Below are positions 1 to 64,000 of a stretch of DNA of 64,000 bases, in pieces. The notes under the pieces are model-generated. The model made no database searches, was not told the origin of the DNA, and saw nothing but the letters and a program-made list of their open reading frames with translations. Every line of letters begins with the position of its first letter. Position 1 is the stretch's first letter. Made by a program: the position numbers and the translations under genes. This DNA comes from Verrucomicrobiota bacterium JB024 (GTDB taxonomy: Bacteria; Verrucomicrobiota; Verrucomicrobiia; Opitutales; Cerasicoccaceae), in the NCBI GenBank assembly GCA_030673825.1, contig JAUTCS010000073.1, positions 1 to 64,000 on the forward strand. Direction: 5' to 3'.

Positions 1-410
1 GCGCTGATATCGCCGCCGACGATCCGGGGATTGTAGGTCCGCGCGCTGACCTTGAGCCCGGCGAAAACTCGTTCGAGCCAGGTGAGGTAGACGTTGGGCG
101 AGAGCAGGAGCGAGACCACGGCTGAGTGCGGCCGTCCGCCCATGGCGGCGATGTCGCTGAGGTTGCGCTTGAGGAGCTTGGCCCCGGCCTGCTCCGGCGG
201 CAGGCTGTCGTCAAAGTGTTGTCCGTACACGACCGGGTCAACCGTCAGCAGTCCGTGCCCGCTGGTGGGTTCGAGCACGGCACAGTCGTCGCCGATGCCG
301 CCGGGCGGGGGCGGGGAGGCCGTTCCGAGCCAGCCCTGGATACAGGAGATCAGGACGGTTTCGCTGATGCTGCCGAGGCTGGAGGCGGCGCTGTGGGTGA
401 AAGGAGTCAT
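1..410 (-). CDS. thiL: Thiamine-monophosphate kinase, N-terminal part (cut by window edge)
   Basis: Read on the minus strand from ATG at 410 to the window edge, open throughout. It would phosphorylate thiamine monophosphate to thiamine diphosphate with ATP in the cytoplasm. The N-terminal ATP-binding motif GGIGDDCAVLE and the later DIAAMGG metal/ATP motif are typical of ThiL in the AIR-synthase-like fold, and an FDDSLPPEQAG stretch lies between them. The start lies 7 bases after the stop of the CPBP protease gene, so the two are probably cotranscribed. Only about the first 136 residues are visible; the C-terminal half cannot be judged. Confidence 0.88.
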   Translation of the reverse strand, partial: MTPFTHSAASSLGSISETVLISCIQGWLGTASPPPPGGIGDDCAVLEPTSGHGLLTVDPVVYGQHFDDSLPPEQAGAKLLKRNLSDIAAMGGRPHSAVVSLLLSPNVYLTWLERVFAGLKVSARTYNPRIVGGDIS

Positions 411-417
411 ACAGACG

Positions 418-1260
418 CTATTGGAGAATCTGCGGGGCGATGGCGACGACCAGCAGGGTATTCAGGTTAAAGCAGGCATGGAAGCAAATAGGCACCAGAA
501 CCGAGCCGGTGCGCTCGTAGGCCCGCCCAAGAAGCATGGCTAATAAGAACAGCGGCACAAATTGAAGCAGATTAAGGTGCATCAAGGCGAAAAACAGGGA
601 ACTGGCCGTGAGAGCGAGCAGCGGGTGGACCCGGCTCTTGAGGAAGCGGTAGAGGGCGGCGCGGAAGACCAGCTCCTCGACCACGGGGGCCGCGATCCCC
701 GCCATGAGCACGACCAGCACCCACGCCGCGGGGCTGTTCAGCTCGGTTAATTGCTTAACCAGCGGCTGGTACGGGGTTTCGGAGCCCCAGCCCATGGAAC
801 GCAGCCAATGCAGCAGTTGCTGCCAGCCGAGGCTGGTAAAGGTCAGTAGCGGCAGCGAAGCCAGAAAGTAAAAAAAACCGGCTCGCAGGGCAGGCACGGC
901 AGGCAGCCGCGAGGGGCTTAGCTCGACGCCGCTCTGGGCCCGGTAGTAGCGCAGGACGAGCGCATAGACGATCAGCACGCCGACGTAGGAGGCCATCGCC
1001 TGGCAGACGGTTCCGTAGGGCCAGTCGGGCGTCTCCCCGACCACCGCCCGGAACACAAACGCGGCAAAGCCTATGGCTGCCGTCTGTACGGCGAACATTC
1101 CCAGAAAAAAGGCCGCGAAATCGAACAGCCGTGAGCGCCACGGTTCCAGGCCAGGGGCTTTGCGCTTCCAGTTGCGCTGGATGTCCAGCCCCAGGCACAG
1201 GCACCCGGCAATCAGCAACAACAGGCTGTAAACACTGGCGATCAGCTCAGGGGTCAGCAT
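418..1260 (-). CDS. CPBP-family intramembrane glutamic-type protease
   Basis: A 280-residue, very hydrophobic protein with about eight membrane segments. The CPBP (Abi/Rce1-like) motifs are present in order: EELVFRA with the paired glutamates near residues 195-196, FALMH with H228, and CFHACFN with H261. These form the expected membrane-embedded active site. Family members process prenylated or peptide substrates or act in bacteriocin immunity; the substrate here is unknown. I chose the internal ATG at 1260 (MLTPEL) over 1278 because it follows a purine-rich GGGGGCGAG stretch and directly starts the first membrane helix. thiL follows 7 bases downstream. Confidence 0.85.
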   Translation of the reverse strand: MLTPELIASVYSLLLLIAGCLCLGLDIQRNWKRKAPGLEPWRSRLFDFAAFFLGMFAVQTAAIGFAAFVFRAVVGETPDWPYGTVCQAMASYVGVLIVYALVLRYYRAQSGVELSPSRLPAVPALRAGFFYFLASLPLLTFTSLGWQQLLHWLRSMGWGSETPYQPLVKQLTELNSPAAWVLVVLMAGIAAPVVEELVFRAALYRFLKSRVHPLLALTASSLFFALMHLNLLQFVPLFLLAMLLGRAYERTGSVLVPICFHACFNLNTLLVVAIAPQILQ

Positions 1261-1415
1261 GACTCGCCCCCGCTGCAAGAGGGAGCGGCTTCACCCGCTC
1301 CTGCGGCGCAGGGCGCACGGAGTCTGGACAGGCGCGCCGGGAGGGCGTCGGTATCGGGAAACGTCATCAAGCCTGGTAAAAAGGGAACGGCGGATTTTTC
1401 GGAGCGGTTGCGGGA

Positions 1416-2693
1416 TCAGACCAGGACATTGCGTCCGTTGACAAAGGTGGCCTTGACTTTACCGCGCAGGGTCTGCCCGAGCCAGGGCGAGTTGTGGGAG
1501 AGGCTTTGCAGGGCTTCGGCGGTGACGGTCCACTCCGCCGCTGGGTCGAACACCGTGATGTCCGCGTCCACGCCTTCGGAGAGCGTACCCTTGTCCAGGC
1601 CGATGACACCGGCAGGCTTGTGCGTGAGGCAGCCGATGAGGGTGGACAGGTCGCAGCAACCGGCCTCGACGAGCGTGGCCAGGCACACCGACAGCGCCGT
1701 CTCCAGGCCGTTCATACCGAAGGGCGCGTAGTCGAACTCGCGGTCCTTCTCCATTTCGGTGTGGGGGGCGTGGGCGGTGGCGATGCAGTCGATGGTACCG
1801 TCGCAGAGTGCTTCGATGAGGGACTGGCGGTCGCTCTCGGCGCGCAGCGGCGGGACGGTCTTTAAATGCGTGTTGTAGGTCTTGAGCGCCTCGTCGGTCA
1901 GGCTCAGGTGCTGAGGGGTGACCTCGGCGGTGATCGGGACGCCCCGCTCCTTGGCGCGGCGGATGACGTCCACGCTGTAGGCGGAGGAAAGCTGTTGGAT
2001 GTGGATGCGCGCGCCCGAGTGGGCCGAGAGGATGACGTCGCGGGCCACCATGATGTCCTCGGCGGAGCGAGGCATGCCGCGCAGCCCCAGCCGCAGGGAC
2101 CACTCGCCCTCGTGCATCACGCACTTGTCCGTCATGGCGGCGTCCTCGCAGTGGTCGAGCACGACGAGGCCGAACATGTTCGCGTACTCCAGCGCCCGGC
2201 GCATGATCTCGTTGTTCTGGACGCAGTGGCCACCGTCGGTCACGGCGACAATACCGGCCTCCTTGAGCGAGCCGGTGGGGGCGAGCTTCTTGCCCTCGCG
2301 CCCGGCGGTCAGGCAGCCGGTGGGGAAGACGTTGACAACGGCGTCGCGCTCGATGCGCTCGTTGATAAACTGGATGGTCCCGGCGTTGTCGGCGGGGGGC
2401 TTGGTATTGGGCATGCACACGATGGACGTGTATCCCCCGGCGGCGGCGGCGCGGGTGCCCGAGGCGATGGTTTCCTTGTGCCCGTCGCCGGGCTCGCGCA
2501 GATGGACATGCAGGTCCACGAAGCCGGGGCAAACGATCAGCCCGGTGGCGTCGAAGACCTTCGCGGCCTTGCGCTCGGAATCGGTCAGGCTGGCGACGAT
2601 CTTGCCGTCGCGCACGAAAACCTCGCCGGTGGCGTCGCGGTGGTTGGCGGGGTCGATGACGCGCCCGCCGGTGATGCAAAGGGTCTCGCTCAT
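1416..2693 (-). CDS. pyrC: Dihydroorotase (type I)
   Basis: A 425-residue amidohydrolase that cyclises carbamoyl-aspartate to dihydroorotate, the third step of UMP synthesis. Visible motifs are DLHVHLREPG (metal-binding H62 and H64, substrate Arg), VLDHCED, IHIQQLSS, and ATAHAPH followed by the FGMNGLETAL region, all diagnostic of class I dihydroorotases. The longer open frame extending to 3101 is only read-through of pyrB in another frame. The ATG at 2693 overlaps the pyrB stop by 4 bases (ATGA), so translation is probably coupled. Length and motif set are complete, so the enzyme should be active. Confidence 0.95.
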   Translation of the reverse strand: MSETLCITGGRVIDPANHRDATGEVFVRDGKIVASLTDSERKAAKVFDATGLIVCPGFVDLHVHLREPGDGHKETIASGTRAAAAGGYTSIVCMPNTKPPADNAGTIQFINERIERDAVVNVFPTGCLTAGREGKKLAPTGSLKEAGIVAVTDGGHCVQNNEIMRRALEYANMFGLVVLDHCEDAAMTDKCVMHEGEWSLRLGLRGMPRSAEDIMVARDVILSAHSGARIHIQQLSSAYSVDVIRRAKERGVPITAEVTPQHLSLTDEALKTYNTHLKTVPPLRAESDRQSLIEALCDGTIDCIATAHAPHTEMEKDREFDYAPFGMNGLETALSVCLATLVEAGCCDLSTLIGCLTHKPAGVIGLDKGTLSEGVDADITVFDPAAEWTVTAEALQSLSHNSPWLGQTLRGKVKATFVNGRNVLV

Positions 2694-3643
2694 TGGGCCG
2701 AAGAAAGGGACTGGGTGGAGGCGCACAGGTAGAGGGCGGCCATGCGCACGGCGATGCCGTTGGTGACCTGGTCGAGGATGACCGAGCGGGGGGAGTCGGC
2801 CAGGTCCGAGTCCAGCTCGACGCCGCGGTTGATCGGGCCGGGGTGCATGATGATGGCGTCCGGCTTGAGCCAGGCGGCGCGGCGCTTGTTCAGGCCGAAC
2901 ATGCTCGTGTACTCCCCGAGGGAGGGGAAGTGCGTCGAGGTCTGGCGCTCGTGCTGGATGCGCAGGAGCATAACCGCATCGGCCCCGTCGAGGGCCTTTT
3001 TCAAATTGTGGCAGACGGTCACGCCCATCTTCTCGAACTCGCGGGGCACGAGGGTGGACGGGCCCGCCAGGGTGACGTGCGCGCCGAGCTTTTGCAGGCA
3101 CCAGATGTTCGAGCGGGCCACGCGGCTGAAAAGGATGTCCCCGAGGATGGTGATGCGCTTGCCGGTGAGGTCCGCTCCGAGCTTCTCGCGCAGGGTGTAG
3201 GCGTCGAGCAGGGCCTGGGTCGGGTGCTCGTGGGCGCCGTCCCCGGCGTTGATTACGGGCATGTCCACGATCTCGCTCAGATACTGGGCGGAGCCGGCGG
3301 CGGAGTGGCGCATGATGATCATGTCCGCGCTCAGGGCCTGGATGTTGCGGGCGGTGTCGCGGAGCGTCTCGCCCTTGACCAGACTGCTGGCGTCGCCCAT
3401 GACCGAAATCACGTCCGCGGACAGGCGCATGGCGGCGATTTCGAAGGCCAGACGCGTGCGCGTGCTCGGCTCCATGAACAAATTAACGACCGTTACCCCC
3501 CGCAGGGAGGGCAGTTTTTTGACGGAGCGCCCGAGGGTCGATTTGAAGTTCTCGGCAGTGGCAAAAAGAATGTCGAGTTCCTCGCGGGAAAGATCCTCGA
3601 TCGCGATCAGGTCTTTACGGGTCCAGGCGTGCGAAGGCGTCAT
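2690..3643 (-). CDS. pyrB: Aspartate carbamoyltransferase catalytic subunit
   Basis: A 317-residue enzyme joining carbamoyl phosphate to aspartate, the committed step of pyrimidine synthesis. The carbamoyl-phosphate loop MEPSTRTRLAFE (residues 57-68), the GDGAHEHPTQALLD motif and the C-terminal MHPGPINRGVE aspartate-binding motif are all intact. Its ATG overlaps the pyrR stop by 4 bases and its stop overlaps pyrC by 4 bases, giving a tightly coupled pyrR-pyrB-pyrC operon. No pyrI regulatory subunit is nearby, so it resembles the unregulated trimeric Bacillus-type enzyme; that part is inference. Confidence 0.96.
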   Translation of the reverse strand: MTPSHAWTRKDLIAIEDLSREELDILFATAENFKSTLGRSVKKLPSLRGVTVVNLFMEPSTRTRLAFEIAAMRLSADVISVMGDASSLVKGETLRDTARNIQALSADMIIMRHSAAGSAQYLSEIVDMPVINAGDGAHEHPTQALLDAYTLREKLGADLTGKRITILGDILFSRVARSNIWCLQKLGAHVTLAGPSTLVPREFEKMGVTVCHNLKKALDGADAVMLLRIQHERQTSTHFPSLGEYTSMFGLNKRRAAWLKPDAIIMHPGPINRGVELDSDLADSPRSVILDQVTNGIAVRMAALYLCASTQSLSSAQ

Positions 3644-4176
3644 GCTTGCAAAATATGGATAGTGTCAAGCGACGGGTTTTCAGTGTCCAGATTAACTTTT
3701 ACTTTTTGCGCCGGATCGGTGTCCAGCACCAGCCCCGTGAAGTCCGGCTGCACCGGCAGACGGCGCCCGCCACGGTCGCAGAGCACGGCCAGGAAAACCC
3801 GTGCCGGACGCCCCAGGTCAAAGACCTCGTTGAGCGCGGCGCGGACGGTCCGACCGGAGTGGATGACGTCGTCGGCCAGCACGAGGGTCGCCCCCTCGAT
3901 GTCGAAGGGCAGGTCCGTGCCGCTTTTGACAGCGGGGATGGGGTTGGCGCGCACGTCGTCGCGGTGAAAGGTCACGTTGACCCGGCCCACCGGCACTTCG
4001 CGTCCGAGGGCTTTGCCGAGGCCGGTGGTGAGTTTCTGGGCGAAGGGGATACCGCCGTTGGCGATGCCGATGAGGGCGAGGTTTTCCGCCTTCCCGGTCG
4101 CGGCGGCGATGTCCCCGGTCAGGCTTTCGAAGGCCTGCGCGATGCGCGTGGCCTCAATCGTGGTGTGGGTATTCAT
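3640..4176 (-). CDS. pyrR: PyrR-like bifunctional pyr regulator / uracil phosphoribosyltransferase
   Basis: A 178-residue type I phosphoribosyltransferase. The PRPP-binding stretch LVLADDVIHSGRTVRAAL (about residues 98-115) and VPVGRVNVTFHRDD match the PyrR subfamily, which uses uracil and PRPP and in many bacteria also controls pyr mRNA attenuation. It heads the operon, overlapping pyrB by 4 bases. I chose ATG 4176 (MNTHTTIEA) because the upstream in-frame sequence is low-complexity intergenic repeat. I see no clear PyrR-binding antiterminator upstream, so whether it regulates RNA here is unknown. Confidence 0.88.
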   Translation of the reverse strand: MNTHTTIEATRIAQAFESLTGDIAAATGKAENLALIGIANGGIPFAQKLTTGLGKALGREVPVGRVNVTFHRDDVRANPIPAVKSGTDLPFDIEGATLVLADDVIHSGRTVRAALNEVFDLGRPARVFLAVLCDRGGRRLPVQPDFTGLVLDTDPAQKVKVNLDTENPSLDTIHILQA

Positions 4177-4229
4177 GAAAGCCCCCGAGGATAGGTCCAC
4201 CCCGGAGGCTGGGCAAATGTTTTTGTGGG

Positions 4230-4371
4230 AGGGGAGTTCTTTGTTCTTTGTGCTTTGTTCTTGGTTATGAGGGGGGGAGTGACCTCGAAGGCTTGGCTTT
4301 GTCTCGGCCTGCGATAAGCAGTCCCAACACAAAGAACCAAGCACAAAGAACAAAGAACTTCCCCCTACAAC
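4230..4371. repeat. Inverted pair of TTCTTTGTGC-type word repeats
   Basis: The left arm, about 4231-4262, is built from short variants of TTCTTTGT, GCTTTG and CTTGG. The right arm, about 4332-4365, is close to its reverse complement (ACAAAGAACCAAGCACAAAG). Between the arms lie about 70 bases of ordinary GC-rich sequence. The element fills the gap between the pyrR start and the stop of the metalloprotease gene. A single-arm relative lies at 7014-7045 after the sigma-54 activator gene. Confidence 0.75.
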
Positions 4372-5351
4372 ACCGGCGGCTTTTCGCCGGGGCTGGCGTA
4401 CTCGCGGCCATACGCGCTCTGACGCACCTGGCGGCGGGTGTGGGCCACATCGAGGGTCCGTTCAAAATAGGCCGTCCGGACCACGCCGACGAAGCGGTCC
4501 CCCTCGTACACGGGGATGACCCGGTCGGTCTGCGCCTTGAACAGCGGGGCGTAGAACTCCAGCGGCCAGGCGGCCTGGAGCACGGGCACGTGCCCGGCGA
4601 GGGGGGCGACTTCTTCCCAGCGGGCGGGCAGGGTCACGTCCGCGATACACAGCCCGGCGTAGGCCTCGATCGAGCGCAGTTGCCGGAACTCCACCTCGCC
4701 CCCGATGAGGATGAACGCGAACAGCGCCACCGTGAGCGGGCTTTTCAGGTAAAAGGCGGCCAGCGCGATGGCGATGACGCCGAGGACTTTCCCGGCGTGC
4801 ACGGCGTAGCGGGTCGCCGACAGGTAGTCGAAGCGCATGGCCAGCAGCGCCCGCAGGATGCGCCCGCCATCCATCGGGAAGATCGGCAGCAGGTTAAAAA
4901 TCCCCATGGCGATGTTCCAGATCATGATCATGCTCAGAAACTCCCGCGGGTTCAGGCTGAAGGGGTTGTAAAACGCGCTCTGGGGCGCGCCCACCACCAC
5001 GAACAACCCGGCGGCGATGAGGAAATTCACCAGCGGCCCGGCCAGGGTGATGACCAGCTCGCGGCTGGGCTCACGCGGGATGTGGCTGAACTGCGCCATC
5101 CCTCCGATGGGCAGCAGCAGGATGCGCCGGGTTTTGACCCCGTAGCGCCGCGCCGCCAGACAGTGCCCGTACTCGTGCAGCAGCACCGAGGTGAAAATGA
5201 AAAACGTATAGATCATCCCGGCGACAATCCCAGCCGGTCCGGCTGCATCGTACCCCCAGAGGGCGACCAGCACCAGCAGCAGCAAAAAGCTGGCATGCAC
5301 CTCCAACGGGATGCCAAAGAGACGAAACAACTTGATTGACCACCTGCGCAT
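4365..5351 (-). CDS. Site-2-type membrane metalloprotease (M50 family)
   Basis: A 328-residue membrane protein with the zinc motif HEYGH (residues 59-63) inside a hydrophobic helix and the third ligand in the FPMDGGRILRA motif (Asp161), as in SpoIVFB/S2P proteases. The roughly 100-residue C-terminal tail (GHVPVLQAAWPLEFYAPLFKA onward) looks like a partial CBS-type regulatory region, as in other M50B members. Such enzymes cleave membrane-anchored regulators. The substrate is unknown. The gene lies downstream of the pyr operon's repeat-filled gap, transcribed in the same direction but ending before pyrR, and is probably a separate unit. Confidence 0.88.
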   Translation of the reverse strand: MRRWSIKLFRLFGIPLEVHASFLLLLVLVALWGYDAAGPAGIVAGMIYTFFIFTSVLLHEYGHCLAARRYGVKTRRILLLPIGGMAQFSHIPREPSRELVITLAGPLVNFLIAAGLFVVVGAPQSAFYNPFSLNPREFLSMIMIWNIAMGIFNLLPIFPMDGGRILRALLAMRFDYLSATRYAVHAGKVLGVIAIALAAFYLKSPLTVALFAFILIGGEVEFRQLRSIEAYAGLCIADVTLPARWEEVAPLAGHVPVLQAAWPLEFYAPLFKAQTDRVIPVYEGDRFVGVVRTAYFERTLDVAHTRRQVRQSAYGREYASPGEKPPVL

Positions 5352-5412
5352 GTCCGCTAGAGCATAAACCTTTCCCCCGCGGCTGGCCGCGAGGTGATTT
5401 ACACATTATTCC

Positions 5413-7005
5413 ATGAGTAACAAAAGTCCAGTCGTTCTGGTTATTGATGACGATTCCGAAATCCGCTACTCGCTGGAGCGGATTCTCTCGGCGCGCCAGT
5501 ACCAGGTCGTCACCGCCGACAGCGGGGAGGAGGGCCTGAAGGTCGCCAAGGCCGAGAACCCCGTCGTCATCCTGCTGGATAACCGCATGGGCGGCATGAG
5601 CGGGATCGAGACCCTCCAGCACCTGCGCCACGCCTGCCCCAAGGCCATGGTCATCCTCATGACCGCCTTCGGCACCGCCCAGACCGCCATCGAGGCGATG
5701 AAGTTCGGGGCCTTCGACTACATCATCAAGCCCTTCGACGTGAAAAAGATCCTCGGACTGGTGGAGAAGGCCGTCTCGGCCTACGAGGACTCCAACCAGG
5801 AAAAGGGTGGGGCGGCCCCCGTCCTCAACTCCGAGGACTACAAGGAGGGCATCGTCGGCACGTCCGAGCCGATGCAGGAGGTTTTGAAGATCATCGGGCA
5901 GGTGGCCGCCAGCGACGCCACCGTCATGATCACCGGCGAATCCGGCACCGGCAAAGAGCTTGTCGCCCGCTGCATTTACCAGCACAGCCACCGCAACGGC
6001 CGCGCCTTTATCGCGGTCAACTGCGCCGCCATCCCGGAAAACCTGATCGAGAGCGAACTCTTCGGGCATGAGAAGGGCTCCTTCACCGGGGCCACCGGCC
6101 AGCGCAAGGGCAAGTTCGAGCTCTGCGACGGGGGGACGATCTTCCTCGACGAAATCGGCGACATGTCGCCCCCGACCCAGACCAAGATCCTGCGTGCCCT
6201 CCAGGAGGGCGAGATCCAGCGCGTCGGCGGTACCGAGACGATCAAGGTCGATGTGCGCCTCATCGCCGCCACCAACAAGGACCTGGAGCACATGGTGGCC
6301 GAGAACACTTTCCGCGAAGACTTGTACTACCGCTTGAATGTCTTCCGCATCCGCCTGCCCAGCCTGCGCGAGCGCCTGGAGGACATCCCCATGCTGGTCG
6401 AGTACATGCTTCAGAAGCTGGTCAAGGACCGCAAGGCCCGCGTCACCCGCGTCTCCACCGATGCACTGGCCATCCTTCAGACTCACACCTGGCCCGGCAA
6501 CGTGCGCGAACTGGAGAACGTCATGTTCCGCAGCGCGGTGCTCGCTCAGGGCGACACCATCCTGCGCAAGGACCTGCCCGCCGAGATTGTCACCGCCGTC
6601 GGCGACAAGATCCGGGCCAACGGCCACACCCCGCCACCCATGCCCGTGCCCGCGCGGGAGGAATCGGCCCCCGCCGAAGCCCCCGAGACGCCGCCCGCAA
6701 CGGCTTCGTCGGTCGATCTGGCTCCGCCCTCCGCGTCGGCTTCTGCCGCCCCGGTTCCCGCTGCGCCCGTGCCGCAGTTTATCGCGGATACGCCCCCGCC
6801 GCCGAGCCCGGAGGAGGCTTTTGACTTGGCCTTCGCCACCGCGTTGGAGCGCAACGGCTCGAACGTCCTCGTCGAGGTGGAAAAGGAAATCATCCGCCGC
6901 GCCCTCGCCCACACCGGCGGCAATCAGGCCCGCGCCGCCACCATCCTCGGCATCACCCGCGCCACCCTGAAAAAGCGCATGGACAGCTACGACATCAGCA
7001 ACTGA
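5413..7005 (+). CDS. NtrC-family sigma-54-dependent response regulator
   Basis: A 530-residue three-domain activator. The receiver domain (1-125) has acidic triad D12-D14, phospho-acceptor D56 in [10 protein letters not shown]85 and K107. The AAA+ domain (about 148-385) has Walker A GESGTGKE (176-183), Walker [10 protein letters not shown], and the sigma-54 contact loop as GSFTGA (223-228) instead of GAFTGA. A Pro/Ala-rich linker of about 70 residues precedes a Fis-type helix-turn-helix at the C-terminus ([20 protein letters not shown]). It should remodel RNA polymerase at sigma-54 promoters. No sensor kinase lies beside it on the same strand; the PAS kinase at 8355 is a possible but unproven partner. 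Confidence 0.95.
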
Positions 7006-7013
7006 TGGACGGG

Positions 7014-7121
7014 AGGTTCTTTGTGCCTTGTGCTTGGTTCTTTGTGGGGGCGTCTGGTCGTGAGAAGACCGGCGTGCTTCACTAGCCTTTTAACCCATTA
7101 ACCAATCAACCATTTAATCCC
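7014..7121. repeat. Word-repeat tract between sigma-54 activator and prfB
   Basis: Two low-complexity stretches fill this gap. At 7015-7045 the words TTCTTTGTG and CTTGGTTC repeat, related to the element at 4230-4371. At 7087-7119 a second tract is made of TTAACC, CCAATC and ATTTAA words directly upstream of the prfB start, where a canonical ribosome-binding site is hard to see. I see no gene in it. Confidence 0.6.
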
Positions 7122-8268
7122 ATGATCATCGAACCCGAACTGCGCGCCCATATCGAAGAAATCACCAAGAGAGCCGGTTATCTCTGGAGGTATCTTTGAC
7201 GTTGCGGGTAAGCAAAAGCGCATAGGCGAGCTGGAGGAGCAGATGGCCTCCCCGTCGTTCTGGGACAGCCAGGAGGCGGCGCAGAAGGTCATCGGTGAGT
7301 CCAACCAGCTCAAGGGCACGATCAGTGGCATCGTCGGCTACAAGCAGAAGGTGGACGACATGCAGGCCCTGGCCGAGTTGGTCGAGGAAGCTGACGAGGA
7401 GGACGGCGCGGAGTTCGCCGGGGAACTGACCTCTACCGTCAAGACCCTGCTCAAGCAGCTCGACGAGATCGAGATCCAGTCCTTCCTCTCCGGCCCGATG
7501 GACCGCAACAACGCCATCCTCAGCATCCACGCCGGGGCCGGTGGCACCGAGTCGTGCGACTGGGCGGACATGCTCCTGCGCCAGTACACCCGCTGGGCCG
7601 AGCGCCGGGGCTTCACCGTCGAAGTGCTCGACATCGGCGCGGGCGAAGAAGCCGGGATCAACAGCGCCTCCCTGCGCATCATCGGCCCCTACGCCTACGG
7701 CTACAGCAAGGCCGAACGCGGCGTGCACCGCCTCGTTCGCATCAGTCCCTTTGACGCCAACAAACGCCGCCACACCTCCTTTAGCTCGGTGGACGTGATC
7801 GCCGAAATCGAGGACGACATCGACATCGAGGTCCGCGACGAGGACCTGCGCATCGACACCTACCGCGCCAGCGGCACGGGCGGTCAGCACGTCAACCGGA
7901 CGGACTCCGCCGTGCGCATCACCCACCTGCCCACGAACATCGTTGTGCAGTGCCAGAACGACCGTTCGCAGCACAAGAACAAGGCCAGCGCGATGAAGCA
8001 GCTCAAGAGCCGCCTCTACGAGTTCGAGCAGGACAAGAAGCGCTCCGAGATGGAGAAGTTTTACGGGGAAAAAGGCGAAATCGGCTGGGGCAACCAGATC
8101 CGCAGCTACGTCTTCCAGCCCTACCAGATGGTCAAGGACCTGCGCACCGGCGTCGAAACCGGTAACATCCAGGCCGTCCAGGACGGCGACCTCGACAACT
8201 TCATCCACGCCTGGCTGCGCGCCGGCTGCCCCACCTCCCGCAACAAGGATATCAAGATGGAGGACTGA
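7122..8268 (+). CDS. prfB: Peptide chain release factor 2, with programmed +1 frameshift
   Basis: Release factor 2 recognises UGA and UAA stop codons on the ribosome. The coding sequence starts at ATG 7122 and meets an in-frame TGA at 7197-7199, exactly the 26th codon. The context TGGAGGTATCTTTGAC contains the internal Shine-Dalgarno AGG, the slippery CTT and the TGA followed by C, the classical autoregulatory shift site. After a +1 shift at CTT the frame continues from GAC 7198 to 8268, giving about 381 residues. The SPF tripeptide (about 208-210) and catalytic GGQ (about 253-255) identify RF2. A pipeline starting at 7243 would truncate the protein. Confidence 0.96.
7185..7200 (+). promoter_or_regulatory. 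prfB recoding site (internal SD plus CTT-TGA-C)
   Basis: An AGG Shine-Dalgarno-like triplet ends a few bases before CTT TGA C. Low RF2 slows termination at this UGA and promotes a +1 shift, so the factor controls its own synthesis. Spacing and sequence match the well-known bacterial prfB site. Confidence 0.93.
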
Positions 8269-8354
8269 GGGGCGACAGCCCTTTATTCCTCAGGCTTTGG
8301 GACTTCTGCCCCAATCCAGCGGGAGCGCGTGCCGATCTGAAAGCGGAACACGCT

Positions 8355-9440
8355 CTAGTCGCTTTCCCGGGCGAAGTGCAGCGTGAAAGTCGTGCCAACA
8401 TTGACTTGGCTGCTGACTTCTATGTGGCCGCCGAGCTCACGCATATGGCAGGCTATCAGGTAGAGTCCGATTCCCTTGCCATCTTTGTTGTTATGGAATT
8501 TCTCATGTAGCCTGAAGATGCGGTCTTTCAGGGATTTGCTGTCGAAGCCGATTCCGTTGTCCGTATAGCGGATTTGCTTGTTTCCGTCGCACAGGCGGGT
8601 CTCGATGCTGATCATCGGGGGGCGGTCCGGGTGTGCGTACTTGATCGAGTTTGTGATCAGGTTCAGAAAAATGCCTTCCAGATATGATTGTTTGAAAGTA
8701 AGGGTGTCGAACGCTTTCAGGTCCAGCGTGATCCGGGCATGCGAACCTGCGATCAGGTAGAAGAGCGGCTTTTTGACTTTTTCGACGGTTGTATGGATCG
8801 AGAGGATTTCGAGCTGAGCGTCCTGAGCTTGGCTTTTCTCGATTTGATCCAGGTAGCGGTTAAGCATCTGCTCCAGCTCGTTGGCGGCCTCGGTCATCAT
8901 TTGGATAAACTCCTGGGTCTGAGGGTCGGTGATTTTGCTGTGGTCCAGGATGCTGAAGAGCGAGATCAGGTTTGCCACCGGGGAGCGTAAATCATGTGAG
9001 GTGGCATAGTTCATTTGCTTCAGGCGTTCATTCGCTCGGGTCATCTCGGCCAGCATCGCGTTTCGCGCTACCTCGTGCTCTTTATTGGAAGTGATGTTTT
9101 TGGCAATGGCGTAGACCAGCCCCTCTTCCTGCTGGGGAATTGAGTTCCAGGAGAGCCACACGGTCTCGCCGTCCTTGGTCAGGTAGCGGTTTTCATAGTT
9201 TATCAGGGGCTTGCCCGCGTACAGGTTACGCCGGTGGGTTTCAGTCAGGGCCTGGTCCTCGGGGTGGACGAAGGTGTTGATGGGATGGGCATAGAGCTCG
9301 GCTTCCGTGTACTTCAACAACTTGCAAAGGGCGGGATTGATTTTTTTAAAATACCCGTCAAAACCGGCAATGCACAACAGCTCGGGCAACGATTCAAAAA
9401 AGGGCTCAAGTGAATACTCTGGAGTGTTGGGCATGTTCAT
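8355..9440 (-). CDS. PAS-domain sensor histidine kinase
   Basis: A 361-residue soluble kinase without membrane segments. An N-terminal PAS domain (about 12-120, ending in the IAKNITSNKEHE linker) is followed by a dimerisation domain with phospho-acceptor H149 in ATSHDLRSP. The C-terminal ATPase has an N-box (FLNLITNSIKYAH), DNGIGFD and GKGIGLYL. The signal is probably cytoplasmic. No response regulator is adjacent; the orphan sigma-54 activator 1.4 kb upstream is one candidate partner, but an unlinked regulator is just as likely. Confidence 0.92.
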   Translation of the reverse strand: MNMPNTPEYSLEPFFESLPELLCIAGFDGYFKKINPALCKLLKYTEAELYAHPINTFVHPEDQALTETHRRNLYAGKPLINYENRYLTKDGETVWLSWNSIPQQEEGLVYAIAKNITSNKEHEVARNAMLAEMTRANERLKQMNYATSHDLRSPVANLISLFSILDHSKITDPQTQEFIQMMTEAANELEQMLNRYLDQIEKSQAQDAQLEILSIHTTVEKVKKPLFYLIAGSHARITLDLKAFDTLTFKQSYLEGIFLNLITNSIKYAHPDRPPMISIETRLCDGNKQIRYTDNGIGFDSKSLKDRIFRLHEKFHNNKDGKGIGLYLIACHMRELGGHIEVSSQVNVGTTFTLHFARESD

Positions 9441-9715
9441 CGGTTTGACGTTTATGTCCGTAACGGAGGAATATTACGTTACTGGCATTATCCTGAAAGT
9501 CACACTTATCATACGGTTAACCGAAGTGCTCACTACCGTGTGGACAGCTTATTGGGTACAGGTGGCTATTCTTGGGGAAAAATCAAGTGCTGATGATCAT
9601 GGGACGGCTCTGCCTGGGGGCGAAGGGGGCTAAGGAGCGGGCACATCCGGAAAATGCATCTGCGGCTTGCTCCGGCGCGGAAAAGGTTTCCCCTTGGAAG
9701 TTTCAACCGTTATGG

Positions 9716-11152
9716 ATGAAGCCCGACATTGCCATGGCCACGCTTGATTATCAGACCGTTAAGGCCTCGCTGGAGGCGCAACCCCTGTTCGAGGACAAGA
9801 CTTGGCGCCTCTCGCCCGAGGCCTGGCCGCTTACGCCTGCCCAGCTCAAGGAGATCGAACTGATCGGGCAGGCCTGCCGCGACTTTTACCAGGCGCTGGA
9901 CATCCTCTACCGGCGCTCCTGGCAGGGGAAAAACCTCCTGCGCAATAAGGAACTGCTGGCCCCCTGGGTGGCCGACTACCTCGACCGCGGCAAGCCCCTG
10001 CGCGTGATCGAGCACGCCCGGCACCCGCAGTTCAAGGGGCTCATGCCGCACGTGCTCCGGCCCGACCTGCTGCTGACCGAGGATGGCTTCGCGCTGACCG
10101 AGATGGACTCCGTGCCCGGCGGCATCGGCCTGACCGACTTTTTAAACGGCCTCTACGCACAGGGCGACGACTCCGCCGTGATCGGCGGGGCCACCGGTAT
10201 GCGTGACGCCTTTTACCGCGCCCTGGCCGCCACCGCGCCCGACAAGCCCAACCCGCTCATCGCCATCGTGGTCAGTGACGAGGCCGACACCTACCGCCCC
10301 GAGTTCCAGTACCTGGCCGCGCGCCTGCGCGAGGAGGGCAAGCGCGTGTACGTCTATCACCCCACGGACATCATGCCACTGGGCAGGACTCTCTGCGTCG
10401 CGGTGGACGGCAGCCCCGAGCCCGTCGATGTCGTGTACCGCTTTTTCGAGCTCTTCGACCTTGGGAACGTATCCACCGCCCAATACATCCTGGAGGCGGC
10501 CGAGAGCGGCGACGTCGTTGTGACCCCGCCGATGAAGGCCTACCAGGAGGAAAAGCTCAACCTCGCCCTGCTGCACCACCACGTGCTGGATGACTTCTGG
10601 CGCGAGAACCTGCCCAAGCGCTCCTACAAGGTGCTGAAAAAGATCGTGCCGCACTCGTGGATCATGGACCCGGTCGAGCTCCCGCCCAACGCCGTGCTCG
10701 ACGCCCCGCACGCGCAGGGTAAGCCCATCCGCCGCTGGGAGGAACTGGGCGAGGCCACCCAGAAGGAGCGCAACCTTATCATCAAGGCCAGCGGCTTCCA
10801 CGAACTGGCTTGGGGGGCGCGCAGCGTCGTGCTCGGCTCCGATGTGTCCAAGGCCGACTGGCAGGACGGCATCGCCAACGCCGTCGAGATGGCCGACTCG
10901 ACCCTTCACGTCCTTCAGGACTACCACAAGCCCAGCCGCTCGAAACACCCCGTTTATAACGACGAGCAAAAGGCCGTCCCGATGGACGGGCGCCTGCGTC
11001 TGTGTCCCTTTTACATGATTGAGGGCGAGAAGGTATCACTGAACGGGATACTCGCCACTTTTTGCCCGGCCGATAAGAAGATCATCCACGGGATGCGTGA
11101 CGCCGCCATGTTGCCCTGCCGGGTGCTTGCTGCGGGGGAGCCTGAGGGTTGA
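9716..11152 (+). CDS. ATP-grasp-like protein of unknown role
   Basis: About 478 residues, intact, cytoplasmic by appearance. I recognise no exact family. The segment LLLTEDGFALTEMDSVPGG and the later NLIIKASGFHELAWG followed by HVLQDYHKP resemble the substrate and ATP-binding parts of ATP-grasp ligases of the glutathionylspermidine synthase type; this is a weak structural guess. Starts at 9716 (MKPDIAMATL) and 9734 (MATLDYQ) are both possible; the open frame extends to 9572 without a convincing start. It is followed immediately by repeats and a strong terminator, so it is likely monocistronic. Confidence 0.7.
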   Translation: MKPDIAMATLDYQTVKASLEAQPLFEDKTWRLSPEAWPLTPAQLKEIELIGQACRDFYQALDILYRRSWQGKNLLRNKELLAPWVADYLDRGKPLRVIEHARHPQFKGLMPHVLRPDLLLTEDGFALTEMDSVPGGIGLTDFLNGLYAQGDDSAVIGGATGMRDAFYRALAATAPDKPNPLIAIVVSDEADTYRPEFQYLAARLREEGKRVYVYHPTDIMPLGRTLCVAVDGSPEPVDVVYRFFELFDLGNVSTAQYILEAAESGDVVVTPPMKAYQEEKLNLALLHHHVLDDFWRENLPKRSYKVLKKIVPHSWIMDPVELPPNAVLDAPHAQGKPIRRWEELGEATQKERNLIIKASGFHELAWGARSVVLGSDVSKADWQDGIANAVEMADSTLHVLQDYHKPSRSKHPVYNDEQKAVPMDGRLRLCPFYMIEGEKVSLNGILATFCPADKKIIHGMRDAAMLPCRVLAAGEPEG

Positions 11153-11181
11153 TTGCAACGAAATTGTAACAGAGCTGTAAA
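11153..11181 (+). promoter_or_regulatory. Three 11-bp-spaced TTGTAAC-like repeats (Pho-box-like)
   Basis: TTGCAAC at 11153, TTGTAAC at 11164 and CTGTAAA at 11175 recur with an exact 11-base period and 4-base spacers, the architecture of boxes bound by PhoB/OmpR-type regulators. A very similar triplet lies at 21933-21961. The site is upstream of the TonB operon, but a terminator hairpin follows at once, so its target promoter is uncertain. Confidence 0.5.
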
Positions 11182-11214
11182 GGCGCTCCGGCATTGGGCT
11201 GGGGCGCTTTTTTT
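11182..11214 (+). terminator. Rho-independent terminator after the ATP-grasp-like gene
   Basis: Stem GCGCTCC (11183-11189) pairs with GGGGCGC (11201-11207), allowing one G-U pair, with an 11-base loop and a run of seven T. It separates the upstream gene from the TonB operon. Confidence 0.85.
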
Positions 11215-11221
11215 GTGCCCG

Positions 11222-11304
11222 CTTTTGTCACAAAAGTGCCCCTTCGTTACCGAACTTTAACATTAGAAGCCTAGTCAGAGCGGGCTTTTTTTGCTGATTA
11301 GGCT
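11222..11304 (+). promoter_or_regulatory. Leader region of the TonB operon with two inverted repeats
   Basis: CTTTTG-tca-CAAAAG at 11222-11236 is a short palindrome that could be an operator. AGCCTAGTCAG (11268-11278) pairs over 11 positions, with one G-U, with CTGATTAGGCT (11294-11304) around a T-rich 15-base loop, just upstream of the DUF3450 gene start. The second could be a mRNA leader hairpin. No function is shown by sequence alone. Confidence 0.45.
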
Positions 11305-11328
11305 GCTTTCCTGAAACCTTTTGCGTCT

Positions 11329-12096
11329 ATGAAGCTGAAGCCTTTAATCATCACCACGCTCTGCCTGGCAGCCGCTCCGCTGTTCGGGCAGGAGGACTCG
11401 CCCGTGAAGGCGACGAAGTCCAAACTCGATAAATGGGTCGAGACCCAACAGCTCATCTCCGAGGAGAAAAACGACTGGACCGCGGAGCAGGCGTCGCTGG
11501 CCGATACCAAGGAGCTTCTGCAAAAGCAGCTTGAGGCCCTCAACGAGAAGATCAACGAGCTCGAAGACACCGCCACCCAGGCCGATAGCGAGCGTAACGA
11601 CCTGCTGCTGGAGCGGGCCGCCTACATGCGCGCGAACAAGAGCCTGGCGGATGTCGTTACCGGTCTTGAGCAGCGTCTGGTCGCCCAGACCGCCTACTAC
11701 CCGCAGCCCCTGCTGGATATCGTCGAGCCGCTGCTGGTGCGTATCCCGGAAAACCCGGAAGAGACGGACGCCAGCCTCGGTCAGCGTGTGCAGAATATCG
11801 TGGGTATTCTTTCCCAGGCCCAGAAGTTCAACAACTCGATCACCTTTATCGGTGAGACCCAGGCGGTCGCCGGTAGCGACAAGCAGGTACAGGTCTGGAC
11901 CTTCTATTGGGGGCTGGGAGCAGCCTTTTACGTCGATGAGCTCGGCCAGGTTGGCGGCATCGGCGTCCCCACCAAGGACGGTTGGGTCTTCACGCAGGAC
12001 GACAGTATCGCCGCGCGCGTGGGTAAGATGCGCGCCTACTACGAAAACACCGACCAGGACATCAAATTCGTCCCGGTGCCGGTCACGATCCAGTAA
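11329..12096 (+). CDS. DUF3450 family periplasmic coiled-coil protein
   Basis: A 255-residue exported protein with a signal peptide (MKLKPLIITTLCLAAAPLFG), a long coiled coil at about residues 35-115 and a compact C-terminal domain (VQVWTFYWGLGAAFYVD). It matches the DUF3450 proteins that accompany TtpC-ExbB2-ExbD2-TonB2 systems, for example in Vibrio. It is first in the operon, 21 bases before the TtpC-like gene. Its family role is unproven; cell-envelope support of the energy-transducing complex is the usual proposal. Confidence 0.88.
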   Translation: MKLKPLIITTLCLAAAPLFGQEDSPVKATKSKLDKWVETQQLISEEKNDWTAEQASLADTKELLQKQLEALNEKINELEDTATQADSERNDLLLERAAYMRANKSLADVVTGLEQRLVAQTAYYPQPLLDIVEPLLVRIPENPEETDASLGQRVQNIVGILSQAQKFNNSITFIGETQAVAGSDKQVQVWTFYWGLGAAFYVDELGQVGGIGVPTKDGWVFTQDDSIAARVGKMRAYYENTDQDIKFVPVPVTIQ

Positions 12097-12117
12097 TTTA
12101 CAAATTTCGCGCTAAAG

Positions 12118-13509
12118 ATGAAACACACGATCAAAACCCTCGCGGGGGCGTTCGCCGTTGTAGTTGCCGCGCACTACGCGTGCGCGCAAGACATGAACCA
12201 GGTTCAGTCGAAGGCCGATGCCGACTTGAGCGCCTCGTTGCGCGAACTCTCCGATCTGCGCAGCCAGATTGCTCAGGAAAAGATTCCGCTTTCCAAGGAA
12301 ATCAGCGACTTGGAAGACCAGGTGCTGGAGCGCCAGCGCGAGTACGACCGCCTGCTGCGTGCCCGCGACAGCCGCACGCTGGACCTCGACCAGCTCAAGA
12401 AGCAGGTTGAGACGATGTCCAAGTCCAACGAGTACATCGCCGGCCTGCTTAACGAATACGTGCGCAACCTTGAGGCTCAGATGCCCATCAGCGAGTACAC
12501 CAAGTACGAGGATACGTTGAATGCCGCCAAGTTTGCCCCGACCAATCCGAACCTTGATCAGGAGGGAAAGCTCTCCGCCCAGATCAAGGCCGTGGATGTC
12601 GCCATCACGCGCATGGACGAGCTCATCGGTGGTTACACCTTCGACGGTGAGGCGCTTTCCAACCAGGGCGTACTTGAGCAGGGGACTTTCCTCGTGCTCG
12701 GCCCGACCGTGTTCTTTGCCAGTGACGACGGCCTCGTCGTCGGTCAGGCCGAGACGCAGGTCAACACCGCGGACCCGATCGTCATCCAGCTCCCCGAGCA
12801 GTTCAACGCCGGGTTGACCCAACTGATCCAGAGCGGCCAGGGCGCGCTCCCGGCCGACACGACGCTGGGCAAGGCCATCAAGGTCGAGCGCTCCAGCGAC
12901 TCGATCGCCGAGCACATCGAAAAGGGCGGCTCCGTCGGTTACGTGATCATCGCTCTGGGCGTGGTCGCCGTCCTGATGGGCCTGTTCAAGGTTTTCGAGA
13001 TCATGAGCTTTAAAACCGCCTCGGTGAAGGATGTGCAGGATACGCTCGACTTGCTGGCCGAGGGGAAGGCCGAAGAGGCCGAAGCCCGCGCCAACCAAGT
13101 CAAAGGCGCAGTTGGCGCAATGCTCGCCTGTGGTGCTGCGCATGCTAAGGAAAAGCGCGGCGTGATCGAAGAGCTCATGTACGAGCGCATCCTCAAGTGC
13201 CGCCCGAACCTCGAGCGTTTCCTCCCCTTTATCGCGCTAATCGCCGCCGCCGCTCCTCTGCTGGGGCTGCTCGGTACTGTTATCGGGATGATCAGCACCT
13301 TTAACCTCATCACGATCTTCGGCACGGGCGACGCCCAGTCGCTCTCGAAGGGGATTTCCGTCGCGCTGGTTACGACCGAGTTCGGTCTCATCGTGGCCAT
13401 CCCGGCCCTGCTGCTGCACGGCGCTCTCTCCCGCTTCGCCAAGCGCAAGCTCTCGGAGATGGAGCAGGCCGCCATCGCCTTCCTCAACGGTCTCAGCCTG
13501 ATCAAGTAA
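12118..13509 (+). CDS. TtpC-like MotA/TolQ/ExbB proton channel protein with N-terminal coiled coil
   Basis: 463 residues. A signal peptide ending near ACAQ is followed by a coiled coil (about 30-120), a periplasmic middle region, and the ExbB/TolQ core with membrane segments near 276-298, 365-398 and 415-438. The core motif PLLGLLGTVIGMISTF is typical. This extended architecture is that of TtpC, the extra inner-membrane component of TonB2-type systems, rather than a plain ExbB. It should use the proton gradient together with the following ExbB, ExbD and TonB proteins. Start chosen at ATG 12118, which begins the signal peptide. Confidence 0.9.
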   Translation: MKHTIKTLAGAFAVVVAAHYACAQDMNQVQSKADADLSASLRELSDLRSQIAQEKIPLSKEISDLEDQVLERQREYDRLLRARDSRTLDLDQLKKQVETMSKSNEYIAGLLNEYVRNLEAQMPISEYTKYEDTLNAAKFAPTNPNLDQEGKLSAQIKAVDVAITRMDELIGGYTFDGEALSNQGVLEQGTFLVLGPTVFFASDDGLVVGQAETQVNTADPIVIQLPEQFNAGLTQLIQSGQGALPADTTLGKAIKVERSSDSIAEHIEKGGSVGYVIIALGVVAVLMGLFKVFEIMSFKTASVKDVQDTLDLLAEGKAEEAEARANQVKGAVGAMLACGAAHAKEKRGVIEELMYERILKCRPNLERFLPFIALIAAAAPLLGLLGTVIGMISTFNLITIFGTGDAQSLSKGISVALVTTEFGLIVAIPALLLHGALSRFAKRKLSEMEQAAIAFLNGLSLIK

Positions 13510-13521
13510 CGCGACACACCC

Positions 13522-14106
13522 ATGTGGGAAAAAATCATAGACATCTGGGACGGCGGCGGCTGGGTCATGATCCCGCTGGCGGTCCTGGCGTTTCTGACCT
13601 ACGCGACCGCGTTTCAGGTATTGATGTACCTCTACACGACCAACCTCGGAAAGGTAAACGAGGAGCAGTGGAAGAAGTGGATCAACGACCCTGAGAACGG
13701 CGAAGGCCGCGTCGGCGAGATCATCAAGTACGCCATGCTGGGCGAGGGCATGCAGAAGAACATTCGCCGCCGCTTCGACGAGGTGCGCATGAGCATCACC
13801 GGCATGATCGACCGACGCATCATCTTTATCTCCTCGCTGGTCGCGACGGCCCCGCTCATGGGGCTGCTGGGCACCGTCATCGGGATGCTGCTGACCTTTT
13901 ACGGTATCTCCCAGTCCGGCGGTGCCGAGACCGCGGGCGTCATCGCCGACGGTATCCGCAAGGCGCTCATCACCACGCAGACCGGCCTCACCATCGCCCT
14001 GCCGGGTGTGTTCATCGTTATGGTCATCCAGCGTAAAAAGCACGCCCTGGAGGCCTGTCTGGCCCGTCTGGAGTCCATCGTCCTGACCGTTTCCAAAGCC
14101 GCCTAG
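13522..14106 (+). CDS. exbB: ExbB-like proton channel subunit
   Basis: A 194-residue inner-membrane protein with three transmembrane segments (about 13-33, 95-120, 147-170) and the conserved PLMGLLGTVIGMLLTF motif of the MotA/TolQ/ExbB family. It forms the pentameric channel around ExbD that converts proton flow into TonB movement. It lies 12 bases after the TtpC-like gene and 14 before the first exbD. Confidence 0.93.
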   Translation: MWEKIIDIWDGGGWVMIPLAVLAFLTYATAFQVLMYLYTTNLGKVNEEQWKKWINDPENGEGRVGEIIKYAMLGEGMQKNIRRRFDEVRMSITGMIDRRIIFISSLVATAPLMGLLGTVIGMLLTFYGISQSGGAETAGVIADGIRKALITTQTGLTIALPGVFIVMVIQRKKHALEACLARLESIVLTVSKAA

Positions 14107-14120
14107 AACTTTTTAACCGC

Positions 14121-14519
14121 ATGTCACGTCACCGCATCGTAGAGGACGAAGCCCCGCCGGAGATTAACCTGTCTCCGATGATCGACTGTATCTTCATCCT
14201 GCTGATCTTCTTCATCGTCACGACCGTCTTCGTCGAGGAGGTCGGGCTTGACGTGAACAAACCGCAGGCAGCCGCGTCGGTTTCGCTGGATGAAAACGAG
14301 ACGATCGAGTTTCTCGTGACCGAGGACGGCAAGGTCATGTACGAGGGCGAGGATATCGGCGTCAACGGCGTCGGCCCCAAGATCAAGCAGCTCATGGTGG
14401 GCGAGGATGTCCCCGTGAGCGTGAAAGCCGAGAAGAAGGGCGAGTTCGGCTTGTTGGCCAAGGTGTACGCCGAGGTCGTCGCAGCCGGAGCCCAGAACGT
14501 GCACTACGTACCCAAGTGA
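14121..14519 (+). CDS. exbD: ExbD/TolR protein, first copy
   Basis: 132 residues with a single N-terminal membrane helix (IDCIFILLIFFIVTTVF) carrying the essential acidic residue in PMIDC, and a periplasmic domain. The N-terminal tail EAPPEINLSPMID is typical of ExbD. A second, related exbD follows 10 bases later; paired ExbD proteins also occur in some other TonB systems. Confidence 0.93.
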   Translation: MSRHRIVEDEAPPEINLSPMIDCIFILLIFFIVTTVFVEEVGLDVNKPQAAASVSLDENETIEFLVTEDGKVMYEGEDIGVNGVGPKIKQLMVGEDVPVSVKAEKKGEFGLLAKVYAEVVAAGAQNVHYVPK

Positions 14520-14529
14520 TTTTCTAGCC

Positions 14530-14934
14530 ATGCCACGCGCAAGCATTACCGAAGAGCAGGACACCGTCGCGGAGATCAATCTGTCTCCGATGATCGACTG
14601 TATCTTTATCCTGCTGATCTTCTTTATCGTCACGACCGTCTTTGTGGACGAGGCCGGTGCCGACGTGCACAAGCCCAACGTCTCCACCTACCGCAAGCTG
14701 AACAAGAACAGCATCCAGATCGCCATCACCGCGGACGACCGCGTCATCTACGGCGGCAAGGAGATCGGGGTGGGGGGCGTGGCCCCGCGCATCAAGCAGG
14801 CGCTCATGAAGAACACGGTGCCCGTCAACGTCCAGTGTGACGAGCACGCCAGCGTGGAAGTTTTCGACCGCGTCGTCACCGAGGCCAAGCTGGCCGGTGC
14901 CGTCGAGGTCAACTTCTCCGCCTTCAAGGAATAG
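14530..14934 (+). CDS. exbD: ExbD/TolR protein, second copy
   Basis: 134 residues, same design as its neighbour: cytoplasmic tail VAEINLSPMIDC, one membrane helix almost identical to the first copy, then a periplasmic domain that has diverged (ADVHKPNVSTYRK against LDVNKPQAAASVS). The two genes are a clear local duplication with a nearly unchanged membrane helix, suggesting both sit in the same channel. Confidence 0.93.
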   Translation: MPRASITEEQDTVAEINLSPMIDCIFILLIFFIVTTVFVDEAGADVHKPNVSTYRKLNKNSIQIAITADDRVIYGGKEIGVGGVAPRIKQALMKNTVPVNVQCDEHASVEVFDRVVTEAKLAGAVEVNFSAFKE

Positions 14935-14942
14935 GGCCGATC

Positions 14943-15599
14943 ATGACGCAGATTTACCATCCGACGAAGACCAAGGCCCGTCACGTCGTCCTCGGCGTGA
15001 TCTTGGGGGCGATCTTCACCTTCATCGTTTTCCTGCTCGTTCCGCTCACGCAGTTCATCGCGGACGAAAAACCCGAGAGCAGCGACGCCGAGCAGATGGA
15101 CATCGCTTTCACGCCTCCCGAGGAGCTCCAGATGGAGGAAGAGCCTCCGCCCCCCGAGCAGGAGGAAGAGCCGCCGGAAATGGAAGAGACCCCGGAGCTC
15201 TCGCTCGAACAGCTTGAGCTCTCGCTCAACCCCGGCATGGGTGGCGACCTCGCGGGCGACTTTGCTCTGCCCGGCATGGGCCTGGGCAAGGCCGACCTGG
15301 ACATCTCGTCCATCTTCGACCTCGACGACCTCGACAAGCAACCGCGTGCCCTCAGCCAGCCGATGCCGAAGTTCCCGCGCGCCCTCATGCGCAAGAAGAT
15401 CAGCGGTTACGTCAAGCTGCTGTTCATCGTGGATGAAAACGGCAAGGTGCAGGACATCGAAGTCGTAGAAGCCTCACACAAGGAGTTTGCCGATGCGGCC
15501 GTCGAGGCCGTCAAACGCTGGAAATTCGAACCCGGAACCAAGAACGGGGAAAAAGTCCGCACCCGCGTGCGCCTCCCCCTTCCCTTTAACGTAAAATGA
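14943..15599 (+). CDS. tonB: TonB energy-transducing protein
   Basis: 218 residues. One N-terminal membrane helix (about 18-40) is followed by a short acidic/proline-rich linker (EEEPPPPEQEEEPPEMEE, about 61-78) and a C-terminal TonB domain (SGYVKLLFIVDENGKVQDIE ... AVKRWKFEP). The linker is acidic where classical TonB has lysine-proline repeats and is short, as in TonB2-type proteins that rely on TtpC. Its stop overlaps the next gene by 4 bases. Confidence 0.92.
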   Translation: MTQIYHPTKTKARHVVLGVILGAIFTFIVFLLVPLTQFIADEKPESSDAEQMDIAFTPPEELQMEEEPPPPEQEEEPPEMEETPELSLEQLELSLNPGMGGDLAGDFALPGMGLGKADLDISSIFDLDDLDKQPRALSQPMPKFPRALMRKKISGYVKLLFIVDENGKVQDIEVVEASHKEFADAAVEAVKRWKFEPGTKNGEKVRTRVRLPLPFNVK

Positions 15600-16999
15600 A
15601 TAAGACACTCATTCTGAACGCAGCGCTTATCTTTTCCGCCGGTCTGGCGGCCATCCCCGCTGTGCACGCGCAGGAGAGCGCCGCCGCCCCGCAGCCGTAT
15701 CCGCTGGTCGAGGTCTATGCGCCCCAGTTCTGGAGCGATCCTGAGTTTGTGAAGGACTTTCTGGGAAGCTACGGCGTCAACCCGCAGGTCGAGCCCGAGG
15801 TTACCGACGACGAGGTGAAGCTGTTCCGCAAGCTGGTGGACCTTATCCAGACAGACCCGCAGGCCGCCGCCCTTCGTCTGAGTCAGGAGATCGACGAGGA
15901 CAGCAGTGCCGCGCTCAACTTCGTGCTGGCCAACCTCTATTTCCAGGAGGGTGATCTGGCTAACGCTGCCAAGTACTACGAGGCCGCCATCGCCAAGTAC
16001 CCGGACTATCGCCGCGCGCATAAGAATCTCGGCCTGCTCATGATGCAGGATCAGGACCTGGCCGGCGCTGCCGAGCACCTCAGTCGCGCGGTCGAGCTGG
16101 GCGATCTCGACGGGCGTAACTACGGCCTGCTCGGCTACTGTTACCTGGACAAGGCCGATTACGTTGCCGCCGAGTCGGCCTACCGCACCGCCATTTTGCA
16201 GGAGCCCAGCGTGAACGACTGGAAGCTCGGTCTGGCGCAGTCGCTGCTGGGCCAGGAAGAATACTCCGAGGCCAATGCGCTTTTCCTCAGCCTGATCGAG
16301 GCCGATCCCAGCAATCCCGATCTGTGGCTTTATCAGGTGAACACCGCCCTGGGCATGGACCGCCCGCGCGAGGCCGCGGTCAACATCGAAGTGGTTCGCC
16401 GCATGGGCGCGGTCAAGCCCGCCAGCCTCAAGCTGCTCGGAGATATCTATATGAGCATGCGCATGCCCGACAAGTCCGTCGAGGTCTATGAGGAGCTCCT
16501 CGCGCAGGACGAAGACGGCAGCTACAAGGACGCTTCCATGCGTGTGGCGAAGTACCTTGCGCAGGCCGGTAGCTATGATCAGTCCGCCAAGATGATCGAG
16601 ACGATCGAGAACCGCTACCCGGAACTGACTGAGGACGAGCAGATTGAACTGCTTCTCCTTCAGGCCCAGATCGCCCGCGGCCAGGGACAGGACGAGGATG
16701 CACACAAGGCTTTCGCCGACATCGTTGCACGTGACCCGCTCAACGGTGAGGCGCTGATCGAGCTCGCCGGTTACGAGCAGGATACTGGTAACACCGACAA
16801 GGCCATGTTCCTCTACGACTGCGCGGCCAAGGTTGATGGCTACGAGTTCAAGGCCCTGCTTTGCCAAGCTAGGATCAAGGTCGGCGAGCGCAAGTTTGAC
16901 GAGGCTATCCCGCTGCTTCGCGCCGCGCTGCAGTACAAGGACGATGCCCGAGTGGCCCGTTTCCTTGAGCGCGTCGAGCGTGCCGCCAAAAACTCCTAA
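15596..16999 (+). CDS. Periplasmic tetratricopeptide-repeat protein of the TonB locus
   Basis: 467 residues with a signal peptide (cleavage near VHAQ) and TPR-type helical hairpins across about 80-460 (examples ALNFVLANLYFQEGDLANAA, RAHKNLGLLMMQDQDLAGAA). A TPR protein is the regular last member of TtpC-TonB2 clusters. It probably scaffolds periplasmic contacts of TonB or the receptor. Translation is coupled to tonB through an ATGA overlap. Confidence 0.87.
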   Translation: MNKTLILNAALIFSAGLAAIPAVHAQESAAAPQPYPLVEVYAPQFWSDPEFVKDFLGSYGVNPQVEPEVTDDEVKLFRKLVDLIQTDPQAAALRLSQEIDEDSSAALNFVLANLYFQEGDLANAAKYYEAAIAKYPDYRRAHKNLGLLMMQDQDLAGAAEHLSRAVELGDLDGRNYGLLGYCYLDKADYVAAESAYRTAILQEPSVNDWKLGLAQSLLGQEEYSEANALFLSLIEADPSNPDLWLYQVNTALGMDRPREAAVNIEVVRRMGAVKPASLKLLGDIYMSMRMPDKSVEVYEELLAQDEDGSYKDASMRVAKYLAQAGSYDQSAKMIETIENRYPELTEDEQIELLLLQAQIARGQGQDEDAHKAFADIVARDPLNGEALIELAGYEQDTGNTDKAMFLYDCAAKVDGYEFKALLCQARIKVGERKFDEAIPLLRAALQYKDDARVARFLERVERAAKNS

Positions 17000-17043
17000 C
17001 CCACGATTCCGGCCCCAGCTTGAGCGACGGTTTTGTTTCTACG

Positions 17044-17799
17044 ATGCGCCTTTGGTTCCAGTTATTGGTGATGCTGACTGTCAGTCTGGAGATGACGGGC
17101 GCACCTGCGGCGGATACCAGCCTGCTCGCTCATTCTCCTTTTCTTCCGGCCGGTTATCATGCTGCCGATCAGAAAAAAACTCCCCCGCCTGTTCCGCAGG
17201 CACCTGCTCAACCGCTGCCCAATATTGCGTTGCGGGGAGTGATGGTGTTCAGCGGCGAGTGCTATGTCAGCCTTTACAATCTGGAATTGGACAAGGCCCA
17301 GTGGTGCCGGATCGGCGAGGACGTTTTCGGGGGCAAGGTGACGGGCTACGATACGGAGATGGGAGTGGTCAGCTATGCCCATGGGGGCCGTACCTATCAG
17401 TACGCCCTGGCCGACGATCTGGATGAGCGCGCACAATTGATCGCGGAGTCCCGCCAGCCGCGTTTCGGCTCGGATGGCCGCGCCGTCGAGAAGCGCGCCT
17501 ACTCATCGATGCCGATCGGTCAACAGATCCACTACAACGACCCCCGGTTCAAGGAGCGGCTGCTCCAGCAGAACATCGAATTGCCCGCGAACTGGGGGAC
17601 GCCCGGTTTTCAGCAGGACCTGATTGATCAGCGGGATCAGCTGCGCGAGGAGTCGAAGTCGCAGGCTCTGGCTGCCAAGGACCGGCGGGCCTCCAACGGC
17701 AGCGGCTCGAAACGCATTTTCCCGATTTCCCCCGTCAACAGTGGCTTGTCCGTACCCCAGAAAGAGGTGCGTGCAGCAATCAACGGAGGCGCTAAATGA
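17044..17799 (+). CDS. Exported protein, possible GspC/PilP-like beta domain
   Basis: 251 residues from ATG 17044, or 259 from TTG 17020. An N-terminal hydrophobic signal segment is followed by a Pro-rich linker (KKTPPPVPQAPAQPLP) and a small beta-rich stretch (about 62-125: IALRGVMVFSGECYVSLYNL, WCRIGEDVFGGKVTGYD) that resembles the homology region of GspC/PilP secretion proteins. The C-terminal half is charged and probably extended. I do not recognise a named family. It sits between the TPR protein and the receptor gene and overlaps the next gene by 4 bases, so it likely serves the TonB system. Confidence 0.72.
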   Translation: MRLWFQLLVMLTVSLEMTGAPAADTSLLAHSPFLPAGYHAADQKKTPPPVPQAPAQPLPNIALRGVMVFSGECYVSLYNLELDKAQWCRIGEDVFGGKVTGYDTEMGVVSYAHGGRTYQYALADDLDERAQLIAESRQPRFGSDGRAVEKRAYSSMPIGQQIHYNDPRFKERLLQQNIELPANWGTPGFQQDLIDQRDQLREESKSQALAAKDRRASNGSGSKRIFPISPVNSGLSVPQKEVRAAINGGAK

Positions 17800-18605
17800 A
17801 TCATTTTTTTGCCAATCTTCTCGGTATGCTTTGTCTTTCGTCCGCCTGTCTTCAGGCAGCTGGCGAGCAACCACTCGACATTGTCGCGATCGAAAGTCAC
17901 TCGCAGTGGTGGCCGGTTCGCCTGACTCTGCTTGAGGATGTACAGGCCCCCGACGGGAATATCAAAGCCGGCCGCGATGTTATGTTGGTCCGCGTCGAGG
18001 ATGGGCTGGTCATCGCCGACAGTGGGCGGATGGGGATGCTGACGCTTCAGCCTGAGCAGACCGATCTGGTCGAGCGGGCCCGGGCTCGTCAGGACATTCC
18101 TTGGAGTGGGCAGGGGAAGCTCTCCCATGAGCTGGCCAATAAACTGATCGACCCGCAGACCCGTCGGCAGAACAACCCTGAGACTTTCAACGAGGTGGAT
18201 TACCTGGTGATCCTGTATGGGCAGCTCGGGACGGAGCCTTGCCAGAAGCTCTTTGCCGCCGTCGAAGCGGCGCAGGAACAATGGAGCCACGATGGCCTCA
18301 ACTGCACCGTGCTCTTTCTGCCCATGCAGACGGGCAAGGCTGAGCTCATGGCCGCTTTTGAAGCGGGTGAAGTGACCTGGCCCTCAATGTTTCCGTACCT
18401 GAGTACCGGTTATATCGATGTGCTCCACCACCAACCGCAAAACGGCACGCTCGTGCTGGTCGATAAAAACGGCCGCCTGCTGGCGCGAGTAGAATCCGAG
18501 GGGGAAGAGCAACTCTCTATCGGTATGGCCGAAGTTGGCCGGAAAATGCAGGAGGACAAGCTGACGCATGGCGTGGCCATGCCCAGCACTGAAACGGCTA
18601 TTTAA
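17796..18605 (+). CDS. Exported protein with thioredoxin-like C-terminal region lacking CxxC
   Basis: 269 residues with a signal peptide (cleavage near LQAAG). The first third (VTLLEDVQAPDGNIKAGRDV-like region, 30-75) looks like a small beta-barrel domain. The second part (YLVILYGQLGTEPCQKLFAA ... GTLVLVDKNGRLLARVE) follows a thioredoxin-fold pattern, but has only one cysteine where CxxC would be, so redox activity is unlikely. This is a fold guess by eye. The gene overlaps its upstream neighbour by 4 bases and its stop shares a base with the receptor start (TAATG), so all three are translationally coupled. Confidence 0.72.
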   Translation: MNHFFANLLGMLCLSSACLQAAGEQPLDIVAIESHSQWWPVRLTLLEDVQAPDGNIKAGRDVMLVRVEDGLVIADSGRMGMLTLQPEQTDLVERARARQDIPWSGQGKLSHELANKLIDPQTRRQNNPETFNEVDYLVILYGQLGTEPCQKLFAAVEAAQEQWSHDGLNCTVLFLPMQTGKAELMAAFEAGEVTWPSMFPYLSTGYIDVLHHQPQNGTLVLVDKNGRLLARVESEGEEQLSIGMAEVGRKMQEDKLTHGVAMPSTETAI

Positions 18606-21600
18606 TGCCGGAGACGGTAGCTATGAAAATTTTTAGAGGGACCATGAATCAAAGGCCTTACGCCAGCAATCTGCTGAAATGCGTTCGCATTCTGGCGGGA
18701 CTTCTCGTGCTCGCATGGGCCTGTGGGCAAGGGTTGATGACCGAAGCGCTTGCCCAACCGGTCGGAAGCGAGGCTTCCTACGCGACGCCCAACGACGCGG
18801 CGGCGGGGATCAACCCCGATGTGGAGGATGCTTCCAAGGTGGAGCAGGTGACCGCGCCGGCTGCCGGTGAAACGATCCCGCAGGGCATGGGCGAGGTGGC
18901 CGGTCAGGTTATTGATGCGGAGACTGGAAACTTCATCGCCGAGGTGACTGTGGTCCTGGAGTGGCAGGGTGAGCAGGGCCGGGAAGAAGACAATGAAGTC
19001 GAGCGCCAGCTCGTGACAACGACCGATGCGGACGGTAACTTTAATTTTCAGCCGGTGCCCTCCGGCATTTACAACGTCCGCTTTTCCAAGGGGAACTATC
19101 GCATCTCCACACTGAAAGACCTGAAGGTCTACCCGGACAAGGTGACGCGGGCGGACTTTCCGCTCCCGCGCAAGCCGATTGAAACGGCGGGCGACATCTT
19201 CGACATGGAGGAGTTTGAGGTGACGGCCGAGAGCTTGGAAGGCTCGGGAGACTGGCTGTTGGACATGCGCCAGAACTCTGCCGGGATGGTTAACTTCCTC
19301 TCGACGGAGGACTTTGCCAAATTCGGCGGTACGGACCTTTCGGACATCATCCAGCGCATCCCGGGGGTGACGGTGGTCGAGGGGCAGTTCGCGGTTGTGC
19401 GTGGTCTGGGTGACCGCTACAACAGTACGCTGGTCAACGGCCTGCCCATGCCCAGTCCCGACCCGGTCCGACAGGGGCTTCAGCTGGACCTTTTCCCGAC
19501 CACGATCATCGAGAGCGTGGTGACGAACAAGAGCTTTTTGCCGAACATGCCGAGCAACTCCTCGGGGGCGGCCTTCGAGCTCAACACCAAGTCCTACCCG
19601 ACGGAGCTGACCATGTGGTTCAAGGCCGGGGTGCGCTTCAATTCGAACGCGATGGACACCTTTCTGAAAAGCCCGCATGCGAGCTTCGACGACGTGCTGG
19701 CCAACGGTGCTGCCAACCGCCCGCCCGCTCCGCCCGAGGGAACTCCCGCTCTCAACCTCCCGAACTTCACCAACCGCCAGAACGCCGTCGTCGAAGCTGA
19801 CGCCCCGATGGGCCTGACTTTCAGTACGGGTATCGGCAACACGATCGAGGTCGGCGGACGTGATCTGGGGATCATCGTGTCGGCGTCTTACGACAGTTCC
19901 TATACGACTGCTTTGGGCACGCAGCAGAATCAGTATGCCACGCCCGGTCGTTATCTTTCTTCCACCGGGCGAGTTCTCCGGTACGGTTCGCTGGCCTCCG
20001 GCGAGCTGGGCGGTTCGGACCTGCTCTATGATGTTACCTCCTCGACCTCGGACGTGTTGATCGGGGTGCTTACGAGTGTGGGCTATAACCTGGACAAAGA
20101 AGGTAACCACCACGTCTCGGGTACGATGCTTTTTAGCCGCAACGGGATTGACTTCGCCCAGCGCAAAGCCGACGGCTACCTGCCCTCGCAGTATGCCGTC
20201 TCCAACACCGGGGTTCCTCAGTCCGACCGTACAAATATGCCAGACGTTGCTGGTTTGGCCGACCGTGGTGACGGTAACTATGTCTACGTCAACCAAGACA
20301 CTATTGGTTACGAGCAGCGCGACCTGTATTCCTTCCAGTTGGCTGGTGATCACACTTTCGAAGAAATGGATGACCTGCATCTCTCCTGGGGGGGGACTTA
20401 CGCGCATACCAGCAGCGATACGCCGGACCAATCCGTATTCAAGTACTTCTACAATGCCAATACTGGGCAGTATTTCACGCTGCCAGCGAGCGCCATCGGC
20501 GGCTCTTCAGTCCTGCTCCAGCAGACTTGGCGCACGATCGAAGAGGATCTATGGGGGGCGCGAGCCGACGCGGAGTACAATATCCCGCATTTTGGGGGAG
20601 ATGAGACCTCAGACCTTTCATTCGCCGGTGGGATGTTTTACTCGGAGTCGAGCCGGAACACCGAGCAGTTTGACTCGCTCTTCGCCTCTAATAGTAGCTC
20701 TGCCGGTACACCGCAGGACTTGGCGGATGTCATGGACTTAGTGGCCCAGCAACCGCTAGCGTCCAACGCCTCCACCAGTCAGGAGACTCTGGCTTTTTAC
20801 CTCATGCCCTCACTGGACATCCTCGATGTCTTTAATGTCACCGGTGGCGCTCGTTTTGAAAAGCTCAACATGTTCGCCACCGGCGACTCCAAGTTGACGG
20901 ATACCATCAGTCTTCAGAATGTACTCGACGAACCCGCCGGGAACAGCACGAACGGCCAGTTGATCGGTTTTACCGATGCCAGTGTTCCCGGGGTGATCGA
21001 CGAGGCTTATATCCTGCCCGGGATCGTGTTGAGTGTCGAGCCGCTGGAGAATCTGACCTTCCGGGCAGGCTATTCAGTGACGGTCGCCCGGCCTTCGTTT
21101 CGCGAACTTTCTCCGTATTTTTCACGCGACCTGGGGACCGGTGACCTCATCTTGGGTAACCCGAATCTGAAAACTTCGGATGTGACCAGTTGGGATGCCC
21201 GTGTGGAGTATAACTTCGACTGGGGTGGTCTCCTGTCGGTGGGAGCTTTTTATAAAAGCATCAAGAATCCGATCGAGCAAATCGTGATTCAGGAGATCCA
21301 GACCGGTGAGGAGATTCAGACTTTCTTCAACAACCCCAATACCGCTCAGGTCAAGGGGCTGGAGTTCGAAGCCCGGACGAGCCTGGGCTTCATCGACGAT
21401 GTGCTGGAGTACTGGTCCGTCGGCGGCAACTACACGATGATCGACGCGCAGGTCGGGTACCCGGACAATGTCCTTTCCACCTACTACAGCGGGACGGGGG
21501 TGATCACTTCTCCCTACGCGGGGTTGACCCCTCCAACTACCCGGCGTCTCTACGACCAGCCCGAGTGGATTATCAATGCCGATATCACGTACAATAACCC

Positions 21601-21895
21601 GGAGTGGGGGACGGCCATCACGCTGGCGTATTTTTCCCAGAGCGACGTGCTTTCCGGGGTCGGCTCGGGCAGTGCGGACTCAGTGGACCAGTATACTGAC
21701 CAGTTTTATCAGCTCGATCTTACTCTGAGTCAGGCACTTGACGAGAATTTCACCTTTAAGTTCCGGGTGGCGAACCTCACGGACTCACCGCGCGGGGTTA
21801 TCTACGACCCGACACTGGTGAACGCCGATACGCCACCCAGGCAGGACTACCGGATCGGCCAGACTTACAGCATCTCGATCGAGTGGAAGTTCTAG
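18605..21895 (+). CDS. Large TonB-dependent outer-membrane receptor
   Basis: 1096 residues; starts at 18605 and 18623 are both possible. After a long signal region (cleavage near EALAQ) comes a CarboxypepD_reg-like beta-sandwich (about 96-192), a probable TonB-contact segment (DMEEFEVTAES), then a plug with IPGVTVVEGQFAVVRGLGD and NGLPMPSPDP, and a beta-barrel ending in the aromatic C-terminus SIEWKF. Such receptors import bulky or scarce substrates using TonB energy. Substrate is unknown; the RGLGDRYNSTLVNG plug type is widespread in aquatic diderms. It is the last gene of the TonB operon and the likely client of that dedicated system. Confidence 0.93.
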   Translation: MPETVAMKIFRGTMNQRPYASNLLKCVRILAGLLVLAWACGQGLMTEALAQPVGSEASYATPNDAAAGINPDVEDASKVEQVTAPAAGETIPQGMGEVAGQVIDAETGNFIAEVTVVLEWQGEQGREEDNEVERQLVTTTDADGNFNFQPVPSGIYNVRFSKGNYRISTLKDLKVYPDKVTRADFPLPRKPIETAGDIFDMEEFEVTAESLEGSGDWLLDMRQNSAGMVNFLSTEDFAKFGGTDLSDIIQRIPGVTVVEGQFAVVRGLGDRYNSTLVNGLPMPSPDPVRQGLQLDLFPTTIIESVVTNKSFLPNMPSNSSGAAFELNTKSYPTELTMWFKAGVRFNSNAMDTFLKSPHASFDDVLANGAANRPPAPPEGTPALNLPNFTNRQNAVVEADAPMGLTFSTGIGNTIEVGGRDLGIIVSASYDSSYTTALGTQQNQYATPGRYLSSTGRVLRYGSLASGELGGSDLLYDVTSSTSDVLIGVLTSVGYNLDKEGNHHVSGTMLFSRNGIDFAQRKADGYLPSQYAVSNTGVPQSDRTNMPDVAGLADRGDGNYVYVNQDTIGYEQRDLYSFQLAGDHTFEEMDDLHLSWGGTYAHTSSDTPDQSVFKYFYNANTGQYFTLPASAIGGSSVLLQQTWRTIEEDLWGARADAEYNIPHFGGDETSDLSFAGGMFYSESSRNTEQFDSLFASNSSSAGTPQDLADVMDLVAQQPLASNASTSQETLAFYLMPSLDILDVFNVTGGARFEKLNMFATGDSKLTDTISLQNVLDEPAGNSTNGQLIGFTDASVPGVIDEAYILPGIVLSVEPLENLTFRAGYSVTVARPSFRELSPYFSRDLGTGDLILGNPNLKTSDVTSWDARVEYNFDWGGLLSVGAFYKSIKNPIEQIVIQEIQTGEEIQTFFNNPNTAQVKGLEFEARTSLGFIDDVLEYWSVGGNYTMIDAQVGYPDNVLSTYYSGTGVITSPYAGLTPPTTRRLYDQPEWIINADITYNNPEWGTAITLAYFSQSDVLSGVGSGSADSVDQYTDQFYQLDLTLSQALDENFTFKFRVANLTDSPRGVIYDPTLVNADTPPRQDYRIGQTYSISIEWKF

Positions 21896-21932
21896 GGCTG
21901 TCCCACTGGAAGTAGTCCGCGAAACGCTGTCT

Positions 21933-21961
21933 TTGTGACGCGATTGTAACACGGGTGACGC
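21933..21961 (+). promoter_or_regulatory. Three 11-bp-spaced TTGTAAC-like repeats before the beta-helix gene
   Basis: TTGTGAC (21933), TTGTAAC (21944) and GTGACGC (21955) recur at exactly 11 bases, the same layout as the site at 11153. They end about 60 bases before ATG 22022, a normal position for an activator box overlapping a -35 region. Resemblance to Pho boxes is an inference. Confidence 0.55.
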
Positions 21962-21975
21962 GGAAACGATACGAG

Positions 21976-21997
21976 GGAGGCGCATAATGCGGCCTCC
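21976..21997 (+). other. Short hairpin upstream of the beta-helix gene
   Basis: GGAGGC (21976-21981) pairs with GCCTCC (21992-21997). It precedes TTTCC, so it may be a weak terminator of the receptor operon or a leader hairpin. Confidence 0.4.
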
Positions 21998-22021
21998 TTT
22001 CCATTCATAATCCCAATAACT

Positions 22022-23917
22022 ATGACTAAGAAAAATCTGCTCACGCTATTCTGTGCTGCTGTGGCCGGGACCTCCGCCTACGCCATCACGGTTGTCAATC
22101 CGACCAACTTCCCGGGCACCGTCGTTGACGTCGGTGACGGCACCTATAACATCGAAGCTGACCTGTCTCTCGGTACCAGTGCCTCCTCCGGCAGCTGGGA
22201 CTCCACCGACGGTGAGTACATCCTCGACCGCGCGGTCTTTGTGACCAACGGTGCGACCCTCTCGCTGGACGCCGGCGTTCTCGTGCGCGGCCAACCCCGC
22301 GACGCCACGAACCAGCCGGGCACGCTCTGTGTGACCAAGGACGGCTTCATCGACGCTGAAGGTACCGCTGCCGACCCGATCATCTTCACGACGGCTGCTG
22401 ACACCAGCCTCGGACGCTGGGAATCTGGCGACACCTTCCTGGACAGCGATCCTTTCAACAGCCCGCTGCCTCCGCTCGATCCCACCGACGAAAGCGTCGC
22501 CTACGTCAATCTCTGGGGTGCCGTGACCATCCTTGGTAATGCTCCCTGTAATGCCGGTTATGCCGCCGACGGCGTGACCCCCGGTATCGACTTCATCGAA
22601 GGTTATCAGCTCGGCACTCAGACCGAGCGTATCATCTATGGCGGCCAGCGCCCCTTCGATAACTCCGGTATCTTCTCCTATGTTTCCATCCGCCACAGTG
22701 GGGACGCCCTTGCCATCGGTAAGGAACAGCAGGGCCTGACCCTCGGTGGCGTCGGTGCCGGTACCCGCCTCGAGTACATCGACATCTACTGCTCCGGCGA
22801 CGACGGTATCGAAATCTTCGGTGGTACCGTTGGCCTGAAGAACATCATGCTGAGCTACTTCGACGATGACGGCCTCGACCTCGACCAGGGTTACACCGGC
22901 TATGTCCAGTTCGCCTTCATCCTCGGCAGCTCGCTGGGCGGCCCCGATGGCACCAACACCGTCACGGTTGCCTCCTCCGCCCGTTCCGGCGGCGTGGTCA
23001 CCGTCACCAGCGCTTATGCTGACGGCCTGAGCATCGGTGATACCTTCACGGTTTCCGGTATCGGCTTCAGCTCCGACGATCCCAATGGCACCTTTACGGT
23101 GGCCTCCGTCATCGACTCCCTCACCTTCACCTACGCCGACGCTGGTGCTGACGAAACCTTTACCGCTTCCACCGGTACGGTCACTTACACCCAGTCTGGC
23201 GAAACCGGCCTCGGTGCCGACTGGCTCGGTGAATGGGACGGCGAAGACGACATCCCTGAAGACGACAATAACATCAGCCCGACTGGCCAGCCCTTCGCCA
23301 ATCCGACCCTGTACAACGTCACGTTCATGGGCCCGCGCGATGGTACCCGTCAGACGCTGACCGGTGGTGTGATCCGCGCCCGTCAGGGTTTCGGCGGTAA
23401 CGTCTTCAACAGCATCATGGTGAACACCCCGGCTGCTGTCAGCGGTGTCTTCCGTATCGACACCTCCACCAGCACGGCCCCGGTTGACTTCGGCTATGCC
23501 AGCACCTCGCCGGAAGACCAGGTCGCTGCCGGTACCCTCAACTTCGCCGGTACGCTCTGGTACAATGTGGCCGCCAACACCGCCGCCAGCATCGCCAAGG
23601 ATGGCGCCTCCAGCGTCGAGTACGCGGTCCTGACCAACAACACGGTCATGGCTCCCGGTGCCGAAAAGAACTTCGTGGGCACCAACCCGCAGATCACCGG
23701 TGTCAGCCAGACCGCTCCGAACGGCCTGAACCCGGTTCCCTCTCCGGTTATCGCCGGCTCGGCCTCGCGTCGCGTTGCCTATGGTGCCACCTTCTTCGAC
23801 GAAGTTAGCTACATCGGCGCTTTCGCTCCCTCCCAGACTGCTGCTCTGTGGACCACCGGTTGGACCGCGATGAACCTCCGTGGCATCCTCGTGGATAGCC
23901 GTGGCGGCGACCTCTAA
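22022..23917 (+). CDS. Secreted beta-helix-like protein downstream of the TonB receptor
   Basis: 631 residues, signal peptide ending near SAYA, rich in Gly, Thr, Asp and Ser with few lysines. The first half has the regular pattern of right-handed beta-helix proteins (YILDRAVFVTNGATLSLDAG, LEYIDIYCSGDDGIEIFG). An inserted beta-domain at about 315-395 has DSLTFTYADAGAD. Similar large secreted proteins accompany TonB receptors in other diderms, but I cannot name the family or ligand. Codon use is strongly biased to GC-ending codons, suggesting high expression. A hairpin follows at 23981. Confidence 0.8.
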   Translation: MTKKNLLTLFCAAVAGTSAYAITVVNPTNFPGTVVDVGDGTYNIEADLSLGTSASSGSWDSTDGEYILDRAVFVTNGATLSLDAGVLVRGQPRDATNQPGTLCVTKDGFIDAEGTAADPIIFTTAADTSLGRWESGDTFLDSDPFNSPLPPLDPTDESVAYVNLWGAVTILGNAPCNAGYAADGVTPGIDFIEGYQLGTQTERIIYGGQRPFDNSGIFSYVSIRHSGDALAIGKEQQGLTLGGVGAGTRLEYIDIYCSGDDGIEIFGGTVGLKNIMLSYFDDDGLDLDQGYTGYVQFAFILGSSLGGPDGTNTVTVASSARSGGVVTVTSAYADGLSIGDTFTVSGIGFSSDDPNGTFTVASVIDSLTFTYADAGADETFTASTGTVTYTQSGETGLGADWLGEWDGEDDIPEDDNNISPTGQPFANPTLYNVTFMGPRDGTRQTLTGGVIRARQGFGGNVFNSIMVNTPAAVSGVFRIDTSTSTAPVDFGYASTSPEDQVAAGTLNFAGTLWYNVAANTAASIAKDGASSVEYAVLTNNTVMAPGAEKNFVGTNPQITGVSQTAPNGLNPVPSPVIAGSASRRVAYGATFFDEVSYIGAFAPSQTAALWTTGWTAMNLRGILVDSRGGDL

Positions 23918-23980
23918 ACAAACCCGGTTGAATTTCACAACTAGGTTCCCGATTGATATTCAATTGATACGTTAACGATT

Positions 23981-24008
23981 GGGCTTGGCGGTTCAGCCCG
24001 CCAAGCCC
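23981..24008 (+). other. Perfect 11-bp hairpin between beta-helix and PEP-CTERM genes
   Basis: GGGCTTGGCGG (23981-23991) pairs perfectly with CCGCCAAGCCC (23998-24008) around a 6-base loop. No T run follows, so it is either a factor-dependent stop, an RNA-stability hairpin, or a leader element of the next gene 19 bases on. Confidence 0.6.
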
Positions 24009-24027
24009 TCCCGAACAACAAACTGAC

Positions 24028-24786
24028 ATGAACAAACTTATTGGTTTCACCTCCGCCCTTATCGCCAGCGCGGCGATATCCCATGGCGCGTTTCTGGTGT
24101 CTGCCTGGGATTTCCATTCCTTGGAATATACCGACGGTAGCATCTCGGCTGATCTCTTCGACCGCAACACGGACCTGGACGGCCCCGGCATGTCCAGCGG
24201 CACGCTGTACTTCAACGGCCAGTCTGGTTCTACGAACCTGTTGGACGACGCCGAATCGTTCCCGGGCGACATCACGGTTCCCTATGCGAACGTTAATGAC
24301 AACTACAGCCTTACCAGCTACAAGGACCGTCAGTTCACGAACCTCGACAGCACGCCTGCCCAGGCCATCCAGTTGTTGACCTCGGCTGACGGTTCTTCGA
24401 TCGTGTTTGCCACGTCGACGACCGGCTATGCCCTCGGCTACACGGACTATACGCTGACCTATGCGGCCAACGTTCTGAGCGGTAGCACCACCATCACGTG
24501 GGAATACAGCACGAATGGCAGCAGCTGGACAGTGGCGGGTATCAACGAAATCACCGCTCTCTCGGGCAATAACGATGCCGACGTTAATTCGGTGGCCCTC
24601 GGTAGTGGTGTGGTTTCTGACGAGATATACTTCCGGGCGACCTTCAGCTCGATGGACAGCCTGCTGAATATCGACAACGTCGTTATCTCTGCCAACGCTG
24701 CCGTTCCGGAACCCTCCACCTACGCCGGTATCGCCGGTGGCCTGGCTCTGGCCTTCGTGGCCCTGCGCCGTCGCCTCCGCAAGTAA
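24028..24786 (+). CDS. PEP-CTERM sorting-domain exported protein
   Basis: 252 residues. Signal peptide at 1-21, a beta-rich body, and a C-terminal PEP-CTERM signal: VPEPSTYAGIAG, a hydrophobic helix, and the basic tail RRRLRK. Such proteins are anchored and processed by an exosortase (EpsH/XrtA type) and usually end up in the exopolysaccharide or surface layer. The exosortase is not in this window. It follows the beta-helix gene and is terminated at 24824. The body resembles nothing I can name. Confidence 0.9.
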   Translation: MNKLIGFTSALIASAAISHGAFLVSAWDFHSLEYTDGSISADLFDRNTDLDGPGMSSGTLYFNGQSGSTNLLDDAESFPGDITVPYANVNDNYSLTSYKDRQFTNLDSTPAQAIQLLTSADGSSIVFATSTTGYALGYTDYTLTYAANVLSGSTTITWEYSTNGSSWTVAGINEITALSGNNDADVNSVALGSGVVSDEIYFRATFSSMDSLLNIDNVVISANAAVPEPSTYAGIAGGLALAFVALRRRLRK

Positions 24787-24823
24787 ACGCCCTTTGGGTT
24801 TACGTTATATACTTAAAAAGGAA

Positions 24824-24852
24824 AGCGCCTCCGAAATGGAGGCGCTTTTTTT
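24824..24852 (+). terminator. Rho-independent terminator after the PEP-CTERM gene
   Basis: AGCGCCTCC pairs with GGAGGCGCT around GAAAT, followed by seven T. Confidence 0.93.
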
Positions 24853-24948
24853 GTTTGCAAAGGTGAAGCCGGTTCCGCGTCTGGAGGTTTTTTGCCGTGG
24901 CCGTTAGCCGATGCAGAGGGGGAGGGCGAGCTATCCTGTTGGCTGCCC

Positions 24949-25755
24949 TTACTCGGACGCCGTGGAGGTGGCGGGGACGCTCTGAGCGATGGCGGCCAGG
25001 TCGAGCACGGTGTGGCTGATCTGGTCGGCGTTGAGGGCCTCCATGTCGTCGAGTTGACCGCTGGGGATGGGCTCGCGCTCGACTTTGTTGAACCCGAACG
25101 AGCTCTCCCCGCGACGAGCGAAGAGCGAGTGCATCGGCATGGGGGAGGGGATGGTGCGCGCGACCGGGGTGTCCGCGTAGGTGCGGCGCGGGAAGTTGAT
25201 GTTGTGTACGACAGGGGAGGCCGGTTTTTGCCCGACGACGGCGAGCGCGAGGCGGGTGCTGATGGCGGCGGAGCAGCGGACGGACTCGGCCATCTCGCCT
25301 TCGGCGCGGCCATGCTTCTCGCGGATGGCCTCGAACTCGACCTGCGGGATGACATGCGAAAAGGCAAGCGCGGGCAGCCCCCAGAAGGCTCCTTCCATCG
25401 CCCCGGCGACGGTGCCGGAGGAGAGGATAAGCGGCAGGCAGGCGTTGTAGCCGAGGTTGATGCCGGAGCAGACCACATCGGGTTTGCGCCCGTCCATGAG
25501 GTGTCCGAGGGCGATGTTGACGCAGTCGCTGGGCGTACCGTCGAGCGCGTAGGCCTTGCAGCCGAGGGTTTCGTTTTCGGCGTAGTGGACCTCGCGGCGG
25601 CGGCTCATGGCGCGGCCGATCCAGCTCTGTTCGCCCATCGGGGCGGCCACGACCACCTCAAAATCGTTCAGCATCGCCTCGACCAGCGTCCGCAGGAACC
25701 AGGAGTCGATGCCATCGTCGTTTGTTATCAGTGCAAGCGGTTTGCTCTTTGTCAT
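24949..25755 (-). CDS. surE: 5'/3'-nucleotidase SurE
   Basis: 268 residues from ATG 25755. SurE removes phosphate from nucleoside monophosphates and is a stationary-phase survival factor. The metal motif ITNDDGI at residues 9-15, the DGTPSDC motif and CSGINLGYNACLPLILSSGT region are diagnostic. The in-frame extension to 25818 is rejected because it overlaps the upstream gene and lacks family similarity. The start overlaps the stop of the small membrane-protein gene by 4 bases. Confidence 0.93.
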   Translation of the reverse strand: MTKSKPLALITNDDGIDSWFLRTLVEAMLNDFEVVVAAPMGEQSWIGRAMSRRREVHYAENETLGCKAYALDGTPSDCVNIALGHLMDGRKPDVVCSGINLGYNACLPLILSSGTVAGAMEGAFWGLPALAFSHVIPQVEFEAIREKHGRAEGEMAESVRCSAAISTRLALAVVGQKPASPVVHNINFPRRTYADTPVARTIPSPMPMHSLFARRGESSFGFNKVEREPIPSGQLDDMEALNADQISHTVLDLAAIAQSVPATSTASE

Positions 25756-26090
25756 TCCGGCAAAAGGAAAACCATATAGAGGGCAAAAGCCAAGGGGATT
25801 AACAGTATCAGCAGGCACGAGAAGATAACCGCCCGCGGGGAGAGCAATTTCTTGCCCGGATACTTTTCGGCCAAGTATCGCTCCAGCATTGAATCACTCG
25901 CACGAGATATGCCGATTGCGCGTTGGGAACCAAGGATTGACAGCCCGCTGCCCACGATCAGGAAACCGCGAAGGAAGAGAGACATAGAGAGGAACAGGCC
26001 CGCAAGCATAAACAAGACCGAGCAAATCAGCGTCAGTATGCCGACGCATCGGAATGAGAACCTCAAGTTGTTAACTTCGTTATCGGACAC
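25752..26090 (-). CDS. Small four-helix membrane protein, function unknown
   Basis: 112 residues with hydrophobic segments near 15-35, 38-55 and 88-110. No family recognised. It precedes surE with a 4-base ATGA overlap, which supports it being a real gene cotranscribed with surE. Confidence 0.65.
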   Translation of the reverse strand: MSDNEVNNLRFSFRCVGILTLICSVLFMLAGLFLSMSLFLRGFLIVGSGLSILGSQRAIGISRASDSMLERYLAEKYPGKKLLSPRAVIFSCLLILLIPLAFALYMVFLLPE

Positions 26091-26126
26091 CGGTTGGATG
26101 ATATTTCCGGCCTGTGCGAGTCCAAG

Positions 26127-26158
26127 AAAAATCCCGGCTCCTTTCGGAACCGGGATTT
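26127..26158 (-). terminator. Terminator of pnp
   Basis: AAATCCCGG pairs with CCGGGATTT and TCC with GGA around TTTC. Read on the minus strand the stem is followed by TTTTTC. It ends the pnp transcript. Confidence 0.8.
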
Positions 26159-26244
26159 GCTAAATGGGATGTTGCTTAGACGGGGCAGTGACCGGAGGGA
26201 GCGATGGGGCGGAGCCCCATCATTGCCAGCGGAGGCACTCTGCC

Positions 26245-28509
26245 TTAGTCGTCGTCGCGGCGACGGCGGTCACCGCCACGGCCACCACGGTCTCCGCCAC
26301 GGCCACGATCGCCACCACGGCCACGGCGATCGCCGCGGTCACCACGATCGCCGGAGCGTTCGGGCTTGGGCTTGGGCTCGTAGGGGATGCCCTGGGCTTC
26401 GGCGAGGGCGGCACGGCGGCTCAGGCGGACCTTGCCGCGGTCGTCACGACCGATGCACTTGACCACGATCTCGTCGCCGACCTTGCACACGTCCTCGACC
26501 TTTTCGACCCGGAAGTCGGCCAGTTCGGAAACGTGGACGAGGCCTTCCTGGCCCGGCAGGCATTCGACGAAGGCGCCGAATTCCTTGATCGAGCGGACGA
26601 TGCCCTTGTAGGTCTTGCCGTCTTCGATCTCGGCGGTGACCATCTCGACTTCCTTGACCGCGCGGGCCATGCTCTCGCCGTCGGTGGCGAAGACATAGAC
26701 CTTGCCGCTGTTGTCTTCGGCGATGTCGATCTGCGCGCCGGTGATTTCGGTGATGCGCTTGATGTTCTTGCCGCCGGGGCCGATGAGGGCGCCGATCTTT
26801 TCGGGGTCGATCTGGAGGGTCTCGATGCGCGGGGCGTGTTCCTTCAGCTCAGCGTTGGGCTGGGCGATGGCGCCGGTGATGTACCCGAGGATCTTGTCGC
26901 GGGCGATCTTGTTGCGCTTGATCGCTTCCTTGGCGATTTCGAAGGGCAGGCCGTGGATCTTGAGGTCGAGCTGGAAGCCGGTGATGCCTTCGCTCGTGCC
27001 ACAGATCTTGAAGTCCATGTCGCCGAAGTGGTCTTCAGCGCCGATGATGTCGGTCAGGATGACGTGCTGGTTGATCTTTCCGCTCTCGTCGGTCTTGGTG
27101 ACGAGGCCGCAGGAGATACCGGCGACGGGGGCGGTGATCGGCACGCCGGCGTCCATCAGGGCGAGGGTACCGCCGCAGACCGAGGCCATGGAGGTCGAGC
27201 CGTTGGACTCCATGATGTCGGAGACCACGCGGATGGCGTAGGGGAAGTCGTCCTCAGCCGGGAGCACGGGCAGGAGCGAACGCTCGGCCAGCGCGCCGTG
27301 GCCGATCTCGCGACGGCCGGGGCCGGTGAAGCGGCCGCATTCGCCGACGGAGAAGGGCGGGAAGTTGTAGTGCAGGATGAACGACTTCGAGCGGGGACCG
27401 CCGGTGAGGCCGTCCAGGTCCTGGGTGTCGCGGGTGGTGCCGAGCGTGACGTTGACGACGCTCTGGGTCTCACCGCGCTGGAACAGGGCCGAGCCGTGCA
27501 CGCGGGGGAGCACGTCGGTTTCGCAGTAAATGTCGCGTAGGTCTTCGGGTCCGCGGCCATCGACGCGCTTGCCGGAGTCGAGGATGTTCTGGCGATAGAC
27601 TTCCTCCTGGAGGACTTCAAAGGCCATGGAGATCTGGTTTTCGTCGAAGGCTTCTTCGCCGACCTTTTCTTCCACGTACTTGGAGCACTCGTCCTTGAGG
27701 GCGTTGACGGCGGCCTCGCGGTCCTGCTTCTTGTCCTGGAAGACGGCTTCGGCCAGCTTACCGGCGGTCTGCTCACGGCACATTTCGAGGATTTCGGGCT
27801 TGGCGTTGTGCAGCTCGAATTCCTTCTTGGCCTTGGCCACCTGGGCGGCGAGGTCCTTCTGGGCGGCGATCAGCGGCTGGATGGCTTGGTGGGCGAACTC
27901 CAGCGCCTCGACGAAGCGGTCGTCCTCCATCTGGTCGGCCGAGCCTTCGATCATCATCATTTCGTTTTCGTTACCGACGTAGATGAGGTCCAGGGTGGAC
28001 TCGAACATCTGCTCGTTGGTCGGGTTGACGACGAACTCGCCGTCAATCTCGCCGAGGCGGACACAGGCGATGGGGCCGTTCCACGGGATGTCGGAGCACA
28101 TGATGGCGGCGGAGGCGCCGTTGACCATCAGGACGTCCGGTTCGTTAACCAGGTCGGTGGTCATCAGGATGCCGATGACTTGCACTTCATTGAGGAAGCC
28201 CTTGGGGAAAAGCGGGCGCAGGGGACGGTCGCACAGGCGCGAGGTCAGGATTTCCTTTTCGGAGGGGCGGCCTTCGCGCTTGAAGTACCCGCCCGGGAAA
28301 CGCCCGGCGGCGGAGAACTTTTCGCGGTAGTCAACCGTCAGGGGGAAGAAGTCCTGGCCGGGCCGCATCGTGGTGGCGGCGGTGGCGCTGACGAAAACTT
28401 CCGTTTCCCCCAGGGAGATAGTGACAGCGCCGCTGGCCTGCTTGGCGATGGAGCCTGTCGAGATCGTGATTCCGAGGTCACCGGCGGTGACCGAGTATTT
28501 TTGCTTCAT
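26245..28509 (-). CDS. pnp: Polynucleotide phosphorylase
   Basis: 754 residues. It degrades RNA 3'-5' using phosphate and is part of the RNA degradosome. Two RNase PH domains, an alpha-helical linker, a KH domain ([17 protein letters not shown]) and an S1 domain ([19 protein letters not shown]) are in the usual order, with catalytic GDMDFKICG in the second PH domain. After S1 comes a tail of about 45 residues made of GDRGDRG and RGRGG units ending in RRRRDDD, an RGG-type RNA-binding extension. rpsO lies upstream, the classic rpsO-pnp order, but with its own terminator between. Confidence 0.97.
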
Positions 28510-28631
28510 GGGATTCTTTGTGATTTCGGGATATGCCGGAGACGGATCGGACGTCGGTGAAAATGCGCCGGCATGACGCTAAGGGTTTTATCCGGAGACA
28601 GCCGCGCGCGGCGGGTGTGCCCCGGGTCGAT

Positions 28632-28664
28632 AAAAAAGCCGCCCAAACACTGTATGGGCGGCCT
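28632..28664 (-). terminator. Terminator between rpsO and pnp
   Basis: On the minus strand GCCGCCCA pairs with TGGGCGGC and is followed by TTTTTT. It lies just after the rpsO stop and before pnp; read-through or a second promoter must serve pnp. Confidence 0.9.
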
Positions 28665-28673
28665 TTGCTGGGA

Positions 28674-28940
28674 CTAGCGGCGCAGACCGAGGCGGCTGAT
28701 CAGCTCGTTGTACTTGTCGAGCTGGGTCCGCTTCAGGTAGTTGAGCAACTTTCTGCGGCGCGAGGTCATCGCGATCAGCCCGCGGCGCGAGTGGAAGTCC
28801 TTCCGGTGCGTGCGCAGGTGGTCGGTGAGGTGAGCGATACGGGCCGACAGAAGCGCAACCTGCACTTCGCACGAGCCGGTGTCCTTGTCGTGGACCTTGT
28901 ATTCTCCGATAACCTTGTTTTTGTCTACAGCTTCAGCCAT
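28674..28940 (-). CDS. rpsO: 30S ribosomal protein S15
   Basis: 88 residues from ATG 28940 ([20 protein letters not shown]). S15 binds 16S rRNA helices 20-22 early in 30S assembly. The motif [15 protein letters not shown] and the C-terminal [20 protein letters not shown] are invariant family features. In other bacteria S15 represses its own mRNA by binding the leader; the GC-rich leader upstream (28941-29100) has several possible hairpins but I cannot assign one. Confidence 0.97.
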
Positions 28941-29144
28941 AATGATTTTTTCGATTGCACGGTGCCCGGACCGCCTCAGGGGAGGGGTCGTACCCCCAGC
29001 CACTCGCCGGAAGTACCGTTGACAACGCCCGAGGGCGCTGGACCGCGGAGGCGGGCGAACGAGCCGCCGGCCTCTAACGCAAAGGTCAGAAGCATGCGGG
29101 TTTACCGCCGCCTTTCAAGGACATTTTTCACCCCTTTTCGGGGC

Positions 29145-29183
29145 AAAAAAACGGCCCTTTCTGTGTCAAACAGAAGGGGCCGT
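29145..29183 (-). terminator. Strong terminator with no gene upstream (minus strand)
   Basis: ACGGCCCCTTCTG pairs with CAGAAAGGGCCGT and is followed by seven T on the minus strand. No coding gene lies upstream for 680 bases, which suggests it ends a non-coding transcript. Confidence 0.85.
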
Positions 29184-29281
29184 CCGAGGGACCGGGCGTT
29201 ACGACGCCCGTGACTGCCGGGGGGGGATTCGGGCCTCGAAGGTAGAAGTCGGCCCGGAAGCACGCTACCCGGCAGCGAATA

Positions 29282-29312
29282 CGCGGGCCGCATGCGTGCT
29301 TGCGGCCCGCTG
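29282..29312. repeat. Hairpin repeat, copy 1
   Basis: GCGGGCCGCA and TGCGGCCCGC form a perfect 10-bp stem around TGCGTGCT. A near-identical copy lies at 29519-29551, and GAGAGTC blocks occur about 50-55 bases to the right of each, so a longer degenerate unit of roughly 230 bases may be duplicated. Confidence 0.75.
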
Positions 29313-29518
29313 ACCCGTCCGTGTTGGGTCTGACTGTTCGATATCACGGACTGGCTTGAAATGAGAGTCTTGTGGGGCTTTTCTATTCCCGGTGCCAGAG
29401 GGTCGGGGTGGTGAGGGGCGATGTCCCGGAAACAGGTGGGGCGGGACGATCTTGGGGAAAGCTTTGGTAACGAATGGCTTGGGGGTAATGCGCGTCCGGG
29501 AGTTGGCCGGTAGCGCGG

Positions 29519-29551
29519 GAGCGGGCCGCATGCGTGCCTGCGGCCCGCTTG
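29519..29551. repeat. Hairpin repeat, copy 2
   Basis: Same stem as copy 1, extended by A-T pairing (AGCGGGCCGCA with TGCGGCCCGCT), loop differing by one base (TGCGTGCC). Confidence 0.75.
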
Positions 29552-29867
29552 CCATCACGAACTAACCGAAATGGTTTGAGCGTGATGGCGAGAGTCCCAC
29601 TTTAACCTATGTGGTATGCGGTTGTTCATGGGTCGGGGGTAGTTGTCTTGGGGTAGGGGCTGGCGGTTTATTCCGTTTTGCCTCTGCCTGCATATATCGG
29701 ATGAATTAGTCGGACTATAAGCGTCCAGTAATTATTTTTATTACATGCAAGGGAGTTGCACTTCCGGGCACGAGCTACGCTAGCGGGTGGTGGGGCTGCG
29801 TAGGCAGGTTTCCGGATAGCCCCCCATGGCCGCTCCCGGGATCGCCTGCGGTCTGCCCGGTAGAAAA

Positions 29868-30236
29868 TCAGCCGTTGAGGACGACGATCTCGTTGATTGT
29901 GTGGCAGCCGGGGAGGGCGTGGAGCTTGCGCAGGATGCGGTGCTGGCTGAACTGCAACTCCTGCCGAATGACGGGGCTGCCGGCGAGAATGATCAGCTTG
30001 GTGCCCTTGGCCAGGCGCTGCGGGCGACAGCGGTGGGCGGTGCGCTCGCCGACGATCTCCTTCCAGTGCGCCATGATGACGTCCTCGATGTTGTCCTTGC
30101 CGATCTGGTGGCGCTCGAAGATGACCTCAACCACGTTGTCGAGCGTGACAGGGCTGCGCGTCCGGGCCCGGCTGGCCCTTCCGGGGGTCCCCAGCAGGCT
30201 GGAAATCAGGTCTTCGACATCGGGTCGGAAGTGCAT
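29868..30236 (-). CDS. DUF721 (DciA-like) domain protein
   Basis: 122 residues from ATG 30236. The pattern IEDVIMAHWKEIVGERTAHR followed by basic RPQRLAKGTKLIIL and a final KLHALPGCHTINEIVV is that of DUF721 proteins, related to DciA, which helps load the replicative helicase in many bacteria lacking DnaC. That role here is an inference. Longer in-frame starts up to 30488 overlap the HAD gene and lack similarity. An imperfect hairpin (about 30245-30290) sits just upstream. Confidence 0.75.
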   Translation of the reverse strand: MHFRPDVEDLISSLLGTPGRASRARTRSPVTLDNVVEVIFERHQIGKDNIEDVIMAHWKEIVGERTAHRCRPQRLAKGTKLIILAGSPVIRQELQFSQHRILRKLHALPGCHTINEIVVLNG

Positions 30237-30297
30237 CTGCCCACAACCAAGCCGATTTTTCCCGTCGGTGCAAGATCGGGCTTGGGCGGGAAAGCCC

Positions 30298-30978
30298 TCA
30301 GCCCAGGCAATCGGCCAGCTCGGGCAGGCCGTCAAAGCGGTGTGCGCCGGGGAGGAGTTCACCCCGGTGGCCGACCTGGACGGCGGTCCATCCGGCGGCG
30401 AGCGCCCCGGCGATGTCCTCGTGCGGGGTGTCCCCGATGTGCATGAGGTGCTCCGGGCTCTCGCCCAGACGCTCTTGCGCGGTGGCAAACATGGCGGGGC
30501 TGGGCTTGCCCGCGCCGACCTCGGCGGAGAGGACCAGCGTGTCGAAGTACCCGTCGAGCTCGAGCGCGGTGAGCAGTCGGCGCAGGCGCTCGTCGTTGTT
30601 GGAGAGGATGCCGAGCTTGAGGCCGCGGGCCTTGAGTCGGTCGAGGATGGTGTGGACGCCGGGCAGCAGTCGCCAGCTCGCGGGCCGGGCGAAGCTCTCC
30701 CAGAGTTCGTCGAAAAGCGCGTCGAGTTTCTCCGGCGGACACAGGCCCTCGAAGGTCAGCTCGACGATTTCGCGCCAGCCGGAGCGATTGAGGATACCCC
30801 CGCGCGGCCCGGCGTTGACCTGCTTAAAGGCGCGGACAAAGCGAGCCTGCACCTCGGCGGGCTCGGCGCGGCCCCCGAAGTTAGCCAGCGCGGCGGCGTA
30901 GAGTTCGCCCACAGAGGGTTGCGGGGCCAGAAGGGTGCCCGCCACATCGAAAGTGACGGCGCGGATGTGGCTAAACAT
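30298..30978 (-). CDS. HAD-superfamily hydrolase with variant motif I (DVAGT)
   Basis: 226 residues. HAD motifs: TFDVAGTLL near the N-terminus, GILSNND (motif II), GAGKPSP (motif III Lys) and MHIGDTPHEDIAGA (motif IV). Motif I lacks the second Asp of the phosphatase DxDGT, recalling phosphonatase-type (DWAGT) or dehalogenase-type (DAYGT) members, so it may not be a simple phosphatase. Start 30978 overlaps the stop of the preceding glycosyltransferase by 8 bases, linking it to the glycan locus. Confidence 0.82.
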   Translation of the reverse strand: MFSHIRAVTFDVAGTLLAPQPSVGELYAAALANFGGRAEPAEVQARFVRAFKQVNAGPRGGILNRSGWREIVELTFEGLCPPEKLDALFDELWESFARPASWRLLPGVHTILDRLKARGLKLGILSNNDERLRRLLTALELDGYFDTLVLSAEVGAGKPSPAMFATAQERLGESPEHLMHIGDTPHEDIAGALAAGWTAVQVGHRGELLPGAHRFDGLPELADCLG

Positions 30979-31774
30979 GGCTGTCGGTATGTTGGGAAAG
31001 GCCGCGGTCGCAGCGGATTTTACCCGAGTCGATGGTCTGCTGAAGCTTACCCGCGTTGGTTTCGACGTGCTCGCGGGAGAGGCAGGGGTGGTTGAGGTGG
31101 TACACCAGCGCCCGCCCGTACACGAACTTGCGTTGCAGGCCCTTGTGGTAGAGCCGGGCGCCGACGTCGGAGTCGTCCCCGATGCCCCAGCCTTCGTAGC
31201 TCTCGTCAAAGCCGTTGATCTCCTCGAAGTCCCGGCGCCAGATACCGAGGTTGCACCCGATGATGCCGCGCATCTCGCAGTTGACCTTGATGACGGGTCG
31301 GGGCCAGCGGATGGCTTTGAAGAGGCCGCCGAGTTGCCCGCGCAGGGCTAGCGAGACGAGCCCGGTCTTGCCATCGAGGAAGTCCGGTACCGCCTGCTCC
31401 GCGATGAACGCCCGCCGCCCCTGCACAAAGTAGCCGGGCTCGGCCAGGCGCACGTGGTCCTCCACGAAGCGGCGGCCGGGGATGCAGTCCCCATCCAGCA
31501 GCACGACGTAGTCAGACTTCGAACGGGCCAGGCTCAGGTTAAGGGCGCGGCCCTTGCGGAAGCCCTTGTCCTCCTGCCAGGCGTGAATGACCGGAAAGCT
31601 TGCCCGCCCGGTCCACTGTTCGATGAGAGCTCGGGTCTCCGGGCCGGAGCCGTCGTCGCAGACCACCAGTTCGTCCGGCATGCGCGTGCCCGCCGCGACC
31701 GACCCCAGCACGCGGTCGAGAGCCCGCGGGTTGTTGTAGGTGCTGACGATCAGCGTGAGGCTGGGCGAAGTCAT
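30971..31774 (-). CDS. GT2 glycosyltransferase with galactosyltransferase-like C-terminus
   Basis: 267 residues. GT-A fold: LIVSTYNNPRALDRVLGSVA, nucleotide-sugar DXD-type LLDGDCIPG, then a Glyco_transf_7C-like region GFDESYEGWGIGDDSDVGAR that contacts the acceptor. It should add a sugar to a surface glycan on the cytoplasmic face. It lies 35 bases after the next GT2 gene and overlaps the HAD gene by 8 bases. Confidence 0.9.
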   Translation of the reverse strand: MTSPSLTLIVSTYNNPRALDRVLGSVAAGTRMPDELVVCDDGSGPETRALIEQWTGRASFPVIHAWQEDKGFRKGRALNLSLARSKSDYVVLLDGDCIPGRRFVEDHVRLAEPGYFVQGRRAFIAEQAVPDFLDGKTGLVSLALRGQLGGLFKAIRWPRPVIKVNCEMRGIIGCNLGIWRRDFEEINGFDESYEGWGIGDDSDVGARLYHKGLQRKFVYGRALVYHLNHPCLSREHVETNAGKLQQTIDSGKIRCDRGLSQHTDSHV

Positions 31775-31809
31775 CGGACGTGTGGCGGTGGCGTGGCCGG
31801 GGTACGCGC

Positions 31810-32628
31810 TCAGGAGGCGGTTTTGTCCTTTTCTATATCGGAATCGCGCAGGATGGGCTTCTCGACGCGGGGAGCGGACCAGTTCTGGCGGCTGGCGTGG
31901 TACTTGGCGTGGCGGTAAAAGGTGCCCTCGAAGCTGCCGAGAGCGATGATGAAGCCCGCCCAGCCGTCCAGGATGCCGAGTTTGAGGAAGTAGTGCTTGA
32001 AAAACGCCCACTTGGCCCGCAGCAGGGCCTTGCCGAAGCCGCTGCTCTTGTGCTGGTCCTCCAGCTTCGGGACCCCGAGGGTGGAATAGCGGTTCATCTT
32101 GTGGATGACCTCTTCGAGGTTTTTGAAGGGGAACTGCCAGATGGCGTTTTGGAGGACGCCGATGGGCTTGTCCGAGTGGCAGACGAAGCCCTCGTGCACG
32201 GGCTTGAGGTCGTAGCTCATGCTGCCCTTGCGGAAGAGCTGCGGCTGGCGGAAGTTCGGGTACCAGCCGGAGTGCTTGATCCACCGGCCCATGAAAAAGT
32301 TGCGGCGCGGCTGGCGGTAGATGTCCAGCGGGGCCTGCGGGATGAGGGCGAGGATTTCGTCGCGTACTTCGGGGGTGCAGCGTTCGTCCGAGTCGAGGCT
32401 GTAGATCCAATCCCCCGTGCAGTGCGCGATGGCCTGGTTACGCAGGTCGCCGAAGCCCTTGAACTCGACCTGCACGACGCGGGCCCCGAGGGACTCGGCA
32501 ATCTCGGCGGTGCGGTCCGTGCTGTGGGAGTCGGCCACGATGACTTCGTCGGCCCACAGAACACTCTTCACGCACTCGGCGATCTTGTCTTCCTCGTTGT
32601 AGGCGATGATGTAAGCGGAAACTTTCAT
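31810..32628 (-). CDS. GT2 glycosyltransferase, WaaE/KdtX-like
   Basis: 272 residues from ATG 32628. Begins MKVSAYIIAYNEEDKIAEC, has SLDSDERCTPE as DXD, and the GRWIKHSGWYPNFRQPQLFR motif typical of the WaaE-type lipopolysaccharide core beta-1,4-glucosyltransferases. Probably modifies lipid A-core sugar. First gene of the minus-strand block ending in the HAD gene. Confidence 0.9.
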   Translation of the reverse strand: MKVSAYIIAYNEEDKIAECVKSVLWADEVIVADSHSTDRTAEIAESLGARVVQVEFKGFGDLRNQAIAHCTGDWIYSLDSDERCTPEVRDEILALIPQAPLDIYRQPRRNFFMGRWIKHSGWYPNFRQPQLFRKGSMSYDLKPVHEGFVCHSDKPIGVLQNAIWQFPFKNLEEVIHKMNRYSTLGVPKLEDQHKSSGFGKALLRAKWAFFKHYFLKLGILDGWAGFIIALGSFEGTFYRHAKYHASRQNWSAPRVEKPILRDSDIEKDKTAS

Positions 32629-32805
32629 AACACGCGGGCACAACGGCTGTGCCGCAATTCCAGACTGTTTGCATCAGCCCGCAGATTCCAAGCAAATACT
32701 TGGGGCGCACGTTGGATGCGGGCTTCCTGACTGGGGCGGGCGTTCGTGTGCTGTTAGCGAAATTCTTTTTTAATGTTGGGTGCAACTCAGTTTCTATGCT
32801 CCTCT

Positions 32806-32914
32806 GGGAATACGGCTTTCAGCATTGCTGAAAGCCGTATTCCCGGACGCGATGCGGTAGCATCGAAAGTGCAGGCTTTGCCTGCTGCGGGGCTTGGGGG
32901 TGCAGAGCCCCCAA
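32806..32914. repeat. Cluster of four consecutive perfect hairpins
   Basis: In the 305-base gap between two minus-strand genes: an 18-bp perfect stem with a 3-base loop (32806-32844, arm GGGAATACGGCTTTCAGC); CGATGC-ggta-GCATCG (32850-32865); GCAGGC-ttt-GCCTGC (32871-32885); TTGGGGG-tgcagag-CCCCCAA (32894-32914). It looks like a mobile or REP/MITE-type element or a structured RNA. The rest of the gap (32629-32805) shows nothing clear. Confidence 0.85.
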
Positions 32915-32933
32915 TATTTATAACAAGAAATCT

Positions 32934-33803
32934 CTACCGCTTGAGGAAAAAGGTGCGCCAGGAGCGGCGCGGGCGGCGGTAGCAGTCCAGGTCGTAGTTC
33001 CAGTTGGACTGCTCGACGATGCCGAGGTAGTTGATGGCCAGCACGTCCTCGGTCTCGCCGAGGCGCGCGCCTTCCTCCCACTGCTCGCGGAACCCCCACG
33101 CCTTGAACAGCGGCTCGCGCGGGATGAGGCGGATGACCGGGTGCGTGAGCAGGAACTCGCCGTACCACTGCGTCTCGCACGGGTACTGCACGACCTGCTC
33201 GTAAAAGCTGATCCCGCGCGGCTTGGCGTAGGTCTCGTAAAGGGCTTCCCATACCTTGCACGAGTGGATGCACGGGGTCGGGGCGAAGTCGAAGTTCAAC
33301 CCCTCGCGGCCAAAGAGTTTTCTTCCCCGCTCGCGCAACTCGGTGTACTGGCGCAGGAACTTCTCCCGTCCGGCGCGGGCGGCCCAGTCGCGCTGGTGGC
33401 GACCCTCGTTCATGATCGTGTAAGGCGTGTCGGCGTCGAAGAGAAAGTCGCGCCGGTAAAAGTCCCGGATGAAGTACGAATCCGAGTCGATCATGACGAA
33501 GTTGCGGCAGATGCCCAGCCGCCAGACCTCGCTCTTGGTCACCTGCTGGAGGACGTTCGGGGTCAGCGGGGCGAATTCCTTCGCCTTCGAGGCTGCCTTC
33601 GTCAGGGCGAGGATGGCCTCCTCATGCAGCGCCGTTACCCCGAACTCCCGTACCGTCTCGGTGAAGTGCTCCTCATCGGCCTGCGGGTAAGCGACGTACA
33701 GCGGGATCGCCTCCCGGTTGTACCGCCGCACGCTCTCGGCCAGACGCCGGAAGCGCTTGGCGTCCTGGTGGTAGGATTTGCAAAAGAGGATGATGTCTTC
33801 CAT
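32934..33803 (-). CDS. DUF6492-like putative glycosyltransferase
   Basis: 289 residues. MEDIILFCKSYHQDAKRF start, MIDSDSYFIRDF with a DXD motif near residue 107, then FAPTPCIHSCKVWEAL and a C-terminal INYLGIVEQSNWNYD. The pattern resembles the DUF6492 group of uncharacterised transferases found in surface-glycan loci. It stands alone between the hairpin cluster and the divergent gene at 34037. Confidence 0.75.
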   Translation of the reverse strand: MEDIILFCKSYHQDAKRFRRLAESVRRYNREAIPLYVAYPQADEEHFTETVREFGVTALHEEAILALTKAASKAKEFAPLTPNVLQQVTKSEVWRLGICRNFVMIDSDSYFIRDFYRRDFLFDADTPYTIMNEGRHQRDWAARAGREKFLRQYTELRERGRKLFGREGLNFDFAPTPCIHSCKVWEALYETYAKPRGISFYEQVVQYPCETQWYGEFLLTHPVIRLIPREPLFKAWGFREQWEEGARLGETEDVLAINYLGIVEQSNWNYDLDCYRRPRRSWRTFFLKR

Positions 33804-34036
33804 CGGCGGGGATTGCGCTCACAGAAAAGACACTTCACCGCGCTGGCGCAAAGACTAATTTTCACCCCCGGCGGCTCCGTACCGCATTTTCGCCGAAAGG
33901 CCCGTCCATGGGAGAAGAGGTTCGCCTATCCTTGTTCTTGAGTTCGGTGATGAAACGTTAGTACACTCTGCCAGCCGGGTTGATCCGGTACATTTACGCA
34001 GCCATCACCGTTTGCTTCATTCACCGTCTGGGAATC

Positions 34037-35089
34037 ATGAGAAAAGCCTACCTCAAGTATGTCCTATGGGCGGCGTGCCTGCTTGTTCTTGCATGGGTGG
34101 TGCGCCTATTGACTGGTGCATGTTGCTTCTGGGAACTGCAGGACGATGAAGGTATCTATAGTTGTTTAGACAATGAAATTGGTGGTACTATACCCAACTG
34201 GACAGAGGAAGAGTATAAAGACCATATCCGTGCACTATTTGCCGGGGAGTTGGCTGAGCCAGTAAAAGATGCGGCGGATGTTGCAGTTGCAGATGGCTCT
34301 TTTTTACCCATGCAAAGTGCATTAATTGATAAAGAGAAATACTACATTCCAGAAGTTTTGGCGGGTGAGACATCTCAGGATAAGATGCGTCGCGCAAAGC
34401 TATACTATATTACATGTATTTCATTTATGGGCGCGGGTAATTACCGTTATTTCCTGAATGCCATGCTTGAGCGCAAAGACAGCCTCCCTCCTGTCGAGGG
34501 TGATCTTGAGATTTATCGAGCTGCCATGGCAATGTATCCAGAGATGAACGGGACTACTCTTGGCGCTCCGATGGATTTCTGGGCAGAAATGGGGCAGGGA
34601 AAATATCCCATTTACCGGCTATTGGCCATCCGAGGAGCGAGTTCATCTATTCTGCCTCAATACAGTAAGTTTGCGGTATTGAAGAGCAAATCCGTTGATC
34701 CAAGGGTTCAATACTGGTCCGCGGAACAGAAGATTCAGTTTTACCGAACGTTTCTTGACGAAGCCGATCCGAACCTCTTGAAGTCTGTTTATCGTGCTTT
34801 GGAACAATCCCCGCATCCCGAGTCGTTGGCCATTCTGGAGGAGCAGTTGGAGAATCCGATCGTTGTCGGAGATGAGCGCCTCAAGAAAATGCTTCAGAGA
34901 ATAATCGATTGGGTTAAGGGCGAGCTGTCCGGGGATATCTACAAGGTGTCGATGGCAACCACCCCGGAAGACAGCGAGTATTTCGATTTCGTGGATATTT
35001 TGCGCAAGTGGCAGGCTGAGCAGTCGTCACCCGCCGATGTTCTGGAACAAGCGGTCCCTGAGGCTGCGCAGGCGACAGAATCGCGTTAA
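34037..35089 (+). CDS. Membrane-anchored protein of unknown function, atypical composition
   Basis: 350 residues from ATG 34037. One N-terminal membrane helix (about 7-26), then a mostly helical domain with no motif I recognise (for example DKMRRAKLYYITCISFMGAG, LKSVYRALEQSPHPESLAIL). The DNA is clearly more AT-rich in its first two thirds than the neighbouring glycan genes, suggesting later acquisition. It runs opposite to both neighbours. Confidence 0.7.
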   Translation: MRKAYLKYVLWAACLLVLAWVVRLLTGACCFWELQDDEGIYSCLDNEIGGTIPNWTEEEYKDHIRALFAGELAEPVKDAADVAVADGSFLPMQSALIDKEKYYIPEVLAGETSQDKMRRAKLYYITCISFMGAGNYRYFLNAMLERKDSLPPVEGDLEIYRAAMAMYPEMNGTTLGAPMDFWAEMGQGKYPIYRLLAIRGASSSILPQYSKFAVLKSKSVDPRVQYWSAEQKIQFYRTFLDEADPNLLKSVYRALEQSPHPESLAILEEQLENPIVVGDERLKKMLQRIIDWVKGELSGDIYKVSMATTPEDSEYFDFVDILRKWQAEQSSPADVLEQAVPEAAQATESR

Positions 35090-35157
35090 GGCGGCTGGGG
35101 TACTCTCGCCCGGCGGATAGGGCGGAGGCGGTTGGGCCTTCTTGCCTGCGGCGACCC

Positions 35158-36483
35158 TCAGCGCTTGGGGCGGACGCCGCGTTCGGTCAGGGTCTTGTCG
35201 GTGATGTCCACGATGCGGTCCACCGCGCCCTCGACGGTGTAGGGGGAATCGACGCCGGTGTCGGGCAGGTCGTCGGCTTCCCAGCGGGCGGCGGTGTCGA
35301 GCACGGCCTCGGCGATGGCGGCGGTGTCGTCCTCGTTAAACATGCGGTTGCCGGTGGCGTCGAAGAGGGCTTTGATGTCGTCGTTGTTGCGGCGCAGGCC
35401 GAGGATGGGGCGCTGGGCCCACAGGTACTCGTAAAACTTCGAGGGGATGTACTCCTCGGTAAAGGCCCCGGTGCCGTGCACGAGCAGGAGCAGGTCGGAG
35501 GTCCGCATGGCCTCCAGCACACGCTGGCGACCGGACTTGCCGGTGGCCGGGTCCAGTTCCAGCCGTCCGTGGGCCACGACCACATCGTCGAGCCCGGTGG
35601 CCTTGATTGCCTTGCGGGTGACCCCGTCGAGCCCGCTGCCGTAAACATTCAACCGGACGACCTGGCGCAGCTCGGGCCGCTTTTCAAAGACGAGCACGAG
35701 CGCTTCCAGAAAGGGCTTGAGGCTGCGGGTCGAGCTGAGCGAGCCGCTGTGGGAGATGTTGAGCAAGTCGCCCTTGGCGTAGCGCATGCCCTCGAAGTCC
35801 GGCTTGAGCGCGCCGGGAAGTACCACGTGCCCGTAGCCGTCCAGCTCGGGGTGGCGGGCGAGGGCCCGCTTGTGCGCCTCGGGTGTGAACCACCAGACCA
35901 CGTCGCCGTATTGGCAGAAGAGGGACTCCAGGTAGGCGTTCCACTCATAGGCTTGGGCCGAGCCGTACCAGTCCTTAAAAATCATCGGGTCGTGGACCTC
36001 GATCAGCCAGGGCAGCCCGGTCTTTTTCGCCAGCAGGTAACCGGCGTAGTGGGCGGAGCTGGCCCCGCCGGTGGAGAGGATGACCTCGGGCTTGTGCTTG
36101 CGCACGAGCTTGAGCCCGCGCCGGTAGGCCGACATGTACCAGGACCAGTGCGGCTCGCGGTGCAGGAAGGCCCGCTCGATCCCGTAAAAGGGCGCGATCA
36201 GGGCCGAGCAGAGGTTTTTGACGAACTTGGCCGTGGCGGGCGATTTGAAGCGCCGCGGCCAGTAGTGGCGCAGGTCGAAGCGGATGCCCGAGGGCGCGCG
36301 CGGGAGGAGCTGGTGGTGCTCAATCTCGGTGTCCTTGCGGCCTGTGATGGCGCTGATGACCACGGGGTTGATCCCGCGTTCGCGCAGGCGGGGGATCTTG
36401 TCGGTAATGGTCTGGCTGGCCGCGCGCCCGTCCATGTTGAACGCGTGGGAAAGGATCAGCCAGGTGCGAGGAGAGTTCGCCAT
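35158..36483 (-). CDS. GT4-type glycosyltransferase
   Basis: 441 residues from ATG 36483 (MANSPRTWLILSHAFNMDGR). GT-B two-domain layout: N-terminal domain with PEVILSTGGASSAHYAGYLL and IEVHDPMIF; C-terminal nucleotide-sugar domain with HSGSLSSTRSLKPFLEAL, VVAHGRLE and the YIPSKFYEYLWAQRPILGL motif containing the EX7E-type acidic residues. Substrate unknown. The gene lies after a repeat-filled gap downstream of the GT9 gene's stop. Confidence 0.88.
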   Translation of the reverse strand: MANSPRTWLILSHAFNMDGRAASQTITDKIPRLRERGINPVVISAITGRKDTEIEHHQLLPRAPSGIRFDLRHYWPRRFKSPATAKFVKNLCSALIAPFYGIERAFLHREPHWSWYMSAYRRGLKLVRKHKPEVILSTGGASSAHYAGYLLAKKTGLPWLIEVHDPMIFKDWYGSAQAYEWNAYLESLFCQYGDVVWWFTPEAHKRALARHPELDGYGHVVLPGALKPDFEGMRYAKGDLLNISHSGSLSSTRSLKPFLEALVLVFEKRPELRQVVRLNVYGSGLDGVTRKAIKATGLDDVVVAHGRLELDPATGKSGRQRVLEAMRTSDLLLLVHGTGAFTEEYIPSKFYEYLWAQRPILGLRRNNDDIKALFDATGNRMFNEDDTAAIAEAVLDTAARWEADDLPDTGVDSPYTVEGAVDRIVDITDKTLTERGVRPKR

Positions 36484-36529
36484 AAAAACGGAAAGCCTAC
36501 CGGGCCTCTTCAACCGGCGGCAAGGTTCA

Positions 36530-36633
36530 ATAGATTCGTAAATTCAAGAATTCGTAAATTCGTAAATGGGCCCAGTTTCCAACCATTATCTGCTAATTTT
36601 ACGAATCTACAAATTTTCGAATTTACGAATCTC
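36530..36633. repeat. Inverted pair of ATTCGTAAA-type word repeats
   Basis: Left arm 36532-36567 contains tandem variants of ATTCGTAAA; right arm 36595-36632 is its approximate reverse complement (ACGAATCTACAAATTTTCG). About 27 GC-rich bases separate them. The right arm supplies the last three codons (Asp, Ser, stop) of the GT9 gene. Confidence 0.78.
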
Positions 36634-37756
36634 TCTTCTCTCCCGCTTTTGCCCAGACGGCGGCCAGTGCGGTTTCGACCTCCGCGACGCTGATCTGCTG
36701 CATGCACGGGCTGAGGCCGCCGCGGTCGTCACAGTTGGCCAGGCCGCAGGGGACGCAGTCCCAGTCCTTTTGCACGGTGGCGATGAGGCCGTTGAGCTGG
36801 ATGCCCTTGCGGGCCCCGAGCTGGGGGGAGGCCGGGCCGAGCGGGTTCCACGGGTGCCAGCGCTCGATCAGGGTGGGGCCGTAGAGGGCAACCACCGGCA
36901 GGCGGGCGCTGTGGGTGGCGGCGATATGCGTGACCGCCGTGTCGAGCCCCAGGTAGAGGCTGGCCCGCGAGAGCAGGGCGCTGACCTCGTTCAGGTTGAG
37001 CAGGCCGGGGCAGAGCTTGGGCGGGTACTTGCATTTGGCGGCGGCCTCGCGCAGGCGGGCGACCTCCTCGGGGTCGGGGGAGGAGGTCCAGAGCATGTCC
37101 AGCCCGTAGCGCTCGTGGATGTGGTCGGAGACCTCGGCGAAGCCCTCCCCGCGCCAGAACTTGTAGTCCCAGCGGGCAAAGGGGTGGACGACGGCGAACT
37201 TTTCCCCCACGCCCAGCTCCCCCAGTAGCCGCTCGACCTTCTCCGCGTGGGCCGGGGTGAAGGCCAGGGTGACCTCCAGCGGGTGCTCGGGCAGGCCGAG
37301 GGCGCGGGCGATGACGGCGCAGCGGTCCACCGTGTGCCCGGTGTTGGTAAAGGGCAGGTTGTGGGTGAGCAGCAGGCGCTTCCACAGGGACTTGAAAGCG
37401 GAGGGGTTGTCGCTGAAGCCCAGCCGCACGCGCCTTCCGGCGAGGGCGGCGGCAGTGTTGCCGCGGTCGCTGGCGTTAAGGTTGAGCGCCCAGTCGTATT
37501 TACGGAAAATCCTTGGCAGGTAGTGGCGGCGTTCGGCGGCGGTGGCGAACTCGCTGTTCTTCGTCAAAATGACCTCGCGCACGCGGGGGTCGCCCCGGAG
37601 GAACTCCGCCGTGCCCTTGTTGGCCAGCACGTCGATCTGGACATCCGGGTAGGCACGGCGCAGGAGCCCGATCAGCGGGGTCGTCAGCAGCACGTCGCCG
37701 ATCAGTCGGATGTTGGCGATGAGGACGCTTTGCGGGGCCTGGAGCGGCTGGGTCAT
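36623..37756 (-). CDS. GT9 family glycosyltransferase (heptosyltransferase-like)
   Basis: 377 residues from ATG 37756. Starts VLIANIRLIGDVLLTTPLIG, the ADP-heptose transferase signature, with LGLDTAVTHIAAT for the sugar-nucleotide and the C-terminal cysteine set CVPCGLANCDD typical of this family. Adds heptose or a related sugar to the inner core. Its stop codon lies within the word-repeat element. The divergent gene at 37995 is 238 bases away and the gap carries no clear gene. Confidence 0.9.
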   Translation of the reverse strand: MTQPLQAPQSVLIANIRLIGDVLLTTPLIGLLRRAYPDVQIDVLANKGTAEFLRGDPRVREVILTKNSEFATAAERRHYLPRIFRKYDWALNLNASDRGNTAAALAGRRVRLGFSDNPSAFKSLWKRLLLTHNLPFTNTGHTVDRCAVIARALGLPEHPLEVTLAFTPAHAEKVERLLGELGVGEKFAVVHPFARWDYKFWRGEGFAEVSDHIHERYGLDMLWTSSPDPEEVARLREAAAKCKYPPKLCPGLLNLNEVSALLSRASLYLGLDTAVTHIAATHSARLPVVALYGPTLIERWHPWNPLGPASPQLGARKGIQLNGLIATVQKDWDCVPCGLANCDDRGGLSPCMQQISVAEVETALAAVWAKAGEKRDS

Positions 37757-37994
37757 GGGCGATGGATACGGGAAGCGGCGCGGCTGGGTTCTCCCCGGCG
37801 ATAGCGGGCTATGTTCCGCCAGCGGCGGCGGGTTTGACAACCCAAAAGAGCCTCTCCGGCAGCTCCAGCCCCTCCCGCGCTTTTTTCGGCGGGCGGCACA
37901 GAGGTCTTGCCCCGCCGGGCCGGGGCCGCCTACGATGGCGGTTTCGATCACAGCCCCCGAAGCGGGGCGGAACAGCCCTTTTTCCCCGAAGCCT

Positions 37995-39728
37995 ATGACT
38001 GCACCGATCAAGGCCGCCGATTACGTGGCGGATTTTCTGCACCGCCAGGGGGTGACGCATGTCTATGAAGTCATCGGCGGCATGATCACGCATCTGGTGG
38101 ACGCCCTGCACCGGCGCGGGCAGGTCGAGATCGTCAGCGTGCATCACGAGCAGGCTGCATCCTTTGCGGTGGACGGGCACGCGCGCATCAGTGGCACGCC
38201 TCAGGTGGCCATGGCCACGAGCGGTCCCGGCGCGACCAATCTGCTCACCGGCATCGGCAGTTGCTACTTCGACTCGGTCCCAGCGGTCTTCATCACCGGG
38301 CAGGTCAACCGCCATGAGATGAAGCGCGACAAGCCCGTGCGCCAGCTCGGCTTTCAGGAGACGGACGTGGTCTCCATGGCCCGCCCCATCACCAAGGCCG
38401 CCATCCTCGTCGAAGACCCCGAAGAGTTGCCCGCGATTTTGGAACAAGCCTTCCGCCTGGCCTGTGAAGGCCGCCCTGGCCCCGTGCTGGTGGACATCCC
38501 CATGGATGTGCAAAACACGCCCATCCACGCGCCCGTTCCGGAAAAGCTTTCGCTCCCCGCGCCGGTGGAGCCCGACGCGGCGCTCGTGCGCGAGGCACTT
38601 GAGGCCCTCGCGACGGCGGAGCGACCCCTGCTGCTGGTGGGCGGAGGCGTTCACTCTGGACGCGCCGCCGAGGCCGTGCGGGAGTTGATTGGTCTGTTGC
38701 AAGTCCCCGTCGTGGGCTCGCTCATGGCGGTGGACATCCTGCCGCACGCCGACCCGCTGCGGGCGGGCTTTCTCGGCTCCTATGGCAACCGCTGGGCCAA
38801 CCACGCCATCGGCCGGGCCGACTGCCTGCTGGTGCTCGGCTCGCGGCTGGACGTGCGCCAGACGGGGGCCGATACGGAGGGCTTCCGCGAGGGGCGCGAG
38901 ATCTACCAGGTGGACGTCTGCGCGGGCGAGATGAACAACCGCGTCAAAGGCTGCCACGCCATCGAGGCGGACCTGAACGATTTTTGCCGCGCCGCGATCG
39001 CCCAGGCCGGGGACAGGCCCTGGCCAGCCCGCTCCGCATGGCTGGAGGAGATCGCCCGCCTGCGTGGGGAGTACCCCGACACCGCCGAGGCCAATAGCGG
39101 CGAGGACATCAACCCGAACGTCTTCATGGCCGAGCTGTCGGCAGTTTCCGGGGCGGCGCGGGCCTTCGTCGCCGACGTGGGCCAGCACCAGATGTGGGCT
39201 GCCCAGTCGTTGCGGCTGACCGCCGGGCAACGTTTCCTCACCTCGGGAGGGATGGGGGCGATGGGCTACGCCCTGCCCGCTGCCATTGGGGCGAGCTTCG
39301 CCGCCGGGCGCTCGCCGGTCGTCATGATCGCCGGGGACGGCGGCTTCCAACTGAACCTGCAGGAGCTCCAGACCGTGGCCCGCACCCGCCTGCCGCTCAA
39401 GCTCGTCATCCTCAACAACCGTTGCCACGGTATGGTTCGGCAGTTCCAGCAGAGCTACTTCCACGAGCGCTATCGCTCGACCTTGGAGGGCTACTCCGCG
39501 CCGGATTTTACGGCGCTCGCGCAGGCTTACGGGATCGCCTCGATGACGGTCAATGCCCCGGGCGAAACCGCCGCCGGGCTGGCTGCGCTCTGGGCCGACC
39601 CGCGGGAGCCCTTCCTGCTCCAGGTCATGCTCGGCACGCTGACCAACGTTTACCCAAAAATCGCCTACGGGCATCCGCTCACAAAGATGGAGCCCTTTGT
39701 CCAACCCATCGAAATGGAGGGTACCTGA
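37995..39728 (+). CDS. Thiamine-diphosphate-dependent enzyme (acetolactate synthase-like)
   Basis: 577 residues from ATG 37995. Three-domain ThDP fold: catalytic Glu52 in SVHHEQAASFAVDGHARIS, SGPGATNLLTGI, a central domain, and ThDP/Mg binding AGDGGFQLNLQEL with ILNNRCHG. It would form or cleave C-C bonds of 2-keto acids. Being surrounded by glycan genes, it more likely makes a precursor for an unusual sugar or side group than branched amino acids; that is inference. The in-frame extension to 37710 overlaps the divergent GT9 gene and is rejected. Confidence 0.88.
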   Translation: MTAPIKAADYVADFLHRQGVTHVYEVIGGMITHLVDALHRRGQVEIVSVHHEQAASFAVDGHARISGTPQVAMATSGPGATNLLTGIGSCYFDSVPAVFITGQVNRHEMKRDKPVRQLGFQETDVVSMARPITKAAILVEDPEELPAILEQAFRLACEGRPGPVLVDIPMDVQNTPIHAPVPEKLSLPAPVEPDAALVREALEALATAERPLLLVGGGVHSGRAAEAVRELIGLLQVPVVGSLMAVDILPHADPLRAGFLGSYGNRWANHAIGRADCLLVLGSRLDVRQTGADTEGFREGREIYQVDVCAGEMNNRVKGCHAIEADLNDFCRAAIAQAGDRPWPARSAWLEEIARLRGEYPDTAEANSGEDINPNVFMAELSAVSGAARAFVADVGQHQMWAAQSLRLTAGQRFLTSGGMGAMGYALPAAIGASFAAGRSPVVMIAGDGGFQLNLQELQTVARTRLPLKLVILNNRCHGMVRQFQQSYFHERYRSTLEGYSAPDFTALAQAYGIASMTVNAPGETAAGLAALWADPREPFLLQVMLGTLTNVYPKIAYGHPLTKMEPFVQPIEMEGT

Positions 39729-39738
39729 CCCGCTTGCC

Positions 39739-40878
39739 ATGGGGGCTTACCTCGCATTTTGCTCCGACATCCCGGGCTACCGTGACAACCGCGTGCTCGA
39801 CGCCGACACCGCTGCCCGCCATCCCGGCTCGGGCTGGGTGCGCGTGCTGGCCGAGCGGCTGCGCGGGCGGGGCATGGACCTGATCACCGGCGATGTCGCC
39901 CTGGCTGACATCGAGGCGGGCCGCCGCCGCGTCGAGGACGCCTGGGTCATCAGCGAGGAGGAGTCCGGTCACGCCGCCGCCCTCTGCGCCCATGGGGCGC
40001 GTCCGCTCGCCATTTTCTGCTTCGAGTCGCCGCTGTTCGCGCGGACTTTTTACCAGCAGGCCGAGACGTTGTGTCGCACGTATCCGCTCAAGCTCGTGTT
40101 CGCCGGGCTCGCGCAGACCACGCTGCGGGGGCAGCCGGGCGTCCACGCCATCACGATCCCCAACTACTCCTTATCCGACCCCGTGCCCACGCCGCCGCCT
40201 TGGGCCGAACGCGGCACGCTCGCGATGGTCGCGGGTAACAAGTACTGGCGCACGCCTTTTCGCCTGCGCTGGTTGAGAGAGCCCAAGCGCCTCGAAGCCT
40301 GGGCGCGGGGCAAGCTGCGCCTGACCAAGTCGCTCGTTAAGCGCGAGGCCGCCCGCCGCCAGCTTCACGACGAGCGCCTGCGGTTGATCGAGTTTTTTGG
40401 CCAGCGCGGGCACCTCGCCCTCCACGGCGGCGGCTGGCTGGAGCCGGGGCTGCTTCCGATGCGTTGGCGCCACCTGCGCCCCTTATTGAAAAAGCTCAAT
40501 CCCCGGCGCTGCGCGGACAAGCTGGCCGCGCTCGGCCAGGCGCGTTTCGCCCTGTGCCTGGAAAACCTCACCTATCCCGGCTACCTGACCGAGAAGCTCA
40601 TCGACTGCTTCCGGGCCGGGACCATCCCGCTTTACCGTGGGGATCCGGAGGTGACGCGCCTCGTCCCCGCCAATGCCTTTATCGACCTCTCACAGCACAC
40701 CGACCTGCCCGCGCTGGAAAAAAAACTCCTCGCCATAACTGAGCCCGAGGCGCAGGCGTACCTGCGGGCCGGGCAGGACTTCCTCGCCTCGCCCGCCGCG
40801 CACGGGTGCAGCTTCGAAGGCTTCGCCGACCAGTTGCTGGAGTGGGCCCAACCTTTACTCACCGCTGACCATGCCTGA
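39739..40878 (+). CDS. GT10 fucosyltransferase-like protein, first copy
   Basis: 379 residues from ATG 39739, 10 bases after the ThDP enzyme. The alpha-1,3-fucosyltransferase motif is plain near residues 275-308: CLENLTYPGYLTEKLIDCF then GTIPLYRGDPEV. A basic stretch in the middle and a poorly conserved N-terminus are usual for the family. It should move L-fucose or a similar sugar from GDP-sugar to a surface glycan. Its stop overlaps the next GT2 gene by 8 bases. A TTG start at 39697 is possible but overlaps the upstream gene. Confidence 0.85.
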   Translation: MGAYLAFCSDIPGYRDNRVLDADTAARHPGSGWVRVLAERLRGRGMDLITGDVALADIEAGRRRVEDAWVISEEESGHAAALCAHGARPLAIFCFESPLFARTFYQQAETLCRTYPLKLVFAGLAQTTLRGQPGVHAITIPNYSLSDPVPTPPPWAERGTLAMVAGNKYWRTPFRLRWLREPKRLEAWARGKLRLTKSLVKREAARRQLHDERLRLIEFFGQRGHLALHGGGWLEPGLLPMRWRHLRPLLKKLNPRRCADKLAALGQARFALCLENLTYPGYLTEKLIDCFRAGTIPLYRGDPEVTRLVPANAFIDLSQHTDLPALEKKLLAITEPEAQAYLRAGQDFLASPAAHGCSFEGFADQLLEWAQPLLTADHA

Positions 40879-41827
40879 GTCCGCCCCGCCGCGCCTGGAT
40901 GTCTTCATTCTCAGCTACAACCGCGCCGCCTATCTGCGCGAGACGCTGGAGTGTTTTTTCAACCAGACGTTTAAGGACTTCCGGCTCACCGTGCTCGACA
41001 ACGCCAGCACGGACGATACCGCCACCGTCGTTGCCGCGCTCCAGCGCGAGCACGATTTCACCTTCGCCCCGGCCCCGGAGAACATCGGCGTCTTCCGTAA
41101 CTTCCTGCGCATCCGCGAACTCGCCCGCGCCCCGTGGGTGATGGCCTTTCACGACGACGACCTGCTGCACCCCCGCGCGCTGGAGCTGGCCTTCGCCGCT
41201 CTCGAGCGGCACCCGCAGGCCACCCTCTGCGCGATGAACTACAAGGGCGTCCTCGACCCGAGCTTGGCGCAGTTCGACCCGGAGCCCGACGGCGCGGACT
41301 ACCGGCTGCTGGAGGACCGGGCGCACTTCGCCGCTTTCTGCTGCACGGACAACACGCTGGCCTTCGCCTCGTGCCTGTACCGCAGCGAGAATTTTCGCGC
41401 GCTCGACTTCGACGACCAACCGTTCGGCAAGCTCTGGGACCGCCCGGCCATGATTGAGGCCCTCGGCACGGGGCAGGCCGTGGTCTTCAACCCGGTGCTG
41501 GTGCTCTACCGCCTGCACGCCGGGCAGGACTCCGTCACGAGCAGTTCCGGCCCCTTCCTCGACAACGCCCTCGCGCTCCAGGCCTACTACGCCCGCCACA
41601 CCGGCACCTCGTGGAAGACCTCGTCGGGCCGCTGCTTCGTCATCAACAACCGGGCTGTATTGAAAAGTTTCTACAAGTGGTGTTCGGACCGGGGAAAGAT
41701 GTCCTTCACCGCCTTTGTCCGGCAGGCCCGCCGCCAGGGCGCGGCCACGTGGTTCTCCTTCGTTCCGCGCCCGCTGGCCCGTTTGCTGAAAAAGTGGTAC
41801 CGCCGCCGCGACCCGCGTTTTTTTTAG
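40871..41827 (+). CDS. GT2 glycosyltransferase
   Basis: 318 residues. GT-A fold with LDVFILSYNRAAYLRETLEC, VLDNASTDDT and the DXD-type AFHDDDLLHP. C-terminal part basic (KKWYRRRDPRFF), suggesting membrane association. Overlaps the GT10 gene by 8 bases, so it belongs to the plus-strand block ThDP-GT10-GT2. Confidence 0.9.
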   Translation: MPESAPPRLDVFILSYNRAAYLRETLECFFNQTFKDFRLTVLDNASTDDTATVVAALQREHDFTFAPAPENIGVFRNFLRIRELARAPWVMAFHDDDLLHPRALELAFAALERHPQATLCAMNYKGVLDPSLAQFDPEPDGADYRLLEDRAHFAAFCCTDNTLAFASCLYRSENFRALDFDDQPFGKLWDRPAMIEALGTGQAVVFNPVLVLYRLHAGQDSVTSSSGPFLDNALALQAYYARHTGTSWKTSSGRCFVINNRAVLKSFYKWCSDRGKMSFTAFVRQARRQGAATWFSFVPRPLARLLKKWYRRRDPRFF

Positions 41828-41893
41828 ATAAATTCGTTAATTTTCCAGCCAGCCTCAATTAAGCTTACAAATCAACGAATCTATAAATTTTCC
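41826..41893. repeat. Inverted ATTCGTTAATTT-type word repeat between convergent genes
   Basis: ATAAATTCGTTAATTTT (41827-41843) and, about 30 bases later, its approximate reverse complement AAATCAACGAATCTATAAAT (41869-41888). It lies precisely between the stops of the GT2 gene and the convergent GT10 gene and may act as a bidirectional terminator. It is related to the element at 36530. Confidence 0.65.
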
Positions 41894-42820
41894 TCAATGA
41901 TGCTGCCGTTTGGCCAGCTTCCAGCGACCGAAGGAGATGAGCCCTTTTTTGCGTGAGACCGGCGGGGTCTTATCGGCGAGGATGCGCTCGAAGAACTCCA
42001 GCACGTAGTCGTCCGAGTAATACACGCTGGGCTGGTTATCGATGAAGTAAGGCTCGCGCAGCATCGCTTCCCACTGGGCGTCGTCGGCATCGACTTCGAG
42101 GATCTTTTCGATGAAGGCCTCGTCTGAGTCGTAGTCGAGCCGGTCGAGGAAGCTCTTTTTGTTGAACTCCTCGCCCACGCGTGGGCTGCCCCAGTAGATC
42201 GGGACGCAGCGCGCCCACATGGCCTCGACGATCTTCTCGGTCGTGTAGCCGGGCAGGGACTTGTTTTCCCAGCACAGGTTGAACTTGTAGGGCAGGTTAA
42301 ACTGGTACTTGGGCTGGCCGCCGCGCGGGATGGCCCGGCCGATGTTGTTGCGGAAGGAGCCACCCGAGTCCACGCGCTTACGGGCGCTGAGCTTGTCAAA
42401 AAACGCGATGCGCGGCCCGGTGCGCCGGGGGTTGGAGTTACCCACCATGAACGAGCAGAACTTCGTCTTTTCGGCCATGATGCGGGCGACTTCCTCGTCG
42501 GACTTGACGAGATCGGCGGGCGTGGCCTCTGCCCCCCAGACGTAGTAGGGCATGCGCAGATGCCGCGGATCGTCCAGGTAGTGGCAGGTCAGCGCGTAGT
42601 CCGTGCGCGACCAGTCCGGCTGGATGGACTCGCCAGTCCAGAAGACCTTCTTGCAGGTGTAGAGGCGGTTCAGGTGACCGCCCTCGGTGAAGATGAGCAG
42701 GTCGGGCCGGTCGGTGATCTCGATATCGTAGGCTTTGCGCAGGATGCGGGTGAACTGATTGTCCACCTTGTTCATCCCGTTGAAGTCGCAGAAGTCCAGT
42801 TTGAGCTTGGGCCGGGCCAT
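41894..42820 (-). CDS. GT10 fucosyltransferase-like protein, second copy
   Basis: 308 residues from ATG 42820. Fucosyltransferase motif CWENKSLPGYTTEKIVEAMW then VPIYWGSPRV near residues 190-225, and the N-terminal FTEGGHLN/FWTGESIQPDW region shared with bacterial Lewis-type enzymes. More canonical than the first copy at 39739. Its start is 5 bases after the stop of the MsbA-like gene, so these two are cotranscribed. Confidence 0.9.
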   Translation of the reverse strand: MARPKLKLDFCDFNGMNKVDNQFTRILRKAYDIEITDRPDLLIFTEGGHLNRLYTCKKVFWTGESIQPDWSRTDYALTCHYLDDPRHLRMPYYVWGAEATPADLVKSDEEVARIMAEKTKFCSFMVGNSNPRRTGPRIAFFDKLSARKRVDSGGSFRNNIGRAIPRGGQPKYQFNLPYKFNLCWENKSLPGYTTEKIVEAMWARCVPIYWGSPRVGEEFNKKSFLDRLDYDSDEAFIEKILEVDADDAQWEAMLREPYFIDNQPSVYYSDDYVLEFFERILADKTPPVSRKKGLISFGRWKLAKRQHH

Positions 42821-42824
42821 GGTA

Positions 42825-44591
42825 TCAATCGAGGGACTGGCGCTCACAGAGCATCCGGTAGAGCGGGGAGGTGGTGACAAGCTCGCTGTGCGAGCCGGTG
42901 GCGACGATGTGCCCCTGGTCGAACACGCAGATCATGTCGGCGGACTTGATCGTCGAGAGCCGGTGCGCGACCACGATGACGGTCTTGCCGCGGGTGAGCT
43001 CCTCCAGCGCGAGCTGGATATAGTGCTCGCTTTCGCTGTCGAGGGCGGAGGTGGCCTCGTCCAGGATGAGGATCGGAGCGTTTTTGAGAAAGGCGCGGGC
43101 CAGGGCGATGCGCTGGCGCTGCCCGCCGGAGAGCTGCCCGCCGCGTTCCCCGGCCAGGGTCTCGTAGCCGCGGGGCGAGGCCGTGATGAAGTCGTGCGCG
43201 TAGGCCTTCTTCGCGGCCTCAATGACTTCCTCGTCGGTGGCGTCGCGTCGTCCCTGGCGGATGTTGTTGGCCAGGGAGTCGTTAAAGAGCACGGGCGTTT
43301 GCGAGACGATGGCGATGTGCGAGCGCAGGGACTCCAGTGTGATATCCTTGAGGTCGTGCCCGTCGAGGGTGATGGACCCGGCGTTGGGCTCGTAAAAGCG
43401 GGGGATCAGGTTGGCGAAGGTGGATTTACCCGCGCCGGAGGGGCCGACCAGGGCGCAGACGGTGCCCGACGGGATGTCGATGCTCACATCCTTGAGCACG
43501 GCCTCGGTCTCGTAGGCGAAGGTCACCCCGTCGAAGCCGATCCGGCCCTCGGGCTGGGGGAGGGGGCGGGCGCCGGGCGCGTCCTGGATGTCCGGCTCCA
43601 TGTCGAGAATCTCACGCACGCGGTACACGCTGGCCTCGTTCTGGTTATAGGTGCCGATCAGCTTGGTGACGCGCTTGATCGGGTCGAAAATCTTGTACAG
43701 GGCGACCCCGAGCGTGAGAAACACGTCGAAGCCGATACCCTTTTCGTAGCAGTACACGAAGGAGGCGGCGATAAAGAGCGAGACGATGACCTCGCTCAGC
43801 GGCTGCTGGATGCGCTCGTACTTCTTCTGCTTGAGCATGAAGTCGGCGGCGAGCTGGTTCGTCCTTTCGAAGCCCTTGCTCTGCTCCTTTTCCATGCCGA
43901 AGGAGCGCACCTCGACCAGCGCCCCGAGATTTTCGGAAATCTGCTGGGTCATGGTGGCGGTCGTTTCCTGGATTTGCACACTGCGGTGGCGCAGCTTCTT
44001 GGCGATGACGCGCACGGGGATCATCATCAGCGGGATGCCGATGAGGAAGAAAAAGATGAAGACGATCTCGCTGTTAACGACCGAGTAGTAGATCAGGTAC
44101 CCGAAGGCCGCCGCCGCCTGCAAGGGCTGGCGGATACACTCGGCGGCCACTTCCACGATGACGAACTGGAGCTTCTCGGCGTCGTTCTGCACGCGGGTGA
44201 GCAGGTCTCCGGTCGAGCGGCGCGAGAAAAACGTCAGCGACATCGTCTGGAGCTTCTCGAAGAGCGCTTGCTTGATCCCGACGGATACGCGCAGGCCCAG
44301 GTCGGCCATCAGGTACGCCCCGAGGAAGCCGAAGACGCCGTTGACGATGAAGATGGCCGGCAAGGTGGCGGCGACTCCCACGATCTCCCAGATCGTGTAG
44401 GCGTGCGAGGTGTCCTCAAAAATGTTTTTGAAGACGTAATTGACCACAAAGGGCATCCCGGCCCCGCCGCTGACCCCGTAGATCAGGCTGAAAACCAGCC
44501 CCCAGATAAAGACCTTCTTGTGCGGCTTGATGAACTTGGCAAAGAAAGCCAGTTGCTCGCGGGCACTCATCATCTGGACGGGAGAACTCAT
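42825..44591 (-). CDS. MsbA-like lipid A / glycolipid ABC exporter
   Basis: 588 residues, half-transporter with an N-terminal six-helix domain (about 25-320) and a C-terminal ATPase: Walker A GPSGAGKST, signature LSGGQRQRIALARAF, Walker B ILILDEATSALD and H-loop VVAHRLST. Homodimers flip lipid-linked sugars across the inner membrane. Location with core glycosyltransferases supports an MsbA role. ATG 44573 is an alternative start six codons in. Confidence 0.92.
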   Translation of the reverse strand: MSSPVQMMSAREQLAFFAKFIKPHKKVFIWGLVFSLIYGVSGGAGMPFVVNYVFKNIFEDTSHAYTIWEIVGVAATLPAIFIVNGVFGFLGAYLMADLGLRVSVGIKQALFEKLQTMSLTFFSRRSTGDLLTRVQNDAEKLQFVIVEVAAECIRQPLQAAAAFGYLIYYSVVNSEIVFIFFFLIGIPLMMIPVRVIAKKLRHRSVQIQETTATMTQQISENLGALVEVRSFGMEKEQSKGFERTNQLAADFMLKQKKYERIQQPLSEVIVSLFIAASFVYCYEKGIGFDVFLTLGVALYKIFDPIKRVTKLIGTYNQNEASVYRVREILDMEPDIQDAPGARPLPQPEGRIGFDGVTFAYETEAVLKDVSIDIPSGTVCALVGPSGAGKSTFANLIPRFYEPNAGSITLDGHDLKDITLESLRSHIAIVSQTPVLFNDSLANNIRQGRRDATDEEVIEAAKKAYAHDFITASPRGYETLAGERGGQLSGGQRQRIALARAFLKNAPILILDEATSALDSESEHYIQLALEELTRGKTVIVVAHRLSTIKSADMICVFDQGHIVATGSHSELVTTSPLYRMLCERQSLD

Positions 44592-44642
44592 GTGGGCAAA
44601 AGAGCACTTTTTCCCCTCGGGCCGTTCCGGGCAACTCCAAAA

Positions 44643-44688
44643 TGGACCGCCGCACCGGGACTCAACCCCGGCACGGCAGGCAGAGTAT
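44643..44688 (-). terminator. Possible terminator hairpin after typA
   Basis: On the minus strand GCCGTGCCGGG pairs with CCCGGTGCGGC around GTTGAGT (two G-U pairs), just after the typA stop, followed by GGTCCATTTT. No long T run, so efficiency is unclear. Confidence 0.5.
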
Positions 44689-44691
44689 CCT

Positions 44692-46530
<1,839 letters not shown>

Positions 46531-46787
46531 GGGAATCAAAATAAAGCGCGCCAAAATGACGGTTTTCCCACAAATAGCGAGCGCCGAGTTGCGCGGACGC
46601 AAAAAGGGGACCACCACCCACAGTGGCTTTCCGCCTCTTGGATCTGACCAAATGACCTCAGAACCCATTAATAGGTAAAGGCTTCTACATGGCACTGTAT
46701 ACGGGGAGACTGAACACAATGCCGTAAGCGAAGCTGACGCACTTTCTGGCTAAAAACTGCATGACGGCGGGCAAATTTCGCAACGAC

Positions 46788-47732
46788 CTAGCTATTATCG
46801 TTCCTGCGCAGGCGGCTCTGCAGGTCCCAGTCCTTGATCTCGTCCATCTGATCTTCCGTCCCGAAATACAGGCTGCCGAAACCCGTCCCGCTGCCCTTCG
46901 GGTAAAAGCCCAGATGCGGATAGCCGTCCGCAGGCAGTTTGAGGCGCAGCTCGAAAGTTCCGCTCCCGCGCTGGATACGCATCCACTGTTCGGGTGTGTT
47001 CGGTATCGGTTTGGGGTCATTGCTGGTCACCGTAAAAAGGATGCTCGCCGCCTCCTGGCTCTCAAGTCGGTAGCGCCCGCGTACGACCACCGTGTCGCCC
47101 TTTTCAAAGTCGTCATTCGAGGCCTCCACGGACTCGACTTCGATGAAATCCCCCGGCAGGAAGGCGCTGGGGCCCACCGTGTAAGCAACCGGGCGCACGT
47201 CGCCTGCTTCGCTCCACACCGGCCGTACATCAGCGGAGCTTTCCTGTTTGCCCGATTTTTCCGGTTCATCTTTCAGGTAATACTTCAGGTCCCAGTGGCG
47301 GATTTCCGCCATCTGTGCCCGGGTACCGAAATACGCACAGCCAAAGCCGTTGCCGCCACCCGCCGGGTAGAAGCTGACGTGAGCATAGCCCTCGGTCGGC
47401 ACCTTCAACCGTAACTCAAAGGGGCCGCTTCCCTGCACGACCTGAAGCTGCTGGTCGGGGTGAGTGCTCGTGCGCCCGCCCTTCGTTTTCTGAGTGACAT
47501 AGAGGCTCAGACTGGCCGCATCATGACTGCCGAGCCGGTAAAACCCGCGCACTACGATCTGGTCGTCTGGTTCAAAGGTCCCCTCCACCGCATAGACTTT
47601 TTCGATGGTGATAGTGTCTCCTTCCCGAAACGTGCTGGGTCCGAGAGTAAAAGGCCCCTCGCGAAAATCAACATCGGCACGCAGACCAGCGAGAGAACAC
47701 AACAGCACAAGGAGGGGCAGGATGGCTTTCAT
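46788..47732 (-). CDS. Exported protein with two tandem copies of one domain
   Basis: 314 residues, signal peptide ending near GLRAD. Two copies of a roughly 115-residue beta-rich domain: copy 1 from GPFTLGPSTFREGDTITIEK to AQMAEIRHWDL, copy 2 from YTVGPSAFLPGDFIEVES to DQMDEIKDWDL. Shared blocks include VVRGFYRL/VVRGRYRL, GSGPFELRLKVP/GSGTFELRLKLP and GFGCAYFGT/GFGSLYFGT. I recognise no family; it is probably periplasmic or surface-exposed. Confidence 0.8.
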   Translation of the reverse strand: MKAILPLLVLLCSLAGLRADVDFREGPFTLGPSTFREGDTITIEKVYAVEGTFEPDDQIVVRGFYRLGSHDAASLSLYVTQKTKGGRTSTHPDQQLQVVQGSGPFELRLKVPTEGYAHVSFYPAGGGNGFGCAYFGTRAQMAEIRHWDLKYYLKDEPEKSGKQESSADVRPVWSEAGDVRPVAYTVGPSAFLPGDFIEVESVEASNDDFEKGDTVVVRGRYRLESQEAASILFTVTSNDPKPIPNTPEQWMRIQRGSGTFELRLKLPADGYPHLGFYPKGSGTGFGSLYFGTEDQMDEIKDWDLQSRLRRNDNS

Positions 47733-47837
47733 GCCGCGATGATGCCGCCGGCCCGTATCCCCGTCAATGACATCTCATCGTACACTTCGGCCTGTCCCTT
47801 ATTCCGACCTATCCGTACTCCGCCCTCCGATCCCGGC

Positions 47838-47865
47838 TTGACGCGCCGGGCAAGTGTCCTACTAT
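47838..47865 (+). promoter_or_regulatory. Promoter of tRNA-Thr
   Basis: TTGACG (47838-47843), 16-base spacer, TACTAT (47860-47865), 48 bases before the mature tRNA 5' end. Confidence 0.75.
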
Positions 47866-47913
47866 CCGCTCCCAGGATCAGGGGCCTTGTCCCCGGATCG
47901 GGTCCCTTTTTAC

Positions 47914-47952
47914 GCCGGGTTAGCTCAGTTGGTAGAGCAACTGATTTGTAAT
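47914..47952 (+). tRNA. tRNA-Thr(UGU) 5' half, interrupted at the anticodon stem
   Basis: Acceptor GCCGGGT, D-arm GCTCAGTTGGTAGAGC, anticodon-stem ACTGA and loop TTTGTAA with anticodon TGT are all present. The next bases should be TCAGT; only the first T matches and the sequence then diverges. No variable loop, T-arm or 3' acceptor follows in the next several hundred bases. This marks the left junction (attL) of the prophage. A restored tRNA is expected at the right end, outside the window. Confidence 0.88.
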
Positions 47953-48054
47953 TATATCTGGCGGTGTGCACAGCTTTTCAACTGGTTCCGATGTTCGATG
48001 AATAAAGGAATTAGTGGTTTTTGGAATCCATCGAAAGTGCGCATTTTTAATTTC

Positions 48055-48076
48055 CGGTGGTCAATGCGGTGGTCAA
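48055..48076 (+). repeat. Two CGGTGGTCAA direct repeats near the prophage end
   Basis: Identical 10-mers at 48055-48064 and 48067-48076, 12-base period, about 100 bases inside the junction: a plausible pair of integrase arm-type sites. Confidence 0.5.
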
Positions 48077-48235
48077 CTTTTGCGGGCTGGTGAACGCCTG
48101 GACGATCGCCGATGAGCGTCTTTCTCTGATGCAAGCACGGGCCAATCGTTGCGGAAAGTGCAACAGTTCAAAGTGTGTTCTGGCCTGAGGATAAGCTTGC
48201 CCGCGGTTCACCAAGATCAAATCATTCGAAACGCG

Positions 48236-48502
48236 ATGCCAACTACCCGAGCGAAAGAAGCGATTGCGGAGATACGCGCTATGATCGAAGATGGCGGCGG
48301 CTACCCCAGCGATCAGTACAAGCAGCCCTTTACGGTGATTTGCCACGAGTTTCCGGGCTATTGTAAGACAGATGAGCTCAAGGAGCACCTTGAGGACTAT
48401 TACAGCGTGCGGAAGCACTGGAAATATGAGGGTGGCATTACTCAGGTCCGGGTATGGATCAGATCGGCCCTCAGGGATCTGGAATACATGATGGATGAGT
48501 AG
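48236..48502 (+). CDS. Small prophage protein, unknown
   Basis: 88 residues from ATG 48236 (MPTTRAKEAIAEIRAMIEDG). Acidic and helical, no motif recognised. Followed by the operator region of the toxin-antitoxin pair. Confidence 0.55.
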   Translation: MPTTRAKEAIAEIRAMIEDGGGYPSDQYKQPFTVICHEFPGYCKTDELKEHLEDYYSVRKHWKYEGGITQVRVWIRSALRDLEYMMDE

Positions 48503-48504
48503 AA

Positions 48505-48558
48505 ATATCCGCAACTTGCGTATATTTTGACTTGCCTTTTATCCGCATGATGCGGATA
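48505..48558 (+). promoter_or_regulatory. Two palindromic operators before the toxin-antitoxin genes
   Basis: ATATCCGCAAcTTGCGTATAT (48505-48525, one mismatch) and TATCCGCA-tga-TGCGGATA (48540-48558) share the half-site TATCCGCA. A TTGACT -35-like hexamer lies between. Typical autoregulation sites for a HigA-type antitoxin. Confidence 0.72.
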
Positions 48559-48566
48559 TTGCAGCA

Positions 48567-48866
48567 ATGATATTTATCGAAACCCCTATCTTTACCGATG
48601 ACTGGAATGATGAGGGCCTCGATGATGAACAGCTTCGTGCGTTACAGCATGAGATCCTGCAAGGCAAAGGCGACCGGATGCCAGGTACAGGTGGATTCAA
48701 AAAAATCCGCCTGGCTCGGAAGGGCGGGGGAAAGAGCGGTGGCTACCGGGTGATTTACTATCTCCAAACCACCGATATCTGCTTTCTGCTCTTCCTGTAC
48801 GCGAAAAACCGGCAGGTCAATCTGACGCCGAAGCAAGCCAAGGCATTGAAAAAACTGATCGAGTGA
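48567..48866 (+). CDS. higB: RelE/HigB-type toxin
   Basis: 99 residues. The FKKIRLARKGGGKSGGYRVI stretch followed by IYYL and CFLLFLYAKN fits the RelE-superfamily ribosome-dependent mRNA interferases of the HigB2 group (basic residues and Tyr/Arg near the centre). Toxin gene first, antitoxin second is the usual higBA order. The stop overlaps a possible GTG start of the antitoxin. Confidence 0.85.
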   Translation: MIFIETPIFTDDWNDEGLDDEQLRALQHEILQGKGDRMPGTGGFKKIRLARKGGGKSGGYRVIYYLQTTDICFLLFLYAKNRQVNLTPKQAKALKKLIE

Positions 48867-48877
48867 AAGGAACGGCC

Positions 48878-49162
48878 ATGAACAACAAAGACTTCAAGCG
48901 ACTCACAGACTCTGTCCATCAAATGAAGGCTATCCAGCGGGGAGAAAGCCCGGCTGGACGGGTGACCATGCGCCGGGGCCGACGTCCTGCAGTGGAGACC
49001 GAGCTTGCCCGCATTCGTGCCTCTATCGGCTTCTCTCAGGAAGCCTTTGCCAGCCGCCTCGAGACGCCGCTGAAAACCTATCAGGGGTGGGAGCAGGGCA
49101 GGCCGACGCCACCGGTCGCCCTGGTGGCCGCTCGCCTGGTCAAAGAGACGGCTTCGAAGTAA
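48878..49162 (+). CDS. higA: HigA-type helix-turn-helix antitoxin
   Basis: 94 residues from ATG 48878, preceded by AAAGGAA; a GTG at 48863 is an alternative. The C-terminal Xre-like helix-turn-helix reads ETELARIRASIGFSQEAFAS then LETPLKTYQGWEQGR. It should neutralise the upstream toxin and bind the TATCCGCA operators. Confidence 0.85.
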   Translation: MNNKDFKRLTDSVHQMKAIQRGESPAGRVTMRRGRRPAVETELARIRASIGFSQEAFASRLETPLKTYQGWEQGRPTPPVALVAARLVKETASK

Positions 49163-49325
49163 AGAGGCATGGACGGGCTGTCCAGGGCAGTTTCGCTTGT
49201 CCTTCACGTATTGACGGCAAGGCGGCTTGTCGCTCACCAGAGAGCACATTTGAACGACAAGGGCGTCGTTCGGTGCAACGGCTCTGCCATGTCGGTTTTT
49301 TCGCCCTCATTTGAGGCGGGAAAAA

Positions 49326-49649
49326 TTAACTTCCCTGTTTCGGGATCGGCCATGTCCGGTCCCAATGCCCGCAGTACTGGCGTGCGAAGTCTATCTGCTT
49401 TCTGTATTCTCCCGGGTCTGTGTCCTTGAGGTGCAGCAGCTTGGCTAGGCGTTCAGATGCCTCAACCATCAGGCGCTTCATCTCGGCGTCAGTGATGCGG
49501 CTTACTGTTGGATCATCTAAGGCAGTATCGTGCCGGCCCGCATGGAGGTCTTCAATAAAGCCATTCCGGAACGCCAATACCGTCAGGGCGTTTGCTTCGT
49601 CGCGGGGTGTGAGCGAGGCTTGATCGGGCTGCATTGCCATGGCGCTCAT
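49326..49649 (-). CDS. Conserved-looking small prophage protein, unknown
   Basis: 107 residues (starts at 49649, 49640 or 49634). Pattern DEANALTVLAFRNGFIEDLH ... RITDAEMKRLMVEASERLA is strongly protein-like and helical. Transcribed opposite to its neighbours. No function assigned. Confidence 0.62.
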   Translation of the reverse strand: MSAMAMQPDQASLTPRDEANALTVLAFRNGFIEDLHAGRHDTALDDPTVSRITDAEMKRLMVEASERLAKLLHLKDTDPGEYRKQIDFARQYCGHWDRTWPIPKQGS

Positions 49650-49831
49650 TTATGCACAAATACGGCCGAATTTCATGCTAAAACATTTAAAATCACCTTT
49701 GCCAGTCAGGACTGGAATAATAATGCCCTGAATCCCGACAATTAATGTGCGTAAGATTATCCTTAAGAATATTCTTTTAAAATGGTCAATTTGATGGCAA
49801 ATTAGTGCTTAAACCTTTGTTTTGCTGCACT

Positions 49832-51016
49832 ATGGGTCGGAAGTATTTAAAGAGTCATCCTTGGATAACATTTAAGCTAAATATCCCGCTTGATCGCCAC
49901 ATGTTCTGGTTGAAAATGGGGGAAATTGCATCGAAGTGTGAGCATTTGGCCGGGGTGCCATTGCGGCCTGATATCGCCTCACGGCTGCACACGGTATTTC
50001 TGGCAAAAGGTGTCTTGGCAACGACAGCAATTGAAGGCAACACACTAAACGAGGAACAAGTCATCCAGCAAATTGACGGGACGCTCGATTTACCCCCTTC
50101 CCAACGCTACCTCCAGCAGGAAATACAAAACATATTGGATGCCTGTAATGCAGAGGTGCGTGGCCAGATTAACGATCCCAATTGGGCTAAACACATATGT
50201 TCATCCAAAATAAAAGAATATAACAGCCAAGTGTTGAAGGGGCTTGATGTGGAAAATGATGTCGTGCCAGGGGAATTCCGATCCCATTCCGTTGTGGTTG
50301 GAAATGTGTACCGAGGCGCTCCTGCTGAAGACTGCGAATACCTCGTCGACCGGCTATGCGAATGGCTGAATGGCAGTGATTTTGAGTGTCAGGACAATGA
50401 TTTGACCATTCCGACAGCCTTGATAAGGGCAATTGTAGCCCATGTTTATCTTGCGTGGATTCATCCGTTTGGCGACGGGAATGGGCGTACCGCTCGGCTA
50501 GTCGAACTGCAGGTACTTTTTTCGTGCGGAATTCCGCTCCCGGCGGCTCACTTACTTAGCGACCATTACAATAAAACTCGAACTCAGTATTATCGTGAAT
50601 TGAACCATGCCAGCAAATCAGGCGGAGACGTGATTCCGTTCATAACGTACGCTCTTCAGGGATTCTTGGATGGTTTACGTGAACAGCTTTCCCTGATTCG
50701 TACACAGCAACAAAACGTTGCGTGGGAAAACTATGTCCATGATAAATTCCGCCAATACAAACCATCGCCTACTCAAAAAAGGCGCCGGGATCTTGTACTT
50801 GAGCTCACCAAGCATAATTGGAAACAGGTTTCAGATATCCCAGACATGAGCCCCACATTGGCAAGAGAATATGCGAATGCCGGCGAGCGCATGTTGCAGC
50901 GTGACCTGAATGCCATCAACAAGATGGATTTAATTCTAAGAAGGCATGGTGAAGTAAGGGCGCGCAAAGAACTTATTTCGGCGTTTCTCCCTGCGACAAC
51001 CCCGACTCCCATTTAA
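49832..51016 (+). CDS. Fic-domain protein (AMP-transferase type, class II)
   Basis: 394 residues from ATG 49832 (GTG 49805 also possible). Catalytic motif HPFGDGNGRTAR near residue 210 with all key residues, and the self-inhibitory motif TTAIEGNT about 150 residues upstream, which defines class II Fic enzymes. A helical C-terminal region follows. Such enzymes attach AMP to Tyr/Ser/Thr of target proteins. The AT-rich base composition differs from the host genes. Being prophage cargo, it may serve defence or host control. Confidence 0.9.
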   Translation: MGRKYLKSHPWITFKLNIPLDRHMFWLKMGEIASKCEHLAGVPLRPDIASRLHTVFLAKGVLATTAIEGNTLNEEQVIQQIDGTLDLPPSQRYLQQEIQNILDACNAEVRGQINDPNWAKHICSSKIKEYNSQVLKGLDVENDVVPGEFRSHSVVVGNVYRGAPAEDCEYLVDRLCEWLNGSDFECQDNDLTIPTALIRAIVAHVYLAWIHPFGDGNGRTARLVELQVLFSCGIPLPAAHLLSDHYNKTRTQYYRELNHASKSGGDVIPFITYALQGFLDGLREQLSLIRTQQQNVAWENYVHDKFRQYKPSPTQKRRRDLVLELTKHNWKQVSDIPDMSPTLAREYANAGERMLQRDLNAINKMDLILRRHGEVRARKELISAFLPATTPTPI

Positions 51017-51056
51017 GGAATCGCAGGAAGCTACGGCCTGTAACATATATTGCGTC

Positions 51057-51383
51057 ATGAACATCTCGAAGTTACCCTATTACGTTAAGTTTGTCTTCCT
51101 GAGTGGAGGCGATTGCTATTCTACGGCCGACATCAACATGCTGTTTCATGTTAAAGAGGCAAAGTCACGGCAGCGTATGCGCTCATTGGACATCGGAGAC
51201 CGACTGATTTTTGAGCCGCAAGAGGATAAGGTCTACCGCGTTACCAGCATCTCGATCCGTCAGATTGTCGAAGATACGGACGACATGAACCTGGGGTTTG
51301 ACAGTGAAGATGCGCCAGCCATGCAAGGGGCCGATAAGGAATGCCTTTTCAAGGTCCTTGTCCGTATGGAAATCGATAACTGA
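51057..51383 (+). CDS. Small prophage protein, unknown
   Basis: 108 residues, beta-rich pattern (YYVKFVFLSGGDCYSTADIN, IGDRLIFEPQEDKVYRVTSI). No family recognised. Starts 40 bases after the Fic gene, possibly cotranscribed. Confidence 0.6.
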   Translation: MNISKLPYYVKFVFLSGGDCYSTADINMLFHVKEAKSRQRMRSLDIGDRLIFEPQEDKVYRVTSISIRQIVEDTDDMNLGFDSEDAPAMQGADKECLFKVLVRMEIDN

Positions 51384-51402
51384 TCGGATCCGCGGTCCCC
51401 GG

Positions 51403-51510
51403 CTACTTCTTGGTCGGAGGGGGACTCTTTGGGGGCGGAGGAGCCTTTTTTGCAGACTCCATATTGGGTCTGCCAGTTGTTTGGGGTTTGTCTCCAGGTT
51501 GGTTGCTCAT
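51403..51510 (-). CDS. Very small Pro/Lys-rich protein
   Basis: 35 residues, M-S-N-Q-P-G-D-K start and a KKAPPPPKSPPPTKK end. It begins 3 bases after the stop of the membrane-protein gene on the same strand, a spacing typical of a real cotranscribed gene. Too short for certainty. Confidence 0.45.
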   Translation of the reverse strand: MSNQPGDKPQTTGRPNMESAKKAPPPPKSPPPTKK

Positions 51511-51513
51511 GAT

Positions 51514-51951
51514 TTATGCCTTAAGTACTGCGTTGATGAATGCAAATGTCGCCAGAAAGATAACTCCTAATACACAAGCCCACAAGGAGATTCGCTTCAT
51601 CACGAAGGTTCTACTGTTGTGCGGGTTTTCGGGGCGTTCGTGTTCTTTTTCCGGGTCATTCAGGCAGTCTATCAGGTAATCTAAGTGGAAGTCCATTGCC
51701 TGATGGCTCGATGCGATCGCAAGCAGAATAGACAAAAGCGAGAGGCACAGCAACAACCAGGACCCCCCCAGGAATGGCAAGGTATATGGGGCAGGCTCAG
51801 CCGCAATCTTCTCGAGAAAGGTTACTGACAGTGCAAGAGCACCTCCGGAGAGCGTTATAATCGTCTGGGATAATTTTGTTCCTTGAGCGAGCATTTGCTG
51901 CTCGGTGATTTTAAACTCTTCCGAGTAGTGATTGTATCGGTCGTCACTCAT
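51514..51951 (-). CDS. Small membrane protein of the prophage
   Basis: 145 residues with hydrophobic segments at about 28-48, 57-82 and 122-143 and an acidic, helical N-terminus. Could be a superinfection-exclusion or defence effector by position (lysogenic cargo region), but no family is recognised. Confidence 0.65.
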   Translation of the reverse strand: MSDDRYNHYSEEFKITEQQMLAQGTKLSQTIITLSGGALALSVTFLEKIAAEPAPYTLPFLGGSWLLLCLSLLSILLAIASSHQAMDFHLDYLIDCLNDPEKEHERPENPHNSRTFVMKRISLWACVLGVIFLATFAFINAVLKA

Positions 51952-51963
51952 GGATGCTTTGGG

Positions 51964-52590
51964 CTACTTTTGCGGGGATTTCGGCCGCTTCGTGCCGGTT
52001 AGGCGGGCTTGGAGGCTTTTGTGGTATATCTCCAACTCTTCCGCCATCGTCTCAGGATGGTTGGCCTTCCACCATTCACTCAAGCCATCCCTGATACTTC
52101 TCAGCGAATCTTCATCAACTGGATCCGCTGCGTGCAGTGCTGCATCATCAACGGTCTCGGTTATCTTCCCGGACAGCGCTTGAATCTCTTGGCAAATCCA
52201 GTTGTATCGCATGTATGGCATGATCCGATACAGGCAGTAGCCGGTCTCTTTCCCATAGTCGTCGAAAGACTCACATAGGGCGTCTATAAGCCGCTCAATG
52301 AGCGTGCGCTGGTCGGTGTCCAGGTATTTATCGACGCACGCCTTCAGCCGGTCGGCCAATGCCGGGCTGCAAAAGGTTTCCGCGATTTCTATCAAGGCGT
52401 TTGGGGAGGACTGCATATTGCGGACATGCTCCGGCAAGTAGCTGTGCATACCCGTGTCACGCTTGATTAACTGGTTGATGTAGTCGGACAAAGATCTAAT
52501 GCCTAGTTTTTCGGCTTTGCTAATCGCAGCCTCGAGTACCCGTTCGTCAGCGAAGGATACTCCACGAGTCTTTCTGGTGGCTTTCGTCAT
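51964..52590 (-). CDS. Ribbon-helix-helix regulator with large C-terminal domain
   Basis: 208 residues. N-terminus RKTRGVSFADERVLEAAISK then RSLSDYINQLIKRDTG fits an Arc/MetJ-type ribbon-helix-helix. It is clearly related to the divergent 64-residue protein at 52672 (RGVAFEPDILSAAKKRAKER, TSSYINSLVATDTG). The remaining 150 residues are helical with unknown role. Likely a prophage repressor binding GTTGTCAAC sites. Confidence 0.72.
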   Translation of the reverse strand: MTKATRKTRGVSFADERVLEAAISKAEKLGIRSLSDYINQLIKRDTGMHSYLPEHVRNMQSSPNALIEIAETFCSPALADRLKACVDKYLDTDQRTLIERLIDALCESFDDYGKETGYCLYRIMPYMRYNWICQEIQALSGKITETVDDAALHAADPVDEDSLRSIRDGLSEWWKANHPETMAEELEIYHKSLQARLTGTKRPKSPQK

Positions 52591-52610
52591 AGACTCTACT
52601 TCTGAAAATT

Positions 52611-52670
52611 GACGAATGTTGTCAACTTTAGCGTTGACTCTTGTTGTTGATTGTTGTCAACTCGTAACAA
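52611..52670. promoter_or_regulatory. Divergent operator region with two GTTGTCAAC palindromes
   Basis: GTTGTCAAC occurs at 52618-52626 and 52653-52661, each a perfect GTTG-t-CAAC palindrome, with a half-site GTTGAC between at 52633. Placed between divergent regulator genes, as in a lysis-lysogeny switch. Confidence 0.75.
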
Positions 52671-52671
52671 C

Positions 52672-52866
52672 ATGAAGCGAGTAACACGTGGAGTGGCATT
52701 TGAGCCCGATATTTTAAGTGCTGCGAAAAAACGGGCAAAGGAGCGGAGGCAATCAACCAGCAGCTACATAAATTCGCTGGTGGCTACAGATACTGGCCTA
52801 TCTTCTGAAGCCCGTACAAACATGTTAGAGTCCTTGCCTACCCAACAGGTAACAGCAACCAAGTAG
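52672..52866 (+). CDS. Small ribbon-helix-helix regulator
   Basis: 64 residues from ATG 52672 (MKRVTRGVAFEPDIL). Arc-like strand-helix-helix pattern, paralogous to the N-terminus of the divergent 208-residue protein. Plays the position of a Cro-type protein opposite the longer repressor. Confidence 0.75.
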   Translation: MKRVTRGVAFEPDILSAAKKRAKERRQSTSSYINSLVATDTGLSSEARTNMLESLPTQQVTATK

Positions 52867-52880
52867 CGGCAGGTAACACC

Positions 52881-53126
52881 ATGGATCTGACCGTCACCCT
52901 TACCCCCGAGCAAGTGGCAGAGATAGCCCGTGAGGCCGCCAAGCTCGTCCAGCGTCAGAGCCCTGTCGGGCGACGACCGGTCAGCGTGCTGGATTTCGCC
53001 CGGATCACGGGGCTCTCCCGCAGCAAGGTCCACCGGATGGTCACCTGTGGCCAACTGGAGCGAGTGGCAGGCACCGGCAAACGCATCCTCATCACAGCCA
53101 GCGAGGTCGAGCGATTCTGCAAGTAA
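52881..53126 (+). CDS. Excisionase-like helix-turn-helix protein
   Basis: 81 residues. VSVLDFARITGLSRSKVHRM then GKRILITASEVERFCK is the MerR/AlpA-type winged helix used by excisionases and other prophage activators. It lies just after the switch. Confidence 0.8.
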   Translation: MDLTVTLTPEQVAEIAREAAKLVQRQSPVGRRPVSVLDFARITGLSRSKVHRMVTCGQLERVAGTGKRILITASEVERFCK

Positions 53127-53140
53127 CCAGGAGCACCAAC

Positions 53141-53557
53141 ATGCCAAAGAAACCACGCAACTACGGTATAGGGGCCGAGCAGGCCCACATGCAGCGTATC
53201 CATGAGCTGGCTGATGAGATCGGCCAACTCCAGCGCCAGGCGGAAGGGAATCTTGCCCGCTACGCTGCAGATATCGCCGAAGATGTGCGCCTGATGCGCG
53301 AGACGGTAAAGAACCTGTCTGACACTCTCATCTCTAACACGCTCGCCCTCAACTCTAACGAGCCCTTGCCCGTGCGCTGGTTCTCGTCGCTGGCCAGCCG
53401 CTCGACCGTACGCAAGTGGATCAAGGCCGGGCTTCCTGCCCAGTACGTGGGCCGCGACCTATGTGTTCGCCCAAAGGATTTCTTCGAATGGCGGCGTAAC
53501 CACATCGCCGTCGCCAACACCGACAACCTTACCCTCGACTGCGAGAACCCCCAATAA
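53141..53557 (+). CDS. Putative DNA-binding prophage protein
   Basis: 138 residues. Helical coiled N-terminus (about 15-60), then ASRSTVRKWIKAGLPAQYVG followed by LCVRPKDFFEWRR, an HTH_17-like DNA-binding pattern. Probably another early regulator. Confidence 0.65.
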   Translation: MPKKPRNYGIGAEQAHMQRIHELADEIGQLQRQAEGNLARYAADIAEDVRLMRETVKNLSDTLISNTLALNSNEPLPVRWFSSLASRSTVRKWIKAGLPAQYVGRDLCVRPKDFFEWRRNHIAVANTDNLTLDCENPQ

Positions 53558-53562
53558 AAAGA

Positions 53563-53591
53563 AGCGCCCCGGCGGAGCAAGCCGAGGCGCT
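53563..53591. other. Hairpin between prophage early genes
   Basis: AGCGCC-c-CGGC pairs with GCCG-a-GGCGCT around GGAGCAA. On the minus strand it is followed by TCTTTTTA; on the plus strand no T run follows. Role unknown. Confidence 0.5.
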
Positions 53592-53749
53592 AAGGCAAAA
53601 TCATGGAGTCCGTTAAGAAACCAATCACGTACTATCCTCACCGCCGCTCGACGGATGTCAAGCGCACCTCGAGGATCGCTCTCCGTGGGTTTCCGGGCGG
53701 CCATCAGGCCTTTTCTGTAACCGTAAACAGCAACCCAAGGAGAATGACT

Positions 53750-54310
53750 ATGAAGACTGCTACGAGCGAGAAAAGATCACCCCGTACCACCAGCAAGCGC
53801 CTGCCCGCTAAGGACCGTAAACCCGCGGTGGCCAAGCCCAATATCGTTCCTCTCAGCCAAGTCCAAGATGGCCCCGTTAAGTTCTGGACTCTAGACGGCA
53901 AGGAATGTGTCCATTTCCGTGAGCATTTTATTTTCGGTCAAGAGAAGCCTCGTCGCTCATTCGGGTGGGATGACGATATCGAGTTTCTGATCGAGTCCAC
54001 ATCAAGAGAATATCCGTTTAACGGGAAACCGACATATTTTAGCGACTACCTAGTGGTTCCTGCCGAATTCGTGGAGGTGGAGTCTGGAATCGATAAGTAT
54101 TCCATGAGTGAAGTGCTGAGCTGCTTTTCTGGTCAGGCTGAAAAAGGGTTTTTCTTTCGCGATCACGACGACGAACCATGGGTTCCAGGAGAACTCACGG
54201 GTATCCAGTGTGAGGCTACAGGGTTCCCGTATCAGTCCGGATCGAGATTCTACGCTCAGTGCGCCTGCGCCTACTGCAATGTCAATCTGAGGCAGCAGAT
54301 CGGCAACTGA
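53750..54310 (+). CDS. Prophage protein, unknown
   Basis: 186 residues from ATG 53750, chosen for AAGGAG 7 bases upstream; the frame is open from 53603. Basic N-terminus, then a domain with KFWTLDGKECVHFREHFIFG and a C-terminal cysteine set CACAYC that could bind metal. No family recognised. Confidence 0.6.
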   Translation: MKTATSEKRSPRTTSKRLPAKDRKPAVAKPNIVPLSQVQDGPVKFWTLDGKECVHFREHFIFGQEKPRRSFGWDDDIEFLIESTSREYPFNGKPTYFSDYLVVPAEFVEVESGIDKYSMSEVLSCFSGQAEKGFFFRDHDDEPWVPGELTGIQCEATGFPYQSGSRFYAQCACAYCNVNLRQQIGN

Positions 54311-54371
54311 TACCGCCGCTCCAATAATTCTCAACCATACCGTCATCGACGAAAACAGATAACATTTTCCG

Positions 54372-55265
54372 ATGCCAACACGATTAATCCGCGAAGGTAT
54401 CCTTGACTCGGACCGGGTAAATTCCCTGTCCGAGCGCGAGGAACTTTTTTACCGAAAGCTGTTCAGCGTAGCCGATGATTACGGCTTGTTCGACGCTCGT
54501 GAACCGATATTGAAGGCACGCCTGTATGCGCTTCGGCCCACCGTCAGAGATACCGACATGACCCACTTGCTCGCCGCGTGCGAAAAGGCCGGCTTGATCG
54601 TTCTCTATACTGATGCTGGGAAACCGTACGGAGTGATTCTTAACTTCGGCCAGCAGCGGAAGGGTAAGCCCAAGCTTCCGGTTCCGCCGTTGGATGCGTT
54701 GGGCCTCGTCGAGAAAAAGGAAGGGGTTTATATCTCTTTCACGAAACCCGCCGAAAACCGTAACGGGCCGTTACCGTCGGTAACTGATAGTTACGAGCCG
54801 TTACTTAATTCGAAATGCGAAACTCGTAATTCGGAGTCGGAGGCGGATACGAACATATCGCGCACAGGTGCGCGTGAGGGGGCATCTCCTCAAGAAGCAT
54901 CGTCAAGTGAGCATCAACCAGCAGACAGCCAAGAACCTCTAACGCTGGAATCCGAGCCTTCCCCAAAACCCAAAGACGGAAGCCCATCGTACGACCAGTA
55001 CCCAGGCTTTCGCCGATTCTGGGAGGCATACCCGCCCCGGAAAGGCGTACGAGCCGGGAAGCACACAGCACTCGAGGCATGGCGAAAGGGGAGGCTGGAG
55101 CCGCTGACCGATGTAATCGTCCGCCACGTAACGGCGATGGCGAGTACCCGGGGGTGGCAAGATGAAAACGGTAAATTTATCCCGATGGCGAAGAAGTACC
55201 TGAATGACCGACGCTGGGAGGATGAAATCGAGAACACCCAACCCAGGAGGGACGATGAATTCTGA
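54372..55265 (+). CDS. Phage replication initiation-type protein
   Basis: 297 residues. N-terminal winged-helix-like domain typical of phage replication proteins (RLIREGILDSDRVNSLSERE, LFYRKLFSVADDYGLFDARE), a low-complexity Ser/Glu/Pro linker (150-205), and a C-terminal module FRRFWEAYPPRKGVRAGKHT ... AWRKGRL shared with DnaT/primosomal-type phage proteins. It probably recruits the helicase loader encoded next. Stop overlaps the next gene by 11 bases. Confidence 0.8.
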   Translation: MPTRLIREGILDSDRVNSLSEREELFYRKLFSVADDYGLFDAREPILKARLYALRPTVRDTDMTHLLAACEKAGLIVLYTDAGKPYGVILNFGQQRKGKPKLPVPPLDALGLVEKKEGVYISFTKPAENRNGPLPSVTDSYEPLLNSKCETRNSESEADTNISRTGAREGASPQEASSSEHQPADSQEPLTLESEPSPKPKDGSPSYDQYPGFRRFWEAYPPRKGVRAGKHTALEAWRKGRLEPLTDVIVRHVTAMASTRGWQDENGKFIPMAKKYLNDRRWEDEIENTQPRRDDEF

Positions 55266-56079
55266 CTCAGATAAAGCCTGCGACGTGACCGTCGAGGGTG
55301 TTGCCAAGTACATCAGCAGGCCGAACTGGCAGGCTGACGAAAAAACCCTTGGGATATGTGCCTTGTGTGGGAAGAGGCTTTCCGAGCCCACAGACGATTA
55401 CGGCCCGGTTTACTACTGCGATCGTATGCGGTCGCTGTATGATCAGGCTGGGCAGTTGGTCGAACTGTGGAAGCACCAGGAGCGGTTTAATGAGCTGTGC
55501 CCGAAGTTGTACCGGCAGATCGACAGCCGCGCGGAAGCCCGGGAAGAGTCAAGGGCCCGGCGTATCGACTGGAAGGCCTACGACAAGGCTCTGGCTTGGG
55601 ACTACGGTCAGGGCAGCAGCCTGATGCTGTGCGGAGACTCCGGGGCAGGTAAATCGACGGCTATGTGGCATATCCTGCGCAAGGTGCACAATCTGCGTGT
55701 CGGGTGGGAAATCTACAGCGGGCGCAAGTTGGCCGACGCCTATTTTAGGGCCTGCAGGGATGGGGCTGGCGAGGCCTTTGTCCAGCGACTCGTACGCCTG
55801 CCCGTGCTAGTGTTTGACGACTTCGGCAAGGAGCAAATCGGGGAAGCCGTCAGCTCCTTGATCTTCGAAGTGATCAACAGCCGTTGCGAGGAATGCCTGC
55901 CAACCCTAATCACGACACGGTTCCGCTCGGACAGCCTTCCTCAGCGTTTCGAAAAAATCGATATCACAAAAGGGACGGATCTGGTCCGGAGATTCCAAGA
56001 TTACTTCGAGATCGTCGTCTTTCGTGATCAAACCATCACATCAACACAACCAAAGCAAAATCATGAGCAAACCCGGTAA
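55255..56079 (+). CDS. DnaC-like AAA+ helicase loader, first copy
   Basis: 274 residues from ATG 55255 with AGGAGG just upstream. A putative zinc site (CALC near residue 35, YYC near 55) precedes an AAA+ core with Walker A GDSGAGKST (127-135) and Walker B VLVFDDFGKE. Resembles DnaC/DnaI-type loaders that place the replicative helicase on phage origin DNA. Confidence 0.85.
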   Translation: MNSDSDKACDVTVEGVAKYISRPNWQADEKTLGICALCGKRLSEPTDDYGPVYYCDRMRSLYDQAGQLVELWKHQERFNELCPKLYRQIDSRAEAREESRARRIDWKAYDKALAWDYGQGSSLMLCGDSGAGKSTAMWHILRKVHNLRVGWEIYSGRKLADAYFRACRDGAGEAFVQRLVRLPVLVFDDFGKEQIGEAVSSLIFEVINSRCEECLPTLITTRFRSDSLPQRFEKIDITKGTDLVRRFQDYFEIVVFRDQTITSTQPKQNHEQTR

Positions 56080-56716
56080 GCAAACAACATCATCAGAAGC
56101 AATCAATGCCCCTGAGGCATTCTTAGAAATATCCTCGTTTCACGAAGCGCCTTTACCCGAAGGACAGACAGAATTATTTTTGGCAGTTTGTAAATTCTGC
56201 GAGGAAGTCGAACGCGAGTGTGCCGGCAAGCCGTCTGTGCCGCGCTGGCTGACGCTTTCAGGCCGACCGGGATGCGGCAAGACGCACCTGGCGAAGGAGG
56301 TCCTAAAATGGGCCTTGCGCTACCACGAAGCCCGCCCGCTGGTAGAGCCTCCAATGTTTATGCCTTCTCGAGCAAGACGAGATGTTCTCTTCGGAGGGTG
56401 CAGGGAAACTTATGACATCTTTAACGGAAGCAAAGCCCACGCAATCGACCGCCATATCGATGATCTATCATCCGTGTGGCTGTTGATCTTGGACGATTTC
56501 GGGTTCGAACGTCTGTCTTCGGATCAACAGTCACATTACTGGTATCGGCTGCTGGATGCGCGTATGGGCAAGTGGACGCTGATGACAACCAACTTGGCCG
56601 CCCGGCAGATAGCCAAGTTTGACGAACGTATCCGCTCCCGCATGTGGCGTGACCGTAATGTCCTTCTCGAGAGCGGAGCGATTGACTGGTATATGCCCAA
56701 GGACGATTCGTTATGA
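56063..56716 (+). CDS. DnaC/IstB-like AAA+ ATPase, second copy
   Basis: 217 residues from ATG 56063. Walker A SGRPGCGKTH (66-75), Walker B WLLILDDFGFER, sensor region LMTTNLAARQ and a terminal arginine-rich helix FDERIRSRMWRD. It is a distinct paralogue lacking the zinc-like N-terminus of the preceding ATPase, with which it overlaps by 17 bases. Two consecutive loader-like ATPases is unusual. Confidence 0.83.
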   Translation: MSKPGKQTTSSEAINAPEAFLEISSFHEAPLPEGQTELFLAVCKFCEEVERECAGKPSVPRWLTLSGRPGCGKTHLAKEVLKWALRYHEARPLVEPPMFMPSRARRDVLFGGCRETYDIFNGSKAHAIDRHIDDLSSVWLLILDDFGFERLSSDQQSHYWYRLLDARMGKWTLMTTNLAARQIAKFDERIRSRMWRDRNVLLESGAIDWYMPKDDSL

Positions 56717-57096
56717 GCACACAGCACGCCAGCGGAACGCCAAGGACTGATGCCGCCTTGGAGAACTGGGACTCGGGCAATAAGGCTACCGAGTGGGCCC
56801 GCCGGCTTGAACGCGAACTTGCCGAGAAGGAGCGCGAACTGGCGGGTACAATGGCCGAGGTCAAGCGCCTGCGCGATGCCTACGGCAAATTGCTTACCGA
56901 GTGTGCGCCTCGTTCGATTGTCGAGAACTCTCCCATTGCACCGGACTTGGATGGGCTACCAGCATTCAGGGAACTCCCGGCCTCAGCTATTTTGAAGATG
57001 TGCAAGCGAGAGGTCATCACGAATGCCCAGTTTGAGACCGAGCACAGGCGCATTAAATTGGCTATGGAGGCCGCACGCAAGGAGATCGACGGATGA
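56713..57096 (+). CDS. Coiled-coil prophage protein
   Basis: 127 residues with a strong coiled coil at about 27-60 (ARRLERELAEKERELAGTMA). Overlaps both neighbours by 4 bases. Confidence 0.7.
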   Translation: MSTQHASGTPRTDAALENWDSGNKATEWARRLERELAEKERELAGTMAEVKRLRDAYGKLLTECAPRSIVENSPIAPDLDGLPAFRELPASAILKMCKREVITNAQFETEHRRIKLAMEAARKEIDG

Positions 57097-57317
57097 GCAT
57101 AGCAGAGATGAGAAAATATCTTGGAGACCGCAAGTGGCAGGAAAAGCTTGAGTGTGCGCGGTCTGCTTACGATGCCAGCATAGCCGTTATCATGCGGGAA
57201 GAAGCGTGTGAAGCCGAAGAGGCCCGGCGAATTTACGATTCACGGCGGCGGCGGTTTCTTGAACGCGAGGCTAGACTTGGCCCGCTCGGAATTACTTGGG
57301 AAAGGGGGACGTTATGA
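57093..57317 (+). CDS. Small charged prophage protein
   Basis: 74 residues, helical and rich in Arg/Glu (ACEAEEARRIYDSRRRRFLE). ATGA overlap at both ends supports it as a gene; function unknown. Confidence 0.65.
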   Translation: MSIAEMRKYLGDRKWQEKLECARSAYDASIAVIMREEACEAEEARRIYDSRRRRFLEREARLGPLGITWERGTL

Positions 57318-57691
57318 GCACGGCAATTAACAAGCCCGACCTGAAACTTCGCGGAAAGGTTGCCAATGTTGACGGGTGGCGCGGCGTTATCGAGAAGGCT
57401 GGACGCGTTTGGGGCACACATCCCATTCATGGCAACTGGGCAGAAGTCCCTCACTACGAGCAAGACTACAATGCCATCATCCCGGCTATTCAGCAATGGT
57501 GCAAACGGATGGACGAGGCTGGAGGAAGTCAAGCGGCACTGGCCTACATGTTCTTCGTTTACATCCATGAACTGCACGGTCCGTGTGAGCCTGGCATGGG
57601 TCCTATCTACCCACATCTATCCGCTCCACCTTGCCAACTAAGCGAGGCATTGGTGAAGGCAGACAACACCGTGAAGAGAGATAAGAAATGA
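57314..57691 (+). CDS. Small prophage protein, unknown
   Basis: 125 residues from ATG 57314, overlapping the previous stop by 4 bases. Mixed fold with KLRGKVANVDGWRGVIEKAG; no motif recognised. Confidence 0.65.
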   Translation: MSTAINKPDLKLRGKVANVDGWRGVIEKAGRVWGTHPIHGNWAEVPHYEQDYNAIIPAIQQWCKRMDEAGGSQAALAYMFFVYIHELHGPCEPGMGPIYPHLSAPPCQLSEALVKADNTVKRDKK

Positions 57692-57966
57692 CTACCGATA
57701 CTCTCACACTGGACAAGCTCACGGAGATAGTCGCCTCCCTCAGAGATTCAAATATCCCGACCAAGATTGAGATCGGCTTTGGCACTGATGACATGCTCCG
57801 CAAAAAGCTCGGGGCCGCCCCCTCGCTGCCAGGCCACATACGCATACATCCCCCGGATACCTCGCACCTCGGCGTCCCCATCAACATAAATCCGATGCTT
57901 CCATACGGCATCCTCCTAATGAAGGATTCCAGCGGAAATACCAAGATCGTGAAGATCGAAGACTGA
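57688..57966 (+). CDS. Small prophage protein, unknown
   Basis: 92 residues; 4-base overlap with its predecessor. Ends the run of tightly coupled small genes. Confidence 0.6.
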   Translation: MTTDTLTLDKLTEIVASLRDSNIPTKIEIGFGTDDMLRKKLGAAPSLPGHIRIHPPDTSHLGVPININPMLPYGILLMKDSSGNTKIVKIED

Positions 57967-58024
57967 ATAACTGCACCGCTTCGGACGCACACAAAATTTG
58001 CCTACACAATCGAAAATAACAGCA

Positions 58025-58456
58025 ATGAAGAAACCGACGAAGACCGACTTTGAGCGCCTGGTATCGGATGGCGTGGTCAAGATTGCGCTCACTCACGAAC
58101 AGCAGGCCCGGTACGAGCAGGCCGTGAAAACCCAGCGTCGGGTGAACATGGGGTTGTTCTACCGGCAGGCCTGGCCGAAGGAATTTCACGCTGAATACCA
58201 GAAGTTTATAAAAAACTTTGGAGAAAAAAATATCGGGGGGCTAAAAAAGATAAACGTGCCGCGAAAAAAACGGGGCCGTCCGGTGCTGCCCGATGGTGAG
58301 AAGAAGTGCGAGCGGATCGAAGCCAAGGTGACGAGGGTGGATAAGCTCAAGGTCATGTACGCCGCCCAGCGGGCGGGCAAGAGCGAGTCGCAGTTCGTCA
58401 AAGAGGCTGCCCTGCGCGAGGCCGGGCTGGCGATCTATGACGCGAACCATCCATGA
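58025..58456 (+). CDS. Basic prophage protein, possible DNA-binding
   Basis: 143 residues from ATG 58025, lysine/arginine-rich with VPRKKRGRPVLPDGEKKCER (an AT-hook-like KRGRP) and a C-terminal RHH/CopG-like helix pair (MYAAQRAGKSESQFVKEAAL). Possible late regulator or mobilisation-type factor. Confidence 0.6.
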   Translation: MKKPTKTDFERLVSDGVVKIALTHEQQARYEQAVKTQRRVNMGLFYRQAWPKEFHAEYQKFIKNFGEKNIGGLKKINVPRKKRGRPVLPDGEKKCERIEAKVTRVDKLKVMYAAQRAGKSESQFVKEAALREAGLAIYDANHP

Positions 58457-58466
58457 GGAATGGGTG

Positions 58467-58754
58467 ATGAAGGTAGTGCTAAAAGGAGGCCCGCTTGACG
58501 GACAGGAGATTCAGTGTGAAAATCCCGCTTCATCCCTTTGGGTTTACCATATGGCTGCATCCGCAGACGAAGCGTTTGACCGCGAAGGATGGCAAGTGAA
58601 AGCACTTTATGCGCGTTCCCTGTATCGCATCAGGGGCGATTGTGGGATGTTTGAGAAGACCGCGGACGTTTATGTACCGTCCATCCGCGAGCAGATAGAG
58701 GAACAGCATTGGTCCAGGCATATTGTCGAAAGAGTAGGGGATGAAAGAAATTAG
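58467..58754 (+). CDS. Small prophage protein, unknown
   Basis: 95 residues from ATG 58467, with VLKGGPLDGQEIQCENPASS near the start, a pattern seen in small phage proteins. The earlier ATG 58437 overlaps the upstream gene. Confidence 0.6.
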   Translation: MKVVLKGGPLDGQEIQCENPASSLWVYHMAASADEAFDREGWQVKALYARSLYRIRGDCGMFEKTADVYVPSIREQIEEQHWSRHIVERVGDERN

Positions 58755-58986
58755 CGTAAAAGTGTGCACGTACGATAATCCGGTCTCCATGCGTCGGGAA
58801 TGCTGGTCTGACGGGGAAATCATATGGTCATGCTGCTTTACCGCTCTTTTTCGTGATCCGTTTCCGATCCCCCATGAAAAGTTCTTTTTCGGAGCAAACG
58901 TTGGCGAGTGGAAAGAGGGACAGTTAATCGGAGACGTGACCGCGGTAGCCGACGAGAAATTGTCAGGCGCGTGCTGCCCCATTTGA
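58741..58986 (+). CDS. Small prophage protein, unknown
   Basis: 81 residues, Cys/Trp/Phe-rich. Overlaps its predecessor by 14 bases; lies just before the terminase genes. Confidence 0.5.
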   Translation: MKEISVKVCTYDNPVSMRRECWSDGEIIWSCCFTALFRDPFPIPHEKFFFGANVGEWKEGQLIGDVTAVADEKLSGACCPI

Positions 58987-59019
58987 CGGGCGTTTAGGGC
59001 TATGGGGTAATAAGTCCCC

Positions 59020-59511
59020 ATGGCCAAGGCGAAGATGAGGGCGAAGCCCGCAGCGCGGGCGGCAAGAAAGCCCAAGGGCAGGGGAGGCCGACCCAGCAAG
59101 TACGATCCATCCCGCAATGAGGAGGTCGAGAATTACTGTATGCTTGGGGCCAAGAATGACGAACTGGCACAGTTCTTGGGCGTGTGCTCGTCCACGATCG
59201 ACAATTGGCTGGCGAATGACCCTGAGTTTTTGGGGGCCGTAAAAAGGGGACGCGATTTCGCGGACGCCAACGTGGGCAAGCGCCTGTATGAGCGTGCCAT
59301 TGGGTATTCGCACCCGGAGGACAAGATTTTCCAGTACGAGGGTGTGCCGGTCGTCGTGCCGACGGTGAAGCATTATCCTCCCGACCCGACCGCGTGCATA
59401 TTTTGGCTAAAAAACCGCAGGCCGCAGGACTGGCGCGACAAAAAGGAGGTCGAGCACAGCGGGAACGTGAGCCTGATCTCGCAAATCCTGGACGAGGATG
59501 ACGAAAGCTGA
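59020..59511 (+). CDS. Terminase small subunit-like protein
   Basis: 163 residues. Basic Ala/Lys-rich N-terminus, then a helix-turn-helix (NDELAQFLGVCSSTIDNWLA) and helical C-terminus (AKRGRDFADANVGKRLYERA-type region). This is the DNA-recognition subunit for packaging. Overlaps the large subunit by 14 bases. Confidence 0.82.
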   Translation: MAKAKMRAKPAARAARKPKGRGGRPSKYDPSRNEEVENYCMLGAKNDELAQFLGVCSSTIDNWLANDPEFLGAVKRGRDFADANVGKRLYERAIGYSHPEDKIFQYEGVPVVVPTVKHYPPDPTACIFWLKNRRPQDWRDKKEVEHSGNVSLISQILDEDDES

Positions 59512-61081
59512 GCTTGAGCGGGCGTGGCGTGATCCGTACTGGCGGGTGACGAGCGGCAATATCTACTGGATCGTGACCAAGGATGCGTGGTGGGTGCCGT
59601 TTCGTCCGCTCCCGGCGCAGCAGGTGGTGGCGCGGAAGCTCCTGCGTGAGGGATGCAGGCGGCTGCTGATCCCCAAGGCGCGACGCGAGGGCATAAGCAC
59701 AATGATCAACCTGTGCCAGCTCGACGCCTGTCTGCACCGCAAACACTTCCACAGCATGATTGTGGACCAGCGTCAGGCCGACGCCTCAGACAAGCTGGTG
59801 AACCGGGTGCAAAAGGCCTGGGAGCGTATCGAAGGCACGCAGGAGTACGCCGGACTGGCCACGCGCAAATGTAACTCGGAGGTGCTGGAATGGAACAGCG
59901 GGAGTATCTTTTCGGCGAATACGAGCGGTCGCGGTGGCACGGCGGTGCAGTTCGAGCACATTTCCGAGCTCGGCCCGATCGACTTTGATGACCCGAAGCG
60001 GGCAGAGGAAATCATCACCGGGGCGCTGCCGGCGGCGGACGAAGGTATCCAGGTTATCGAATCGACGGCCAAGGGGCCGTTCGGACATTTCAAGCGGCTG
60101 GTGACCGAAGCGCTCGAGGTTCCACCTGCGCACCGGACGGACAAGGACTTTGAAGTGCTTTTCTTCGCATGGTTCATGGACCCGCGGCATGTGCAGCAGG
60201 GAGCCTTAAGCCGCATTCGGCGAGAGACGCATGAGTATCTGAATGAGGTTGAGCGTCAGATGGGGGTCAAGCTCACGCCCGAGCAACGGCTATGGTATCA
60301 GGTCCACAAGGAAAAATATGGGGACAAGATGCTGCATGAGTACCCGAGTATGCTCTCGGAGTGCTGGAGCGCACCGGTTGAGGGATCCATTTACGGCGGT
60401 GCGCTGACGAAAGCCCGGGAGGACGGTCGTATCTCCCGATGGCCCTACGATTCACGCTACCCGGTCTATACGGCCTGGGATATCGGCGCTCCGGAGAACA
60501 CGTTTTGCTGGTTTTTTCAGGCGATCGGCGGGGCCTACTACCTGATCGACTGCCAGCGGGGCGGGGCGGACGTGAACCTGGAAACCGCCGCTGATTGGGC
60601 GGACTGCCTGCGCAAACGGGGGTACCACTACGCCCGGCATTTTCTTCCGCACGATGCCAAAGCCCGCAAGCATGGCGGCACGACCTGGCAGAAAGACCTC
60701 ATGACGGCCGGAATCAAGGATTGCGACATCGTGGAAGTGCAGGAACACACGTGGGACGGCGTCCGGCGTATGCTGGGGCTATTCTCGCGGATTTACTTCG
60801 ACGCGGACAAGGTCAAGCTGGGTATCGGTGGGCTCGAACTGTACCGGCGCAAGCAGACGCCGCAAAGCACGAGTGAAGTTGCCCAGTACATGGATGAAGC
60901 GGTGCATGATCACCCGACGTCCGACATTGCCGACGCCTTTTCCATCATCGGGCAGGCCGAGGACAAAGGGTTGATCTCCACGCGTAATCCGACACTGGGC
61001 CAGCACCATGCGGAACTCAAAATGCCGAGCCTGCAGGCCGAAATCCTGGCAGCCCAAGGACAGACAAGCGCGTTTCTGTAA
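59498..61081 (+). CDS. Terminase large subunit
   Basis: 527 residues. N-terminal packaging ATPase with the deviant Walker A RLLIPKARREGIST and FEHISELGPIDF as Walker B region; C-terminal RNase H-like nuclease starting TAWDIGAPENTFCWFFQ. Both are hallmarks of podovirus-type large terminases. Start overlaps the small subunit gene. Confidence 0.9.
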   Translation: MTKAELERAWRDPYWRVTSGNIYWIVTKDAWWVPFRPLPAQQVVARKLLREGCRRLLIPKARREGISTMINLCQLDACLHRKHFHSMIVDQRQADASDKLVNRVQKAWERIEGTQEYAGLATRKCNSEVLEWNSGSIFSANTSGRGGTAVQFEHISELGPIDFDDPKRAEEIITGALPAADEGIQVIESTAKGPFGHFKRLVTEALEVPPAHRTDKDFEVLFFAWFMDPRHVQQGALSRIRRETHEYLNEVERQMGVKLTPEQRLWYQVHKEKYGDKMLHEYPSMLSECWSAPVEGSIYGGALTKAREDGRISRWPYDSRYPVYTAWDIGAPENTFCWFFQAIGGAYYLIDCQRGGADVNLETAADWADCLRKRGYHYARHFLPHDAKARKHGGTTWQKDLMTAGIKDCDIVEVQEHTWDGVRRMLGLFSRIYFDADKVKLGIGGLELYRRKQTPQSTSEVAQYMDEAVHDHPTSDIADAFSIIGQAEDKGLISTRNPTLGQHHAELKMPSLQAEILAAQGQTSAFL

Positions 61082-61084
61082 GCC

Positions 61085-61453
61085 ATGACGCCTTACGAGC
61101 AGGCAAAATCGCTGTACGATGTCGGCTACCGCCACCGGGGCTTTGAAGAAGACTTCGGGGTTCATCTGGCGCACGGCTACGTGCTGGTGACGCCGGAGGT
61201 GTTTATCATGGCCCGTCCGGTCTGGCACAAGGCGGCCCGTGAGGCTATTTGCAATCCCTACTATGTGTTCCCGGAGGCAGTACGGGATTGCTGGCACATT
61301 TACTGTATGGCGGGAGATGTCTCCAAGTGCTGGGACTACGACCCCTTGCCTGATTTGCCATTCGTTTCCTGGGAAAGGAGAAATGAGTTCATTGGACCTC
61401 TCCGCATGGACCAGATCAAACGAATAGCAAAGGGCACGCATGAAGGGCACTGA
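61085..61453 (+). CDS. Small morphogenesis-region protein, unknown
   Basis: 122 residues with aromatic and charged residues (YVLVTPEVFIMARPVWHKAA, CWHIYCMAGDVSKCWDYDPL). Located between terminase and connector, where small accessory proteins are usual. Confidence 0.65.
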   Translation: MTPYEQAKSLYDVGYRHRGFEEDFGVHLAHGYVLVTPEVFIMARPVWHKAAREAICNPYYVFPEAVRDCWHIYCMAGDVSKCWDYDPLPDLPFVSWERRNEFIGPLRMDQIKRIAKGTHEGH

Positions 61454-61622
61454 CGTACCAGCCGCACAAACCATACCGGCCTCTATCCGGACCCGGGACG
61501 AACGTGTACAAGCCGCCGGTATGAGCGAGGTCGAACGCGCCCGCCGCCGTGCCAGCCTGGCCAACACACGAATCACCACCGATGGCGGATACAGCCGCCC
61601 GCAGGCAACTACCCTCGCCTAA
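61440..61622 (+). CDS. Very small prophage protein
   Basis: 60 residues, Ala/Arg-rich, overlapping its predecessor by 14 bases and ending 7 bases before the connector start. Context supports expression; no function assigned. Confidence 0.5.
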   Translation: MKGTDVPAAQTIPASIRTRDERVQAAGMSEVERARRRASLANTRITTDGGYSRPQATTLA

Positions 61623-61629
61623 CCCCATC

Positions 61630-63339
61630 ATGTCAGACGACAAGGCAAAGGAGATCATTCGGCGTACGGACGCTTTGCGGCAGGCCGATTATAATGTGTG
61701 GCTACCGCTTTGGCAGGCGTGCGTTGACCGGTTCATCCCGAGTGTCGGCCATGTGATCAGTTCTGGCAGGGGAGAGCGCAAGAACCTGGACGGGGAGAAC
61801 CGCCCGGGACCGATCGACAAGATAGGCGTGTTGAGCTGCCGCCGGTACGCATCGGGCATGTCCTCGCGCATCGCCCCCAGCAACCAGCGCTGGAGCCGAC
61901 TGAAAGATACGCGCCCGGCGCTCAAGGATAATCAGGAGGTCAAGGAGTACTGGGACAAAACGAGCGAGAGCTTAAGCAACTACCTCAACGCCTCAAATTT
62001 CGAGACGGTTAAGGGGGAAGTCTTCGAACAGTTGGGGGCTGTCGGCACGTGCTGTATCCTGTTCACGAAGGGGACAAAGACGCTGTTTAATTTCCAGATT
62101 ATCCCGATCGGCACCTATGAGTTCTCGGTGGACCACGAAAACAATGTCGTCGAGGTCGCCCGTTGGTTCGAGATGACACCGGTACAGGCCGAGGCCATGA
62201 ACCAGACGATCTGGGGCGGCAAGGCCAAGTTCGGAAAGAGCGTTGCCAAGGCCCTCGAGCCGGGTGCACCGGATGAACTCAAGCACCAGAAGCAAAAATG
62301 GCTGCACAGCGTACGTAAACGTGCGATCTACGATCCCCAGGCCCGCAACGATCGCAATATGCCGTGGGAATCGTGCTATGTGCATGTCGAAGATATGCAG
62401 ACCGTGCACGAGGGCGGATACACGTCCTGCCCGTACATCATCGCCCGCGCCATTGTACGCCCGAGTGAGAAGTGGGGACGATCGAACGGCATGGAGGTTA
62501 TCGACGAGCAGGATCTGACCAGCCGGACCAAACGGGCGACAGTGCTGGCCGTCGAAGAACAGGTGAACCCGCGTACTTTCAAAAAGGCGAGTCACAAGTA
62601 TGCCATTAGAAATTCCCCGGGGGGAATTACGATCATCGACAACGACCGCGACGTGATCGACCGGGAAACCAAAAGCAACCCTCAGTATGGGCGTGAGTTG
62701 CTGCTGATGCAGCACGAGATAGTGCAGAAGTTCTTCCACATCGATCTGTTTGAAATGTTCGACAGCCTGCTGGCTGGAGGAAAGCCGCCTACGATGACGC
62801 TAGGCGAATTCCGTATCCGCTTTACCGAAAAGCTACTGTCTATCGCTCCTGAAGTCGGTCGATCGCTAAATGAGTTTCTGACTCCGGTTCATCTGCGGGC
62901 CTTCGACATCATGAACCAAGCTGGCGTACTGGATCTGCCGCCAGCGATCATGGGGCGTGTGGCAGATTTCAAGGTAGAATACACCAACTCGATCACTATA
63001 GCCCTTAAGGCACTAAAGAATCAGGACATCATTGCTGCATTTGAAGACATTGGCATGGTCGCCGCGCAAGCCGCGTCAGTCGCGCCTGGTAAGGCTGCCG
63101 AGGTTATGGATAACTTCGATTTCGATAAGATCATTCGCGAGTTGTATGAAAACTCGGGGGCGGTGACCGAAGGTCTATTTAGCACTGATGAGGTCAGTGC
63201 CGTGCGCATGATGCGGGCTCAACAGGCCCAACTGGCGCAGCTGAGCGAATTGGCCAACAAGGGTGCAGATACGATCAACAAGCTGCCTGAGGGGGCGCAG
63301 GAGGACATCGTGAGCCAGTTTCAATTGGCCATGGGGTAA
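61630..63339 (+). CDS. Head-tail connector (portal), T7 gp8-like
   Basis: 569 residues from ATG 61630. The opening LRQADYNVWLPLWQACVDRFIPS, the YPIGTYEF-like IIPIGTYEFSVD region, PYIIARAIVRPSEKWGRSNG, and the C-terminal ADFKVEYTNSITIALKALKN match podovirus connector proteins that form the 12-mer DNA gate. A GTG start at 61549 would overlap the small gene before it and is less likely. Confidence 0.88.
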   Translation: MSDDKAKEIIRRTDALRQADYNVWLPLWQACVDRFIPSVGHVISSGRGERKNLDGENRPGPIDKIGVLSCRRYASGMSSRIAPSNQRWSRLKDTRPALKDNQEVKEYWDKTSESLSNYLNASNFETVKGEVFEQLGAVGTCCILFTKGTKTLFNFQIIPIGTYEFSVDHENNVVEVARWFEMTPVQAEAMNQTIWGGKAKFGKSVAKALEPGAPDELKHQKQKWLHSVRKRAIYDPQARNDRNMPWESCYVHVEDMQTVHEGGYTSCPYIIARAIVRPSEKWGRSNGMEVIDEQDLTSRTKRATVLAVEEQVNPRTFKKASHKYAIRNSPGGITIIDNDRDVIDRETKSNPQYGRELLLMQHEIVQKFFHIDLFEMFDSLLAGGKPPTMTLGEFRIRFTEKLLSIAPEVGRSLNEFLTPVHLRAFDIMNQAGVLDLPPAIMGRVADFKVEYTNSITIALKALKNQDIIAAFEDIGMVAAQAASVAPGKAAEVMDNFDFDKIIRELYENSGAVTEGLFSTDEVSAVRMMRAQQAQLAQLSELANKGADTINKLPEGAQEDIVSQFQLAMG

Positions 63340-63342
63340 GTT

Positions 63343-63666
63343 ATGAGCGAAGAGGAGCAACAGCCGACACTCGAACAGGAAGAATTCGACCTTCGCGCCC
63401 ATGAGGCCAAGCGCGAACTCATGTACGAGGCCTGCTTCACGAGCGAGGCTGGAAGGTGGGTGTTGGAAGACCTCAAGCAGACATTTGCCTTTGAGGGTTC
63501 AGGGATATTGGTGGACGGCTTTCCTATGCGAGCGGTGAGCCAGGAGGCTTTGACGGCAGTGTTCGCGAACCAGATGGCGAAGAAGCCGATCGAGCATATT
63601 TGCAATGTACTCACTGCCGCCGATGAGCGGCGTAAATCTCAGCAACAGGAGGAAGACCATGAGTAA
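63343..63666 (+). CDS. Acidic morphogenesis-region protein, unknown
   Basis: 107 residues, Glu/Gln-rich ends, helical core (YEACFTSEAGRWVLEDLKQT). Three bases after the connector gene; overlaps the next gene by 8 bases. Confidence 0.68.
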   Translation: MSEEEQQPTLEQEEFDLRAHEAKRELMYEACFTSEAGRWVLEDLKQTFAFEGSGILVDGFPMRAVSQEALTAVFANQMAKKPIEHICNVLTAADERRKSQQQEEDHE

Positions 63667-64000
63667 AATCACACATCAGACCTATGACAACGGAAACACG
63701 CTGCTGTTCTATGAGGGCGAGCAGGTAGCCGTGCTCGACGGCGAGGGCAAGGTGTCCATCACCGACGAGAACAAGAAAGCGCTCAAAGGCGTGCTCTCGA
63801 CTTACTGCAAGCGCAACCAACTGGGCGAGTATGCCGAGGCGCAGGACAATGGCAGCGAAGCCAGCCTTGAATCCCTGGCTGAAAGAAGCCAGCAAGCGAC
63901 GGCGGCGAAGGCCAAAGAAAATGCCGGTATCCCGCCTGAGCCGAAGAAGGACAAGATTCTCGGGTGCCGTACGCCGGAGTGGCAGCGCTGGTGCGCCAAG
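63659..64000 (+). CDS. Prophage structural-region protein, cut by window edge
   Basis: From ATG 63659 (AGGAGG a few bases upstream) open to the window edge, at least 114 residues, beginning MSKITHQTYDNGNTLLFYEG. It is charged, with a long helical Ala/Lys/Glu stretch. By position it could be a scaffold or assembly protein; not provable here. Confidence 0.65.
   Translation, partial: MSKITHQTYDNGNTLLFYEGEQVAVLDGEGKVSITDENKKALKGVLSTYCKRNQLGEYAEAQDNGSEASLESLAERSQQATAAKAKENAGIPPEPKKDKILGCRTPEWQRWCAK

Follow-up and report, generated by a model that had tools for sequence, protein, structure and literature searches.

A TtpC-type TonB cluster with a single receptor, a probable ElpS-type beta-helix partner and a predicted GspC-like protein in a verrucomicrobial genome

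What does a TonB system import when its energy module, its receptor and several exported proteins are encoded side by side, and which of these proteins belong to the import machine? The question is raised by a cluster of Verrucomicrobiota bacterium JB024, which we analyzed in a window of 64,000 nucleotides (positions 1 to 64,000, forward strand, of contig JAUTCS010000073.1, assembly GCA_030673825.1). The locus appears to unite three things that are handled apart in the literature that we searched: a TtpB/TtpC/TtpD motor, the pair of ElpS and receptor known from phosphate starvation, and a clamp domain of type II secretion.

Gene content and order of the cluster

All genes of the cluster are open at the coordinates given here and lie on the forward strand. 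The energy module comprises a TtpB-type DUF3450 protein (11329–12096; PF11932, 1.5e-21; identity with TtpB after PMC6957404), TtpC, an exported coiled coil with a MotA/ExbB domain (12118–13509; PF01618, 2e-28), ExbB (13522–14106; PF01618, 9.2e-21), two copies of ExbD (14121–14519; PF02472, 8.2e-23, and 14530–14934; PF02472, 2.1e-23), TonB (14943–15599; PF03544, 7.5e-21) and a TtpD-type TPR protein (15596–16999; TPR_16, 8.7e-28; in the same position as TtpD in PMC6957404). The protein at 12118 is of the long TtpC type and is one of two MotA_ExbB matches in the locus. The joint presence of TtpC, ExbB, ExbD and TonB, with the DUF3450 TtpB at the head of the motor operon and the TPR TtpD at its end, marks it as a TtpC-type (TonB2) motor. 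It is followed by two exported proteins, X (17044–17799, with an alternative TTG start at 17020) and Y (17796–18605), a TonB-dependent receptor (18605–21895), a secreted beta-helix-like protein (22022–23917) and a PEP-CTERM surface protein (24028–24786; PF07589, 6.1e-6) whose position is shared by the syntenic loci. A terminator scan places a strong bidirectional intrinsic terminator 3′ of the last gene (24822–24848), closing the cluster. The Pfam domains and reading frames bear out the preliminary description of DUF3450, TtpC, ExbB, both ExbD copies, TonB, TPR, receptor and PEP-CTERM genes.

The overlaps between genes (4 bases for TonB/TPR, 4 for X/Y and 1 for Y/receptor) likewise agree with the proposed translational coupling of X and Y to the receptor. 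The suggestion of a single operon holds in part: a consensus scan for terminators shows none on the plus strand that would part the energy module from X/Y, but the beta-helix gene has repeats of its own upstream (21933–21950) and may therefore also be transcribed separately. The 12-gene order DUF3450(TtpB)-TtpC-ExbB-ExbD-ExbD-TonB-TPR(TtpD)-X-Y-receptor-beta-helix-PEP-CTERM recurs unbroken in 8 genomes from two genera, even though X and Y share only 13–32% identity across these loci; thus, the cluster is not a chance assembly. Cerasicoccus maritimus NBRC 105382 (L054/L072) has the cluster complete.

The receptor and its beta-helix partner

The receptor has an N-terminal CarboxypepD_reg domain, a plug (PF07715) and a barrel (PF00593), as expected of a TonB-dependent receptor, and is TIGR01782-like, with no match to a substrate-specific family. 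Described earlier as giant, it is ordinary in length at 1096 aa, as compared to 1083–1174 aa in close relatives. It is the only TonB-dependent receptor above the PF00593 cut-off in this 95% complete genome, a second, weak match being a barrel of 279 aa. PF00593 matches number 0–2 per genome in the genus and at least 20 in several other genomes from the order. Because the genome has this one receptor above the Pfam cut-off, and given the synteny in 8 genomes, the view of the locus as a self-contained, dedicated machine is supported. The further claim that TtpC motors are seldom linked to their receptors fails, since linked receptors also occur in Vibrio TonB3, whose cluster begins with the receptor gene (PMC6957404), Alteromonas, Pseudoalteromonas and Myxococcota.

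The beta-helix protein, which matches nothing in Pfam or NCBIfam, served as the query for a scan of genome contigs in place of the highly variable Y. In 69 of the 79 family loci, from Bacteroidota, Verrucomicrobiota, Myxococcota and others, its gene and that of this receptor type share a strand and lie at most 2.5 kb apart. Many Bacteroidota versions carry a lipobox, 9 of 10 relatives tested carry a T9SS sorting domain, and others have a PEP-CTERM-like tail; hence, members of the family would be surface proteins by whichever route they are exported. The version in the window starts MTKKNLLTLFCAAVAGTSAYA, in which no lipobox is seen by eye; it adjoins the TonB-dependent receptor gene in the manner of the ElpS family. 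Relatives in an arrangement like CC0170-CC0171-gspC are homologous to it, and on this synteny and published statements its family very probably includes Caulobacter ElpS and may, on the same grounds, include FI of Flavobacterium johnsoniae. ElpS is made under phosphate starvation, with the reported order ElpS/CC0170-CC0171-gspC (PMC2996285). The low-phosphate lipoproteins FI, FII and FIII of F. johnsoniae are related to the Caulobacter protein, FI adjoining a receptor gene and FII lying by phoBR (PMC8115612). The beta-helix protein is a core partner of the receptor. Slr4 of Pseudoalteromonas was also weighed as a relative, and nothing tied it to this family.

Predicted folds of X and Y

X and Y were previously regarded as unrecognized. 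This is true of family matches, neither having any in Pfam or NCBIfam, but both are recognizable by their predicted folds. In its AlphaFold model, X has the homology-region (HR) clamp fold of GspC/PilP, as in type II secretion and type IV pili, at residues 58–123, followed by a C-terminal tail modeled at low confidence. GspC of 3oss is the top Foldseek match (E 0.023, probability 1.00), and a VIA comparison with the GspC HR domain gives Z 8.8 and rmsd 1.6 over 61 of 65 GspC residues. At the sequence level, a profile search of the PDB returned GspC at only 0.07, and this hint vanished once paralogs from type II secretion systems (T2SS) joined the profile; hhalign against two GspC sequences gave collinear, non-significant alignments. 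Pfam detects no PDZ domain or coiled coil in X, and the reading frames and Pfam matches of the cluster include no secretin or other gsp gene. Paralogs of X lie between gspD and gspE.

Y, modeled at a pLDDT of 78.7, is predicted to combine a small beta-barrel with a thioredoxin-like fold devoid of the CxxC motif. Foldseek matches are to thioredoxin-like, ResA-type structures (E from 2.5e-5), the PDB profile search gave plasmoredoxin at only 0.07, and the CxxC active site is absent from all 18 homologous sequences. Across two genome surveys, all 13 full-length homologs of Y found adjoin this receptor type, a count that omits seven weak matches from the phylum survey spanning the thioredoxin part only; six of these seven were looked up in their genomes, and all six lie away from receptor loci. 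For Y, neither outcome named beforehand as contradicting the preliminary interpretation was seen: homologs mostly away from TonB loci, or a promoter and terminator between the gene and the energy module.

Upstream elements and links to phosphate

A genome-wide pattern match and the sequence itself reveal three tandem 7-bp repeats with an 11-bp period, resembling a PhoB/OmpR box, upstream of the first gene (TTGCAAC-N4-TTGTAAC-N4-CTGTAAA; 11153–11181, forward strand), which are retained in locus L051 and, with one change, in L052. Closer to the gene is a promoter-like element (CGTTAC-N4-CTTTAAC-N10-TAGTCA; 11245–11277, forward strand) with the same layout in 8 relatives; when the full site is used, a matrix built from loci L053–L057 only ranks it first among 301,188 positions. 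A further PhoB-box-like repeat (TTGTGAC-N4-TTGTAAC; 21933–21950, forward strand) precedes the beta-helix gene; the genome has one other exact match to it, and all 4 of the 4 congeners compared have an 11-bp-period repeat in the corresponding position. These repeats suggest phosphate control in this organism; they could instead bind another regulator of the OmpR family. None of the remaining matches to the repeat across the genome lies by an evident phosphate gene, phoU stands alone with no box, and there is no phosphate gene in the cluster or its flanks. A similar site precedes pstS in this genome, ranking 24th of 301,188, and falls far lower when the clade of the window is left out of the matrix; the resemblance is a weak one, noticed post hoc.

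Relatives elsewhere link the same genes to phosphate or to type II secretion. A plasmid of Alteromonas macleodii has the order phoB-phoR-pstS-2OG oxygenase-beta-helix-receptor-DUF3450-TtpC-ExbB-ExbD-TonB-TPR, and four Pseudoalteromonas records show the same TtpB–TtpD-type motor followed by beta-helix and receptor genes. Myxococcota also hold motor, beta-helix gene and receptor together, while Sphingomonas and Indioceanicola have the order beta-helix-receptor-gspC-gspD. In five Bacteroidota loci (L086, L099, L100, L103 and L116) genes for PhoB-like response regulators, which fall under the curated PhoB cut-offs, lie immediately beside the beta-helix gene in divergent orientation. Neighbors first read by length as PstS or PhoU proved by Pfam to be mostly MoxR, SurE, FtsH and others, and only the PhoB/PhoR-like pair stood. 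The Caulobacter PhoB regulon includes the T2SS and TonB-dependent receptors (PMC11208175).

Proposed function and alternatives

We posit that the cluster probably encodes a single dedicated system, of the ElpS/TonB-receptor type, for capture and import at the outer membrane. Shortage of phosphate is its most likely inducer, and phosphate or an organic compound of phosphorus its most likely cargo. At the cell surface, the ElpS-like beta-helix protein and the PEP-CTERM protein would pass the ligand to the receptor, which the TtpB-TtpC-ExbB-ExbD-TonB-TtpD module would open using proton flow. X, through its GspC-type clamp, and Y, through its catalytically dead thioredoxin-like domain, might each be a periplasmic adaptor between the outer-membrane part and either the inner-membrane motor or a type II secretion machine. 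The preliminary description overlooked the beta-helix protein as core partner, the folds of X and Y and the likely phosphorus-related area of the substrate.

That the cargo of the machine instead lacks phosphorus, being a vitamin, a glycan or, as for Vibrio TonB2, an iron complex, seems to us somewhat unlikely. A genome with a single receptor might use it for iron or B12, which we counted in favor of such a cargo, together with the want of a substrate-specific family match. Siderophore uptake in Vibrio vulnificus requires TtpB, TtpC and TtpD (PMC6957404), and the service of Vibrio TtpC systems in iron uptake was counted against the phosphate reading. However, the partner of the receptor across phyla is an ElpS-type beta-helix protein, relatives adjoin phoB-phoR-pstS or sit in phosphate-starvation clusters, and no iron, heme or cobalamin gene is seen in the cluster. 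It is improbable that the receptor runs in reverse as an exporter of the beta-helix and PEP-CTERM proteins, on the model of Oar of Myxococcus xanthus, a TonB-dependent transporter that is required if the protease PopC is to be secreted (PMC6434023). Two secreted proteins are indeed encoded directly 3′ of the receptor, and X has a predicted secretion-system fold, but the pairing persists even though each kind of homologous beta-helix protein brings a route of its own, by lipobox, by T9SS sorting domain or by PEP-CTERM tail, which argues against the receptor as their exporter.

A lesser but real possibility, confined to X and in keeping with phosphorus capture and import by the remaining genes, is that X is an alternative GspC docking the beta-helix and PEP-CTERM proteins to the T2SS and no part of the TonB machine. 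Its HR fold, the paralogs that stand where gspC would, next to gspD and gspE, the gspC directly 3′ of the receptor in Alphaproteobacteria and the need of ElpS release for the T2SS in published Caulobacter work all favor this, as against the translational coupling of X to Y and the receptor, the absence of a secretin gene from the cluster and the finding, also from Caulobacter, that ElpS gets to the surface without the T2SS. We consider it somewhat unlikely that a GspC-type clamp from type II secretion has been built into a TonB import complex, coupling display of a surface capture protein and energized one-receptor import in a single unit.

The analysis gives X and Y predicted folds and testable partners. 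Having one receptor and one DUF3450/TtpC module, this genome offers a clean test of the extra role of TtpB and TtpD, and suits testing what the beta-helix partner does for the receptor; if the family assignment holds, this partner is abundant in phosphate-starved Flavobacterium and Caulobacter.

Comparison with known systems

Vibrio TonB2 and TonB3 share the six-part motor with TtpB, TtpC and TtpD and its gene order (PMC6957404). However, they have one ExbD, reports on them mention neither X nor Y nor a beta-helix partner, and the substrates of TonB2 are iron compounds, unlike the phosphate proposed here. The plasmid pBGP9 of A. macleodii (NZ_OX359244.1) has the same motor and the same receptor/beta-helix pair in one cluster, but with phoBR and pstS inside it, one ExbD, and no X, Y or PEP-CTERM gene seen. 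In the F. johnsoniae systems PUSIII and PUSIV (FI/FII, receptor, phoBR), a surface protein with weak polygalacturonase resemblance likewise has a receptor gene or phoBR as its neighbor (PMC8115612), although it is a Bacteroidota lipoprotein and no TtpC motor is reported. X shares the six-stranded HR fold of GspC/PilP proteins in its model, but no PDZ domain or coiled coil was found in it, and the TonB cluster that encodes it has no secretin gene. In Caulobacter crescentus, ElpS (CC0170) has a lipoprotein anchor and no TtpC motor is reported in the CC0170–CC0171 cluster; as here, the beta-helix/receptor pair stands beside a GspC-type gene, which there is followed by a whole T2SS operon, whereas here it is a lone GspC-like gene.

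Organization of the Cluster

All 12 genes of the cluster (11329–24786, plus strand) have intact open reading frames at their coordinates. Pfam identifies the motor genes as DUF3450 (gene 1, from 11329), a long MotA/ExbB protein of the TtpC type, ExbB, two ExbDs, TonB_C and a TPR protein, and finds CarboxypepD_reg, plug and barrel domains in the receptor gene (18605–21895), while the last gene (24028–24786) codes for a PEP-CTERM protein. In Vibrio vulnificus, the DUF3450 and TPR proteins are TtpB and TtpD, respectively, both of which are needed for TonB2 function (PMC6957404). The ExbD pair stands in tandem (14121–14934), an arrangement retained in both genera; in contrast, the motors of Vibrio, Alteromonas and Pseudoalteromonas have a single ExbD, and L059, L192 and L194 likewise have one only.

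Between the motor and the receptor lie two genes, hereinafter X (17044–17799) and Y (17796–18605). The TonB/TPR and X/Y pairs overlap by four bases and Y/receptor by one. A terminator separating the motor from X and Y, raised in the preliminary description as evidence against a single unit, was not detected on the plus strand in our terminator scan; the cluster closes 3′ of the PEP-CTERM gene with a strong T-tailed hairpin (24822–24848). The host genome (95% complete) has a single DUF3450 gene and a single receptor above the PF00593 cut-off, a second, weak match being a 279-aa barrel protein. Thus, the motor very probably serves the cluster receptor alone, as befits the dedicated uptake machine proposed earlier. 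Across the genus, PF00593 matches number 0–2 per genome, as counted with a model that misses one known receptor; elsewhere in the order, several genomes have at least 20.

Conservation of Gene Order

The twelve-gene order is complete in the window and seven other loci (L051–L057), with X being assigned by position and length in four of the latter, where it is too diverged for a direct match, and the last gene of L057 by position and a PEP-CTERM-like end. Identity to the window proteins is only 20–32% for Y and 13–24% for X, indicating that the gene order has been held over a long divergence. Y was detected in 10 of 54 sampled genomes, mostly from the same taxonomic order as the window, and in 17 of 387 genomes across the phylum. 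Ten of the latter matches are full-length, all at receptor/beta-helix loci; the weak ones span the thioredoxin part only, and the six places read lie away from receptor loci. The preliminary description had called for a check of X and Y homologues for co-occurrence with TtpC/DUF3450 genes across Verrucomicrobiota: for Y, in the two surveys combined, 13/13 full-length genes adjoin this receptor type. In L058 and L059, the remaining two of the ten matches in the 54-genome sample, Y adjoins the receptor and beta-helix genes, the block being convergent to the motor in L059. Myxococcota and other non-Verrucomicrobial loci (L075–L078, L085) have Y with receptor or motor genes, though these were chosen via the beta-helix gene and are a biased sample for Y linkage. 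In one of them, from a proteobacterial MAG (L076:4268–9592), the receptor frame beside Y and the motor runs to 1774 codons, the usual length being about 1100.

The Beta-Helix Protein and Its Receptor Partner

The beta-helix fold of gene 22022–23917 is putative, drawing on an earlier reading of the sequence alone and on the polygalacturonase-like modelling of the Flavobacterium low-phosphate proteins (PMC8115612). A scan of named genomes recovered at least 531 relatives; of the 79 loci retained, 69 have the receptor gene on the same strand at a distance of no more than 2.5 kb, and several of the others stop at a contig edge. Many Bacteroidota members have a lipobox, and 9 of 10 other members tested have a T9SS sorting domain, the tenth having a PEP-CTERM-like tail (L077:403–2109). 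That the anchor type changes while the surface location and receptor partner stay constant favours a role in surface capture and speaks against export by the receptor itself. A second architecture, in Opitutaceae- and Akkermansia-labelled MAGs (L079, L080), has, in this order, the receptor, beta-helix, two PEP-CTERM proteins, a protein of ~1010–1030 aa and ExbB-ExbD-ExbD-TonB, without DUF3450/TtpC, X or Y.

Predicted Folds of X and Y

Neither X nor Y matched any family in Pfam or NCBIfam, consistent with their being called unrecognised earlier, but both are recognisable by predicted fold. The AlphaFold model of X is good for residues 58–123 or so only; this domain has GspC of the GspC–GspD complex 3oss as its first Foldseek match (E 0.023, probability 1.00) and aligns with a Z of 8.8 and rmsd of 1.6 over 61 residues in VIA-align, with PilP and LspC next. 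Elsewhere in the order, the closest homologues of X lie between gspD and gspE (L061, L067) or adjoin gspD (L065, L068). Accordingly, X is predicted to be a GspC/PilP-type clamp domain inside a TonB cluster; GspC proper was set aside, as X stands in no gsp operon. An X paralogue (L005:3020–3652; host contig C102) follows pth, a short gene and an ssb-like gene, with no gspD in the surrounding stretch read; three congeners have matches of similar length (211–214 aa open frames).

The Y model (pLDDT 78.7) combines a small N-terminal barrel with a thioredoxin-like domain, with Foldseek matches (E from 2.5e-5) including ResA-type proteins. All 18 Y homologues lack the CxxC motif, ruling out a classical disulfide enzyme.

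Possible Phosphate Control

Repeats of 7-bp half-sites with an 11-bp period, the repeat spacing of PhoB boxes, occur upstream of gene 1 (11153–11181) and of the beta-helix gene (21933–21950), the latter being matched exactly at only one further site in the genome. Before the beta-helix gene, each of the four congeners has a repeat of this period in the same place, the background frequency being 0.028 per kb; upstream of gene 1, a second element that includes a -10-like TAGTCA is kept in all eight. The host pst promoter is laid out similarly, but it comes no higher than 24th of 301,188 positions, and the likeness vanishes without the window's clade; hence, phosphate control of the cluster is plausible. 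In the host, phoU is an isolated gene, separate from the pstSCAB-like operon (L166:1868–2629 and L201; contigs C98 and C114).

Proposed Working and Comparison with Known Systems

Considering the parts, the synteny, the single receptor, the predicted folds, the pairing across phyla and the physical linkage to pho and gsp genes, we propose that the beta-helix and PEP-CTERM proteins might gather a phosphorus ligand at the cell surface for import by the receptor, which the TtpB–TtpD motor would power. X and Y would be periplasmic adaptors, with X either linking motor and outer membrane or bringing the secreted proteins to dock at the type II secretion machine.

Sphingomonas and Indioceanicola plasmids show the order beta-helix-receptor-gspC-gspD, which by synteny resembles the published arrangement of ElpS (CC0170), the receptor CC0171 and gspC in Caulobacter and Sphingomonas alaskensis; ElpS is produced under phosphate starvation and boosts phosphatase activity (PMC2996285). 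Among the F. johnsoniae low-phosphate lipoproteins, described as relatives of the Caulobacter protein, FI adjoins a receptor gene and FII phoBR (PMC8115612). In Alteromonas macleodii, phoB-phoR-pstS-2OG oxygenase-beta-helix-receptor is followed by DUF3450-TtpC-ExbB-ExbD-TonB-TPR, a motor of the same type as the window's, and motor, beta-helix and receptor are also found together in four Pseudoalteromonas records. Thus, the generalization that the receptors served by TtpC systems are usually unlinked fails for these relatives. Within the literature searched (one library), we found neither such a cluster containing both a clamp of the GspC type and a disarmed thioredoxin protein nor a tie of the TtpB/C/D motor to the ElpS pair; every single block of the cluster is already known.
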